This document shows, one piece after another, positions 1 to 52,424 of a stretch of 52,424 nucleotides of DNA; positions within the stretch are counted from its first letter, which is position 1; the number at the start of each line of letters is the position of its first letter. The notes under the pieces are model-generated. The model saw nothing but the letters and a program-made list of their open reading frames with translations, searched no databases and had not been told where the DNA came from. The position numbers and the translations under genes are program-made. Source of the stretch: an uncultured Geobacteraceae bacterium (GTDB lineage Bacteria; Desulfobacterota; Desulfuromonadia; Geobacterales; Pseudopelobacteraceae); contig CAIRBT010000044.1 of assembly GCA_903876875.1 (NCBI GenBank), positions 1 to 52,424 of the forward strand, given 5' to 3'.

Positions 1-118
1 CAACTAACACTGTTGCAAAAACGACACAGTAGTTGCCAGTACTATTTATAAGCAGATAGCATTTACAGAAAACGATATGCCTGTATAGCCAAACACCGTA
101 GCTATCAGAATTGTAACA

Positions 119-157
119 AAAATATACCCCGCACCTGATGGCAGTCAGGAAACGGGG
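119..157 (-). terminator. Probable intrinsic terminator after the small lipoprotein gene
   Basis: A two-part hairpin is visible. CCCCG at 127-131 pairs with CGGGG at 153-157, and inside it CCTGA at 134-138 pairs with TCAGG at 145-149. On the minus strand the stem is followed by TATATTTTTGTT, a T-rich tail. It lies about 80 bp past the stop of the leftward lipoprotein gene. Termination function is inferred from shape only. Confidence 0.5.
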
Positions 158-237
158 CTATAATGGGAGTAACTGGTTTAAGTATACATATGAGTATTCT
201 AATTAGCAATATTTATTTTAAGCAATCAATATTAACC

Positions 238-423
238 CTACTTCTCATTGTCATGCTTTCTAACACATGTAACATCATATGGTTTACCTCTAAAATCCTT
301 CATGTAGGTGTATTCCATGCCTGCTTCAGTACATTTCTGAATCTTTGCATCCAACTCTTCTTGGGGTACATTTGAACAACCAGCAAGTACAGCTACAGCT
401 ACCAGTAAAATTAATTCCTTCAT
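238..423 (-). CDS. Small putative lipoprotein (61 aa), function unknown
   Basis: The protein begins with a short basic/hydrophobic signal and a lipobox ending LAGC, with Cys16 as the predicted lipidation site. The mature part is only about 45 residues, charged, and has two further cysteines (CTEAG and VTCVR). The start is supported by a GGAG Shine-Dalgarno about 7 nt upstream. It resembles many tiny lipoproteins carried on mobile islands; I recognise no family and assign no function. It lies in the AT-rich stretch bounded by the tRNA-Ser integrase, so it is probably cargo of that element. It could not be an entericidin-like toxin by any motif I can point to, but such small lipoproteins are the nearest general class. 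Confidence 0.6.
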   Translation of the reverse strand: MKELILLVAVAVLAGCSNVPQEELDAKIQKCTEAGMEYTYMKDFRGKPYDVTCVRKHDNEK

Positions 424-593
424 TCAGCATCTCCTTTTTGGTTACGATGCTCTTAGTTTTTTGTTACCGTCGATATCTGACCGTTTCTAAAGAAATATTT
501 TTTAGAGCAACCAACACATGAAACCTCATAAACATTCCAACACCTCAAAATAAGAACAACTTTTGTTCGTCCATTTAAAATAATCTTTGATGA

Positions 594-1070
594 TTACTGT
601 GACGTATTCCAATCAAGCTCAGTTGTAATGGCTATTCCAGGGGTAAGTGAACGGTATACTGGACATTTTGTAGCATGTACTTCATATGCTCTTAGCACTT
701 TATCTCTGTAATCACTTGATGTAGTAAGCTGATATTTTACATGGATTCGTTTAATAACCAGCACATTGTCATCTTCTTTTTCGATCTCTCCTGTGACATC
801 AGCAGTTAGTCCTTCAACACCCAGCAGCACACCTCTTCCTGCAAGTGCCCCACCAAAAGTTCCAGTTAAACATCCACCAGCTGACGCAATTATGTAATCA
901 AGAGTTGCAGCATGTGGTTCAAATGTGCCTGAAACAAGCTTGTAATGACTTGCTATCTCGCCATGCACCCCAAACAATACCTCTTCATTATCAGGTGGCA
1001 GTATTGCCATGTTGTTTGGTACTGCAATATGCTCGATTTTCACTTTTGATATATATGCAATTTCAGACAT
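594..1070 (-). CDS. OsmC-like peroxiredoxin-type protein
   Basis: OsmC/Ohr-family proteins reduce organic hydroperoxides with a cysteine pair. Here Cys67 sits in the family context SAGGCLTG at the start of the long central helix, and Cys136 in ATKCPVYRSL, matching the two catalytic cysteines of the family. The length of 158 aa is slightly longer than usual (about 140). The start has a GAGGT Shine-Dalgarno 6-7 nt upstream. It belongs to the YhfA/OsmC-like branch rather than classical OsmC, judging by the TKCPVYRSL ending; the exact substrate is unknown. It lies within the AT-rich mobile segment and is a plausible stress-protection cargo gene. Confidence 0.85.
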   Translation of the reverse strand: MSEIAYISKVKIEHIAVPNNMAILPPDNEEVLFGVHGEIASHYKLVSGTFEPHAATLDYIIASAGGCLTGTFGGALAGRGVLLGVEGLTADVTGEIEKEDDNVLVIKRIHVKYQLTTSSDYRDKVLRAYEVHATKCPVYRSLTPGIAITTELDWNTSQ

Positions 1071-1125
1071 AGCTTACCTCTCAATCTGATTTATTTCTGT
1101 TATCACTTTAACATTATTATCCGAA

Positions 1126-2391
1126 TTATTCATGGGTTTTTGTCCTGTAATCAAGCTTTTCCAATGCCTCCAACAGTATCCTGGGTTGATACCTCTTTCC
1201 ATATCGACCAGTAGAAATACTCTTGTGCGTATGTCCCAATATTTCCTCAATTACAATTTCCTGTACCTCTTTCTGCTTCAAAGTATCAGCAACAAGATGC
1301 CTAAAACTGTGGAATGTCTTTTTGGGGTCATCGGTAACATACTGCCTATTAAATCTCCTGTACCAATTACCAAGTCCATTACTATATCCATCAGCTGCTC
1401 TCCATGCTAATGACATCCATAATCTCGGCAATAGCTTTTTTCTCATACTATCCACATACTCCAACAATCCCAGTGATACCAATACCGGATGCATCGGAAC
1501 AATTCTCTTACTGGATTCAACTTTAACTTTTTTATCAGCTTCATCATTTACATTAAAACACCAGATACCATCAATCTGCTGAATATCAACCACATACAAT
1601 TGACAAATTTCATCAAGTCGAAGCCCACTATACATTGCAATCAACGGTATCCAGTATCGTTCCGGTCTTTCAGAATCAGTAGGCAAATTTTTAATAATAT
1701 TCTTCAGGTCATCTGCACTATACACTTTTCTTAGTTCATCATCTCTACGTTTGTCCGTCAGCATTAATCCCTGAGCAGGGTTGGATGGAATGATCTCTTC
1801 TTTTACAGCATATGACAGTAATGCATTTAATCTTAAAATATGCTTATTTACAGAATTGGTACTCATTGGTTCATATCCTGGAATATCCAATACTTCAGCA
1901 ACCGATTTCCCAGGATATATTTTATACATATTCGCCGGTAGCTTACCCATCTTCTCCCTAAATGCTATGACATCAGCCCTCCTAATCCCACTAATATCAG
2001 CATCACCAAGCACATCTACTATCAACCTATGACATCCAAGTACCTCTAATTTTGTCTTATACGTCCAGCTTGACTCCTTTTCTGCAACATACTGCCCGAT
2101 CACAACAGATAATCTGGTAACGGTATCAACAACAACATTACGAACAGGCTTAATATCCTGCACTACCTGCCTAACTAGGTCTTCAGATAACATACCAGTA
2201 CGCAAAGCAATAAAAGCCTTGTAAACGCTATATTCCATAGCAACCAATTGGATCTTTGCATCTGACAAATTGGTAGTACGGAGTGACTTCTTTATGAAAG
2301 TACAGGAGAAATGATGCTTTAGGTCTACAGGCACTTTAATTTGGTAATAATAGTGGCCTTTATAACTTGTGAGATGGGTAGGTAATGACAA
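1126..2391 (-). CDS. Tyrosine site-specific recombinase (phage-type integrase)
   Basis: This 421-aa protein has the full catalytic set of tyrosine recombinases: Arg258 in MYSGLRLDEIC, His361-x-x-Arg364 in FHSFRHLVAD, His387 in LGHTHKS and the nucleophile Tyr397 in GRYGKR. The N-terminal third looks like the DUF6538/arm-binding plus SAM-like core-binding region of island integrases. It starts with TTG at 2391, with AGGAG/AGGGG upstream, about 88 bp from the 3' end of tRNA-Ser and pointing away from it. This is the standard arrangement for an element that uses the tRNA as its attachment site. The low GC of 1-2478 compared with the rest fits horizontal acquisition. Intact, so possibly active; the far end of the element lies outside the window. 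Confidence 0.93.
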   Translation of the reverse strand: MSLPTHLTSYKGHYYYQIKVPVDLKHHFSCTFIKKSLRTTNLSDAKIQLVAMEYSVYKAFIALRTGMLSEDLVRQVVQDIKPVRNVVVDTVTRLSVVIGQYVAEKESSWTYKTKLEVLGCHRLIVDVLGDADISGIRRADVIAFREKMGKLPANMYKIYPGKSVAEVLDIPGYEPMSTNSVNKHILRLNALLSYAVKEEIIPSNPAQGLMLTDKRRDDELRKVYSADDLKNIIKNLPTDSERPERYWIPLIAMYSGLRLDEICQLYVVDIQQIDGIWCFNVNDEADKKVKVESSKRIVPMHPVLVSLGLLEYVDSMRKKLLPRLWMSLAWRAADGYSNGLGNWYRRFNRQYVTDDPKKTFHSFRHLVADTLKQKEVQEIVIEEILGHTHKSISTGRYGKRYQPRILLEALEKLDYRTKTHE

Positions 2392-2408
2392 AGCCCCTAG
2401 CTCCTTGG

Positions 2409-2430
2409 TATACTAAAAAGTATACTAAAA
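2409..2430. repeat. Direct repeat TATACTAAAA x2 between int and tRNA-Ser
   Basis: TATACTAAAA occurs at 2409-2418 and again at 2421-2430, a 12-bp period close to one helical turn. Each copy contains or abuts the palindrome GTATAC. The repeats lie just upstream of the integrase start and about 50 bp from the tRNA 3' end. They could be arm-type binding sites or an int promoter operator. The role is inferred from position only. Confidence 0.45.
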
Positions 2431-2478
2431 GACACTAGAGGCTTTAATAATGCAACAATATCAGTTACTTATGTAAAG

Positions 2479-2571
2479 TGGCGGAGAGACAGGGATTCGA
2501 ACCCTGGATACCGGTTTCCCAGTATACTCGCTTAGCAGGCGAGCGCCTTCGACCTACTCGGCCATCTCTCC
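2479..2571 (-). tRNA. tRNA-Ser (anticodon GCU)
   Basis: The minus strand folds as a type II (long variable arm) tRNA. The acceptor stem GGAGAGA pairs with TCTCTCC, the anticodon loop reads CTGCTAA between CGCTCGC-type stem halves giving anticodon GCT, and GGTTCGAATCC forms the T-loop. The discriminator is G and the CCA end is encoded (2479-2481). A variable arm of serine type lies between the anticodon and T stems. This tRNA is the likely attB of the element whose integrase starts 88 bp away. Confidence 0.96.
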
Positions 2572-2794
2572 GTTTGGGGAAAAACTACTTCATAACGGCA
2601 GAAAGAATGTCTACCATGCTTCGCAAAAAAAATCAAGCTGAAAGAACAATGCACATTAAATTTAACTCAATGCCCCCCCAGACCACCCTACCGCCCTTTA
2701 AAACAAGCATCAGCTGTTTGCTTTAACAAGGAAGCTGTGATAACGTGTCCACCGTAAAAATCACAGTCTGCCCCATCAGGAGGGTTCACATACT

Positions 2795-3841
2795 ATGGAA
2801 TTAAGTTTCCCCAGAGGCAGCACGCAAATTGATCAGATTGTCACCAGACTGATTGAGGAGAGCGGCGATATCCACCATCCGGAAGTTATCAAGGAAATGA
2901 TTGTTGCCACACTCAAAATCGGCCAGAATGTTGATTATCTGGCTGACCTTAAATTAATTAACCGCACCCTGCGTGAAATGCGTTATACGACAAAAGTTTT
3001 CTCTCCCTACCGTCACCGGAAGAAAGTGACCATCTTCGGTTCGGCTCGCACCAAAGAGAACGACGAGATGTACTTAAAGTGCGTTCGCTTTGCACGCCTC
3101 TTGGCGGAAAAGAACTATATGGTGATTACCGGCGGCGGACCTGGCATCATGCAGGCCGGCAACGAGGGAGCCGGGAGTGTAAATTCCTTTGCAGTAAACA
3201 TCCGCCTCCCCTTTGAGCAGAGACCGAACCCCATCATGTACCGTAATCCACGGCTGGTAACCTATAAATATTTCTTTAATCGCAAAGTCGCCTTTGTCAA
3301 AGAAGCCGCAGCCATTGTAGTTTTCCCGGGGGGGTTTGGCACCCTTGACGAGGCCATGGAGGTGTTTACTCTGATTCAAACCGGCAAGACCTCACCCAAA
3401 CCACTTATTCTGATGGATGATGAGGGGGGGTACTGGCGGAAGTTTATTGAATTCCTTAAAGAGAGTATGCTCGATAAGGGTTTTATCTCCCTGGAGGATT
3501 TTTCTCTCTTTACCGTAACAACCAGTGAACACGAGGCACTTCGGGTCATCGACAATTTTTACAGCACCTACCATTCGCTCCGTTTTATCGAAAACCGGCT
3601 GGTTATCCGCCTGCAGCGTCCCCTGAACGATGGGCAGATCGAAATTCTGATCGCGGAATTCCCCGATCTCATAATGAATAACGATACCATTCGCTGCTGT
3701 GAAGCATTTCCAGAAGAGAGCGATGAGCCAGATATTGCAGGTTTACCGAGAATTTCACTCCTGTTCGACCACCATCACTACGGCTTACTGATTGCATTCA
3801 TAAAAAGAATCAATTCTTTTTTTCTGGCTAATTTAAAATGA
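2795..3841 (+). CDS. LOG-family protein (TIGR00730/YgdH-like nucleotide phosphoribohydrolase)
   Basis: LOG-family Rossmann proteins hydrolyse nucleoside 5'-monophosphates to base plus ribose phosphate, although they are often misnamed lysine decarboxylases. The two signature motifs are present: GGGPGIMQAGNEGA at about 113-126 and PGGFGTLDE at 178-186. At 348 aa it is longer than the basic family (about 190 aa). It has extra N-terminal (1-75) and C-terminal (from about 240) segments, as in the YgdH/PpnN-type long forms. An AGGAGGG Shine-Dalgarno precedes the ATG. The 223 bp between tRNA-Ser and this gene hold no gene that I can support. The substrate is not determinable from sequence. Confidence 0.88.
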   Translation: MELSFPRGSTQIDQIVTRLIEESGDIHHPEVIKEMIVATLKIGQNVDYLADLKLINRTLREMRYTTKVFSPYRHRKKVTIFGSARTKENDEMYLKCVRFARLLAEKNYMVITGGGPGIMQAGNEGAGSVNSFAVNIRLPFEQRPNPIMYRNPRLVTYKYFFNRKVAFVKEAAAIVVFPGGFGTLDEAMEVFTLIQTGKTSPKPLILMDDEGGYWRKFIEFLKESMLDKGFISLEDFSLFTVTTSEHEALRVIDNFYSTYHSLRFIENRLVIRLQRPLNDGQIEILIAEFPDLIMNNDTIRCCEAFPEESDEPDIAGLPRISLLFDHHHYGLLIAFIKRINSFFLANLK

Positions 3842-3925
3842 CACAACCCTCCCCTGTTCGTTGACAACAGAGCACTGTTAACGATATAATGGTTAGTTTC
3901 AAATAATATGTTATTCTGGGGTACC

Positions 3926-5314
3926 ATGCAGGACTTCAAAAATTTTACAGAAAAAAAATCATATTCCGCCTTCAAGCGTCTCGGCAAGGGGAACCGGAAT
4001 TTAAATACCAGAGTTATCGCTGAACCGGTTCGGGAGAAACTTGCCGTACCTACCGGGAAAAAACTTTTCCGGCTCAAGGCGGTACTACTCTTTATCGCTG
4101 CGGTGCTTACGCTGACACCTCTCTACCTCATGGCTGTGGGAAAGATGAAAAGCACTGAAGTTCGCCCCACAGCACTGCTCAAAACCATCACACCGGAGGC
4201 ACCAAAGCAGGCCGAGGCGGCAAAGCCCCCGGTTGTTACCGTGAGCCGCTTCGAGACGGCCAACGAGCTGTTGGCAACGGCACAATATAATGGTTCACGG
4301 CTCCAGGCCCAGACACCGGATGGACTCCAGCATATCTACACCATCCAGGGTAATCTGCAACAAAGGGTTCATGATTTTCTGGAAAAAAACCGGGTTCCCT
4401 ATGGTGTCTTTGTCGCTATCGAGCCCCAAACCGGCCGTATTCTTGGGATGACCTCCTACTCTGCCATCAATCCCGACTGGGTCAAGCAATCTCCCTATAA
4501 TCTCTATCCCATGGCATCACTTTTTAAAATCATTACCGCGTCGGCCGCACTGGAAACCCATAAGATAACCCCCGAATCGGTTATCGAATTCCGGGGCACC
4601 TCCTATTCTGAAAATCCTCGTTACTGGGATATTAATCCCCGGGGTAAAAACAACCGAATGGATCTTACCTACGCCATGAGCAAGTCCATTAACCCGGTGT
4701 ACGGTCGTGTTGCCAGTGAAATTGCCGGAAAAACATCGGTTATGGAGCAGGTTTCACATTTCGGCTTCAATCAGCAATTACTTCCCGCACCGGCTAAGCC
4801 GAGCAGAGCCGGAGAACCTTCAAGCAACCATGGCCTGCGCCTGATGGGAGCGGGACTTGACCATGAAGTAAAAATTTCACCACTCCATGCTGCGGTTATC
4901 ATGTCAGCAATCGCCAATGGGGGGAAGATGATGGTGCCCACCCTGACCAGCAGTGTCATTGATGGTCAGGGTGTTGACAAAGAGCCCTTTACTCCCCGGG
5001 AACTTCGTCAACTGGTGACGCCAGAGACCTCGGCCTCCCTGACACGCATGCTCTCCAGCACAGTTTTGACCGGCACCTCCCGTAAGGCTTTTCACGACCG
5101 CCGTGGGAGATTTCTGCTGAACGTTCCGGTTGCGGCAAAGACCGGCTCGATAAACGGTACCGATCCTAAGGGGCACTATTCGTGGTTTGCCGCCTTCGCA
5201 CCGATTAAGAACCCGCGCATCGCTTTGGTTGCCCTGGTGATTAATCCTGACAAATGGAAAGTTAAGGCATCCCAGGTTGGAGCCCAGGCACTGGAAGAGT
5301 TTTTCAGGAAATAG
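3926..5314 (+). CDS. Penicillin-binding protein transpeptidase domain, membrane anchored
   Basis: The protein is a D,D-transpeptidase-like enzyme acting on peptidoglycan in the periplasm. Numbering from an upstream ATG at 3908, one transmembrane helix spans about 57-77. The active-site set is S204-x-x-K207 (ASLFK), S260-I-N262 (SKSIN) and K411-T-G413 (KTGSING). There is no glycosyltransferase domain, and at about 460 aa it is short for PBP2/FtsI, so it is a monofunctional transpeptidase or a beta-lactamase-like sensor. I prefer the ATG at 3926 because GGGG lies 4 nt upstream, whereas 3908 has no Shine-Dalgarno. Its end overlaps the convergent lpxH-like gene by 11 bp. Confidence 0.85.
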   Translation: MQDFKNFTEKKSYSAFKRLGKGNRNLNTRVIAEPVREKLAVPTGKKLFRLKAVLLFIAAVLTLTPLYLMAVGKMKSTEVRPTALLKTITPEAPKQAEAAKPPVVTVSRFETANELLATAQYNGSRLQAQTPDGLQHIYTIQGNLQQRVHDFLEKNRVPYGVFVAIEPQTGRILGMTSYSAINPDWVKQSPYNLYPMASLFKIITASAALETHKITPESVIEFRGTSYSENPRYWDINPRGKNNRMDLTYAMSKSINPVYGRVASEIAGKTSVMEQVSHFGFNQQLLPAPAKPSRAGEPSSNHGLRLMGAGLDHEVKISPLHAAVIMSAIANGGKMMVPTLTSSVIDGQGVDKEPFTPRELRQLVTPETSASLTRMLSSTVLTGTSRKAFHDRRGRFLLNVPVAAKTGSINGTDPKGHYSWFAAFAPIKNPRIALVALVINPDKWKVKASQVGAQALEEFFRK

Positions 5315-6041
5315 GAGCTGCGGTAGCGTAGGATTTGAGACTGAGAACCCCGTCAATCATTTCAGCATAGGTCTGCTGCCCCATCCAGTCACCGAGGGCG
5401 ACCAGCTCAATGGAAGTACCCGGAACCTTTTCTTGAAGAGCCAGATGAAAATGACCGGTAACCACTCCGTCACACCCGGTTTCGGTGAGAGTGCCTGCAA
5501 AATCATGCAGTATCTGCCGGTAGTCCCAGCGGACAGTTTTCGTTTCATATGTCGATTGGCTGTGTTTTTGCAGACGCCCCCGTATCCGTTCTGCCCAGGT
5601 CGGCGGCACGTGACTGACACAGACAGCGGTCAGTGATGAATGAAGAAAAAAGCGGAGTAGCCGATAGAGGTAGTCACCCCGATTAATCTGGTCTCCATGA
5701 CAGAGATAGAGTTGCCGTCCCTGAAGCCGTTCGATGGCGGCACCCCGTTCAATCCGTGCCTTCAGGCGATGACTAAACAGGGGACCCAGGTGGAAATCGT
5801 GGTTACCCTCGTAATAGACCAGGGCGCACCCCCGGGCAACCAACCGTTCCAGGGCTTCCACAAGGGGATCATAGTGACGAAAGGGGTTGGAGGGGAAACC
5901 CAGCCAGAAATCAAACAGGTCACCCATGATATACAGGCTATCAAGGAACCCCTCCTGTTCATGTAAAAACTGGAGTAGCTGACGGTAATTGGCCTGATCG
6001 GGTGACACGAGATGGGCATCGGCAATAAAAATAGTTCGCAT
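5304..6041 (-). CDS. lpxH: UDP-2,3-diacylglucosamine pyrophosphatase, LpxH-like metallophosphoesterase
   Basis: LpxH cleaves UDP-2,3-diacylglucosamine to lipid X and UMP at the inner membrane, the fourth step of lipid A synthesis. The calcineurin-like metal motifs are in order: DAH at 8-10, GDLFDFW at 40-46, GNHDFH at 79-84, CHGDQINRGDY near 120 and GHFH near 190. Aromatic residues around GDLFDFW fit LpxH rather than generic phosphoesterases. I chose the ATG at 6041 (MRTIFIADAH), because the family begins there; the TTG at 6071 would add ten unlike residues. The upstream Shine-Dalgarno is weak. It is convergent with the transpeptidase gene and diverges from the UPF0158 gene. Assignment to LpxH rather than another LpxH-like branch is probable, not certain. 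Confidence 0.72.
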   Translation of the reverse strand: MRTIFIADAHLVSPDQANYRQLLQFLHEQEGFLDSLYIMGDLFDFWLGFPSNPFRHYDPLVEALERLVARGCALVYYEGNHDFHLGPLFSHRLKARIERGAAIERLQGRQLYLCHGDQINRGDYLYRLLRFFLHSSLTAVCVSHVPPTWAERIRGRLQKHSQSTYETKTVRWDYRQILHDFAGTLTETGCDGVVTGHFHLALQEKVPGTSIELVALGDWMGQQTYAEMIDGVLSLKSYATAAPIS

Positions 6042-6098
6042 AACGGGGATTGTGCTTCGATACCCGGTCAAATGTCAACAAGAAGAAGGAGAAATTTA

Positions 6099-6551
6099 AT
6101 GACGTCGATTCATCGCGTTGAAATATTATGGGAAGATTTGCTGGGTGCCTTTACCAGCGGCCAGCCGGATAAAGTTCATTATCTCGACCGACTGACCGGT
6201 GATATTTTCTCGGTTCCGATCACTGACAGCAGTGAGATGCGGCAACAACTTACCAGTAACGGGGATCGTTTTCTGGAAATCCCCCCCTTTGACTATCGCA
6301 CTGAACGTCAGGTTTTGACTGAGTTCATCGCCGGAATAGCTGATCCCGAACTGAGAGCATTACTGCAAAACTCTCTGGAAGGAAAAAAACCCTTTGGAAA
6401 GTTCGAGGATATTCTTGGCTTTTACCCTGACGAAGAAAACAGTTTTACACTGCTCAAAGATCAATTTCTTGCCAATCGCCTGAAAAACTGGATGGAGGAG
6501 AATAACCTTATCACGGCTGACGCTGTCCAGCGAGGCACAAAATACGTGTGA
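6099..6551 (+). CDS. UPF0158 family protein
   Basis: This acidic, soluble 150-aa protein is of unknown function. It has the look of UPF0158 family members: an N-terminal WEDLLGAFTS segment, an FLEIPPFDYRTE core and a helical middle with LLQNSLEGKKPFGKFEDIL. I place the start at ATG 6099, which has a strong AAGGAG Shine-Dalgarno 8 nt upstream, rather than at an in-frame start at 6012 that would overlap the divergent lpxH-like gene. Only 9 bp separate it from the permease gene downstream, so it heads the four-gene run ending in the sensor kinase. Family assignment is from recognition of conserved segments only. Confidence 0.7.
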   Translation: MTSIHRVEILWEDLLGAFTSGQPDKVHYLDRLTGDIFSVPITDSSEMRQQLTSNGDRFLEIPPFDYRTERQVLTEFIAGIADPELRALLQNSLEGKKPFGKFEDILGFYPDEENSFTLLKDQFLANRLKNWMEENNLITADAVQRGTKYV

Positions 6552-6560
6552 GGGATCACC

Positions 6561-7622
6561 ATGGAACAGCGGCATCACGCACATCAACCCCGCAATGATT
6601 ATGGCAGATTTATAGCCACGGTGCTCCTCTGCTGTCTGCTGGCGGCAGCCGGTTATGCCTTGCAACATACCATCTCCTGCATGCTTCTCTCGTGGATAAT
6701 CGCCTATCTGCTGGATCCGCTGCTGGTACGGGTAGAACAACGGGGGTTACCGCGGAACTATGCACTTGGCCTGCTCTACGTTATTCTGCTGTTTGCCGGG
6801 TTCTTTTTCCTCGCCTTCATCCTGCCGGCCATCACCATCAGCTGGAACGGTTTCATCCATGATCTTCCCGCCTATATCCAAAAGCTGAAACAGGTGGCTC
6901 TTGACTGGAAAGGGCACATCCCCGATCGCTACGGCTCAGAAGAAATTCAGTGGCTTATTGACAAGGTCACTGCCACTATCGACACCGCCACTGAAAAAGC
7001 CGCACTCGGTGCATATACCTTTGGCACAAGAATTATTTTCAACCTTTTCAACATAGTATTGTCACCGATTCTGGTTTTCTTCATGCTTTTCTATAAGCTT
7101 ACCATTATCGATGCCTTTAAATCATGGCTTCCCGACGGCAGACGCATTCAGGTTATAGCCATTGCCCAGGAAGTAAACAGTAGTATAGGCGGCTATCTCC
7201 GGGGACAGGTTGTCGTTTCGATCATCGTAGCGGTACTTGCCAGTGTGGCACTTCTCATACTGGGCACACCCCACCCTTTTTTTTGTGGCATCTTTGCCGG
7301 TGCCGCCTCTGTGCTCCCCTTTATTGGCGTTATTTTAGCCACACTGCCGGCACTTTTCTTCTCTTGGTTTCAGTATCAATCGGTCAGTATGCTTGGACAG
7401 GCAGCACTCACCTTTGCGGTTATTTATTTTGTCGAAGGCTATCTCGTTAAACCGCTCGTTTTTAAGGAGTCCATGAATCTCAATCCACTGTTGACCATCA
7501 TCATGGTAATGGCCCTTGGTGAAACACTTGGATTCTGGGGAATTCTACTGGCACTTCCCATTGCATCAGCCATAAAAATCACCTGGGGACACGTTGTTCA
7601 GGGTGATTTCGATCAGAGGTAA
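6561..7622 (+). CDS. AI-2E family (PerM/YdiK-type) membrane transporter
   Basis: This 353-aa polytopic inner-membrane protein matches the AI-2E/PerM family layout: two helices near the N terminus (about 15-60), a third at about 70-95, a soluble amphipathic stretch (about 96-145), then four or five helices. The conserved features GGYLRGQVVVSIIVA, PFIGVILATLP and EGYLVKPLVFKESMNLNP are characteristic of the family. Known members export autoinducer-2 or exchange Na+/H+; the substrate here cannot be read from sequence. It lies 9 bp after the UPF0158 gene and 6 bp before copA, so the three are probably cotranscribed. Confidence 0.85.
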   Translation: MEQRHHAHQPRNDYGRFIATVLLCCLLAAAGYALQHTISCMLLSWIIAYLLDPLLVRVEQRGLPRNYALGLLYVILLFAGFFFLAFILPAITISWNGFIHDLPAYIQKLKQVALDWKGHIPDRYGSEEIQWLIDKVTATIDTATEKAALGAYTFGTRIIFNLFNIVLSPILVFFMLFYKLTIIDAFKSWLPDGRRIQVIAIAQEVNSSIGGYLRGQVVVSIIVAVLASVALLILGTPHPFFCGIFAGAASVLPFIGVILATLPALFFSWFQYQSVSMLGQAALTFAVIYFVEGYLVKPLVFKESMNLNPLLTIIMVMALGETLGFWGILLALPIASAIKITWGHVVQGDFDQR

Positions 7623-7628
7623 TTTTTC

Positions 7629-9845
7629 ATGAATACCGTCCTACCCCACCCTACCCCTGCCCATGCCACTACCGGCGAACTTACCTTCGGTGTGCGCGGT
7701 CTCCATTGTGCTTCCTGCGTCAATACACTTGAGCGAAAGTTGCGTGAGCATCAGGCTGTCTCCACCGCTATTATCAATCTGGCCACCGAAACCGGCTTTG
7801 TCCGTTTTGATACGCGGGAGCTGAATGATTCGGATATTTTCAATCTGGTTGCTCATGCCGGTTATACCCCGGTGGAGCTTGCCGGGGCTGCAGCTGCTTC
7901 CGATGAGGATCTGCTGTCCCAACGGAACTGGTTTATTTTCTCACTCTCCGCCGCACTCCCCATCATGATTACCATGGGTAATCACGGCAACCATGCCGTA
8001 ATGCAGTTAAATCTGCTGCTGGCGACAGTGATTCAATTTTCTGCCGGCCTGCTGTTTTACCGGGGTGCCTGGAGTGCCCTCAAAAATCGCACTGCCAACA
8101 TGGATGTGCTGGTGGCTCTCGGCACATCGGCCGCCTATTTCTACTCACTTGCCACCTATTATGGACTCTTCGGTACCCATCAAGGGGTGTTTTTCGAAAC
8201 ATCGGCCATGTTAATCGCCTTTATTCGCCTCGGGAAATATCTGGAGGCACGGGCACGGGGCAAGGCGGGTGATGCACTCAAAAAACTCCTCCATCTCCAG
8301 GCAGACAAGGCGATTCTGGTTACGGAGTCCGGTGAGGAAGCTGTTCCCGCCTCGGTTATTCGAGTTGGTGATGTCGTACTGGTCCGGGCCGGTGAAATCA
8401 TTCCGGTTGATGGAACAGTTATCCAAGGGGGGGGAGCCGTCAATGAAAGCATGATTACCGGTGAAGCACTCCCGGTTCTGAAAAGTGTCGGGGACACCGT
8501 GGCCGGAGCGACCCTCAGTACCAACGGCTTTCTTTACATTAAAGCGACCAGAATCGGTGAGGCTACCCTGCTGTCCCAGATTATCACCATGGTTCGCAAT
8601 GCCCAGGGGGATAAGGCACCTATTCAGAAGTTCGCCGATACCGTTTCGGCCTGGTTCGTACCGGTGGTCATGCTGCTCTCTGCGCTCACCTTCATCTACT
8701 GGTACTCCTTCCACGCCAGCGGTTTCCTGACCGCTTTCCGCTTTGCCATATCCGTACTGGTTATCGCCTGTCCCTGCGCCATGGGACTGGCAACGCCAAC
8801 CGCCATCATGGTGGGGAGCGGCATCGCCCTTGGCCGTGGCATTCTGGTGAAACGGGGTTCGGCCCTGGAGGTCATTTCAAAAATATCACTGCTGTTCCTT
8901 GATAAAACCGGCACCATCACCAAGGGCACACCGGAAATGACCGATCTGGTACCGGTAGCCCGCAGCATTGACCCGTTAAAACTGCTTGAATGCCTGGCCA
9001 CCGCCGAGGCCTATTCAACCCACCCCTTGGCCCAGGCCGCCGTTGCCGCTGCCCATGAAGCAGGCGTGGCACCGGGAGAAGTTGAAGAATTCGAAGAACG
9101 GGGCGGCTTCGGCATCACCTGTAGTTACGGAGGCTGTTCACTGGCGGTCGGAAATGAACGGCTCATGGAGGAACAGGGCATTTCACTGGCTCCCCTTGCC
9201 AAAAAGACCGCAGCGTTAACCGGAGCCGGTAAATCCCTGGTGTACGTTGCTGCTGACAATTCTCTCGTCGGTGTGGCAGCATTTGCCGACTCACTGCGAG
9301 ACGGTTCACGGGAAGCCATAGCCCGCCTGCGCTCCCTGGGCATTACCACGTGTATGATTACGGGAGACCACGCTACCAGTGCGGAAAGAATCGCAGAACA
9401 GGCCGGGGTTGATCGTTTTGAGGCAGAGGTACTACCGGAGCGAAAACTTGCTGTTGTGAAGGAATATCAGAGCCGTGGCTTAATTGTCGGCATGGTGGGT
9501 GATGGTATCAATGATGCGCCCGCCCTCGCCCAGGCAGATGTCGGCATCGCCATTGGTGCCGGAACCGATGTGGCAAAGGAGACCGGTGACATCGTACTGA
9601 TTCGGAGTGAGCTGCTGGATGTGGTACGAGCCATCACCATCGGCAGGGAAACCCTCCGCAAAATACGTCAGAACCTCTTCTGGGCACTCTGTTACAACAT
9701 ACTCGGCATTCCGGTGGCCGCCGGACTGCTCTCACGCTACGGCGTTACCCTGAAACCGGAATACGCAGGTCTTGCCATGGCATTTTCATCGGTATCAGTG
9801 GTCGTAAACTCACTGCTATTAAAAAAGATTAATAAGACACTGTAA
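7629..9845 (+). CDS. copA: Copper-exporting P1B-type ATPase
   Basis: CopA pumps Cu+ out of the cytoplasm. The protein shows one N-terminal heavy-metal-associated domain with GLHCASC (Cys27, Cys30), the actuator motif TGEA (278-281), the membrane metal site CPC (381-383), the phosphorylation site DKTGT (425-429), the P1B His-Pro pair (465-466) and GDGINDAP (624-631). The last two helices carry CYN and MxxSSxxVVxNS, the Cu+-specific P1B-1 signature. Length 738 aa is typical for a single-HMA CopA. A run of eight G at 8427-8434 lies in frame. The stop overlaps the start of the sensor kinase gene (TAATG), which suggests translational coupling. Confidence 0.96.
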
Positions 9846-11911
9846 TGTTAAAATCATTGGCAGACTCAGACGGTAAGACCTCTGGTAATCAAAGTTTACT
9901 TGCCAGAAGAATCAGACTTTTTTACTGGATTCTTTTCACCTGCTGGACCCTGTTGATCGCGGCGTCATGGTGTTGGAACTATCAAACAGAACAACTATTT
10001 TTCCAGAAGGTTGCCACAGCTGAAGCAAGGGCGGTTATCGAGCGAGATACGCTCTATCGCCGCTGGGCGGCGACCCGTGGCGGAGTGTACGTCCCGGTTT
10101 CCCCAACATCCCCCCCAAATAAATACCTCTCCCATATACCGGAACGCGATATTGCTACCCCTTCCGGAAAACAGCTGACTTTGGTTAATCCGGCGTACAT
10201 GACCCGCCAGGTTAACGAACTCTCCAATGAATTAAATCCGTTTTTCGGCAGGGCACATATCACCAGCCTTAAACCGCTTCGCCCGGAGAATGCTGCCGAC
10301 CCCTGGGAGGCCGCCGCTCTTCGTTCCTTCGAAGGGGGTGCAAGGGAATTCAGTGAGCAGGTCACCATTGGTGGTGCCCCCTATCTACGATTAATGAAAC
10401 CATTCATAACCGACGAACCATGCTTGAAATGCCACGCGGTGCAGGGGTATACAGCAGGCTCCATCCGGGGGGGCATCAGCGTTTCAATCCCGATCAAACC
10501 ACTAATTGAAGCCGGCAAGAGCACCTATACCGGTTCACTGCTTTTTCATGGTGCCATCTGGCTGTTGGGACTTGGGGTGGCCTCTGCCGGTGCCCGACAC
10601 CTGTCGCGAAACGCCCTGTTACAGAAAAAAACCGAAGACGAACTTCAGCTCCAAACTCTCCAGTTGAAGCAAGAGATGGCTGAACGCCAGACAGCCCAAG
10701 AGGCGTTACAGAAGAACGAATCCCGTTTGAGAATTGTTGCTGACTTTTCCTCAAACTGGGAATATTGGCGTTTACCAGACAACAGTTTCCTCTACATGTC
10801 CCCGTCGGTTGAGGCAATCACCGGCTACTCGCGCCAGGAATATGCCGAAGATGAGGAATTAATCGTCTCAATTATCTACCCCAATGACCGGGAACTGTTC
10901 CGCCACCACGTACATGGTACGGATACTCGTGGTCATATTGTGCCGATAGAACTACGGATCGTCTGTAAAAATGGTGATATCCGCTGGATAAGTCATATCT
11001 GTCAGCAGGTGTATACTGTCGATGGTGTCCCCTGGGGGTGGCGAGCCAGCAATCAGGATATTACCGACCGTAAAGAGGTCGAGTACCAACTGCTGGAGCA
11101 GCAGGAAAAACTGCTTCTGGAAGCTGCACAGTGCGAATATACCCAGGCACGCCTGGAGGAGTTTAATCACTCCCTGGAAGAGCGGATAAAGTCTGCCGTT
11201 ACCGAATTACGCCACAAGGACCAGACACTGATTCAGCAGAGCAGACGTGCTGCCATGGGAGAAATGATCAACAATATAGCCCATCAATGGCGCCAACCAC
11301 TCAATAATATCGCCCTGATTATTCAGAGTTTGCAGGCATCACACGCCTCCGGGACGATCTCCCAACAGGAGCTACAGCACGACATTGGCACAACTATGGA
11401 TATTATTATGCATATGTCTCAAACCATTGATGAGTTCCGTAATTTTTTCCGTAAGGATAAGAACAGGAGTGAGTTCTCGGTGGGTGGAACGATCCAGCAG
11501 GCACTGGAGTTTGTGTCGGCAACAATGTCAAGTCACGGTATTCGCATCGATTTATCGGATGAACGACAGGTCTTCACCACCGGCTATCAGAACGAATACG
11601 TCCAGGTACTGCTCAACATACTTTCCAACTCCCGCGAGACGGCCATTGAACGAAAAATCAATTCCCCCCATATCTGGATTACCGTCTCCACTGCAGGAGG
11701 GCACTCCCAGGTGACCATCCGGGATAATTGCGGCGGCATCGCCGACAATATTCTGCCGCAGATATTTGACCCCTACTTCACCACCCGGGCACCGGACAAG
11801 GGAACCGGTATCGGCTTATACATGTCTAAGGTTATCATTGAACAGAATATGAATGGTAAATTGACGGCAGTGAACACCGGAGATGGCGTGGAGTTTTGTA
11901 TCGAAGTTTGA
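9845..11911 (+). CDS. Haem-motif (DUF3365) PAS sensor histidine kinase
   Basis: A transmembrane helix (about 23-45) is followed by a periplasmic domain of DUF3365/Tll0287 type ending in a c-type haem motif, C193-x-x-C196-H197. A second helix (about 229-250), a coiled coil (about 258-290), a PAS/PAC module (about 292-412), another coiled coil (about 412-465) and a kinase core follow. The H-box histidine is His480 in NIAHQWRQPLN, and the ATPase shows N, DNCGGI and GTGIGLYMS boxes. It probably senses periplasmic redox state, a small gas ligand or a metal. The ATG overlaps the copA stop, so it may report on copper or envelope redox conditions. No response regulator is adjacent. Confidence 0.9.
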   Translation: MLKSLADSDGKTSGNQSLLARRIRLFYWILFTCWTLLIAASWCWNYQTEQLFFQKVATAEARAVIERDTLYRRWAATRGGVYVPVSPTSPPNKYLSHIPERDIATPSGKQLTLVNPAYMTRQVNELSNELNPFFGRAHITSLKPLRPENAADPWEAAALRSFEGGAREFSEQVTIGGAPYLRLMKPFITDEPCLKCHAVQGYTAGSIRGGISVSIPIKPLIEAGKSTYTGSLLFHGAIWLLGLGVASAGARHLSRNALLQKKTEDELQLQTLQLKQEMAERQTAQEALQKNESRLRIVADFSSNWEYWRLPDNSFLYMSPSVEAITGYSRQEYAEDEELIVSIIYPNDRELFRHHVHGTDTRGHIVPIELRIVCKNGDIRWISHICQQVYTVDGVPWGWRASNQDITDRKEVEYQLLEQQEKLLLEAAQCEYTQARLEEFNHSLEERIKSAVTELRHKDQTLIQQSRRAAMGEMINNIAHQWRQPLNNIALIIQSLQASHASGTISQQELQHDIGTTMDIIMHMSQTIDEFRNFFRKDKNRSEFSVGGTIQQALEFVSATMSSHGIRIDLSDERQVFTTGYQNEYVQVLLNILSNSRETAIERKINSPHIWITVSTAGGHSQVTIRDNCGGIADNILPQIFDPYFTTRAPDKGTGIGLYMSKVIIEQNMNGKLTAVNTGDGVEFCIEV

Positions 11912-11953
11912 ACTGTGTAAAAGGAGAACAGATTTAAGCCTTTTACACAGTTC
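11910..11953. terminator. 15-bp perfect inverted repeat between convergent genes
   Basis: GAACTGTGTAAAAGG at 11910-11924 is exactly complementary to 11939-11953, with a 14-nt loop. It sits between the 3' ends of the sensor kinase gene (+), whose stop codon it includes, and the peroxiredoxin gene (-). There is no T-run on either side, so it may stabilise both transcript ends or act as a bidirectional terminator of unusual form. Confidence 0.55.
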
Positions 11954-11970
11954 ACTGTTCTTGAATGCTT

Positions 11971-12432
11971 TCAGGAGGCCAAATATGCCACGACCTGTTC
12001 GGGGTGTAACTCGGCCTTGGCAACCTTGGCCCACTGCTTTTTGATAACACCATCCGGACCGATAATAACGGTAGAGCGAATCGTACCAAGGGTTGGCTTG
12101 CCATACATGACTTTCTCACCGAATGCTTCGTAACTCCGCATCATTGAGCAATCCGGGTCACTCAGCAGGGTAAACGGCAGTTCATAGGCGGCAATAAACT
12201 TACCATGGGCAGCAAGACTGTCCTTACTAACCCCCAGGATAACGATCCCGCGGTCAGTCAAAGTCTGGTAATGGTCACGAAACCCACAGGCCTCTTTCGT
12301 ACAACCGGGTGTATTATCACGGGGGTAAAAATAGATAACTACCGTTTTACCGGCATACTCTTGAAGAGAGTGCTGTTTACCATCACTGCCGGCCAACAAA
12401 AATTCGGGAGCTTTCTTTCCTTCCAATGTCAT
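11971..12432 (-). CDS. bcp: Thioredoxin-dependent thiol peroxidase (bacterioferritin comigratory protein)
   Basis: Bcp/PrxQ reduces hydrogen peroxide and organic peroxides using thioredoxin. The peroxidatic Cys44 lies in the motif DNTPGCTKEACGFRD, with the resolving Cys49 five residues later, as in the atypical 2-Cys PrxQ type. YPRDNTPGC and the terminal AELHPEQVVAYL segment fit the family, and 153 aa is the normal length. The protein is cytoplasmic with no signal peptide. It stands alone between the sensor kinase (convergent) and the ferredoxin-like gene (divergent), with its promoter in the 55-bp divergent gap. Confidence 0.95.
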   Translation of the reverse strand: MTLEGKKAPEFLLAGSDGKQHSLQEYAGKTVVIYFYPRDNTPGCTKEACGFRDHYQTLTDRGIVILGVSKDSLAAHGKFIAAYELPFTLLSDPDCSMMRSYEAFGEKVMYGKPTLGTIRSTVIIGPDGVIKKQWAKVAKAELHPEQVVAYLAS

Positions 12433-12487
12433 ACGTATTCCCCTTTATTAAAAAAGATATTCAGTTCATTTATCTGGAGAGAATTCA

Positions 12488-12835
12488 ATGAGTATTACCC
12501 GTAAGGAATTTTTCAAACAGAGTCTGTTTTCTCTTGGCAAGTCCGCCCTTGATCTCGCAGATACGCTGAAAGTACGTTTTCCCTCTCTTCCAGTGCTACA
12601 GGGAGAAGCGACTTCACCGAAACCTCGCCCGGAAATGATGGCAGAAGCTTTTAATGAACGCTGTCTTTCCGGCTCAGATGCCTGCACTTCCTGTATCGAC
12701 CGCTGTGCCCCCAAGGCGATCAAGCCACTGCCCGGTGGTGGTGTCCAGATCAACCAACTATTCTGCACCGGTTGTAGCGAATGTGAATATGTGTGCCCCG
12801 TTGAGCCGAAAGCTATTGTGCTGGTACCGAGATAA
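12488..12835 (+). CDS. 2[4Fe-4S] ferredoxin-type protein (NapF/MauM-like)
   Basis: Two iron-sulfur binding sets are visible: C59-x6-C66-x2-C69-x3-C73 and C93-x2-C96-x2-C99-x3-C103-P. The N terminus TRKEFFKQSLFSLG resembles the Tat-like leaders of NapG/MauM/NapF-type proteins but lacks a clear twin-arginine pair and a strong hydrophobic stretch. A cytoplasmic or membrane-associated electron carrier is therefore more likely. At 115 aa it is compact. A GGAGAG Shine-Dalgarno precedes the ATG. It is monocistronic and convergent with the STAS gene. The redox partner is unknown; nothing adjacent encodes a nitrate reductase. Confidence 0.8.
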   Translation: MSITRKEFFKQSLFSLGKSALDLADTLKVRFPSLPVLQGEATSPKPRPEMMAEAFNERCLSGSDACTSCIDRCAPKAIKPLPGGGVQINQLFCTGCSECEYVCPVEPKAIVLVPR

Positions 12836-12877
12836 AATAAAATAATCTCATTGTTATGAAGATACGCCGCAAGATAT

Positions 12878-13177
12878 CTACCGTTTAACAAAACGCACAT
12901 TGAACGTTTGCGCAAGATTCAGTTCCGCCAGCAGTTCATATAACCGTTGATCACCGACCATAAGGGAGAGACTGACTTTATCGTGATGCACCAACTTCAT
13001 GAGATTACCGATCACTGTTGAAGTAATGGAAAAGGAATCCAAAATATTTAAACGCAGGCTCTCTGCCCCCTCACGACGTGCCCTGACGATGGCCTGCTTG
13101 ATTGCGATACTATCCTCAATTGACTTGATATTTCCGGTTATAGTGAGCTCGGAACTACCGTTACAAACAATCTGCAT
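12878..13177 (-). CDS. STAS-domain protein (anti-sigma-factor antagonist-like)
   Basis: This 99-aa single-domain protein has the strand/helix pattern of SpoIIAA/RsbV STAS proteins. It shows an N-terminal ITGNIKSIEDSIAIKQAI, a central strand LRLNILDSFSITSTVIGNLMKLV where the phosphorylatable serine normally lies after the Asp (DSFSITS), and a final NVRFV strand. Such proteins bind anti-sigma kinases in partner switching and are released or captured by phosphorylation. It follows the SpoIIE-type regulator by 13 bp and must be read with it. Sequence divergence from RsbV is high, so the class is inferred from pattern and context. Confidence 0.7.
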   Translation of the reverse strand: MQIVCNGSSELTITGNIKSIEDSIAIKQAIVRARREGAESLRLNILDSFSITSTVIGNLMKLVHHDKVSLSLMVGDQRLYELLAELNLAQTFNVRFVKR

Positions 13178-13190
13178 AGTTATATACCCC

Positions 13191-14867
13191 TCATAGTGTT
13201 TTTAAAATTATCAGGCAGCCCCCTGGACCACCAACAAAAAGACTGTCACAGTAACGGTCGATCATCCTCAGCCCCCTGCCACACACGGCACGTGAGTCAG
13301 CAGTACCGAGACCCGCCAGGGGGATGCCGCTGCCGCTGTCCCGAATCTCTAAGGAAAGCAGAGAGTGTTCCGTACCCCGCCAGAGTGACAGGGTAAGAGA
13401 GATAACAGAATCCTCCGGTGCAAGGCACGTTTCCAGAAAATCTTCGTATTCACCGGTCAGCATGATACGCTTCTTCTCGGCACTGTCAACCCTGAGACAA
13501 CCATGTTCAAAAGCATTTGTCAGTGCCTCGGACAACATCAGTTCAAGTTCATCCCTCAGCTGCTCCGAAAGTGATATCTCGCGACTGAGGTTTTCAAGTG
13601 CCAGATCAATGGCACTGTGAAGAGCATCATATCGAGGAGTCACCTCACACTTCCAGTGCCAAGCGTCAGGGAGGTCAATACGTCTGATATGAAGCATGGT
13701 GCGGTCATCCTGTTCGTAGGTAGCACCAACCCGCCGATGAAACAGTTCCAGCAAAGACGCCAACGTTGGTGAAGCGGTATAATCGGCAATCAGATGTTCA
13801 CGATACTGCCCTTCCGTCGTTAACTCGGCATCGGAAAAGCCATCGGATACAAGCAGCAGGTCGGCTACGCTTTCCAGAGAGACAGAGGTTGTTTCAGCCG
13901 TACCGCTATAGGGAGACAGAGGTGGATTCTTACTGCGAATAGTGGTGACTGTACCATCAATATCGCGTACCAGCAGTGGAGGTAGGGCAAAAAGTGCCGT
14001 TTCCAGTTGAAGGTTTGTCAAATCAATCAGCAGAAAACCACAGGAAACGACTTCGTCGTCCAGCAGAATTCCGGAGATATATTCGGTAAAAAAGCCGAGC
14101 ATACGGAAAAATTCGTAGCCGGAGAAATGAAAAAAGTGTTCAAAATGAAAATTGCAGAATGACGTTGCCAACAGCGTGGTCAGTGAGGCGGAGAGACCGG
14201 ATCCCATTGAATCAATGAGGAAAATCATAATCCGGTCATCGGCTAGGCGGCAAATACTGTACCCGTCACCACACATGATGTCGCGGGAAACGTGGGCAAC
14301 ATCAACCCCCCAGCGATTACCACAGGCGTCTGATACGGCCTGAAAGCGGAGATCATGACGCACAACATGACGCTCTTTTCTGACAGCCGCCTCCTGCTGC
14401 ATGGAGTTGTACTGATCACGATAGCGCAGCAGCTCCATCTCATGCTGCTGGTGTTGTTTATGGAACCTCTCATTGGCGATTCGTTGGGCAATATCTTCCA
14501 GTGTCTGGATCATCTGCTCGAATTGAAACGGCTTGGGAATGAACTGGGTAACCCCCAGGTTTATTGCCTTCACCAGCAATTGATGATCAATGTAGCCGGT
14601 CATTAGCACCACCGGTGTCGTCCGATCGGTAGCACGAATCTGTGCCAGCATCTCCATGCCATTCATAACGGGCATCTGCTGGTCAGTAATGATAATATCA
14701 GGTGTACACTCGTGAAAAAGACGCAGACCCTCCTCACCATCCTCCGCCATTACAATGCGTTTAAAGAGGTGGGAGAGACTCATCATGCCGATTTCTCTGA
14801 AGAGTTCACTATCCTCGACAAAAAGCAGGGTGAGCTCGCTGGATGGTAGTACCCGCTGCACGTTCAT
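13191..14867 (-). CDS. Response regulator with SpoIIE-type PP2C phosphatase and HATPase domains
   Basis: Three modules are readable. A receiver domain at 1-130 has the acidic pair near residues 18-19 and phospho-acceptor Asp62 (IITDQQMP). A coiled-coil linker at about 130-165 follows. A PP2C/SpoIIE phosphatase at about 170-390 shows GDGYSICRL, DSMGSGLSASL and LLVSDGFSD. A C-terminal RsbW-like HATPase at about 410-558 shows ELMLSEALTNAFEHG and DSGSGIPLAGL. One protein thus carries both the phosphatase and the kinase of a partner switch, under control of a receiver. It lies 3 bp downstream of the haem chemoreceptor gene and 13 bp before the STAS gene, so the three form an operon. Confidence 0.9.
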   Translation of the reverse strand: MNVQRVLPSSELTLLFVEDSELFREIGMMSLSHLFKRIVMAEDGEEGLRLFHECTPDIIITDQQMPVMNGMEMLAQIRATDRTTPVVLMTGYIDHQLLVKAINLGVTQFIPKPFQFEQMIQTLEDIAQRIANERFHKQHQQHEMELLRYRDQYNSMQQEAAVRKERHVVRHDLRFQAVSDACGNRWGVDVAHVSRDIMCGDGYSICRLADDRIMIFLIDSMGSGLSASLTTLLATSFCNFHFEHFFHFSGYEFFRMLGFFTEYISGILLDDEVVSCGFLLIDLTNLQLETALFALPPLLVRDIDGTVTTIRSKNPPLSPYSGTAETTSVSLESVADLLLVSDGFSDAELTTEGQYREHLIADYTASPTLASLLELFHRRVGATYEQDDRTMLHIRRIDLPDAWHWKCEVTPRYDALHSAIDLALENLSREISLSEQLRDELELMLSEALTNAFEHGCLRVDSAEKKRIMLTGEYEDFLETCLAPEDSVISLTLSLWRGTEHSLLSLEIRDSGSGIPLAGLGTADSRAVCGRGLRMIDRYCDSLFVGGPGGCLIILKTL

Positions 14868-14870
14868 GGA

Positions 14871-16442
14871 TCAGGTCCGGAAGTGGGTCAAGGCAGCCCT
14901 GAGGGTTTCGGATTTCTCTGCCAGTGCGGCCGATACTCCACCGACTTCACTGGCAACGGTCCGGTTCTGCTCCGCCGCTTCCGTGATGCGCCGCATCAGA
15001 TCAATCATCTGTTTGGTGCGGGTCGCAATATAGGTACACTTACTGGTCAACTCCGATGAAATATCGACAGCCCCCCGAAGTCTTTCACCGGTTTCACCAA
15101 TACTGTCAATCAGATGCTGGGTGGTGACCGAAATATCACGCATTCTTTTGGCACTGTCCTCATTAGCAGCACAGACCGAAACAACACTATTGACAACCAC
15201 CGTCACACCGTTCTGTATCTGGGCCAATGAACTCTGGGTCTTGGCAGCCAGTTGACGAACCTCATCGGCAACCACCGCGAAACCGCGCCCCATCTCTCCG
15301 GCCCGCGCCGCTTCGATGGAAGCATTGAGTGCCAACAAATTTGTCTGGTCGGCAATGTCGGCAATGATCTCCAGAACAGAACGGATATCCCCCACCTTGC
15401 CAGCCAGATCCTGTGTCTGAGACGCAAGTGCCACCTGCTTTTCCGACTCACCGATAATAATAGAACCGGCCCTGTTAAGATCAGAGACAAAGCTACTCAG
15501 TACCGAACGGGTTGACTCAACGGTCTCGGTTGTCGAAATAGCCATTTCTTCCGTGGCATCAAGATTACCGGCCACATCCTTGGTAAGGGTTTCACATTCA
15601 ATGATCATGTCGGCCTGCTGACGTACCGTACCCGAGAGGTTAGCAGCGATGTGGGAAAGTTCCTGACTGCCACAGGCAACATTATCAGCCGACAGCTTAT
15701 CTTCAGCTATAATATCCCTGAACTTGACGATCAACTGGTCGATTGAGTCGGAGAGGGTTCCGAGTTCATCACCACTTTGATGATTAACACTAACGGTGAG
15801 GTTACCACCGGCCATTTCACTGACCTTACCAACAATTGTGATGATATGGCTGATAATAACTTTTTTGAAAAAGAGATAGATGCTTCCCAAGAGTGCAAGA
15901 AAGAATATCACACCAGGAATAATAAGCGTCAGCAGCAGAGTGACCACATTATCATAGCCGTCCTGAATGGAGGTGGTGACCAGAACAGCACCCAGACAGA
16001 CTTTTGATGCATCATGGCACTGGTTACAGCGTTTTTCGTTCATAATCGGCATGGCTATGGTCATCTGATGAATGCCGTTCTCAAGGGAAGCGAAACGAAC
16101 CTCCTTACCACTCTGAAGAGCCTGACTGATGTGGGGGTCGGACCCACCACCTGCAGTACCGGCTTCTTTCCCCTGATCATTATATATTTTTAGATCACGG
16201 ACAAACGCCCTTTTTTTTGCCTCATCAATATACCGAACCACCTCCTTGGCGTCACCGCGCAGCATATACTCCTGTATATCTTTGATGATGATTGCGGTCA
16301 GATTACCGGCATTTTTTGTTTGCAATTCCATGGTAGCATGGTACTGAAGCCACATAGTGACAGCCCCCATGGATACCAGAGTGACGGTAAGGATCACCCC
16401 GAGAATTGACAGAACTTTCGTAGTAAGGGAATTATTAACCAT
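14871..16442 (-). CDS. Methyl-accepting chemotaxis protein with periplasmic c-type haem motif
   Basis: The 523-aa receptor has transmembrane helices at about 10-33 and 165-192 around a periplasmic sensor. That sensor carries one CxxCH haem site, C139-N-Q-C142-H143, close to a further Cys149. A HAMP region (about 195-250) and a signalling domain follow, with the invariant hairpin [32 protein letters not shown]-type sequence at about 365-400. Geobacter relatives have comparable haem-PAS chemoreceptors that respond to redox or gases; that function is inferred. It is the first gene of the operon with the receiver-phosphatase-kinase and STAS proteins and lacks nearby che genes. It may therefore feed an output other than flagella. 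Confidence 0.92.
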
Positions 16443-16538
16443 CAGATGCTCCTGAAACGGATATTTGATTCAAAGTAAAACGAAGTTATTATAATACAGT
16501 GGCTTGTTACTATGCAATGTTTTTAATGATATCGTTAC

Positions 16539-17333
16539 TCATTTAAGTGGAAATTCTGAAAGTTTGACGAAGCGGAACCCCCGTTTTTTTAATTCCGGAA
16601 TGGCGGTGATGATGCCGGCACCGGTTCCCGCTTCCGGATGGTTCATATGGAGAAGGGCAATATCCCCCGGACGTGCCCTGAGCAGTGCTGCGGTCACTGC
16701 TGCGGCATTCCATGTGGCACCTGCATCACCAAGCAGCGAGTAACCGACCACCTCATGCCCTAGTTCCTGTGAGATTTTCACCGCTACCTCATCATAAAAA
16801 GCCGTACCCGACCGATAGTATCTTGTTTGTTTACCAGTTATTTTGAGTATTTTACGAGCATTCTGTTCTATTTCATCAAACAGCTCCCCGATGTTTTTAG
16901 TACCATTGATGCCATACACTGACCGCCCGTTCACCGATGCAGGTTTGTGCAGAATTCCATGATTGGCGATCTCAAAGAGCGGATTGTCAGCAAGAGATTC
17001 GAACAGCTGTGGATTGGCATCAATCCAGCGGCCATTAATAAAAAGGGTGGCCGGCACCTTCTCACGGGTCAGAAAGTCCATCAAACGGGAATCAACGCCG
17101 TTTCCCTTGACACTTCCGCAGGCATCAAGTGTCAGAGCAATGACTTTTTCCGAGGTATCGAGGCGCATACGCACACCGGGTACCTGTTCCCCCCACTGGA
17201 GCGGTTTCGCACCACCATAGCGGACAACCATCTGCTGTTTCAGAGAAACCGGGGATGACGGAGTCACGTCAGTAGCCCAGGAAAAGGCGACGCCTGTGAA
17301 AATAATAATGAATGCTACTATAGGTTTTACCAT
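16539..17333 (-). CDS. Secreted polysaccharide deacetylase (NodB-fold)
   Basis: A signal peptide (residues 1-20, ending FSWA) precedes a NodB-type domain. Motif 1 reads LTLDACG at 67-73: the catalytic Asp70 is kept but the usual second Asp is Ala71 followed by Cys72. Motif 2 is NHGILHK with His125 and His129, which match the metal ligands. RYYRSGTAFYDE at about 188-199 and LLHMNHPEAG near the end fill the remaining motif positions. Length is 264 aa. It likely de-N-acetylates peptidoglycan or a surface glycan. It is monocistronic, downstream of the haem-MCP operon promoter region but on the same strand, and divergent from the radical SAM gene. Confidence 0.82.
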   Translation of the reverse strand: MVKPIVAFIIIFTGVAFSWATDVTPSSPVSLKQQMVVRYGGAKPLQWGEQVPGVRMRLDTSEKVIALTLDACGSVKGNGVDSRLMDFLTREKVPATLFINGRWIDANPQLFESLADNPLFEIANHGILHKPASVNGRSVYGINGTKNIGELFDEIEQNARKILKITGKQTRYYRSGTAFYDEVAVKISQELGHEVVGYSLLGDAGATWNAAAVTAALLRARPGDIALLHMNHPEAGTGAGIITAIPELKKRGFRFVKLSEFPLK

Positions 17334-17457
17334 GATTTACTCCTCTTACCACATTGTCGCCGGAGATTGCTCCCGATGCAATGAAATTTTCCCGCTTGAC
17401 AGGAAAAAATATACCGGTAGTCTGTAACGTCAAGTTTCAGCCAAGGAGAACTCACCC

Positions 17458-18780
17458 GTGTCACGACGCCTGCCGAAAATGCTCTATGCCGATCATAAGG
17501 GAAATATTTTTGACCATCCGGATCTCTGTATGGCGGGAATGAACGGCAGTACCCCGGTACTCCCCTCCAACGTGGAACTGATTCCGCTCCCCGAGGACAG
17601 TCGGCTCTTTACCATGCCTGCCATGCCCCCCATCGCCTGGGACCCGCGTAAAAAAGCATTTCAGACCGTTGATACCTTACGTGAGGGGAAACGGCGGCAG
17701 CCGATTCAGGCGGTATCGGCGTTCATGGCCCCCGGATATATGCGGACGTTGCTCCCTGCCTGCGATTATTCCCGCAAAAGCACACTGTTGCCGCTCTGGT
17801 CCTACACCGCCGTCGGCTGGGATGAGGATCGGGACTGTTTTGTCGTGGCCGCCACCAGGGTGGACAACAACAGCAACTGGAATCCGGTCAACTATGATGA
17901 CCGCACCCTTGATCCGCTGGTGCGAAAGTTGCTGAAGCAGATGCCGGATAACCGTTTGCTGGAACAGCTGTCCCGCTGTGCCGTTGACTACCACTGTTTT
18001 GCAGCCAAGAACCTCTTTTACCGCCGCTGGGAGGCACCGCTCCCCACCTCACCGGTCTGCAACTCCGCCTGTCTCGGCTGTATCAGCCTCCAGGCATCCG
18101 AATGCTGCCCCTCAAATCATGAGCGAATCGGCTTTGTGCCGACCCCGGAAGAGCTCTGCGAAATAGCCGTGCCCCATCTGGAACAGGCAGAACAGGCCAT
18201 TGTCTCCTATGGTCAAGGGTGTGAGGGAGATCCGATTCTCCAGGCGGACACCATTGCCGAGGCGACCAGACGGATGAAACAGGCAACTCAAAGGGGCACG
18301 GTCAACTTTAATTCCAACGGCTCACTGCCGGACAGAATTCCGCTCCTGCTCGATGCCGGTATGGATTCCTTCCGTTTCTCGATGAATTCCGTGCAGGAAG
18401 AGCTTTACAACCGGTATTACCGCCCTAAAGAGTACTGTTTTAACGACGTGATCAGTTCTGTAAAACAGGTAAAACAGGCGGGTCGCTTCACCATGATTAA
18501 CTATCTGGTTTCCCCCGGAGTCAGCGACTCGGCGGCGGAGGTTGAGGCACTGCTCCGCTTCGTGGCTGACACCGGCATCGACATGATCCAGATGCGCAAT
18601 CTCTCCATCGACCCGGACTATTACAATCAAGCCATGGGGGGCGCCGGTAAAGGCATCGGCATGTACCGCCTGCTTCAGACACTGAAAAAAGAGTTCCCCC
18701 GTTTACAGTTCGGTTATTACAACAGAACCGTTGAAAAATTTTATCCGCCTGGCTTTGAGACAGGGTGGCCTCTTTCCTGA
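17458..18780 (+). CDS. Radical SAM protein of unknown substrate
   Basis: The [4Fe-4S]/SAM motif is C201-N-S-A-C205-L-G-C208 (CxxxCxxC). Further parts of the barrel are recognisable: GQGCEGDPIL at about 245, NFNSNGSLPDRIP at about 280 and DSFRFSMNSVQEELYNRYYRP at about 305-325. The first 200 residues are an unusual extension, rich in Trp/Pro/Tyr, that precedes the cluster site. The translation start is GTG at 17458 with an AAGGAG Shine-Dalgarno 9 nt upstream. A downstream ATG at 17479 has no such signal. The gene lies directly upstream of groES but ends before the groES promoter. I recognise the superfamily, not the reaction. Confidence 0.82.
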   Translation: MSRRLPKMLYADHKGNIFDHPDLCMAGMNGSTPVLPSNVELIPLPEDSRLFTMPAMPPIAWDPRKKAFQTVDTLREGKRRQPIQAVSAFMAPGYMRTLLPACDYSRKSTLLPLWSYTAVGWDEDRDCFVVAATRVDNNSNWNPVNYDDRTLDPLVRKLLKQMPDNRLLEQLSRCAVDYHCFAAKNLFYRRWEAPLPTSPVCNSACLGCISLQASECCPSNHERIGFVPTPEELCEIAVPHLEQAEQAIVSYGQGCEGDPILQADTIAEATRRMKQATQRGTVNFNSNGSLPDRIPLLLDAGMDSFRFSMNSVQEELYNRYYRPKEYCFNDVISSVKQVKQAGRFTMINYLVSPGVSDSAAEVEALLRFVADTGIDMIQMRNLSIDPDYYNQAMGGAGKGIGMYRLLQTLKKEFPRLQFGYYNRTVEKFYPPGFETGWPLS

Positions 18781-18815
18781 TTCCCGTTCCCCAGAAAAAA
18801 AAATCAGATCACCCC

Positions 18816-18844
18816 TTGATTTTTACCGGGGTGCTGTATATATT
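18816..18844 (+). promoter_or_regulatory. Sigma-70-type promoter of groESL
   Basis: TTGATT at 18816-18821 and TATATT at 18839-18844 are separated by 17 bp. The expected start point (about 18851) coincides with the left edge of the CIRCE operator, as is usual for HrcA-repressed operons. Confidence 0.75.
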
Positions 18845-18851
18845 CCGACTG

Positions 18852-18878
18852 TTAGCACTCGACATGGTTGAGTGCTAA
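18852..18878 (+). promoter_or_regulatory. CIRCE element (HrcA operator)
   Basis: TTAGCACTC at 18852-18860, nine spacer bases and GAGTGCTAA at 18870-18878 match the CIRCE consensus exactly. The HrcA repressor binds this site and is active when GroEL is available, so groESL is heat-shock inducible. hrcA itself is not in the window. Confidence 0.97.
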
Positions 18879-18925
18879 TTTCATGACACCATCACACCAC
18901 ACACCATAGGAAAGGAGATGTACAG

Positions 18926-20939
<2,014 letters not shown>

Positions 20940-20972
20940 ACCGTCACCGGTCACACAGCTTGTTTTAAAGAG

Positions 20973-21004
20973 AAGCCCCGCAGATTGCGGGGCTTTTTCT
21001 TTTT
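20973..21004 (+). terminator. Intrinsic terminator of groESL
   Basis: AAGCCCCGC at 20973-20981 pairs with GCGGGGCTT at 20987-20995 around a 5-nt loop and runs into TTTCTTTT. This is a textbook Rho-independent terminator 34 bp after groEL. Confidence 0.93.
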
Positions 21005-21035
21005 ACTCATCAAATCGTATTGTAAAACAATATCA

Positions 21036-21278
21036 CCTACGCTATCATGGCACCCATGGGAAACTTCGGAAAAAACTCTGAAAGAGATTGAATTGGTTGT
21101 GTTTGAATCAATCAAGTGGATTGAAGAAGAAAATAAAACCATACCGGAACCTCTGAGCGTACGGCACTACAAAGGCACTATTTCACTCAGGGTACCACCT
21201 GACCTACACCGCACCCTCGCCATACTGTCTGCTGAGCAAGGAGTGTCAATCAATCAACTGGTGTTATCACGGCTGTAA
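21036..21278 (+). pseudogene. HicB-family antitoxin remnant, frameshifted and without start codon
   Basis: The reading frame ending at 21278 encodes the second half of a HicB-like antitoxin. It has an amphipathic helix (TSEKTLKEIELVVFESIKWIEEENK), IPEP, and the Arc/MetJ-type end YKGTISLRVPPDLHRTLAILSAEQGVSINQLVLSRL in two pieces. No ATG or Shine-Dalgarno lies in this frame. Another frame just upstream (about 21040-21060) reads YHGTHGK, which joins sensibly to ETSEKTLK if one base is shifted near 21058, giving the family's HGET/EGDT-like turn. I infer a decayed hicB; no hicA toxin lies next to it. It could instead be a short protein from a non-ATG start, but context does not support that. Confidence 0.6.
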
Positions 21279-21324
21279 TGCCGAATATTTTCAAAGAACA
21301 TTAACATAATAATGGGAGTAACCT

Positions 21325-21642
21325 ATGGAATTAATCGGTAAAGCATTAACTTTAAGCGACCTTGTCTCCTATCAGGAGGGGTCGGTGGTCAGCAAAACGC
21401 TGATAGATAAAAAAATTGGCACGGTGACCATGTTTTCCTTCGGTGCCGGTCAGGGACTCAGCGAGCATACGGCACCGTTCGATGCCTTTGTGCAGGTGGT
21501 TGACGGGGAGGCAGAGGTCACTATCGATGGTGCCCCCCAGACGGTGACCGCCGGGCAGATTATTATCATGCCGGCCAATATCCCCCATGAACTGAAAGCG
21601 GTAAAGCCATTCAAAATGCTGCTGATCATGGTACGAGCGTAA
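21325..21642 (+). CDS. Small cupin-domain protein
   Basis: A 105-aa single-domain cupin shows the two motifs of the fold. Motif 1 is the GQGLSEHTAPFDAFVQVVDGEAEVTI region, and motif 2 is GQIIIMPANIPHELKAVKPFKMLLIM. His in SEHT and His in PHEL could coordinate a metal, although the first motif has only part of the usual HxH set. Such proteins range from sugar-binding regulators to small oxygenases, and no specific role can be given. A GGGAG Shine-Dalgarno precedes the ATG. Only 3 bp separate its stop from hemH, so the two are probably cotranscribed. Whether it relates to haem synthesis is speculation from adjacency. Confidence 0.85.
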   Translation: MELIGKALTLSDLVSYQEGSVVSKTLIDKKIGTVTMFSFGAGQGLSEHTAPFDAFVQVVDGEAEVTIDGAPQTVTAGQIIIMPANIPHELKAVKPFKMLLIMVRA

Positions 21643-21645
21643 ACG

Positions 21646-22596
21646 ATGGGAGCCAAGACCGCCGTACTGCTCCTTCAGATGGGTGGCCCCGATTCACTTG
21701 AGGCCATAGAACCCTTTCTGTACAACCTCTTCTCTGACCGTGACATTATCCGCCTCGGCCCCGCTTTCATGCAGCCGCTGCTTGCCCGCTCCATCTCCCG
21801 GAAACGGGCAAAAAAAGTCACCGAATATTACCGAAAAATCGGGGGGAAATCGCCGATTCGCGAGCTGACCGAACAGCAGGCAGTCGAACTGGAAAAAGCC
21901 CTGGGGGGGGACTATCGCTGTTTTGTGGCGATGCGCTATTCCCACCCCGACACAAGCGAGGCACTGACCGCCATTGCCGCCGCAGGGTGCGACTCCATTA
22001 TTGCCCTCTCCCTCTATCCCCACTATTCCCGTGCCACGGTCGGTTCCAGTGTCAACGAGTTGTATCGGGTATTGAAGAAGGGCTCCAAACCGTTTAACCT
22101 GACAACGATCACACAGTTTTATGACAATCCGGCATACATTGCCGCCCTCTCTGAAAAGGTTGAGAGGGGACTGGCCGGTTTCCCGGACCGGAGCAAAGTG
22201 GAACTGGTATTTTCAGCCCACGGCCTCCCCCAGTCGTTCATCGACTCCGGTGACCCCTATCTGGATCATATTCAGGAGACGGTTCGCCTTACCATGGCCA
22301 ATTTTGGTGGGGTATCCCACCATCTGGCCTTCCAGTCCCGGGCCGGACCGGTCAAATGGCTGGAACCTTCCACTGAAGATACCATCAACCGACTTGCGGC
22401 CTCAGGATGTAAAAATCTGCTTATGGTACCGCTCTCCTTTGTTTCTGACCATATCGAAACACTCTATGAGATCGACATCCAGTATAAGGAAGAGGCAGTG
22501 ACACGGGGCATTACGAATTTCCGTCGCACCGAAGCGCTCAACAGTTCACCCGCTTTTATCTCAATGCTGGCCGATCTGGTTTGCAACTGTCAGTGA
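21646..22596 (+). CDS. hemH: Ferrochelatase
   Basis: HemH inserts Fe2+ into protoporphyrin IX, the last step of protohaem synthesis. The family start [29 protein letters not shown], the metal-site His in [19 protein letters not shown], the [15 protein letters not shown] segment and [17 protein letters not shown] are all present. At 316 aa it is the usual length of the soluble or membrane-associated bacterial enzyme. It follows the cupin gene by 3 bp and stands apart from other hem genes. Haem supply matters here because several neighbouring sensors carry c-type haem motifs. A G8 run at 21903-21910 lies in frame. Confidence 0.97.
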
Positions 22597-22664
22597 TAAC
22601 TGGTATATAAATAATTTTATGACGCAAAAATGCGTACTACACTAAACTCTGGAGGAATATCACC

Positions 22665-23237
22665 ATGCGTACCCTGTTGTTATCAGCACTGCTTCTCATC
22701 TGTCTGACGGCGACGACCGTCGCTGCTGCGGGAAGCAAAAATCCGGTTGTACTGATGGAAACCAATTTCGGCACCGTCAAGATTGAACTGTTTGAAAAGG
22801 AAGCCCCCGTCAGTGTGAAAAACTTTCTTGACTATACGAAAAGCGGTTTTTACAGCAACACCATCTTCCACCGGGTCATCGGCAATTTCATGATACAGGG
22901 GGGGGGATTCACCGCTGACTTCAAACAGAAGCAGACAAATCCACCAATCTCTAATGAGGCCGGCAACGGCCTGCAAAATTCACGGGGAACGGTTGCCATG
23001 GCTCGAACCGCCATTGTTAACTCCGCTTCAGCCCAGTTTTTTATCAATGTTGTCAACAACGACTTCCTCAACCATCGTGACGAGAGCAACCAGGGCTTTG
23101 GCTACGCCGTGTTTGGCAAGGTGCTTACCGGCATGGACGTAGTGGATAAAATTGCCGCCACGAAGACCGTTACCCGTGGCTTCCCCGATGTCCCCGAGTC
23201 ACCCGTTATTATCAAATCCATTAAGTTGGTGAAGTAG
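22665..23237 (+). CDS. ppiA: Periplasmic cyclophilin-type peptidyl-prolyl cis-trans isomerase
   Basis: Cyclophilins isomerise X-Pro bonds to aid folding. An N-terminal signal peptide (about 1-22, ending TTVAAA) sends this one to the periplasm. The catalytic core shows NTIFHRVIGNFMIQGG, with the active-site Arg in FHRV, then SAQFFINVVNN and GYAVFGKVLTGMDVVDKIA. Length is 190 aa. A GGAGG Shine-Dalgarno precedes the ATG. A run of nine G at 22898-22906 encodes the GGG of MIQGGG, where relatives usually have GGD. A second, cytoplasmic cyclophilin lies at 48447-48968. The symbol is by type, not by demonstrated orthology. Confidence 0.92.
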   Translation: MRTLLLSALLLICLTATTVAAAGSKNPVVLMETNFGTVKIELFEKEAPVSVKNFLDYTKSGFYSNTIFHRVIGNFMIQGGGFTADFKQKQTNPPISNEAGNGLQNSRGTVAMARTAIVNSASAQFFINVVNNDFLNHRDESNQGFGYAVFGKVLTGMDVVDKIAATKTVTRGFPDVPESPVIIKSIKLVK

Positions 23238-23242
23238 ACACC

Positions 23243-23980
23243 ATGGCAGCCGTCGAGCAATTTCTTCGGACGTTGCTCGACCTGCTGCTCCCCCCCATCT
23301 GTCATATTTGCCATTCATTCATCCCGAACGCCGGACCCCTGCACATCTGTCCCCGGTGCCGGGAGCAGTTACCACCAGTGTCATCGCCGCTCTGCCCGAT
23401 CTGCGGCATCCCTTTCATCGGTACGGGGAGCGACCACCGTTGCGGCCACTGTGTGGTTCATCCCCCCCATTTTGACATTGCCCATTCCCACTTCCGCTAT
23501 GAGGGAGCGATTCGTGAGTTGATCCACTCGTTCAAATACAATCGACGTACCCATCTCCGCGCCCCTTTGGCACTGCTTACCCTGGAATGGCTCCCCACTT
23601 TTCTGGCTCATCAAACGCCCGATCTGATAGTCCCGGTACCGCTCCACCCCTCCCGGCTCCGCCAGAGAGGTTTTAATCAGGCGGTACTTATTGGTACTGT
23701 GCTGTCACGTCACCTCTCACTCCCCCTTATCCCGGATGTGCTGGTTCGTACCAGAGTCACGGAATCGCAAATCACGCTCCCCGCAGCAGAACGCCACACC
23801 AATGTTCATGAGGCTTTTGCCGTTAAAAAGCCCGAGGCTGTCACCGGCAAGAGAATTCTGCTTCTCGATGACGTTATGACAACCGGCTCAACGCTCAATG
23901 AATGTGCCAGAGTGCTCAAAAAAACTGGTGCCATACATATTATGGCCATAACCGTTGCCCGAACGGCACGTGATGGGTAG
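23243..23980 (+). CDS. comF: ComF family protein (PRTase fold with N-terminal zinc ribbon)
   Basis: The 245-aa protein starts with a cysteine-rich zinc-binding segment: CHICH at about 17-21, CPRC at about 34-37, CPICG and CGHC. A type I phosphoribosyltransferase-like domain follows, whose PRPP loop reads ILLLDDVMTTGSTLNE. ComF/GntX relatives take part in DNA uptake (Gram-positives) or are of unknown function in Gram-negatives, so only the family is firm. It begins 5 bp after the cyclophilin gene and ends just before the Rrf2 promoter. The REGION RQRGFNQA is a typical ComF motif. Confidence 0.9.
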   Translation: MAAVEQFLRTLLDLLLPPICHICHSFIPNAGPLHICPRCREQLPPVSSPLCPICGIPFIGTGSDHRCGHCVVHPPHFDIAHSHFRYEGAIRELIHSFKYNRRTHLRAPLALLTLEWLPTFLAHQTPDLIVPVPLHPSRLRQRGFNQAVLIGTVLSRHLSLPLIPDVLVRTRVTESQITLPAAERHTNVHEAFAVKKPEAVTGKRILLLDDVMTTGSTLNECARVLKKTGAIHIMAITVARTARDG

Positions 23981-23994
23981 CTGACACTATTTAC

Positions 23995-24023
23995 TTGACA
24001 ATAACCGTTTGGTTTCGTATTGC
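23995..24023 (+). promoter_or_regulatory. Promoter of the Rrf2-family regulator with a spacer palindrome
   Basis: TTGACA (23995-24000) and TATTGC (24018-24023) are separated by 17 bp. Between them AACC-GTTT-GGTT (24003-24014) is a perfect short palindrome. It is well placed for autorepression by the downstream Rrf2 protein, which is inference. Confidence 0.65.
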
Positions 24024-24054
24024 TTTCCAAAGATTACTATATGTGGAGTGAGAG

Positions 24055-24516
24055 ATGCGCTTATCAACAAAAAGCAGGTACGGTCTGCGTGCCATGTTCG
24101 ACATCGCCTTTAATAGTAGGGATGAACCGGCACAGATTCAGGATATTTCCCGACGACAGCAGATTTCGCCCCGTTATCTGGAGCAGATATTTCAGAATCT
24201 GAAACGGGCGGGACTATTGAAAAGCAAGCGGGGTCCCCAGGGGGGGTACGTACTGTCACGCAAAGCGGCAGAAATCTCTGTACTTGATATCCTCAAGGCA
24301 ACGGAACTAGATGTACTGTTGGTTGATTGTGTCGGAGAAACACCGAAAAAGCGTCGGGGGAAATCAGAGTGTCAGTTTGAGGGATGCTGTGTTACCCAGA
24401 CTGTGTGGGCTGAAGCGAGTATAATGCTCGACAACCTGTTCAGTTCCATGACCCTGGAGACCCTCTGCCAGAGAGCCCGTGCCATGAACTCGAATAAAAC
24501 CTGCGGTCTCCCCTAA
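24055..24516 (+). CDS. Rrf2-family (IscR-like) transcriptional regulator
   Basis: The N-terminal winged helix begins MRLSTKSRYGLRAMFDIAF and includes the recognition region ISRRQQISPRYLEQIFQNLKRAGLLKSKRGPQGGY, both diagnostic of Rrf2/IscR. Three cysteines, Cys92, Cys106 and Cys111 or Cys112, lie in the loop that binds an Fe-S cluster in IscR (C-x5-C-x7-C there). Spacing differs here, with 13 residues between the first two, so cluster binding is possible but not certain. Length is 153 aa. No isc or suf genes follow; the gene is monocistronic, with a good promoter of its own. It probably senses Fe-S, redox or cysteine status. Confidence 0.88.
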   Translation: MRLSTKSRYGLRAMFDIAFNSRDEPAQIQDISRRQQISPRYLEQIFQNLKRAGLLKSKRGPQGGYVLSRKAAEISVLDILKATELDVLLVDCVGETPKKRRGKSECQFEGCCVTQTVWAEASIMLDNLFSSMTLETLCQRARAMNSNKTCGLP

Positions 24517-24570
24517 CATTTATCAGCTCAATAATTGAGGGGAAGAGCTCACCTCCACCGTCGTACCCCA

Positions 24571-25020
24571 TCAGAGATCCAGAATCATGGCGTTTTCATC
24601 ACAGTCTGGAAATTTGGGGCATTTGATGCAGTCCCCCCACACCTTATGGGGGAGTTCGGCCTTATCAACCAATCGGAAACCGTGCTTGGCAAAGAAATCC
24701 GGTTTATAGGTAAGACAGAAAATCCGCCGGAGCCCAAGTCCACGGGACTCCGTAATGCAAGCCTGCACCAGTCGGCTGCCGATCCCCTTGCGCCCCGAAT
24801 GTTCAATAACCGCCACCGAACGAACCTCTGCAAGGTCTTCCCAGACGATATGGAGTGCTGCGGCCCCCATGAGAACCCCATCATGCTCTACAACATAAAA
24901 ATCACGCAACGATTCATAGATTTCAGAAAGTGAGCGGGAGAGCATGTCACCCCTACTGGCATAGGTCATCAGCAGTTTCTGAATTTCTTTTACATCGGTA
25001 ATTTGAGCTTTTCTAATCAC
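24571..25020 (-). CDS. GNAT N-acetyltransferase, short N-acetylglutamate synthase type
   Basis: The 149-aa GNAT domain has the acetyl-CoA loop VIEHSGRKGIGSRLVQ and a C-terminal GDCIKCPKFPDCDE motif. That ending is typical of the short ArgA-like acetyltransferases found in bacteria lacking a classical NAGS. These can make N-acetylglutamate for arginine synthesis, but the role here is inferred. The start is GTG at 25020 with AGGGGA 5 nt upstream. It is the last gene of the leftward hypE-ybaK-GNAT set, 18 bp after ybaK, and converges with the Rrf2 gene. No other arginine genes are nearby. Confidence 0.78.
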   Translation of the reverse strand: MIRKAQITDVKEIQKLLMTYASRGDMLSRSLSEIYESLRDFYVVEHDGVLMGAAALHIVWEDLAEVRSVAVIEHSGRKGIGSRLVQACITESRGLGLRRIFCLTYKPDFFAKHGFRLVDKAELPHKVWGDCIKCPKFPDCDENAMILDL

Positions 25021-25038
25021 GCTGTTCCCCTTTTTTGT

Positions 25039-25524
25039 TCATCGGATTCCAACCGTTACAAGCGTAGGTTTCAGCACCCGCACCAGTTCAGTTGGTGCCA
25101 TCCCCACAAGGTAGCCCCGTTTGCCCCCGTTGATATATATTTTTTCCAGTTCAATGATACTCCCCTCCATGTACACCGGCATTGCCTGTCTCGTGCCGAA
25201 GGGAGAGGTGCCACCAACCAGATAACCGGTCAATTTCTGTGCGGAATCGGGAGTACAGGGGGTAATCTGCTTCACCCCCCTGATACGAGCTAACTCCTTG
25301 GTTGAGACCTGCATATCACCATGCATCAGCACCAGAAGCGGCATGCGGTTATCATCAACCATCACCAATGTTTTAATAACAGCATACTCCTCAACACCAA
25401 GCTCCCGGGAGGAAACAGCCGTCCCCCCCTTATCCTCATAGGTATAGGGGTGATCGGTGAAGTGAACTTTTTCTGCCCGTAACTGGCGCACAGCAGTAGT
25501 AACCGGTGTCTTCTCCTTGGCCAT
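25039..25524 (-). CDS. ybaK: Cys-tRNA(Pro)/Cys-tRNA(Cys) deacylase, YbaK/EbsC type
   Basis: YbaK-type proteins hydrolyse mischarged Cys-tRNA(Pro). The 161-aa sequence shows KEKTPVTTAVRQLRAEKVHFTDHPY, a central VIKTLVM strand, TKELARIRGVKQI with the conserved Lys, and GYLVGGTSPFGTRQAMPVYME. Those segments match the YbaK/EbsC consensus closely. The true start is the ATG at 25522-25524, one base after the hypE stop (TGA-A-ATG). A longer frame would run back into hypE. Translational coupling to hypE is likely. Confidence 0.93.
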   Translation of the reverse strand: MAKEKTPVTTAVRQLRAEKVHFTDHPYTYEDKGGTAVSSRELGVEEYAVIKTLVMVDDNRMPLLVLMHGDMQVSTKELARIRGVKQITPCTPDSAQKLTGYLVGGTSPFGTRQAMPVYMEGSIIELEKIYINGGKRGYLVGMAPTELVRVLKPTLVTVGIR

Positions 25525-25525
25525 T

Positions 25526-26539
25526 TCAGCAGATCCTCGGCAACTGTTCGCCGGACAGCATCTCAACCCCACGAATACCGCCGATCACCGTTTCCATATC
25601 AACCCGCCCCGCCGGACCGGCTTGCACCGTACCGATGATGGCCGCCTCCCTGCCGAGCGGATGGTTTCTCATTGTTGTCACTGCCAGTTCAGCCGCTTCC
25701 GGCGACACAAACGCCAAGAGCTTTCCCTCATTGGCAACAAAGAGCGGATCGAGCCCCAAAATACCACAGACCCCACGTACGGCATCTTTGACCGGTAAGG
25801 CTTCTTCAGAAAGTCGAATGGTAACCGCTGACTGCATTGCTATCTCCTTGATGGTTGTCGCCACCCCTCCCCTGGTCGGATCGCGAAGCACATGCAGCTC
25901 TGCACCAAGGGTCGCCACAAGTTCGGCGGTCAGGCCACTCAGTGCCGCAGAGTCACTGGTTATCTCTGCAGTAATCTCTAGGCCTTCACGTCCGGCCATC
26001 ACCGCAATACCATGGTCACCGATAGTACCATTGATAATAATGACATCTCCCAACCGGGCATTGGCACCGTTAACGGTCAGGCCATGGTCAACAGCCCCTA
26101 TCCCGGACGTGGCAATAAACAATTTGTCACCCTTGCCCCGGGGAACCACCTTGGTATCTCCGGTAACAATTCGTACCCCTGCCCCATCGGCCGCCTTCCG
26201 CATATCTTCCAGAATTATCTTCAGACTCTCCTTACTGAATCCTTCCTCAATAATGAGACCCACGCTCAACCAGAGCGGTTTGGCTCCCATCATGGCAAGA
26301 TCATTGACCGTACCATGCACCGCCAAACTGCCGATGGTGCCCCCCGGAAAAAAAATAGGATCCACCACAAAGGTGTCAGTAGTAAAAGCCAAGCGACCAG
26401 TGATGCCGTCAAGCAGTGCCGCATCGTTCTGACCACCGGCAGTTGTGCCACTCAGAAGCGGAATAATCAGTTCATCAAGCAATTGATGGGAAAGCCTGCC
26501 ACCGCTGCCATGCCCCAACAGAATCAGGTCATTATTCAT
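25526..26539 (-). CDS. hypE: Hydrogenase maturation protein HypE, orphan copy
   Basis: HypE dehydrates a carbamoylated C-terminal cysteine to thiocyanate, the source of the CN ligands of [NiFe] hydrogenase. The 337-aa protein begins with the glycine-rich ATP-binding LLGHGSGGRLSHQLL, has DPTRGGVATTIKEIA and GDTKVVPRGKGD, and ends in the required C-terminal PRIC with a terminal Cys. It is intact. None of hypA, hypB, hypC, hypD, hypF or hydrogenase genes lie in the window, although hypE usually ends a hypABFCDE cluster. The next gene on the same strand encodes a tRNA deacylase. Confidence 0.95.
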   Translation of the reverse strand: MNNDLILLGHGSGGRLSHQLLDELIIPLLSGTTAGGQNDAALLDGITGRLAFTTDTFVVDPIFFPGGTIGSLAVHGTVNDLAMMGAKPLWLSVGLIIEEGFSKESLKIILEDMRKAADGAGVRIVTGDTKVVPRGKGDKLFIATSGIGAVDHGLTVNGANARLGDVIIINGTIGDHGIAVMAGREGLEITAEITSDSAALSGLTAELVATLGAELHVLRDPTRGGVATTIKEIAMQSAVTIRLSEEALPVKDAVRGVCGILGLDPLFVANEGKLLAFVSPEAAELAVTTMRNHPLGREAAIIGTVQAGPAGRVDMETVIGGIRGVEMLSGEQLPRIC

Positions 26540-26610
26540 AGTTCGTTACATCCCCCGAAATTTGATTAATAGTAGCACAGTTCCCCTCCGGTGTCACTTT
26601 AGCTTTTTAT

Positions 26611-26641
26611 ATTCACATAAATGGTGAATTTATGGTATAGA
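26611..26641 (+). promoter_or_regulatory. Possible promoter with overlapping palindromic operator
   Basis: ATTCAC (26611-26616) and GTGAAT (26624-26629) form a perfect inverted repeat around 7 bp and extend with one mismatch to TATATTCAC/GTGAATTTA. It overlaps a weak promoter, TTCACA (26612-26617) and TATAGA (26636-26641), 18 bp apart. This could be a repressor site for the downstream oxidoreductase-like gene. Confidence 0.45.
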
Positions 26642-26675
26642 TGAGGCTTATATAAATTGAACCATGGGGGATTGC

Positions 26676-28007
26676 ATGACGGAATACAGACCACTGCGAC
26701 AGCTGCCCGAACCATCCGCGTATAAAACAGGTGATGTACTGGTATTGGTAGGGGAACTTTTCGGTCGCGGCTACGCAAACGGCCTGGTTGATGAGGCACG
26801 GCGAGTCGGCATGACCATTATCGGTACCACCGTAGGCCGTCGGGATACAAATGGTTCACTCCGCCCTTTGACCGATGAAGAGTTGGCACAGGCAGAACTG
26901 CTCCTGGGAGGCAGGGTTATCAATATCCCCCTTGAGGCCGGCTTCGACATGGAAAGTGTCGATGGTGTTCCCTCCCTTGCCGAGCAACTCAAAAAAGCCC
27001 GCCCCGACGACTATGCCACCATCAGTTTCATTGAGGGAAGTGTGGAAAAAGCCCGTGCAGCAGGCACCGCACGGCTCCGCTCCCATCTGGCAGAACTTGA
27101 AAAAACATTACTTGAACTGATACCGGCGGGGGCACGGGTGCTCGTAGCCCATGCCATGGCGGGCGGTATACCCCGGGCGCGGGTATTTATGCCACTCCTT
27201 AATCGAATATTTAAAGGAACCGGCGATAAATATCTGGCATCGGAGCTATTCTGGAACAGCCCCCTGGGACAGTTGTGCAACAGCAGTTTTAATGAAGTTA
27301 CCGGCGATACGTTCCGTTACCTGATTGAAGAGACCACCACCCTGCGGGAACGCGCCACTGCAGCCGGTGGCCGTGTCTGTTATTCGGCCTATGGGTACCA
27401 TGGCACGGAAGTTCTGATAAATGGCAGCTATCAATGGCAATCCTATACTTCCTACGTGCAGGGTTTTGCCAAAATGCGTCTTGAAGATATCGCCGCCGAT
27501 GCCACTGCACGGGGCATTCCGGCCACCGTATACAACTGCCCTGAAATACAGACAAATTCCAGTGCACTGTTCCTTGGCGTAGAAATATCCCTCTATCCGC
27601 TTTTAAGTGCAATCCGCCGTGAAGCGGGGGAAGAATGCGCGGCTCCCCTGGAAGCCTGCTGTCAGTCCATGTTGAAAGAGGGGGTAAGTGTGGCGACCCT
27701 GTTGGATCGCACCAATTGTTACCTCTCTTCACCTCTGCTTGCCCAGATAGTTGACTTTGACACCTGGCCCCAGCACAACAGCCGGGAACAGGCTGAATTG
27801 ATGCTGGCAAGCTCCGCTGAATTGATGGAGATGCACCAGGATCAGAAACAACTGATCTGCGCCGAACTGTCACGCATCGTGTTCCTGACAACCGGGCGCA
27901 TCATGCTGCACAGTGCCTGGAACCCACCGGCATCTACCGTATGGCTCAATCATGATATTCTGGCTCGGTTGCTGGCTGACGAGCGGGGCGCAGGTATCCT
28001 GTGCTAA
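26676..28007 (+). CDS. SDR/enoyl-reductase-like protein (tentative FabMG-type)
   Basis: The protein (about 443 aa) is not a standard short-chain dehydrogenase, but parts recall one. Numbered from an ATG 12 bp upstream, an N-terminal strand-turn-helix LVLVGELFGRGYANGLVDEA lies at about 26-45. Y261-x8-K270 (YTSYVQGFAK) fits the Tyr-x8-Lys spacing of FabV-type trans-2-enoyl reductases, and ATARGIPATVYNCPEI resembles the strand after that helix. I therefore suggest a NAD(P)-dependent enoyl reductase-like fold with low certainty. I prefer the ATG at 26676, preceded by GGGGGA, to the one at 26664, which has no Shine-Dalgarno. It precedes bamD by 11 bp and may share its transcript. Confidence 0.5.
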   Translation: MTEYRPLRQLPEPSAYKTGDVLVLVGELFGRGYANGLVDEARRVGMTIIGTTVGRRDTNGSLRPLTDEELAQAELLLGGRVINIPLEAGFDMESVDGVPSLAEQLKKARPDDYATISFIEGSVEKARAAGTARLRSHLAELEKTLLELIPAGARVLVAHAMAGGIPRARVFMPLLNRIFKGTGDKYLASELFWNSPLGQLCNSSFNEVTGDTFRYLIEETTTLRERATAAGGRVCYSAYGYHGTEVLINGSYQWQSYTSYVQGFAKMRLEDIAADATARGIPATVYNCPEIQTNSSALFLGVEISLYPLLSAIRREAGEECAAPLEACCQSMLKEGVSVATLLDRTNCYLSSPLLAQIVDFDTWPQHNSREQAELMLASSAELMEMHQDQKQLICAELSRIVFLTTGRIMLHSAWNPPASTVWLNHDILARLLADERGAGILC

Positions 28008-28018
28008 AAGGGAGTGCT

Positions 28019-28762
28019 ATGAACGGATTATCAGGGGTGATCGTAGTCTCTGTTCTGACTACATTGATTGGAGGCTGCGCGTCAGCACCGGTGGTGAAAC
28101 CGGCCGACGTACTGTACAATGAAGCCGAAGTACTTTTTCAGGACAAAAGCTATGAAGAGGCCATTACCCACTACAAAAAAGTGAAAGACACCTACGAGTC
28201 GGTGGAACTTTCAACAAAAGCCGAACTTAAAATAGCCGACGCCTATTTCCTCAATAAAGATTACATTGAGGCTGCCGCCAGCTATGAGGACTTCCGTAAA
28301 CTGCATCCCAAACACCCCCAGGCTGACTATGCACTGTATCGTCAAGGAATCAGCTATTTCAATCAGATCCATAGTATTGATACCGATCAGACCCCGGTAA
28401 AAAATGCCTTGGCAACCTTTGACTCCTATCTAAGGCAGTACCCAACCGGAAAGCAGCGTGATGAAGTCACGGACAAACGTCTGGAGTGCCGTGACAAACA
28501 GCTACAGTATGAACTCTATGTTGGGAGATATTATCTGAAGACCGATGCTTATAAGGCCGCAATCGCTCGTTTTGAACAGGCACTGAAATCATTTCCTGAA
28601 CTGAAACGGCGTGAGGAACTTTACTATTATCTGTGGAAAGCATATCTGGAGGACAAGCAGAAAGAAAAGGGGAACGAACTGCTGGTGCGCTTTGGCAAAG
28701 AACTTCCTGACTCTGTTTTTCTTTCCCGAACCAGGGAGGAGATGGGGGGCGAACGTAAATGA
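28019..28762 (+). CDS. bamD: Outer-membrane assembly lipoprotein BamD
   Basis: BamD is the essential TPR lipoprotein of the BAM complex, which inserts beta-barrels into the outer membrane. Counting from ATG 28019 (GGGAG Shine-Dalgarno), a signal peptide ends at the lipobox IGGC, with Cys20 lipidated. TPR helices follow: ADVLYNEAEVLFQDKSYEEA, AELKIADAYFLNKDYIEAAASY, ADYALYRQGISYFNQ and the family's terminal YYLKTDAYKAAIARFEQAL. Length of 247 aa is typical. An earlier ATG at 28001 overlaps the upstream gene and is less likely. Its stop overlaps the plsY start as ATGA. Confidence 0.93.
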   Translation: MNGLSGVIVVSVLTTLIGGCASAPVVKPADVLYNEAEVLFQDKSYEEAITHYKKVKDTYESVELSTKAELKIADAYFLNKDYIEAAASYEDFRKLHPKHPQADYALYRQGISYFNQIHSIDTDQTPVKNALATFDSYLRQYPTGKQRDEVTDKRLECRDKQLQYELYVGRYYLKTDAYKAAIARFEQALKSFPELKRREELYYYLWKAYLEDKQKEKGNELLVRFGKELPDSVFLSRTREEMGGERK

Positions 28763-29343
28763 TGGTACTTACACTGCTCCTGGCCGCTGCCTATCTGATC
28801 GGATCCATACCTACCGGACTGCTCCTCGGGAAAGCCTGCGGTATTGATGTCCGCACCAAGGGGAGTGGCAACATTGGTGCCACCAACCTCTACCGTACGG
28901 TGGGACGGAAGGTCGGAGCTCTGACACTGGTGGGTGACTGCCTCAAAGGGCTGCTTCCGGTGCTCGTTGTTGCCCATGGCACGTTCCCAGCAGAGTACGC
29001 CCCCTGGGTCGGCTTGGCGGCTTTTTGCGGACATGTCTTTTCAATATTTCTCAAATTCAAAGGGGGCAAGGGGGTGGCAACGGCCCTGGGGGTTTTTCTG
29101 GCAGTGGCACCACTCGCCGTAGCCGTTGCCCTCGTGCTGTTCGCCCTGCTCATGTTCATCTGGCGGTACGTATCCCTGGGCTCAATCAGTGCGGCGACGG
29201 TAATGCCGGTTGCGGTCTATTTTCTGGGGGGTAACAGCAGTGTGGTCATGGTAACGGTGGCAATCGCCCTTATCGTCATTATCCGCCATCTTGAGAACAT
29301 CAAACGGCTCCTCGCCGGCACGGAAAACCGCTTCAAGGCATAA
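28759..29343 (+). CDS. plsY: Glycerol-3-phosphate acyltransferase PlsY
   Basis: PlsY transfers acyl groups from acyl-phosphate to glycerol-3-phosphate, the first committed step of phospholipid synthesis. The 194-aa multi-spanning protein has all three conserved cytoplasmic loops: SIPTGLLLGKACGIDVRTKGSGNIGATN at about 16-43, GHVFSIFLKFKGGKGVATALG at about 90-110 and the terminal RHLENIKRLLAGTENRF. The start codon overlaps the bamD stop (ATGA), so coupling is likely. Its 3' end overlaps the convergent DTW gene by 11 bp, at a palindrome. Confidence 0.96.
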   Translation: MMVLTLLLAAAYLIGSIPTGLLLGKACGIDVRTKGSGNIGATNLYRTVGRKVGALTLVGDCLKGLLPVLVVAHGTFPAEYAPWVGLAAFCGHVFSIFLKFKGGKGVATALGVFLAVAPLAVAVALVLFALLMFIWRYVSLGSISAATVMPVAVYFLGGNSSVVMVTVAIALIVIIRHLENIKRLLAGTENRFKA

Positions 29344-29869
29344 GTAGCTGTGGGCACGGAATATCCGTGCCCCTTCTACTCCCCGGCACAGAACCCCGCA
29401 TGACCCCTTCGGGTCGTATAAAAGCCAGAAACCTCTCCGTAAGCAACTCCGCTTCTTCATGGTTCCCAAACAGACGCAACACCTCTATGACACACTCTGC
29501 GGTGCACAGTCCCTCTTCTTTCTGGTTTTTTCTAAGGTTGTAGCGTGACTTTACCCCCGTAGTGAGGCCGATTCGCGGGATAGTAAGAAGGTAGGGACTA
29601 CGCTGGTGTATTTTGCGCGCTTCGTGCCAGGTGCCATCAATGATGACTAATCGGGTGATATCATCCCGAACGGGACTGTTTTCGCTGGCGACACCGGGAT
29701 AAACCAGAGCGACACCACCGGCAGCAATTTCTTCCAGCAACTGTGCCGGCGGCTCCATACGGTTCCAGCAAATCTGTTCGGCGGCCGCACCAAGTACATC
29801 AATCACCAGACGTCCCGTATTGGAACGTTTCTCAAATTCTTTAAAATGTGTTAATAAAGTAAAATTCAT
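29333..29869 (-). CDS. DTW-domain protein (tRNA-uridine aminocarboxypropyltransferase-like)
   Basis: DTW proteins transfer the aminocarboxypropyl group of SAM to tRNA uridines (acp3U, TapT/TuaA). The 178-aa sequence has the signature DGTWHEARKIHQRSP at about 100-114, then GLTTGVKSRYNLRKNQKEEGLCTAE and a terminal FIRP region, all typical. Standard members carry an N-terminal CxxC pair, which I do not see here, so the form may be trimmed. I start at ATG 29869, directly after the GreA-like stop (TGA-G-ATG), which makes coupling likely. Confidence 0.82.
   Translation of the reverse strand: MNFTLLTHFKEFEKRSNTGRLVIDVLGAAAEQICWNRMEPPAQLLEEIAAGGVALVYPGVASENSPVRDDITRLVIIDGTWHEARKIHQRSPYLLTIPRIGLTTGVKSRYNLRKNQKEEGLCTAECVIEVLRLFGNHEEAELLTERFLAFIRPEGVMRGSVPGSRRGTDIPCPQLLMP
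29352..29372. terminator. GGGCACGGA hairpin at convergent gene ends
   Basis: GGGCACGGA (29352-29360) pairs with TCCGTGCCC (29364-29372) around ATA. It lies just past the plsY stop and inside the last codons of the convergent DTW gene. It shares the core CCGTGCCCCT with the palindrome at 35973-36002, so both may be copies of one dispersed terminator-like repeat. Confidence 0.6.
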
Positions 29870-29870
29870 C

Positions 29871-30353
29871 TCAAAGAACCGCCAAAATGGTGAAAGTGGG
29901 TGCCCCGACAGAATCAACAGCAGGGACATCATCACCGATGCGGAGACCCAAGAGTCGTTTACCCAGGGGTGAACCGGGGGTAATAACCACAATTTCCCCC
30001 TCCCCGTCGGCAAACTTCATCCCCCCACCCTGGGGCCCGAGAAACACCCGGCGCAGAGAGCCGTCAGTGCCCTCAAGGGTGACCAGGGCAGTCAACCTGA
30101 TTGGCGTATCCTCATCGAAAGCTTTGAGCACGAGAGAACGATAGCTTTCCAGGGCAACCCTGATTTCCTGGGCACGATTGGCCTGCCCCTGGGCTATGTA
30201 GGAAGACTCCAGAGCCGTCGTATCATATTTGTTATCAGGTTGGCACTCCTCATGGGTGGCCGCCCCGTGTGCCGCAAGTGCGGCCTGGGAGAACACCGCC
30301 AGATCTGCAGTAAGAGCCGCCAGTATGTTATCACGCAACAGTTCTTTGGTCAT
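29871..30353 (-). CDS. GreA/GreB-like transcription factor
   Basis: The 160-aa protein resembles the GreA/GreB/Rnk superfamily. A charged helical N-terminal half has ENKYDTRGLEAS-like sequence (here DNKYDTTALESSYIAQGQANRAQEI), and a C-terminal FKBP-like domain has VVITPGSPLGKRLLGLRIGDDV, which matches GreA's ITPxSPLGxALLGKKVGD. It lacks the full long coiled coil with the acidic tip (DxxE) of true GreA, so cleavage stimulation is doubtful; binding in the RNA polymerase secondary channel is possible. Its ATG overlaps the stop of the UPF0182 gene (ATGA), and the DTW gene starts right after its own stop. Confidence 0.8.
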   Translation of the reverse strand: MTKELLRDNILAALTADLAVFSQAALAAHGAATHEECQPDNKYDTTALESSYIAQGQANRAQEIRVALESYRSLVLKAFDEDTPIRLTALVTLEGTDGSLRRVFLGPQGGGMKFADGEGEIVVITPGSPLGKRLLGLRIGDDVPAVDSVGAPTFTILAVL

Positions 30354-33032
30354 CGTTCCTGAGCCATCCGTTTCAGTATCTGTTCGAGTTTACGCAACTC
30401 GTCACCATAGGCACCCCACTCCCCCTGCCGTTGCAGGGTGGTCGCCTTTTCGTAGATTTTCATCGCCTCCCGTGCCAGAGAACCAGGGAATGTATCCCCA
30501 CTCACGGTGACCGGAGTCACGGCAGGAATCAGCGGTTTTTTTTCACCGAATAACCGTTGCAATGCCAGCTCCAAATTTTCTTCCATAACGACTTCATCAT
30601 TAAAAGCCACAATGACTCGCTTGAGCTCCGGCAGGGCTGACTTGTCGGCAGCCAGAAAAAGCGGCTGTACGTACAGAAGAGATTTTTCAATCGGTATCAC
30701 CAGCATACTCCCCCGAATAACTTCCGAACCACGCTGATTCCAGAGGGTTAATTGTTGTGATATGAAAGAATCCTGGTTAATACGGGCATCGATCTGTTTC
30801 GGACCGTAAATCAGCCGATCCCGGGGAAAGGTATAGGCTCTAATTTTCCCGTAATTGGAACCATCACAGCGAGCCGCCAACCAGGCAGCGAGGTTATCCC
30901 GCTTTGAGGGGGTGAATGGAAGCAGCAGCGCATACTCTTCCTGCTTTTCACCAGGCAGCTTCATAATGGTGTAATAGGGCTCCATCGGCTTGTCACCAAG
31001 AGCCGGTATCTGCCAGAGATTCTCCTTATTATAAAACACCTTGGGGTCGGTCATATGATAGGCGGCAAACAGGGACGCCTGCAGTTGCAAAAACTGATGG
31101 GGATAACGCACATGGGCACGCAGATCATCGGGCATGGCGGCAATCGGCTTAAACAACCCCGGAAACATCCGGTCGTAGACCCGCACCAGCAGATCCAGGG
31201 GATCGCTGATATAAAAACTGACCGTACCGTCATAGGCATCAACCACCGCCTTGACCGAGTTCCTCATGTAGTTTATCCCCCCCCTGAAGCGGTTTGGAAT
31301 AGGGAAGACGGTCCGAGTAGGTATAGGCATCAATAATCCAGGCAAGCCCCCCGTTTTTTCGCACGACCATATAGGGATCGCCGTCATACCGGAGAAAGGG
31401 GGCAATGGCTCTCACCCGTTCATTAATGTTTCGATTGAAAATGATCCGGCTTTCCGGGGTAATATCCGACGAAAGGATAATCTTCTCAGTTTTAAAACGG
31501 GCGGCAAAGAGCAGTTTTGTGAACAGTGAATCAATGGGTACCCCTCCTTTTCCGGCATAGGTGGTGTTAATGTTGCCGGTGGCGGTCGGATAGCTGAATT
31601 CGGGAACCCGGGTTTTCACGACAACATAGTCGTTGGAAAGTTCACCAAAATAGATTTCTGGGCGGGTCACCTTGATATCGGCCTGGCTGACCGGAGGAAT
31701 ATCTTTGACGAAAAACTCCGGGAGCCCTTCCTTGCTGATCCGACTGACCGGACCAAAGGTGATGCCGTTGCCATGAGTAAAAATAAGCCGTTCATTTATC
31801 CAGTTTTTGCTCGGAAGATCGGCATAGGAAAGCTCCCGAGGTGATAACATCACCTGGGTGTACTGACCATTTACCAGATAACGGTCGTTATCCACATCGA
31901 AAAACTTGTAGTAGGTGCGGATTTGCTGTAACTGACTGTATGTTTTCAGAAGCGGTGCATGATCCCACAAACGGATGTTCTTGATGGTGGCAGCATTGGC
32001 AGCAATATCAGTTGCAGTCAGCTTGGAATCCACGTCAAACGGCACCGTTTCAATTTTTTCAAGATCATAACCGAAACGGGTAAACTTGAGATTATGTTCA
32101 ATGTAAGGGGTCTCAAGTGCCAGTTCATTGGGTGAAACTTTAAATTTTTGCAACAGCCCCGGGTAGAGGTGGATACCAATGCCGTAGACAGCGAAGATGA
32201 AGAGCGGAGGTATCACTGCCCTGCGCCAGGCTCCCTTCCAGAGTGCCACCACCATGACCACGCCACCAATCGGCGTCACCACCGTCAACGTCCGCAGGGT
32301 CATCAAGCGTGAGTTGACATCTACATACCCAGCACCGTAAAAACTCCCCCGGGAGGCAAACAGCAGGTTAAAACCGTCAAGATAGAAACCGGCAGCAATA
32401 ACGCAGACAAAGAGACCGATGAGCAGAGCCAGATGCCGGCGCACCATTTGATCAACGGTTACCCCTAAACCGGTGGAAACGATCCCCCCCCGAACGAAAT
32501 AGACACCACCGGTCATCACCAGTGACACCGGCACCAGAAAAGCAGCATACCCCCTGACCATTTCCCAAAAAGGAAGGCTAAACAGATAGAAACCAAGATC
32601 GGCTCCAATAACTGGATCTACGGTTCCGACGGTGATCCGGTTCATGAAGGTTAACAAACCATCCCACTGGAAGGCACCCCAGTTAGCAGCAAGCAATGCC
32701 ATGACAAAACAGATAAGTGTGCCGAGCGGTCTGATAAAGCGCATGGCTTCATCACGCCGCATCCGCATGGCGACCCCCTGTATGAAGAGGCCGCTGCGGG
32801 GAAATTCGCTCCGGTCAGCATACACGATGTTACCGATAAGAAACAGAAATGCCACCATACCGAAAAGTAAACCGGCCGCTGCCTTCGCGTAAAACACCGT
32901 CGTAAAAACCTGGGAGTAGCCGTTTTCTGAAAAAAACAACCAGTCCGTGGAGAAGGTCACAAACGACGATAAAAATGGTAACACAACAACCGCTAAAACG
33001 GCCAGCACCATAAGCCTGTTTTTCTGTAGCAT
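30350..33032 (-). CDS. UPF0182 family membrane protein, split by a frameshift
   Basis: UPF0182 proteins are large (about 900 aa) membrane proteins of unknown function. Here two frames share the gene: the N-terminal 597 residues (33032-31239), with about seven transmembrane helices in the first 300 and a soluble region, and the C-terminal part (about 31276-30350). The first frame reads DAYTYSDRLPYSKPLQGG, and the second continues INYMRNSVKAVVDAYDGTV, which is contiguous in relatives. The switch is at a G8 run (C8 on plus at 31277-31284). Removing one G gives one frame of 893 codons. It may be a sequencing error, a real lesion or slippage. The gene follows the membrane ATPase by 35 bp and overlaps the GreA-like start. 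Confidence 0.85.
31277..31284. other. C8 homopolymer at the UPF0182 frame break
   Basis: Eight C on the plus strand (G8 in the gene) mark the exact point where the UPF0182 reading frame shifts by one. Seven would restore it. Such runs slip easily in polymerases and sequencers, and phase variation is a third possibility. Confidence 0.85.
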
Positions 33033-33067
33033 AAAAGGTCACCCCGAATAAATTAACTTTCCATCAC

Positions 33068-33937
33068 CTACGTTGTGGGAAACCAGATACCGGCACCCAT
33101 GGTCATACCGATATCACGGCACCCCAGATAATCACTATGTACCCGCAAGCCGTTTTCCGATATTGCCAACCCCACCTCAACTTTGTGGAATGCCTCGTTC
33201 CGACTGTGGTCGGCAACCAGCAGAACAGTGGATTTAATCTGCCGCAGTTTCAGATAGAGTTCGGAAATGTTTTTCAGATTTTCCGGAAAGAAATCCTCCA
33301 CCGGATCGAGTACCACCAATTTGCATTTGAAATATTCGACAAATTTATGGAGATACGCATAGGTTTTGGTCATACTGCCGGACACATCAATCAGCAACGG
33401 CGAGACACCAAAACATTCATCAAACAGAGATATGTGGGTGAAATTATCAATATTTTCATCCATACGAAAGGACAAGGCAGTGGCATCGGGCCACTCCCTG
33501 CCAAGCCGTTTAAAGCGACGATGGCTGTCCTCGTCGGTATCACGGGCATTGATATAGAGAACCTTTCCCGGTTGAAGACAGGGGAAATGATCGAGAAATG
33601 GCACATTAAACGCCACTGACATGGCAAGTTGGGTGGCAAGAGTGGTTTTACCAAATACCGAACTGGCCTGCAGCGAAACGAGAGCATTGGCCGGTATAAG
33701 CTCATCTATCAGATATTCTTCAGGTTTTGGTGCAACAAAGGGGCGGTTTAGCCACTCCTTTATGCCAAGATTCTGTGCAAAAGGATTCTCCTCGATCTTC
33801 ATATTGGCGGAAATTGACATGTTTTGTGGTGCCTCCCCGGTGCAGAAACATTCCCAAACTGAATAAATCAGTACCATCAATACCATAGCAACTGCACTGC
33901 CCACAAGTGCGATATTACGATTACCTCCTTTCCCCAT
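33068..33937 (-). CDS. Membrane-tethered RecA/RepA-like ATPase, degenerate Walker A
   Basis: The protein has a single transmembrane helix near its N terminus (about 8-28), then a linker and an AAA_25/RepA-KaiC-like domain from about 75. Walker A is A91-SSVF-G96-K97-T98-T99, where the usual first Gly is Ala. A strand VLYINARDTDED resembles the second conserved strand, and Walker B is KLVVLDPVEDFF with Asp211. Sensor-like AVLLVADHSRNEA follows. Typical members are soluble replication or regulatory ATPases; an anchored version is unusual. It is the first gene of the leftward operon running through UPF0182. I assign the fold but no function. Confidence 0.72.
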   Translation of the reverse strand: MGKGGNRNIALVGSAVAMVLMVLIYSVWECFCTGEAPQNMSISANMKIEENPFAQNLGIKEWLNRPFVAPKPEEYLIDELIPANALVSLQASSVFGKTTLATQLAMSVAFNVPFLDHFPCLQPGKVLYINARDTDEDSHRRFKRLGREWPDATALSFRMDENIDNFTHISLFDECFGVSPLLIDVSGSMTKTYAYLHKFVEYFKCKLVVLDPVEDFFPENLKNISELYLKLRQIKSTVLLVADHSRNEAFHKVEVGLAISENGLRVHSDYLGCRDIGMTMGAGIWFPTT

Positions 33938-34285
33938 GGTCCGGATTTCTGCCTTTCATACACGTAATATCTATTGCATCACCCCCCATAAAACCCCTGC
34001 GACAATTTGAGCTTCACCTCCATGGGGCAACACATCTTAACCTACCGTAATGCCGTACTTTATTTATTTCTGAGCATACTCCTGTCAACTTTTGTCGCAG
34101 GGGTTTTATTTTTTTAGATTTTTATCACGCTGTAATCACTGAGTTTTTTCAACGACCTGCAGTGGCATGATTGCTGCTACCTATTAGCCAATAGATAGCT
34201 CAACCAACGTAATACGAAGGGATTTTACGCTATTTTACAGACATTCATGTTGCATATTCTACCGTAAATCAAGGAGACAAGCGGT
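33938..34285. other. Divergent intergenic region, 348 bp, no ORF
   Basis: This gap separates the leftward ATPase operon from the rightward unknown gene. It holds the 18-bp inverted repeat described separately, then AT-rich sequence with no gene. The last 25 bp contain an AAGGAG Shine-Dalgarno for the gene at 34286. TTTACA followed by TATTCT 15 bp later (near 34236-34262) is only a weak promoter candidate. Confidence 0.6.
33988..34109. repeat. 18-bp perfect inverted repeat around 86 bp (MITE-like or structured RNA)
   Basis: ATAAAACCCCTGCGACAA at 33988-34005 is exactly complementary to 34092-34109. The 122-bp unit has no ORF and no obvious target duplication next to it (flanks ACCCCCC and TTTTTTAG). 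On the plus strand the right arm runs into ATTTTTTTAG, so the unit could fold as a terminator or a small RNA. Terminal inverted repeats of a non-autonomous element are equally possible. Confidence 0.8.
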
Positions 34286-34978
34286 ATGGCAATTTCTCTT
34301 GCTGACTATATCACCGCTGTTGCCGGCATTGGCACAGCAGCCGTTGCACTGGTTGACAGCAGTAAAACTGTACGGGGTGGTATCTCAAACTGCGGCTTCT
34401 GGCATATCAGACGGGTGGTAACGAATCTTTTCCCGAATGACCCCGCAGGTGCAGATGCAACATCTCCTCTGGAATTGGCTGATGTATTGGCAGCACTCCG
34501 GGCAAATTGGCTGAATGGCACCCCCCTTACTGATCAGATCAAACTTGCACGGTCACTGATAGCTCTCCGACTTGATGCTATCACCGCACCACACCTTGCC
34601 CTCATTACCGGAGTGGATCCAACCATACTCACCACCGGAGCAGATAAAATGCGCATTGGTGAACCGCTTGACAAACAGGAAACTGCAGTAGTCGCCAGAT
34701 GCAACCTTATGGTGGCTGCGTTGCTCGACGAAGGGTATCTGTGTGCCGACCAGACCTATCGGAATGCCTCCAAGGTAACGGCAGGTGCCCTAGCCATGCT
34801 ACTTGCCACCATCGGTGGGTGGACACTCAGTACCAGTGCCTATTGGGGAACGTCTGACATGGGTATCGCTCTACTGGCAGGAGTTTTTGCAACACCACTG
34901 GCACCGGTGGCAAAAGATTTATCCAAAGCTGTGACAGCCGCTGCCCGGATACGAGCACAAGTAGCAAAGACAGGCTAA
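34286..34978 (+). CDS. Unknown protein, Ala-rich with two hydrophobic segments
   Basis: The 230-aa protein is not recognised. It starts with an amphipathic/hydrophobic stretch (LADYITAVAGIGTAAVALVDS, two pieces), has a soluble middle (about 40-165) with GFWHIRRVVTNLFPND and VDPTILTTGADKMRIGEPL, and a hydrophobic segment near 166-190 (ALAMLLATIGGWTLSTSAYWG) and 193-207. It could be a membrane-associated protein. An AAGGAG Shine-Dalgarno precedes the ATG. It is 50 bp from the lipoprotein gene on the same strand. Possible pairing with that gene rests on adjacency alone. Confidence 0.65.
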   Translation: MAISLADYITAVAGIGTAAVALVDSSKTVRGGISNCGFWHIRRVVTNLFPNDPAGADATSPLELADVLAALRANWLNGTPLTDQIKLARSLIALRLDAITAPHLALITGVDPTILTTGADKMRIGEPLDKQETAVVARCNLMVAALLDEGYLCADQTYRNASKVTAGALAMLLATIGGWTLSTSAYWGTSDMGIALLAGVFATPLAPVAKDLSKAVTAAARIRAQVAKTG

Positions 34979-35028
34979 GCACAAGCATCCATCACAAACG
35001 AATCACAACCGAAAGAAGGGAGGAACAA

Positions 35029-35952
35029 ATGGTAAGAAAACTGTTTTTGTGGAGTATCGGAATGACACTTTTAGGCGGCTGCGGCTATTATGGCGGGGAT
35101 ACTCCCGAAAAAAGCACCACAAATCAATATGTCGGCTTGACGACCCCTGCACGCATCACCTCCGCCAATGCGAAAACCTTGTCAGAAAACGCTTACAGCA
35201 CGGATCGAATTGTGGCATCCGCCACCAGGGTTGGCAAAGCAACCACCGATGTCAGTAGCTCACCATGTCTTCTGCAAAGTTTTAGCAGCACATTACAAGG
35301 GAGCGTGATGTCATCACTGTTACGCTCTTCAGCTTCGAATAAGATCGTCGCCTCGGCTATTCAACAAAATATTTCAGGCTCACGTGGTTCTCTCAGCTAC
35401 AAGGCAGATCTTGACCTAAAAACCGGTAACTTCGCCGGTACATTGACCTTCGACCAATATCAAAATACCAATACCTCGGCTGCAATAACCGGAACAACAG
35501 ATTACAGTGGGCACCTCGAACCAACAACATCCAGATTCACCACTTTGAATATGCGTATGAACAGCCTGAATGCAACTATTGCCGGGGGTAAATCGTACAC
35601 CGTGTCCGGTACTATCTCGTTTTCAAACGCAAATTTGAATGATGTATCAATAGCATCGGTTGTACTTACCAACAATAGTACCGGGAGCACCCATTGGTTT
35701 AAAGATTACCAGATGACACATACGGGGAATACATTGACCATAAAAGGCACCTATTATGAGCCAACCGAGGGCTATGTTTCAATGAGCACCATTACCCCGC
35801 TCTCAGTAGCAGCCGCCGATGCCGCACCACTCTCCGGCAAATTGCTGCTTACCGGCAGCGACAACACCAAAGCCAGAGTAACGTACACCAACAGCATCCA
35901 GACCGTTGAAGCTGATACGGCAGGTAGCGGCACCTATACGGTGATACCATAA
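35029..35952 (+). CDS. Unknown secreted lipoprotein, Ser/Thr-rich and beta-rich
   Basis: A signal peptide with lipobox LLGGC puts Cys18 at the membrane surface. The mature part (about 290 residues) is rich in Ser, Thr, Asn and Gly with alternating hydrophobic positions, as in beta-sandwich or barrel proteins: YKADLDLKTGNFAGTLTF, YSGHLEPTTSRFTTLN and LLLTGSDNTKARVTYTNS. No known domain is recognised. It is preceded by a GGAGG Shine-Dalgarno, follows the unknown gene at 34286 by 50 bp, and is followed by a strong palindrome. It resembles variable outer-surface lipoproteins of Geobacter in general composition. Confidence 0.72.
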   Translation: MVRKLFLWSIGMTLLGGCGYYGGDTPEKSTTNQYVGLTTPARITSANAKTLSENAYSTDRIVASATRVGKATTDVSSSPCLLQSFSSTLQGSVMSSLLRSSASNKIVASAIQQNISGSRGSLSYKADLDLKTGNFAGTLTFDQYQNTNTSAAITGTTDYSGHLEPTTSRFTTLNMRMNSLNATIAGGKSYTVSGTISFSNANLNDVSIASVVLTNNSTGSTHWFKDYQMTHTGNTLTIKGTYYEPTEGYVSMSTITPLSVAAADAAPLSGKLLLTGSDNTKARVTYTNSIQTVEADTAGSGTYTVIP

Positions 35953-35972
35953 GTGGGTTATTAAATCTCCCC

Positions 35973-36002
35973 TGTAGGGGCACAGGTCACCGTGCCCCTA
36001 CA
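35973..36002. terminator. 11-bp GC-rich palindrome at convergent ends
   Basis: TGTAGGGGCAC (35973-35983) pairs with GTGCCCCTACA (35992-36002) around 8 nt (AGGTCACC), itself partly symmetrical. It separates the rightward lipoprotein gene from the leftward NtrC-like gene. Similar palindromes are common as dispersed repeats in Geobacter-type genomes; the hairpin at 29352 shares its core. Confidence 0.75.
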
Positions 36003-36015
36003 ATACGTTGTTTCC

Positions 36016-37356
36016 CTACTCATCCTGTACCACACCGTGATATTTACTCACTTTTCTCTTGAATCTTTTATAATCTATTCCCAGTAATTCAGCCGCATAC
36101 ATCTTTTTGCCCCCCGATCGTTGGAGTGCCTCTTCAATGGCCCAGAGTTCCAACTCGTCAAATTTCAGCGTTGGGGGCATGATTGAACGGGACGATGCCA
36201 TAGGGACATCTTTCGGCAGTAGTTGCATAATCTGTTCACCGTTAATTTGCTTTGAACCATAGATTGCAGCGCGTCGAATGATATTTTTCATCTGGGTAAT
36301 ATTACCGGGCCAGGGGTATGCCAACAATATATCAACGGCATCATTTGAGAGTGACAGGCCGGAACGATGCAGGTCTTCCTCCGCTTCTTTGAGGAAAAGT
36401 GCTGCCAAGCGAGGGATCTCCTCCACTATCGTACGTAACGGTGGCAATTTGATTACCTGTTCCGTAAGCTGGTAAAAGAGGGATTCTGTAAGTTTTCCCT
36501 CAGCATATTCTGCCTGAGCGCTTTTGAGGAGGGTAGCCACAACTCGACTTTTGATTTGTAACGGCTCAAGACCGCCAACGGGTAATATTTCTTTATTCTG
36601 GATAGCCCGGGCTACCTTATTCTGCATGGCCAACGACATGGTATTAGGTTCGATAAGAATCACCGTTCCCGGGCCGATGGAGACCAGCTTACCCACCTGT
36701 TTTCCCCGGCCAAAGAGTTCCACTTCCAGATGTTCATCGCTACAGCCACCGCAATGTATGGTTATACAGGGAGAACGGGGGTTTCTCCCCAATGAATGAA
36801 TTATGTGTGCCAGACGGGTTTTACCGACCCCGGATTCCCCCTCAATGGTCAGACAATACCCATGTTCCGAGGCATAACTAGCCTCATCACCAATCGCCTG
36901 CATCGGGAGACTCCAACCAAGCTCGTTTGAAAGAGTGTTGCCAAGCTTGGCTTGGAGCCTGTGTATCTGCAAGTCTTGAAGAAGTGGTGTCGCGACTCGT
37001 TGAATAGTGGCGGCCAGCTGTTCATAATCAAGTGGTTTACTCACAAACCCGCAGACACCCAGGTCAATGGACTTAAGCAGGTATTCCACTTCCGTAAATG
37101 CCGTGGTAATAATTACCGGTATGGTGGGATATTTTGACTTAAGCTGTGTCGTAAATTCGATACCGTCCATGTTTGACATCTGAATATCAGTAAGAACAAT
37201 ATCGGGGAGATTTTCCTCAACCATTCGTAACGCATCAACGCCATCTACCGCAGTGGCAACGTTTTCATACTGCATGGCCAGATAAAGTGATACCGCCGTA
37301 CGCAACCCCGAATCATCTTCAACATACAATAAATTCAACGGTAACCGCTTGGACAT
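36016..37356 (-). CDS. NtrC-like response regulator lacking the GAFTGA loop
   Basis: Domains are a receiver (1-125, phospho-acceptor Asp57 in LTDIQM), an AAA+ domain of NtrC type (about 150-370) and a Fis-type helix-turn-helix (about 400-440, MYAAELLGIDYKRFKRKV). Walker A is intact at 173-180 (GESGVGKT), and LPPLRTIVEEIPRLA and YPWPGNITQMKNIIRR are recognisable. But between ELFG and the Walker B region the sequence is only RGKQVGKLVSIGPGTVILIEP: the GAFTGA loop is missing and Walker B lacks its usual DE. It therefore probably cannot contact sigma-54 and may regulate by another route. It lies 58 bp downstream of the hybrid kinase gene on the same strand. Confidence 0.9.
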   Translation of the reverse strand: MSKRLPLNLLYVEDDSGLRTAVSLYLAMQYENVATAVDGVDALRMVEENLPDIVLTDIQMSNMDGIEFTTQLKSKYPTIPVIITTAFTEVEYLLKSIDLGVCGFVSKPLDYEQLAATIQRVATPLLQDLQIHRLQAKLGNTLSNELGWSLPMQAIGDEASYASEHGYCLTIEGESGVGKTRLAHIIHSLGRNPRSPCITIHCGGCSDEHLEVELFGRGKQVGKLVSIGPGTVILIEPNTMSLAMQNKVARAIQNKEILPVGGLEPLQIKSRVVATLLKSAQAEYAEGKLTESLFYQLTEQVIKLPPLRTIVEEIPRLAALFLKEAEEDLHRSGLSLSNDAVDILLAYPWPGNITQMKNIIRRAAIYGSKQINGEQIMQLLPKDVPMASSRSIMPPTLKFDELELWAIEEALQRSGGKKMYAAELLGIDYKRFKRKVSKYHGVVQDE

Positions 37357-37414
37357 ACTACACCTCCATGTCGTAGTTGGGCAAAATGTGCCATATCATT
37401 ATTCACAAATAAAC

Positions 37415-39679
37415 TTAACTGGTAAGTTTCTTAATCTTGCTTATAAGTTCCAATGGATTGAGCGGTTTCTCAATCAATTCGATATCATCTGAACCGCCCA
37501 GGTTACCAATAACATCCTGAGCATGACCGCTGATAAAGATGAAGGGCACCTTCTGAGAGAGAGCCCTGATTTCTTCATAGGTTGCTTTACCACTTTTGTT
37601 CGGCATAATCACATCCGAAATAACCAGATCAATTTCATCTTTTTTAGTCGTAAATATGTCCACCGCTTGACAACCATCCATGGCTGTTATGACGTTGTAG
37701 CCACTTTGAATGAGAATTTTACTCATTACGTTACAAAAATTCACATCATCTTCAACGAGAAGAATAGTCGCCAGATGATTGGATGTAATGGACTCCGGTG
37801 ATGTGTACCGGTTAATCTCACCGTCAGACCACTGATCCGGCATGGATTCCGCCAAGGGAAACTGCAGGCTGAAAACCGTCCCCACCCCGACGCTGCTCTG
37901 CACATCTATAATACCATCGTGCTGCATGATAATGCCGAAAACCATCGAAAGACCAAGACCCGTACCTTTCCCCACATCCTTGGTGGTAAAGAACGGATCA
38001 AAGATACACCGCTGGGTTTCTTCATTCATACCATGGCCGGTATCGCTCACCGTTATAATGGCGCAACGCACCTTATCGGTCGATTCAGACTCGGAGCCAC
38101 GATTACGGGGCATCAAGCCAGCCCGGGCCGAGATGTGCAGTGTGCCCCCCCTTGGCATCGCATCCCGCGCATTCGTTGCCAGATTAATCATGACCTGCTC
38201 AATTTGGCCGGCGTCAATATATGTCATGAGCGGTTCATCGGATAATTCAATTGTTAGTTCAATATCTTCCCGTATCAGGTGTTTAATAAACTGTCCCACC
38301 TTGCTGAGCAGGACATTAAGATTCTCAGTCTTAATTCTCATTATCTGTTTACGGCCATAGGCAAGCATACTGTGGGTAATGGCACCCGCCCTGTTAGATG
38401 CAGCCATAATTTCATTAACGTATTGAATATGCTCCGCACTCATGCCACTTGCCATTTTAAGAAGAATTCCATAGGCATTGATAATGCTCAGCTTATTATT
38501 CAAATCATGGGCGAGACCACCTGCCAACTGACCGATGGTCTCAACTTTTTGTGAATGAACAAGCTGGGCTATCAGCTCTTTTTTCTCCGTAATATCCTCT
38601 TTCACCGCAACGAAATTTGAAATGGCACCGGAATCATCATAGAGAGGAGAGACAATGACGTGTTCCCACAGAATACTGCCATCCTTCCGCTTATCCTGAA
38701 GCTCACCGTTCCAGGAGTGACCGGACAAAATGGTTGTCCAGATATCGGCATACAACTTCGACGTAGTACTGTCCGAAGACAATTGATACGGCATCTGGCC
38801 TATCGCCTCGTCAAAGGTGTATCCGGTATTTTTGGTAAAACTTCTATTCACAAACTCTATTTGACCCTTGGAATCAGTAATCAGAATAGAAGTGGGACTC
38901 TGTTCAATGGCACACGACAGTTTGTGCATCTTATTTTCATTGTATTTAAGATGGGTAATATCGACATTTTTCTTATTGGTAACATCACTAATACAGCCAT
39001 GCCACAGAACCGTGCCATCGTTCTGCCTCGAAGGCACCGCGATGCCATAATGCCATCGAATATCCAGACCGGGTAAAAGCACCCGGTATTCATACTCCCA
39101 CGTTTCAAGCACTTCAGCAGAAAGCCGCAGTGAGTCCTGTAAACCTTGTATATCATCGGGATAAATGACAGCGAAGAGGGGTGAGGCATCAGTCAATACC
39201 TGTGCCGGCGTCAAACCATACAGTTCAGTAATTGCCGAACTTGCATAGGGAAACGAAAAAAGACCATCGGGAAAGAGACAGCATTGGTAAATCATGCCCG
39301 GCACCTGCTGAGAGATAACCGTAAGGAGATTTTGAGTCTGTTCCAGATTTTCTAAAACAAATTTCTGTTCTTCAAAACGTCGGGTAAGTTCCTGTTCAGA
39401 CTGCTCACTCCGGAACGTCTGAACACGCATACTGCGGCACATGAAAATGAAACCAGCAATTCCCACCAACCATATCCCGCCAAGTACCAGAAAAAAGGTA
39501 CACAAACGCTGACAGATCTGATCCTTATCACAGGAAAAAACCATTGAAGATAACGAATGTACATGTTCAACTTTGCACAATAGGTAGGCACACAGTCCGG
39601 CACTACCGGCAATGAGAAATGACCACGACGTAATCAATGCCGTAAGTGTTGTCCCACATATCCTGAATTGAGCTCTCAT
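37415..39679 (-). CDS. Membrane hybrid histidine kinase (PAS-PAS-HisKA-HATPase-REC)
   Basis: From ATG 39679 the 754-aa protein has two transmembrane helices (about 13-35 and 60-80), two PAS/PAC modules (about 105-235 and 250-375), a dimerisation domain with the H-box LAGGLAHDLNNKLS, an ATPase with ATNARDAMPRGG, DTGHGMNEE and GTGLGLSMV, and a C-terminal receiver with the acceptor in VISDVIMPNKSG. An in-frame start at 39832 would add 51 residues without family likeness and cross a palindrome, so 39679 is preferred although its Shine-Dalgarno is weak. It precedes the NtrC-like regulator by 58 bp; the two are likely partners. The signal is unknown. Confidence 0.9.
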   Translation of the reverse strand: MRAQFRICGTTLTALITSWSFLIAGSAGLCAYLLCKVEHVHSLSSMVFSCDKDQICQRLCTFFLVLGGIWLVGIAGFIFMCRSMRVQTFRSEQSEQELTRRFEEQKFVLENLEQTQNLLTVISQQVPGMIYQCCLFPDGLFSFPYASSAITELYGLTPAQVLTDASPLFAVIYPDDIQGLQDSLRLSAEVLETWEYEYRVLLPGLDIRWHYGIAVPSRQNDGTVLWHGCISDVTNKKNVDITHLKYNENKMHKLSCAIEQSPTSILITDSKGQIEFVNRSFTKNTGYTFDEAIGQMPYQLSSDSTTSKLYADIWTTILSGHSWNGELQDKRKDGSILWEHVIVSPLYDDSGAISNFVAVKEDITEKKELIAQLVHSQKVETIGQLAGGLAHDLNNKLSIINAYGILLKMASGMSAEHIQYVNEIMAASNRAGAITHSMLAYGRKQIMRIKTENLNVLLSKVGQFIKHLIREDIELTIELSDEPLMTYIDAGQIEQVMINLATNARDAMPRGGTLHISARAGLMPRNRGSESESTDKVRCAIITVSDTGHGMNEETQRCIFDPFFTTKDVGKGTGLGLSMVFGIIMQHDGIIDVQSSVGVGTVFSLQFPLAESMPDQWSDGEINRYTSPESITSNHLATILLVEDDVNFCNVMSKILIQSGYNVITAMDGCQAVDIFTTKKDEIDLVISDVIMPNKSGKATYEEIRALSQKVPFIFISGHAQDVIGNLGGSDDIELIEKPLNPLELISKIKKLTS

Positions 39680-39816
39680 TTCTTGTAGTATCACCCATTG
39701 TTCGTAATTGACACACCAAATTCGCCATAAAATATTCTCTGACAGCAGTATAATACCGCAGAAAACTACACTCCTCCCTGTTCCAATTTGAATATGATCA
39801 CCACAGAGGTCAACCG

Positions 39817-39921
39817 GTATTTTATTACACATAAAATACTACAGGCATCACTTGCACTTACAAAATGGCATTTCAAATGCCATGTGGTTATTTTAGCCAC
39901 TCACGTAGTCATAATGACTAC
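39817..39921. repeat. Cluster of four short palindromes upstream of the hybrid kinase
   Basis: Four inverted repeats fall within 105 bp. They are GTATTTTAT/ATAAAATAC (39817-39839, 5-nt loop), ATGGCATTT/AAATGCCAT (39865-39883, 1-nt centre), GTGGTTA/TAGCCAC (39884-39900, 3-nt centre, one G-T pair) and GTAGTCAT/ATGACTAC (39905-39921, 1-nt centre). The last three are packed with centres 18-21 bp apart. This fits two-fold symmetric protein sites or recombination-type sites better than RNA hairpins, because the loops are too short. The remaining 39680-39992 sequence holds no gene that I can support. Confidence 0.75.
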
Positions 39922-39992
39922 CAAAGGAATTTACTGGAGATTTCTCGTCAGACAGACACTTCGGAGCCATTTTACTTGTAATGGGGAAAAAC

Positions 39993-40027
39993 AAAAAAAG
40001 CACCTACAGAATGAACTGTAGATGCTT
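39993..40027 (-). terminator. Intrinsic terminator of tRNA-Pro
   Basis: On the minus strand AAGCATCTACAG pairs with CTGTAGGTGCTT (one G-T) around a 6-nt loop and is followed by TTTTTGTTTTT. It lies 9 bp past the tRNA 3' end. Confidence 0.9.
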
Positions 40028-40035
40028 GAATTTGC

Positions 40036-40112
40036 TGGTCGGTGAGACTGGAATCGAACCAGCGACCCCCTGCTCCCAAGGCAGGTGCGCTACCAGGCTG
40101 CGCTACTCACCG
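40036..40112 (-). tRNA. tRNA-Pro (anticodon UGG)
   Basis: The minus strand shows acceptor CGGTGAG/CTCACCG with discriminator A, D-arm AGCGCAGCCTGGTAGCGC, anticodon loop CTTGGGA between CCTGC and GCAGG (anticodon TGG), T-loop GGTTCGATTCC and an encoded CCA (40036-40038). It is the last product of the leftward dxs transcript region, with its own terminator. Confidence 0.96.
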
Positions 40113-40123
40113 CAAGAATAGAT

Positions 40124-42019
40124 TTATAGCACCAACTCTAAACTTTTGTCAACAGTAAAATATGATCTTATCGAAGTTGCTATTCCTGCAGTGTCAAGTC
40201 CCACCATGGCACGCAGTTCATGTTGCTCACCCTGGGGGAGGTAAGTATCCGGATAACCGAGGCGTAACACACTGATACCGTGAAGATTATGCTCTTCAAG
40301 AAGCTCCAGAATGGCAGAACCAAAGCCTCCCTGTCGGGCATTTTCCTCCACAGTTATCAGCAAGCCCGTCTGACGTGCCCAGCCAAGAATCATCTGTTCA
40401 TCAAGAGGTTTAACGAAACGGCCATTGACGACAGCAAGCTCAATTCCCTCGCCAGCAAGAATCTCTGCTGCCTCACATGCCGGAGATACCATCGTTCCAA
40501 GGGCAATAATAGCCCCGTGAATCCCCTCACGAAGCGGTTCGGCCCTGCCAATGGGGAGGCGGTGTAATGCCTGGTCCAGTGCCACACCATAACCGTTGCC
40601 CCGTGGATAACGAATTGCAGCGGGAGTACCCAATGAAAGTGCGGTTGCCAGCATATGCTGGAGTTCGTTCTCATCTTTCGGAACCATCAGAGTCATATTG
40701 GGAAGATGGCGCAGATATGAGATATCAAAGGTACCGTGGTGGGTTGGCCCATCGCTGCCTACCACGCCACACCGGTCAATGGCAAAAGTGACCGGCAGGT
40801 TCTGTAGGCAGACGTCGTGACAGACCTGATCATAAGCACGCTGGAGAAAACTTGAATAAATGGCGCATACGGGATGGTATCCCCCTGCCGCTAGTCCGGC
40901 GGCAAAGGTTACCCCATGCTGCTCGGCAATACCAACATCAAAAAAACGCTCCGGGAATTCGGCAGCAAAGCCTGTCAGTCCGGTTCCGTCAGGCATGGCA
41001 GCGGTTATGGCTGCGACCCGTTCATCTTCGGCCGCCAGGCGACAGAGTGCCGCACCGAAAACCGAGGTATACGATGCCCCTCCCCCTTTTCCCTTAAGAA
41101 CCTTGCCACTCGCCATCTCAAAGGGACCGACCCCATGAAAAAGAGAGGGATTAGCCTCGGCAGGACCGTACCCTTTACCTTTTTTAGTAAGCACATGAAC
41201 CAACACCGCACTGTCAAATTTACTGACATTTTCCAGTGTTTCTACCAATGCGGAAAGATCATGACCATCAACCGGACCGATATATTCGAACCCGAAGGCC
41301 TCAAAGAGCATACCGGGGGTAAACATCCCCTTAAAGGACTCTTCCATTTTACGGGCCACATGCAACACACCCTTACCTATTTCCAGACGGTTCAGAAACG
41401 ATTCGGTATTCTTCTTAAAGCGATGAACAAATTCACTGGATGCCGTACGGGAGAGGAAGGTGGAAAGCGCACCAACGTTCTCAGCTATGGACATTTCATT
41501 ATCATTCAAAATAACAATCATATCGCGATTAAGATGTCCGGCATGGTTGATTGCCTCATAGGCCAGACCACCGGTCATGGAACCGTCACCGATAACCGCC
41601 AGCACCTTGCCGTCCCGACCATCCAGGTCACGGGCAACCGCCAGGCCGGTTGCAGCAGAAATCGAGGTTGAGGAATGTCCCACATCGAACTGATCATGTT
41701 CCGATTCATGACGTTTGGGAAATCCGCTGACACCATCAAGCCTGCGGAGTGTATTAAAAGCCTCCCGCCGACCTGTCAACAGCTTATGGGCGTATGCCTG
41801 ATGCCCCACATCCCAGATAATTTTATCATAGGGTGTGGTAAACACCCGATGCAAGGCTATGGTTAACTCCACGACCCCCAGTGAAGGCGCAAGATGTCCC
41901 CCATTGGTAGCACAGGTATGAATAATAGTTCGACGCAGTTCTGCGGCCAAATCAGGAAGCAGTATTTCCGGAAGACGCTTTACGTCATCAGGAGAATTAA
42001 TTTTTTCGAGAAGAGCCAT
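40124..42019 (-). CDS. dxs: 1-deoxy-D-xylulose-5-phosphate synthase
   Basis: Dxs condenses pyruvate and glyceraldehyde-3-phosphate, the first step of the MEP isoprenoid pathway, using thiamine diphosphate. From ATG 42019 (631 aa) the sequence opens [17 protein letters not shown] as in the family. The ThDP motif [31 protein letters not shown], the Gly-His [13 protein letters not shown] segment and [18 protein letters not shown] are all present. A second ATG 15 bp upstream is possible, but GAGAGA lies close to the chosen one. It directly follows ispA, which links it to farnesyl diphosphate synthesis, and ends 11 bp before tRNA-Pro. Confidence 0.96.
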
Positions 42020-42036
42020 ACGATCTCTCAGCATTG

Positions 42037-42930
42037 TCAGCTTTTCCGTTGCACGATGAAGCGGGCAATCTCACGCAGGCATTCTGCTTCAGCACCGAAA
42101 GGTTCAAGTGCGCGCAGAGCTTCATCCATCATTGCCACCGCTTCCACCCTGGCAGCTGACAGACCTAGTACCAACGGATAGGTCGCCTTGCCCCGCGCCA
42201 CATCACTCCCCGCATCCTTGCCGATCTGCTCTGTTGTTCCTTCAATATCAAGAATATCATCAGCTATCTGAAAGGCCAACCCTGCGGCCTCACCGTAGCG
42301 GGTGATAGCTGCAAGCTGTGCCGCAGTCGCCCCGCCCAACAGAGCTCCGGCAACCACCGACGCTTTCAAGAGCGCCCCGGTTTTATGGGTGTGAATATAT
42401 TGCACCGTTGCGAGGTCTATAGCATCATCTCCTTCACTTTCCATATCAACGACCTGACCTCCCACCATACCGTAAGAACCGGCGCAGGTGGCAATTTCAT
42501 GGATTACGGCCAGCACACCCTCCGGAGCCCCCCCCCCCATCAGTGCCGGGCTGCTTATGAGCCTGAAAGCTTCCGTCAACAAGGCATCACCAGCCAAAAT
42601 GGCAATGGCTTCACCAAATACCTTATGGCAGGTCGGGTTACCCCGGCGAAAATCATCGTTGTCCATGGCAGGAAGATCATCATGAATCAGTGAATAGGTA
42701 TGAATCATCTCAATGGCACAGGCAGCCGGAATAACCCGTTCAGAATCACCCCCTACCGCCCTGCAGGCAGCAAGCATTAAAATCGGCCGTACCCGTTTAC
42801 CACCGGCAAAAACCGAATAGCGCATGGCTTGATGGATCGAGTGTGGTAACTCGGACTCCCGGGGGAGAAAACGATCCAGCGCGGCATCTATGCGGGTCGC
42901 TTCACTCTGTAGATATTCTTTCAACTCCAT
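42037..42930 (-). CDS. ispA: Farnesyl/geranylgeranyl diphosphate synthase
   Basis: The 297-aa prenyltransferase carries both aspartate-rich Mg2+ motifs: [14 protein letters not shown] (FARM) at about 84-97 and [20 protein letters not shown] (SARM) at about 225-244. GGKRVRP precedes them. It condenses IPP with DMAPP or GPP and sits in the operon between xseB and dxs, a known order in many proteobacteria. The ATG at 42930 has GAGGAG 6 nt upstream, so I prefer it to one at 42960. A G11 run (42528-42538) encodes the GGG of ALMGGGAPE and keeps the frame; such a run is slippage-prone. Chain length (C15 or C20) is not firm. Confidence 0.94.
42528..42538. other. C11 homopolymer in ispA
   Basis: Eleven C on the plus strand (G11 in the gene) is the longest single-base run in the window. 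It is in frame (Met-Gly-Gly-Gly-Ala). A one-base change here would truncate IspA, so the length deserves confirmation. Confidence 0.9.
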
Positions 42931-42940
42931 ACGTGACTCC

Positions 42941-43171
42941 TCACATCTCACCGGTATCAAAGGGTGCTTTTTTCAGGGAACCATCCTTCTGCTTGAGCAG
43001 TATTTCGACACGCTGCTCGGCATCATCAAGGCGGCCAGAGCAAAACGCCGCATGTTTCACCCCCTCCTCAAACGCTTTTAAGGAATCTTCCAGGGTCAGG
43101 GAACCATTTTCCAACCGTTTGACAATTTCTTCCAGTTTCTTTAGTGATGCTTCAAATTTATCGGTAGCCAT
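42941..43171 (-). CDS. xseB: Exodeoxyribonuclease VII small subunit
   Basis: XseB (76 aa here) forms the helical hairpins that coat XseA in exonuclease VII. The family motif FEASLKKLEEIVKRLENGSLTLEDSLKAFEEG, in two pieces, appears at 7-38. The gene is best started at ATG 43171 (MATDKFEAS); a longer frame into the xseA side would add unrelated residues. It lies 55 bp after xseA and 10 bp before ispA, so the operon order is xseA-xseB-ispA-dxs. Confidence 0.95.
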   Translation of the reverse strand: MATDKFEASLKKLEEIVKRLENGSLTLEDSLKAFEEGVKHAAFCSGRLDDAEQRVEILLKQKDGSLKKAPFDTGEM

Positions 43172-43226
43172 GGTTGTTGTTCTCTCAGTAGTTAATAATA
43201 AGTGCAGATAGAAAGTTCTACAGACG

Positions 43227-44576
43227 TCAAGTGTTACCCGGTGTAAGTGATTCAATGCGACAGGTCGCCCCACCATGGTGGAGGGTAAGTGACAGCAGAT
43301 CACCAACGTTGAGTGTTGAAACATCGGTAACAACGCCCCCGGTAGCTTCTCTGCTGGCAATGGCATACCCCCGTGCCAGTGTTTTAAGGGGCGAAAGCAC
43401 CTCTAAGCGAGCCGTATGTTCACCATACCGCTGACGATAGCTATCTATGCGCTGTTTTAAAAGGTGTTCGGAGCGCTCGGCAAGAAAAGCCACGTGCTGT
43501 TTCAGCAAAGCAGCTTTTCGGGAGGGATCATTATGCTGTAACGAAACATGCAGCCGTTCAAAGCGGTCACGCCGTTGGACACACGCCATGCGAAGCCCGG
43601 TTTCCAGCCTGCCGTTCAGGTCATCTAATCTCTGGGCAAGGTGCCCCAGCATGGTACGGGGATCATGAATCGCCCGCCGCAACCCTTCAAGGCGGTGGCC
43701 ATAGAGTGCCAGCAGCCCCCCCATGGATCTGCGCAGCCGGTGGGATAAGGATTCCAGCTGATTTCTCAACTCATCCACACTGGCAATAACCAACTCAGCC
43801 GCCGCCGATGGAGTGGCAGCACGCAGGTCGGCAACAAAATCACAGATGGTCCAGTCCGTCTCATGACCTACCGCAGAAATGACCGGAATCCGGGAATGGT
43901 ACACCGCCCGGGCCACCACCTCTTCGTTGAACGCCCAGAGATCCTCCAAGGAACCGCCCCCCCGGCCAACCAATATCACATCGACTTCGGCGAGTTCATT
44001 AAGCTCAATAACCGCCTGAGCGATCTCCCGGCCAGCCCCATCCCCCTGCACTCGTACCGGATAGAGTAGCACCTCCAGAGAGGCAAAACGCCGCTTCAGC
44101 ACCGTCAGAATATCCCGTATGGCCGCCCCGGTCGGTGAGGTGACAACGCCAATTTTCCGGGGAAAACGGGGAATCGGAACTTTGTGCTCTTCGGCGAAGA
44201 GACCTTCCCGTAACAGCTTGTCCTTCAACTGTGCAAAGGCCACCTGAAGTGCCCCCACACCGGCAGGTTCGGCATATTCACAGATCAACTGATACTCACC
44301 CCGCTGATCATAAACCGAGATACGCCCCCGTACGATCAGAGCCATACCGTCGTTCAGCCGGAATTTGAGGTTGCGAACCGCACTTTTAAACATGACGCAG
44401 CGCAGTTGTGCTCCGGCATCCTTGATGGTGAAATAGCAATGACCGGATGACGGGTAGGAAACATTGGACAGCTCACCCTGCACCCAGAGCTGCTCGAAGT
44501 TTTCCTCCAGCACCCCCCGGAGCAGTGCGGTCAGACGGCTCACCGTCAGTATGGTTTTTTCGGTAAAAATGTCCAA
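43227..44576 (-). CDS. xseA: Exodeoxyribonuclease VII large subunit
   Basis: XseA is the catalytic subunit of the single-strand-specific exonuclease VII. The 449-aa protein starts with the OB-fold nucleic-acid-binding domain (WVQGELSNVSYPSSGHCYFTIKD at about 31-53), followed by the catalytic core with VVTSPTGAAIRDIL, VGRGGGSLEDLWAFNEE and PVISAVGHETDWTICDFVADLRAATPSAAAEL in sequence. A long helical region runs from about 265 to 390. The length fits the family. It leads the xse-isp-dxs part of the long leftward operon, 39 bp after the TPM gene. Confidence 0.97.
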   Translation of the reverse strand: MDIFTEKTILTVSRLTALLRGVLEENFEQLWVQGELSNVSYPSSGHCYFTIKDAGAQLRCVMFKSAVRNLKFRLNDGMALIVRGRISVYDQRGEYQLICEYAEPAGVGALQVAFAQLKDKLLREGLFAEEHKVPIPRFPRKIGVVTSPTGAAIRDILTVLKRRFASLEVLLYPVRVQGDGAGREIAQAVIELNELAEVDVILVGRGGGSLEDLWAFNEEVVARAVYHSRIPVISAVGHETDWTICDFVADLRAATPSAAAELVIASVDELRNQLESLSHRLRRSMGGLLALYGHRLEGLRRAIHDPRTMLGHLAQRLDDLNGRLETGLRMACVQRRDRFERLHVSLQHNDPSRKAALLKQHVAFLAERSEHLLKQRIDSYRQRYGEHTARLEVLSPLKTLARGYAIASREATGGVVTDVSTLNVGDLLSLTLHHGGATCRIESLTPGNT

Positions 44577-44615
44577 ATTCAGTTAGCACCTTGTGCCCAC
44601 AGGACACGCCCAATC

Positions 44616-45539
44616 TCAATAATCATCGGAGGAACCCCCTCCGTCAAAACCGCCGCCACCACCGGAAAATCCACCCCCCCCCTCCGGGGGCCCAGCATTG
44701 CCACCACCTCCACCTCCGAAAAACCCGCCAATGAATCCGCCAAGAAAGCCACCGCTCAAACTGCCACCGGAACCACCTCCGCCGCCAAAACCTCCGCCAC
44801 CTTTAGAGAGTTTGACAACGGCACCGCTCAGCAGATACCCAACAATCCCCCCACCCACAGCAGCCAGTACAAGCATAACTTCACCGGTGCCGGGAAAAGC
44901 CACAGAGGTTACCAAGGGAAAACCAATCGCTCCGGCAACCGCACCGAGATAAAGCGACACCAACCCCATAATGGCAATTGCCACCAGAGTACCCAGCACC
45001 ATAACCACAAGTGAGGGGTGGTGCCTGACAGCGGTCTGGTTCCTGGTGACGTAACCATTCCCCGTAAATTCCCCTTTGGTTGCCGTGAGGATACTGTCAA
45101 TGCCGTGGGAAATGCCTGCATCAAAGTTATTATTTTTCAGATACGGTGCCATAACGTTGCGAATAATCTGTGCCGCAGCAACGTCGGGAAGCACCCCTTG
45201 TAATCCCTTCCCGACTTCGATACGCACCTTACGCTCACCCTTGGCAAGAAGCAGCAAAACGCCGTTATCCTTCCCCTTCACGCCCAACTGCCACCGTTCG
45301 GCGACACGAACAGCAACCTGGTCAATACCTTCCCCCTCCAATGAGGGGAGTGTAAGCAGGACAACCTGAGTGGAAGTTTCCCGCTCAAAGGCCGCCAGTT
45401 GCCGTTCCAACTGTAGACGAACGGGAGCGGAGAGCACCCCGGCAAGATCCGTGACCTGAGCGGTCAACGGGGGCACCTCAAGAGCCATCAACCGGAGCGG
45501 CATTACCAGCAGCAGTATGCAGAAAACGAGGGATTTCAT
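44616..45539 (-). CDS. TPM-domain membrane protein with glycine-rich tail (YgcG family)
   Basis: A signal peptide (about 1-19) leads into a TPM domain (about 25-150) with PPLTAQVTDLAGVLS, STQVVLLTLPSLEG and GVLLLLAKGERKVRIEVGKGLQG. Two transmembrane helices (about 173-200 and 215-240) follow, then a very glycine-rich end with GGGGFSGGGGGFDGGGSSDDY, typical of YgcG/TPM proteins. A C9 run at 44674-44682 falls in this tail. TPM proteins often accompany LemA, as here; functions proposed include phosphatase activity and photosystem or membrane-protein upkeep, none established for this type. Confidence 0.9.
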   Translation of the reverse strand: MKSLVFCILLLVMPLRLMALEVPPLTAQVTDLAGVLSAPVRLQLERQLAAFERETSTQVVLLTLPSLEGEGIDQVAVRVAERWQLGVKGKDNGVLLLLAKGERKVRIEVGKGLQGVLPDVAAAQIIRNVMAPYLKNNNFDAGISHGIDSILTATKGEFTGNGYVTRNQTAVRHHPSLVVMVLGTLVAIAIMGLVSLYLGAVAGAIGFPLVTSVAFPGTGEVMLVLAAVGGGIVGYLLSGAVVKLSKGGGGFGGGGGSGGSLSGGFLGGFIGGFFGGGGGGNAGPPEGGGGFSGGGGGFDGGGSSDDY

Positions 45540-45562
45540 ACCAACACCAACTGTTACCGCAC

Positions 45563-46147
45563 TCAGAACTTAACTTTAGGAGCTATCTTAGCCCCCTCAT
45601 CCGCCTTAAATGCTTCTTTCCGCTCCAGATGAAGCATCAGGGAGTTCGTTACTGAGTTCGGAAAGGTACGGATACTGGTGTTAAAGAACTGCACCGCATC
45701 GTTGTACCGTTCACGGGCCACGTTAATACGATTTTCCGTTCCTTCCAGCTGCTTTTGCAGATCCATGAAATTCTGATTGGCTTTCAGGTCGGGGTACTTT
45801 TCGGCAACCACCATAAGACGGGATAGTGCCCCGGAAAGCTCTCCCTGTGCCTGCTGGAATTTCTTCAGGGCAGCGGGATTTGCCAAGAGATCCTTTGTTA
45901 CCTGAGTAGAACCAACCTTGGCACGAGCCTCCGTAACGGCGGTAAAGGTATCCGCCTCATGCTTGGCATAGCCTTTCACAACCTCAACCAGATTGGGAAT
46001 CAGATCAGCCCGCCGCTGACATGACGATTCCACATTGCCCCAGGCGGCGATGACCGCCTCTTCGTTGGCCTGCATACTGTTGTAGCCACAACCGGCAAGC
46101 AGCATAAAAACCGCACACATTACCAATACTGAACCGAATCGTCCCAT
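45563..46147 (-). CDS. LemA family lipoprotein
   Basis: From ATG 46147 the 194-aa protein has a signal sequence with lipobox LLAGC (Cys20) and a LemA core: YNSMQANEEAVIAAWGNVES, RADLIPNLVEVVKGYAKHE, LMVVAEKYPDLKANQNFMDLQ and NVARERYNDAVQFFNTSIRTFPNS in separate pieces. LemA proteins form long helical structures at the membrane with unknown function. A GGAGG Shine-Dalgarno lies 7 nt before the ATG, whereas the longer frame from 46180 begins with a Cys/Tyr-rich stretch unlike any LemA. It precedes the TPM gene by 23 bp, the usual LemA-TPM pair. Confidence 0.93.
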   Translation of the reverse strand: MGRFGSVLVMCAVFMLLAGCGYNSMQANEEAVIAAWGNVESSCQRRADLIPNLVEVVKGYAKHEADTFTAVTEARAKVGSTQVTKDLLANPAALKKFQQAQGELSGALSRLMVVAEKYPDLKANQNFMDLQKQLEGTENRINVARERYNDAVQFFNTSIRTFPNSVTNSLMLHLERKEAFKADEGAKIAPKVKF

Positions 46148-46189
46148 ACCATATCCTCCGTAATAGCAGTTGTAGCACACGGCAGTGCG

Positions 46190-46453
46190 TCAGCAGACGT
46201 CCCCGCCGTAGCGTATTTTCAAGTATGTTAGCACAACATTACAAATCAGCGGAGTAATATTGGCTAGAATCAGTGGCATATCTGAGATTAAAATGCCATA
46301 GACCATCCAAAGTGCCACACCAAGTGCCAGAAGCAGCGGCTGCCAAATGGAAATATCCCGCACATGGTGCGTTTTCATGGTTTTAATTACTTGAGGTATG
46401 GCTGCGACACTGGTAAGAGCACCGGCCACCATACCGATGGTTGTGGGGGTCAC
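46190..46453 (-). CDS. SemiSWEET-type (MtN3/PQ-loop) transporter
   Basis: An 87-aa three-helix protein has the PQ-loop sequence AAIPQVIKTMKTHHVRDIS at about 17-36. The remaining helices are at about 41-58 and 60-80, with NVVLTYLKIRYG at the end. SemiSWEETs dimerise to form a sugar facilitator; the substrate here is unknown. The start codon overlaps the trmJ stop by 4 bp, so translation is probably coupled. It is the smallest gene of the operon. Confidence 0.85.
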   Translation of the reverse strand: MTPTTIGMVAGALTSVAAIPQVIKTMKTHHVRDISIWQPLLLALGVALWMVYGILISDMPLILANITPLICNVVLTYLKIRYGGDVC

Positions 46454-47184
46454 GACCGTTTTCTCCCGTCAAAAGCCGAGCTTGCCCAGTCGATCTGGGT
46501 CAACATACCGCGCAGCACGGTCACTTCACGACTGTCAAGACTGGCACGAAAAAAGACTCTTCTGAGTGAACGCATCATATGGGCCGGATTCTGATCGTTC
46601 AAAAAACCGATTTTACCCAGAGTGGCATCTAAATGGGCAAAAAAAGCCTCCATCTCGGCAGAGTGGGCAAGATCGAGGGGACGACCGCCACCGGGCGATT
46701 CCGACGCCTTACCCAGCTCATAACAGAACAGCAGCACCGACTGCGCCAGATTCAGGGAACCATATTCCGCTGAAGTTGGAATGGTAGCATGCCAACGGCA
46801 CTGGGACAATTCATCGGTGGTAAGGCCGCTGTCCTCACGGCCAAACACCACCGCTGCCCGACACTCCGGAGCTGCATGTTCTCGAAAATGCCCGGCAACC
46901 TCGGCTGGCGAGAGAATTTCCTGGCGGTATTTACCATGACGACGGGTAGTACCCACGGTTAGGGTACAATCAGCCAGTGCCGAGGCCAGATCGGGAAATA
47001 CCGTGGCCGACTCAAGAAGGTCACGGGCGGCAACGGCAAATTTAAGAGACTCGGAGTCAAAGCGATCACACCCTTTGACAATTCTCAGCTGATTAAACCC
47101 CATATTCTTCATGGCACGACAGGTCATACCGATATTGCCGGGTGACTGTGGTTCCACCAGTACGATTACAATGTCATTATTCAC
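46450..47184 (-). CDS. trmJ: tRNA (cytidine/uridine-2'-O-)methyltransferase TrmJ-like (SpoU family)
   Basis: TrmJ methylates the ribose of tRNA position 32. The SPOUT fold shows the three motifs: VLVEPQSPGNIGMTCRAMKNMG at about 8-29, AVVFGREDSGLTTDELSQC at about 110-128 and PTSAEYGSLNLAQSVLLFCYE at about 136-156. The C-terminal extension (about 170-244) is typical of TrmJ rather than shorter TrmL. Length is 244 aa. It overlaps DedA upstream and SemiSWEET downstream by 4 bp each. TrmH-like assignment is the alternative. Confidence 0.9.
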   Translation of the reverse strand: MNNDIVIVLVEPQSPGNIGMTCRAMKNMGFNQLRIVKGCDRFDSESLKFAVAARDLLESATVFPDLASALADCTLTVGTTRRHGKYRQEILSPAEVAGHFREHAAPECRAAVVFGREDSGLTTDELSQCRWHATIPTSAEYGSLNLAQSVLLFCYELGKASESPGGGRPLDLAHSAEMEAFFAHLDATLGKIGFLNDQNPAHMMRSLRRVFFRASLDSREVTVLRGMLTQIDWASSAFDGRKRS

Positions 47185-47816
47185 AGTAACTTCCTTCGTA
47201 TTGTCCGTAGAGCTCGAATCCGCCCGAGCCGCTCCCTGACCGGTATTTTAAGTTTCCAGACCTGATAGGCATGTATGCACCAAGCCATCCCCATGACAGT
47301 GCAGAGAGCCAGAATAAGGTGCTGTTCATAATTCCCCGCCTGTTCCAAAAATAGTGAGGCACTTTTGCCAAACAGGTACCCCCCCAGCGAAAACAAGACC
47401 GCCCACACCAAGGCACTCGCAAGGTTTATCATGAGAAAGGTACGAGGAGCAAGAGTAGTGATACCAAGAATTATCGGTAGTACAATCCTGAAACCATAGG
47501 TAAAGCGGGAGAGAAACGCTACCAAATTACCATATTTCTCCATCATTTTGATGGCATAGCGTGATTTCCGGGCAATAAAATGAAATCGTCTGAGTAACCG
47601 TCGTCCCTGATAACGCCCAAGGGAAAAATAACATTGATCACCACAGAACGAGCCGAGCCAAGCGATACCGATGACAGCATAAATATTCAGATACCCCTGA
47701 AACGCCAAAAAACCGGCCAGAAGCAGTATGGTTTCCCCTTCCAGAAACGTGCCGACACAGAGAACCCAGTAGCCATGCAGTTCGAGGTATTCCCGTAAAA
47801 AATGCTGAATATGCAC
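47181..47816 (-). CDS. DedA family membrane protein
   Basis: DedA proteins (SNARE-associated Golgi fold) act in membrane homeostasis, with evidence in other species for undecaprenyl-phosphate flipping. The 211-aa sequence has the characteristic GTFLEGETILLLAG, SFCGDQCYFSLGRYQGRR and FLSRFTYGFRIVLPIILGI segments and several membrane helices. I start at GTG 47816, which has AGGGG about 7 nt upstream, over GTG 47840. It opens the long leftward operon that ends with dxs. Isoprenoid lipid carrier metabolism gives a loose link between DedA and ispA/dxs. Confidence 0.88.
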   Translation of the reverse strand: MHIQHFLREYLELHGYWVLCVGTFLEGETILLLAGFLAFQGYLNIYAVIGIAWLGSFCGDQCYFSLGRYQGRRLLRRFHFIARKSRYAIKMMEKYGNLVAFLSRFTYGFRIVLPIILGITTLAPRTFLMINLASALVWAVLFSLGGYLFGKSASLFLEQAGNYEQHLILALCTVMGMAWCIHAYQVWKLKIPVRERLGRIRALRTIRRKLL

Positions 47817-47923
47817 CGATAGCCCCTGTTTTCCGCACACTCTACCGTAAGAAAAGTCTATTCAGAATGAAATACTGAAATCGGAGGGATTCATCGTAAT
47901 AAGCGGTGAAATACAAAAGATGA

Positions 47924-47960
47924 CTTGTTACCGGGGCAGCAGAAGAGCCCCGGTAACAAG
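47924..47960. terminator. 14-bp perfect hairpin after the ferritin-like gene
   Basis: CTTGTTACCGGGGC (47924-47937) pairs with 47947-47960 around a 9-nt loop. On the minus strand it is followed by an AGTCATCTTTTG tail, so it probably terminates the ferritin-like transcript 10 bp past the stop. Confidence 0.8.
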
Positions 47961-47970
47961 CAATCGGTTA

Positions 47971-48444
47971 TCAATTTTCAGCAAAAAAGTGCTGTTCGTA
48001 GAGGTCTTCCAGTGCCTGGAGATGACGACTCTCCTCCTGATGGAACTTTGCAAACAACTTTCCCATGGGTGCTCCGGCACAGCCACTGGAAACTCTGCTG
48101 TAGAAATCGACAGCACCCCGCTCCAGATGAATGGCATAAATGAGAGCTTCCCTGACACCCGACTGGGGACCCAACGGCTCTTTTTTCAGCACATAATCAA
48201 GGTGCATGGTTGGAATCGGTTGATCAAGATCGGCACCACCATCCATGTGCCCCTCAAGCAACGCCTTCTCCAGTTGCTGCTTGTGATCCAGTTCATCAAG
48301 GGCATTCTCACGGAGAAGCTCCTTTGCCCCTTTGTGGGTTATCTGACGAATGGCCACCAGATAATTGCGAAAGCCTTCTGTCTCCATTTCGATGGCCATT
48401 TCCAGCGCAGCATCGAATGTATAACAAACCTGAGCATTGTCCAC
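47971..48444 (-). CDS. Ferritin-like/rubrerythrin-type di-iron protein
   Basis: The 157-aa four-helix protein shows paired carboxylate/histidine motifs of ferritin-like proteins: AIEMETEGFRNY (helix 1), LDELDHKQQLEK with ExxH (helix 2), AIHLERGAVDFY (helix 3) and QEESRHLQALE with the second ExxH (helix 4). It lacks the C-terminal rubredoxin domain of classical rubrerythrin, so it is the erythrin-like or sulerythrin-like short form. It likely handles peroxide or iron. It starts 2 bp after the cyclophilin stop and is cotranscribed with it. Confidence 0.85.
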   Translation of the reverse strand: MDNAQVCYTFDAALEMAIEMETEGFRNYLVAIRQITHKGAKELLRENALDELDHKQQLEKALLEGHMDGGADLDQPIPTMHLDYVLKKEPLGPQSGVREALIYAIHLERGAVDFYSRVSSGCAGAPMGKLFAKFHQEESRHLQALEDLYEQHFFAEN

Positions 48445-48446
48445 GA

Positions 48447-48968
48447 TTACCCCTCCTGTTCAATCAACCGTGCCGATATAATGAAGACAGGCTCCAGCGG
48501 CACATCAGAATGCCCCCCCTTGTTACCGGTTTTCACAACACGAATTTCATCTACCACTTCCAGCCCTTCAAGAACCTGGCCAAAAACACAGTAACCGAAA
48601 TCATCATCACGCTTTCCCTTATGATCGAGGAAGCCGTTATCAACAGTATTAATGAAAAACTGGCAGGTGGCCGAATCAACAACAGACGTACGAGCCATGG
48701 CCAGGGTGCCCCGGGTATTCTTCAGGCCATTTGTCGCTTCGTTCTTGATGGCAAACTTGGTCTTCTTGGAAACCATATTTTCATCCATACCGCCACCCTG
48801 CACCATAAAACCCGGGATGACACGATGGAAAATAAGACCGTCATAATGGCAATCCTTGACATATGACAGAAAGTTTCTGACGGAAATCGGTGCTTTTGCT
48901 TTAAACAGTTCAATCTTGATTGGCCCCATGGATGTTTCAAGTAATACCTGCGGATTTTGCTCTGACAT
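48447..48968 (-). CDS. ppiB: Cytoplasmic cyclophilin-type peptidyl-prolyl isomerase
   Basis: This 173-aa cyclophilin has no signal peptide, unlike the one at 22665. The core shows [17 protein letters not shown] with the catalytic Arg, [12 protein letters not shown] and [18 protein letters not shown]. An insert of Lys-rich sequence ([14 protein letters not shown]) is standard for the prokaryotic PpiB type. A GGAGG Shine-Dalgarno is near the ATG, and the gene is followed after 2 bp by the ferritin-like gene. Confidence 0.94.
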
Positions 48969-49032
48969 AGTAATTCCCTCCGATATAATGTGGTTATGGT
49001 CTCTAACCGGTAGTACGCCTTTGATACAACAA

Positions 49033-50019
49033 CTACTGAATTCTCAGTACAATCTTCCCAAAATGCTTGTCTTCTTCCATCATACGGTGGGCATCGGCCA
49101 CCTGGTCGATAGTAAAGACCTTTTCGATGATCGGCACGATGGTACGGTCGGCAAACTTCGGCAGGGCACGGCGGGTAAACTCGGCAACGATCTCCCCCTT
49201 TTCCTTCACCGGACGGGAGCGGAGCACACTGCCGATAATCTGCTGACGCTTGACCATCATAAGTGCCAGATTAAGCTCGGCCTTGATACCACTGACCACC
49301 CCGATAATCACCAGACGCCCTTTATAGCCAAGGGAATTCATATTGGGTGCAAGATATTTGGCACCCACATGGTCGAGGATCAGATCAACCCCTTTCTTGG
49401 CGGTATACTCCTTCACCACTTCGGTAAAATCGGGAGTTTCCTGGAAATTAATCAGGCAGTTGGCACCAAGCTCCTTCACCCGCTCCAGCTTTGCCCCCGA
49501 AGCGGTGACAATCAATTTACTGGCCGGTGTCAGGGCACGGGATAGTTGCACCGCCGCCGTATTCACCCCGCCGCCGCCACCATGTAAAATGGCGGTCTGA
49601 CCATCGGCAAATTCACCAATCATAAACACATTCAAAAACGCAGTAATATATGATTCACAGACACAAGCCGCCTCTTCAAAGCTCATGTTTTCCGGAATTT
49701 TCATCAGATGTGATGCATAGGCCACGGCGAATTCGGCATACCCTCCCCCGCCAACCAGTGTCATAACCCGCTCACCCACCTGCCAGCCGGTAACACCGGC
49801 ACCCAGCTCCTCGATGGTACCAGCAACTTCAAGCCCAAGAATTTCCGAATCACCGGCCGGTGGTGTATACTTCCCCTCACGCTGCACCAGATCGGGACGA
49901 TTGATGGAAGTTGCCATAACCTTGACCAGCACCTGACCCTCTGCTGGAACCGGCTTTGGAGCCTCACCAACCGTCAATACATCCACACTCCCAAAAGCAC
50001 TCATCAACACAGCTTTCAT
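49033..50019 (-). CDS. NADPH:quinone oxidoreductase, zinc-independent MDR family
   Basis: The 328-aa medium-chain dehydrogenase/reductase resembles QOR/zeta-crystallin and PIG3 types: [19 protein letters not shown] at about 34-52, [12 protein letters not shown] at about 57-68, [18 protein letters not shown] at about 116-133 and the NADPH loop [20 protein letters not shown] at about 143-162. Zinc ligands are absent. It probably reduces quinones or enoyl substrates. It is 64 bp upstream of the cyclophilin gene, so a separate promoter is possible, and divergent from surE. Confidence 0.88.
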
Positions 50020-50192
50020 ACCTACACCTCCTGTTACTATATTAATTATAGATTACCACAACATTGAAACTTGATTGTATAGCGACTTACGACGACTTTG
50101 TAAACACAAAACAGGGGTAAGAGCAGCTTGCTTTGCGGAGATAATTCTGCGATAACGTTCACTACCCGAACGAAAACAGAGAGGAACCACTC

Positions 50193-50936
50193 ATGAATAT
50201 CATGGTAACTAATGATGACGGCATACACGCCGTCGGAATCCGGGCACTGGCAGAGGCGATGACTGCACTTGGCACCGTAACCGTTGTGGCACCGGATCGG
50301 GAAAAAAGTGCGGTGGGTCACTCCTTAACACTCCACTCCCCACTCCGTATCCTTGAACTCCGCCCAGGGTGGTATGCCGTTGACGGCACACCGACAGACT
50401 GTGTAAACATGGGGGTACACAACATGCTCCCCGCCACCCCCGACCTGGTGGTATCCGGCATAAACCACGGTGCCAACCTCGGTGATGACGTCACCTACTC
50501 CGGTACGGTGGCGGCGGCCATGGAGGCCAATCTCATGGGCATCCCGGCCATCGCCTTCTCGTTGGCTACCTTTGAAGCAAGTGACCATTTCACCGCTGCG
50601 GCTCAGGTTGCGGTCAAAATCGCCCGTCAGGTTATCACCAACGGTCTCCCCGGCGACACCTTTTTGAACGTCAACATACCCAACTGCCCGCTCAGTGACA
50701 TGGGGCCACCGGTCATAACCCGCCAGGGGAAGCGGTCTTTTATTGGTAAAATAATTGACAAGACCGATCCCCGGGGGCGTAAATATTACTGGATGGGCAG
50801 TGAAGAACCACACCTGAATGATGAACCGGGCACCGACTTCCACGCCATAAACCGCAGACAGGTTTCCATAACACCCTTGCATCTTGATCTTACAAACCAC
50901 AAGTCGTTGAAAATTCTTGCCGGTTGGAGCTTTTGA
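50193..50936 (+). CDS. surE: 5'/3'-nucleotidase SurE
   Basis: SurE is a metal-dependent nucleoside monophosphate phosphatase of stationary-phase survival. The signature TNDDGIHA is at 6-13 (Asp8-Asp9 bind metal), with DREKSAVGHSLTL, SGINHGANLGDDVTYSGTVAAAMEA in the family positions. Length is 247 aa. A GAGGAACC Shine-Dalgarno precedes the ATG. It leads the rightward set surE-pcm; surE and pcm adjacency is a conserved arrangement in proteobacteria. Confidence 0.97.
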   Translation: MNIMVTNDDGIHAVGIRALAEAMTALGTVTVVAPDREKSAVGHSLTLHSPLRILELRPGWYAVDGTPTDCVNMGVHNMLPATPDLVVSGINHGANLGDDVTYSGTVAAAMEANLMGIPAIAFSLATFEASDHFTAAAQVAVKIARQVITNGLPGDTFLNVNIPNCPLSDMGPPVITRQGKRSFIGKIIDKTDPRGRKYYWMGSEEPHLNDEPGTDFHAINRRQVSITPLHLDLTNHKSLKILAGWSF

Positions 50937-50941
50937 CCATC

Positions 50942-50970
50942 TGGACATTCAACCAATCTCCTGTTATAGT
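50942..50970 (+). promoter_or_regulatory. Possible promoter of pcm
   Basis: TGGACA (50942-50947) and TATAGT (50965-50970) are 17 bp apart, just after the surE stop. This would allow pcm transcription independent of surE. Confidence 0.5.
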
Positions 50971-51029
50971 TCCGGCGCACAAGATTTGCCACTAACGGTC
51001 ATCGGCACATATCACCAGGGGAGCTCTCT

Positions 51030-51683
51030 TTGAACTTCGAAATTGCCCGAAAAAAAATGGTTCAGGAACAGATTGTGGGGCGTGACATTCAGGATCGTCG
51101 TGTGATTGATGCTATGTTGAGCATACCGCGCCATATTTTTGTCCAGGAAGCCTTTGCTGCCCAAGCCTATAACGACAAGGCACTACCCATCGGTGAAAAA
51201 CAGACCATCTCCCAGCCCTACATTGTAGCCCTGATGTCCGAACAGTTGGCTCTGACCGGCAGAGAAAAAGTGTTGGAAATCGGCACCGGTTCCGGTTACC
51301 AGACGGCACTTCTCGCCAGGTTGGCTGACAGAGTTTTTTCAGCCGAGCGTATTCGGCCCCTCGCCCTCCGTGCCCGCAAATGTCTTGATTCACTCAAGCT
51401 CTTTAACGTACAACTACGCATCAATGATACCGATGGCAGCCCCATCGGCTGGGAAGAGGAAGCCCCCTTTGATGCTATCATCGTCACCGCCGGTGCACCA
51501 GCCATACCAACCATCCTCACCGACCAGCTTGCCCGGGGGGGACGTTTGGTCATTCCAGTCGGCAGTGACTCCACGCAGCAGCTTCTAACCATCATTAAGG
51601 ATGAAAACGGTGACCTGTTCCAGGCACCCACTGTTGAATGCCGCTTTGTACCTCTCATCGGCAAACAGGGGTGGCAAGTCTAA
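51030..51683 (+). CDS. pcm: Protein-L-isoaspartate O-methyltransferase
   Basis: Pcm methylates isoaspartate residues for repair of aged proteins. The SAM motif [14 protein letters not shown] is at about 82-95, preceded by [16 protein letters not shown] at about 59-74, both diagnostic. The 217-aa length is normal. The start is TTG at 51030, chosen because GGGGAG lies 7-8 nt upstream and the protein begins with [14 protein letters not shown] as in the family. It lies 93 bp after surE. Confidence 0.96.
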
Positions 51684-51758
51684 TCACTTGAAGTGATGGC
51701 TCCCTGTCGGTCGCACCGAAAGACAAATCAGTAACCACACATAAAAGGAGTCACCCAG

Positions 51759-52274
51759 ATGAATGACCTGAAAAATATTATCCGCGACATCCCCGATTTC
51801 CCCAAGAAGGGGATCATTTTCAAAGACATCACCACGCTGCTCCAGGATGCGCCATCATATCAGAAGATGATCGACCTGATATCCCACCGCTACATAGGGA
51901 AGCGAATTGACAAAGTTGTCTGCGTGGAAGCGCGGGGTTTCATCATCGGTTCCGCCCTTGCGTATAAACTCTGTGCCGGCGTCGTACTGGTTCGGAAACC
52001 GGGCAAACTCCCATCCGAAACCTTCAGCAAAACCTACGACCTTGAATACGGCACCGACACCCTTGAGATTCACAAGGATGCCATCAAACCGGGAGAACGA
52101 GTCCTGATCGTCGACGATCTCCTTGCAACCGGCGGCACCATGGCGGCAGTGGTTGATATGATTCAGAGCATGGGTGGAGAAATCGTTGAATGTTGTTTCA
52201 TGGCAGAGCTTGATTTTCTTGAGGGGAGCAAACGGTTGCCGAAAGGAAAAGTTTTTTCGCTACTACACTTTTAA
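51759..52274 (+). CDS. apt: Adenine phosphoribosyltransferase
   Basis: Apt salvages adenine to AMP with PRPP. The family start [25 protein letters not shown] (two pieces), [24 protein letters not shown] and the PRPP loop [16 protein letters not shown] (about 112-127) are all present. Length is 171 aa, normal. An AAAGGAG Shine-Dalgarno precedes the ATG. It ends 61 bp before tRNA-Arg; an 8-bp hairpin (CTGAAGTG, 52294-52301, with 52317-52324) lies between them. Confidence 0.97.
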
Positions 52275-52335
52275 ATGCCCCAAAGGGGTTGAACTGAAGT
52301 GACATCTCTGCTATACCACTTCAGCTTTGACATAC

Positions 52336-52412
52336 GTCCCCGTAGCTCAGCAGGATAGAGCACTTCCCTCCTAAGGAAGGGGCCGGTCGTTCGAATCGAC
52401 TCGGGGACGCCA
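52336..52412 (+). tRNA. tRNA-Arg (anticodon CCU)
   Basis: Acceptor GTCCCCG/CGGGGAC with discriminator G, D-arm TAGCTCAGCAGGATAGAGCA, anticodon loop CTCCTAA between CTTCC and GGAAG (anticodon CCT), T-loop GTTCGAATC and encoded CCA at 52410-52412. The gene is complete, 12 bp before the window edge. Confidence 0.96.
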
Positions 52413-52424
52413 ATAATAACAGGC

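Follow-up and report, generated by a model that had tools for sequence, protein, structure and literature searches.

A predicted tandem operator beside a kinase/NtrC-like regulator operon recurs upstream of surface-protein genes in an uncultured Geobacteraceae lineage

Upstream of a kinase/regulator operon in an uncultured Geobacteraceae genome (G000) lies a pair of 17-bp dyads, very likely a matched pair of predicted protein-binding sites that together form the tandem operator of a regulon. Because the same pair recurs before genes for adhesins, secretion, and further surface proteins, both in this genome and in a close relative (G013), it most likely acts as a genetic switch under the control of the neighbouring regulator. 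Computation shows the tandem operator itself, the conservation of the pair, its repeated occurrence in front of surface genes, and the loss of the GAFTGA motif from the regulator. All coordinates refer to the window—the whole stretch of 52,424 nucleotides that was analysed—unless another genome or contig is named. The features concerned are:

39817–39839, no strand assigned: site 1, an AT-rich palindrome in the spacer with 9-bp arms and a 5-nt centre; arms not kept in G013
39865–39883, no strand assigned: site 2, a palindrome in the spacer with 9-bp arms and a 1-nt centre; not conserved in G013
39884–39900, minus strand: site 3, the downstream dyad of the tandem operator, GTGGCTAAAATAACCAC in gene direction; 6 of 8 pairs match, 15 of 17 bases identical in G013
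39905–39921, minus strand: site 4, the upstream dyad of the tandem operator, GTAGTCATTATGACTAC in gene direction; 8-bp arms, 1-nt centre, 15 of 17 bases identical in G013
39884–39921, minus strand: tandem operator of 38 bp (17-4-17), two copies of the 17-bp dyad
39808–39813, minus strand: −35-like TTGACC of a putative promoter, 70 bp below the operator; conserved in G013
39785–39790, minus strand: putative, weak −10-like CAAATT, 17 bp past TTGACC
37415–39679, minus strand: hybrid sensor histidine kinase (PAS, HATPase, receiver); start set by comparison with G013
36016–37356, minus strand: NtrC-like response regulator (receiver, AAA+, Fis-type HTH) without GAFTGA; proposed operator ligand
40036–40112, minus strand: tRNA-Pro(TGG), the gene upstream, with a terminator-like hairpin at 39998–40027

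The original prediction had described four palindromes within 105 bp (39817–39921), and all four were confirmed there, between the kinase gene and the tRNA-Pro gene with its terminator-like hairpin; three of them have perfect arms of at least 8 bp. Counting palindromes with perfect arms of ≥8 bp and centres of 0–5 nt, we found eight in the entire 52-kb window, three of which (sites 1, 2, and 4) fall inside the 105 bp. Dinucleotide shuffles of the 319-bp intergenic region (n = 20,000) produced two palindromes per 105 bp in 11 cases and three in none, and shuffles of the whole window (n = 100) produced two in 3 cases and three in none. The cluster is real and beyond chance, and the shuffle test proposed with the original prediction thus lends no support to a chance origin. 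Its geometry is less uniform than had been claimed: with centre-to-centre spacings of 46, 18, and 21 bp along sites 1–4, the stacking at two helical turns is exact for sites 3 and 4, approximate for sites 2 and 3, and does not extend to site 1. Nor do all arm sequences differ, sites 3 and 4 being variants of one 17-bp dyad.

The relative G013 belongs to the same genus and carries the operon in the same place by tRNA-Pro (kinase 89 percent identical over 517 residues, regulator 84 percent). It is the sole close relative found with the kinase/regulator operon; besides it, no regulator above 50 percent identity was found among 141 genomes of the order. Since the G013 orthologue starts at the position matching 39679 and has no earlier in-frame start, the window kinase probably starts there as well, which would make the palindrome region non-coding; a start at 39832 was ruled out by the same comparison. 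The kinase has 754 residues in the window (37415–39679) and 990 in G013 (L042 5463–8435), where additional sensor-region sequence is present that is missing from the window kinase. Two proteins without a Pfam match (34286–34978 and 35029–35952), possibly functional partners of the operon, are conserved beside it in G013.

The DNA block 39808–39922 is conserved in G013, and sites 3 and 4 stand out within it, with 32 of 38 operator bases identical, compared with 96 of 170 flanking bases. Between operator and TTGACC is a ~70-bp spacer whose length is kept within about one base while its sequence is not; it holds sites 1 and 2, which look incidental. The arms of sites 3 and 4 are conserved and those of sites 1 and 2 are not, so all four sites as a single array were rejected. 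It is improbable that all four palindromes make up a single control region for several proteins. In favour of this, no shuffle matched the count of three perfect palindromes within 105 bp, yet sites 1 and 2 diverge in G013 despite the constant spacer length, and inspection by eye revealed neither of them as a common element below the other operators. The predicted control region for the kinase/NtrC-like pair is supported for sites 3 and 4, which are kept in G013 and recur in the same tandem arrangement before other genes; these two represent one operator type and lend no support to a multi-protein region.

The dyad of sites 3 and 4 approximates GTRGTYATNATRACYAC, with copies 21 bp apart, and has the 17-bp length of NtrC sites. 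Across the 26 dyads of 13 aligned operators, matching pairs averaged 4.8 of 8 per dyad, against 2.2 in control 17-mers. Scored by offset, the consensus peaked at −21 (8.93) and +21 (7.87), over a mean of 5.88 (sd 0.69). Conservation between orthologous operators varied: it was clear for the adhesin pair (29/38 identical vs 99/170 in the flanks) and showed little or no excess for the type I secretion (24/38 vs 95/170) and skp pairs (19/39 vs 78/170). Taken singly, the dyad (≤3 mismatches) was not enriched in G000, with 507+469 matches against 874+920 for the reversed pattern, and it was weak in the window alone, where 15 of 100 shuffles gave as many as its 3 matches. The best single-dyad matches proved to be pairs with the same spacing.

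We built two search models of the pair: R1, a sequence-only model from nine seeds, run on 58 genomes, and R2, from 13 seeds, run on 277 genomes of the class. Scores of both are partly circular, because the seeds were picked by eye among the single-dyad matches listed, the better ones being taken. Ten tandem sites were aligned for R1 and nine used, C158:13153 being excluded for its spacing of 20; R2 leaves out this site and C79:6927 (spacing 22). Neither model used C42, which has no second dyad, the third dyad of C79, or the matches at G013 C75, G013 C124, and G000 C162, which were judged from the sequence around the match only.

At E < 0.01, R1 returned 15 rows, of which G032 and G007 account for one each and G000, G013, and G012 for the other 13. 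Four non-seed places were among them (G013 C151, G000 C158:13153, G012 C3, and G013 C36:53096), and two further ones scored more weakly (E 0.042 and 0.075). All six, distributed over G000, G013, and G012, are intergenic by called genes and each lies upstream of one. At E ≤ 0.05, R2 found eight places in G000, six in G013, and one in G012, plus a single match in each of 13 further genomes. In seven of these 13 the match reached E < 0.01; each of the seven was inspected and lies inside a stop-free frame of 92–425 codons, several of which are clearly genes, although a stop-free frame is weak evidence alone, as the window and C57 operators themselves fall in such frames, of 92 and 208 codons, respectively. 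From their sequences we take the surrounding proteins to include tryptophan synthase, transposases, and a dehydrogenase. In a lax search, five same-genus genomes without the window-type regulator (G003, G011, G016, G020, and G028) gave best R2 E-values of 0.48–1.5, and G005 gave 0.22.

The operators stand 89–344 bp upstream of the starts of called genes (by ORF calls), several of which encode secretion or surface proteins. Besides the kinase/regulator operon itself (G000 and G013), they comprise a GT41 glycosyltransferase/OEP/ABC/HlyD operon for type I secretion (G000 C57, G013 C151), Ig-repeat proteins, that is, adhesins (G000 C79, G013 C85), and OmpH/Skp-like chaperones (G000 C79 and G013 C36, the latter assigned by its sequence). 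A further group consists of secreted fibre-like proteins with a common TYQGYL start, found twice on G000 C158, on C81, on G013 C36, and in G012; two carry a phage-tail collar domain, the G012 one has collagen repeats and Lcl_C, and two fragments had no Pfam match. Single targets are a LuxE-like protein (G013 C142) and a receiver-only regulator (G000 C83). The G012 operator sits 9 bp past a regulator gene, whose product is 44 percent identical to the window regulator, and 344 bp upstream of the secreted-fibre gene.

The window regulator matches Response_reg, Sigma54_activat, AAA_lid_14, and HTH_8 above the Pfam cut-offs, and five regulators of its type were compared (G000, G013, G012, G043, and G045). 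GAFTGA is absent from all five by pattern search and alignment; the exact motif was likewise not found by the same pattern in 7 of 25 other loci, three of which have one-letter variants. The Walker B acidic pair is also lost in 5/5, while Walker A is kept as GE[SA]G[VT]GK in 5/5 by alignment (a narrower pattern missed three), and the recognition helix DYKRFKRK is common to all. The next-nearest regulators scored at most 439 bits, against at least 776 for the five, a gap that is in part circular, these five having supplied the profile. Two more NtrC-like regulators without recognisable GAFTGA, of a type differing from the five, occur at L068 and L073 (G084 and G105).

The operator is likely bound by the neighbouring NtrC-like regulator. 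It is present in three of the five window-type genomes, the three of one genus (G000, G013, and G012). In the two more distant ones, G043 and G045, whose regulators have 49–50 percent identity and the same recognition helix, R2 gave no match at E ≤ 2. A regulator of this type without the operator would also suit a rival reading, unlikely but deserving of attention, in which the tandem operator is real and a different transcription factor co-regulates the operon and the surface genes. Another factor common to the three genomes could be that ligand; one example is the GAFTGA-bearing paralogue G000:C57:53224-54567, which adjoins the operator-bearing type I secretion operon on the same contig and whose HTH has SGGKKM and FKR in common with the window regulator. 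However, G003, G011, and G028 have paralogues of the C57 type (by HTH comparison) and give no R2 match with an E below 0.47, whereas G012 has the operator and no match in the score range of the C57 paralogue (its two matches scored 776 and 343 bits). A shared sigma54 element (GG-N10-GC) was also not found downstream of the operators at the eight sites scanned.

The loss of GAFTGA and of Walker B argues that the regulator probably works at sigma70-type promoters, and probably autoregulates. The target promoters are putatively of the sigma70 type. A TTGA lies 65–70 bp below the operator in nine of 15 sites (0 of 3000 shuffles gave more than six) and in six of 12 when one member of each of three orthologous pairs is taken (2 of 3000 shuffles reached six), with the reservation that the motif was tested after being chosen by inspection of these same sequences. 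The other six of the 15 have no TTGA at this distance; C83 had none when read toward its nearest downstream gene, and the operator offsets of G013 C85 and the G013 skp gene are possibly one base off. The −10 candidates that follow after 17 bp are weak; they read CAAATT in the window, CTAATT in G013, and CACATT at both type I secretion promoters. A scan of eight sites (one in both directions) for GG-N10-GC, the −24/−12 element of sigma54 promoters, revealed no shared element downstream of the operators, and a sigma54 promoter was therefore rejected; the sole strong match was palindrome site 2 of the window itself, with weak matches at two other sites.

Site 2 is also terminator-like by score on the plus strand, as it might be if the palindromes acted as RNA hairpins (terminator or leader structure) instead of DNA sites. 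We consider this very improbable: site 2 is not conserved in G013, and the conserved pair recurs upstream of the putative −35 element and so would not be transcribed from that promoter. An Rfam search of 33800–40300 matched nothing except the tRNA, ruling out an Rfam RNA in this interval.

Equally hard to credit is a reading of the palindromes as a site of recombination or attachment, or as members of a dispersed palindromic repeat family of the kind reported for Geobacter bemidjiensis in an excerpt of PMC2996986. The cluster does lie only 115 bp from a tRNA gene, and in G013 (L042 8817–10430) an insertion of ~1.5 kb separates a duplicate of the tRNA-Pro tail plus terminator from the intact tRNA-Pro. 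The junctions of this insertion are nonetheless at the tRNA side, away from the palindromes, and the 201-bp stretch is single-copy in its own genome; on these two grounds an attachment site was rejected. In addition, the operator copies have only 38 bp in common and stand 89–344 bp upstream of called genes. The original prediction's suggestion of a recombination site or palindrome-rich element thus found no sign in its favour. The position of the G013 insertion between tail copy and intact tRNA suggests, as a separate matter, that the tRNA-Pro 3′ end is an integration site.

Our best explanation as a whole, which we hold to be reasonably probable, is a tandem operator bound by the same-operon regulator, with autoregulation at a sigma70-type promoter and co-regulation of surface genes. 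Two 17-bp dyads 21 bp apart would present the same helix face, and the best candidate ligand would be the dimeric Fis-type DNA-binding domain of the regulator (36016–37356), which retains a phosphorylatable receiver and Walker A but lacks both the GAFTGA loop that contacts sigma54 and the acidic residues of Walker B. A pair of phosphorylated regulator dimers may bind ~70 bp upstream of TTGACC and so act on a sigma70-type promoter whose −10 is weak, by which the kinase/regulator operon would be autoregulated; the same regulator would co-regulate the genes for type I secretion, Ig-repeat adhesins, secreted fibre-like proteins, and Skp-like chaperones. We infer the identity of the binding protein, the promoter type, autoregulation, and that the regulator activates rather than represses. 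More tentative, and to our minds somewhat short of an even chance, is the wider proposal that a whole surface-attachment programme, comprising type I secretion, giant adhesins, periplasmic chaperones, and fibre proteins, has as its master switch a hitherto undescribed class of NtrC-like response regulator in Geobacteraceae, one that neither contacts sigma54 nor hydrolyses ATP and that reads the tandem GTGGTCATNATGACCAC operator at a fixed distance from sigma70-type promoters.

The arrangement is like a classical NtrC-type sigma54 enhancer in its paired 17-bp dyads well upstream of a promoter and unlike it in having no shared GG-N10-GC downstream and a regulator without GAFTGA. Tandem sites far upstream of the start are reportedly also a feature of Rhodobacter capsulatus NtrC. 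In an excerpt of PMC10274813, R. capsulatus NtrC, Caulobacter NtrC, and V. cholerae VspR are given as GAFTGA-less NtrC proteins at sigma70 promoters; Caulobacter NtrC autoregulates and R. capsulatus NtrC needs ATP binding rather than hydrolysis. As far as that excerpt goes, the two NtrC proteins share with the window regulator the receiver-AAA+-HTH architecture and the missing GAFTGA, and autoregulation, found in Caulobacter, is predicted here. In contrast to them, Walker B is degenerate here too, and the predicted targets are adhesin, secretion, and surface genes, not nitrogen genes. FlrA/FleQ-type inverted repeats of Desulfovibrio, yGTCA-N6-TGACr in an excerpt of PMC4641369, likewise have GTCA/TGAC half-sites upstream of an NtrC-family regulator and cell-exterior targets; judged by the same excerpt, our half-sites differ in lying 3 bp apart, not 6, and in forming dyads in a tandem pair.

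An exact-string literature search did not find the operator sequence in print, and neither motif nor regulon was found in the published literature searched; the regulon is new, its kind known. If the explanation is true, it provides a testable link from one two-component system to the adhesin and secretion equipment of an uncultured Geobacteraceae lineage, and another NtrC-like protein would have moved from sigma54 to sigma70, this time outside the Alphaproteobacteria. The operator motif would also allow the regulon to be detected in other genomes.

Two further observations concern the same window. At 30350–33032, a UPF0182 protein extends over two overlapping frames (profile positions 2–581 and 589–770), a split that is a frameshift, either real or assembly-derived. 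Within 33937–34286 (window 33975–34115) lies an inverted repeat, CCCCTGCGACA / TGTCGCAGGGG, with its halves separated by ~100 bp; over 45 bp it shows 93 percent identity to G013, and parts match three other places in the genome.
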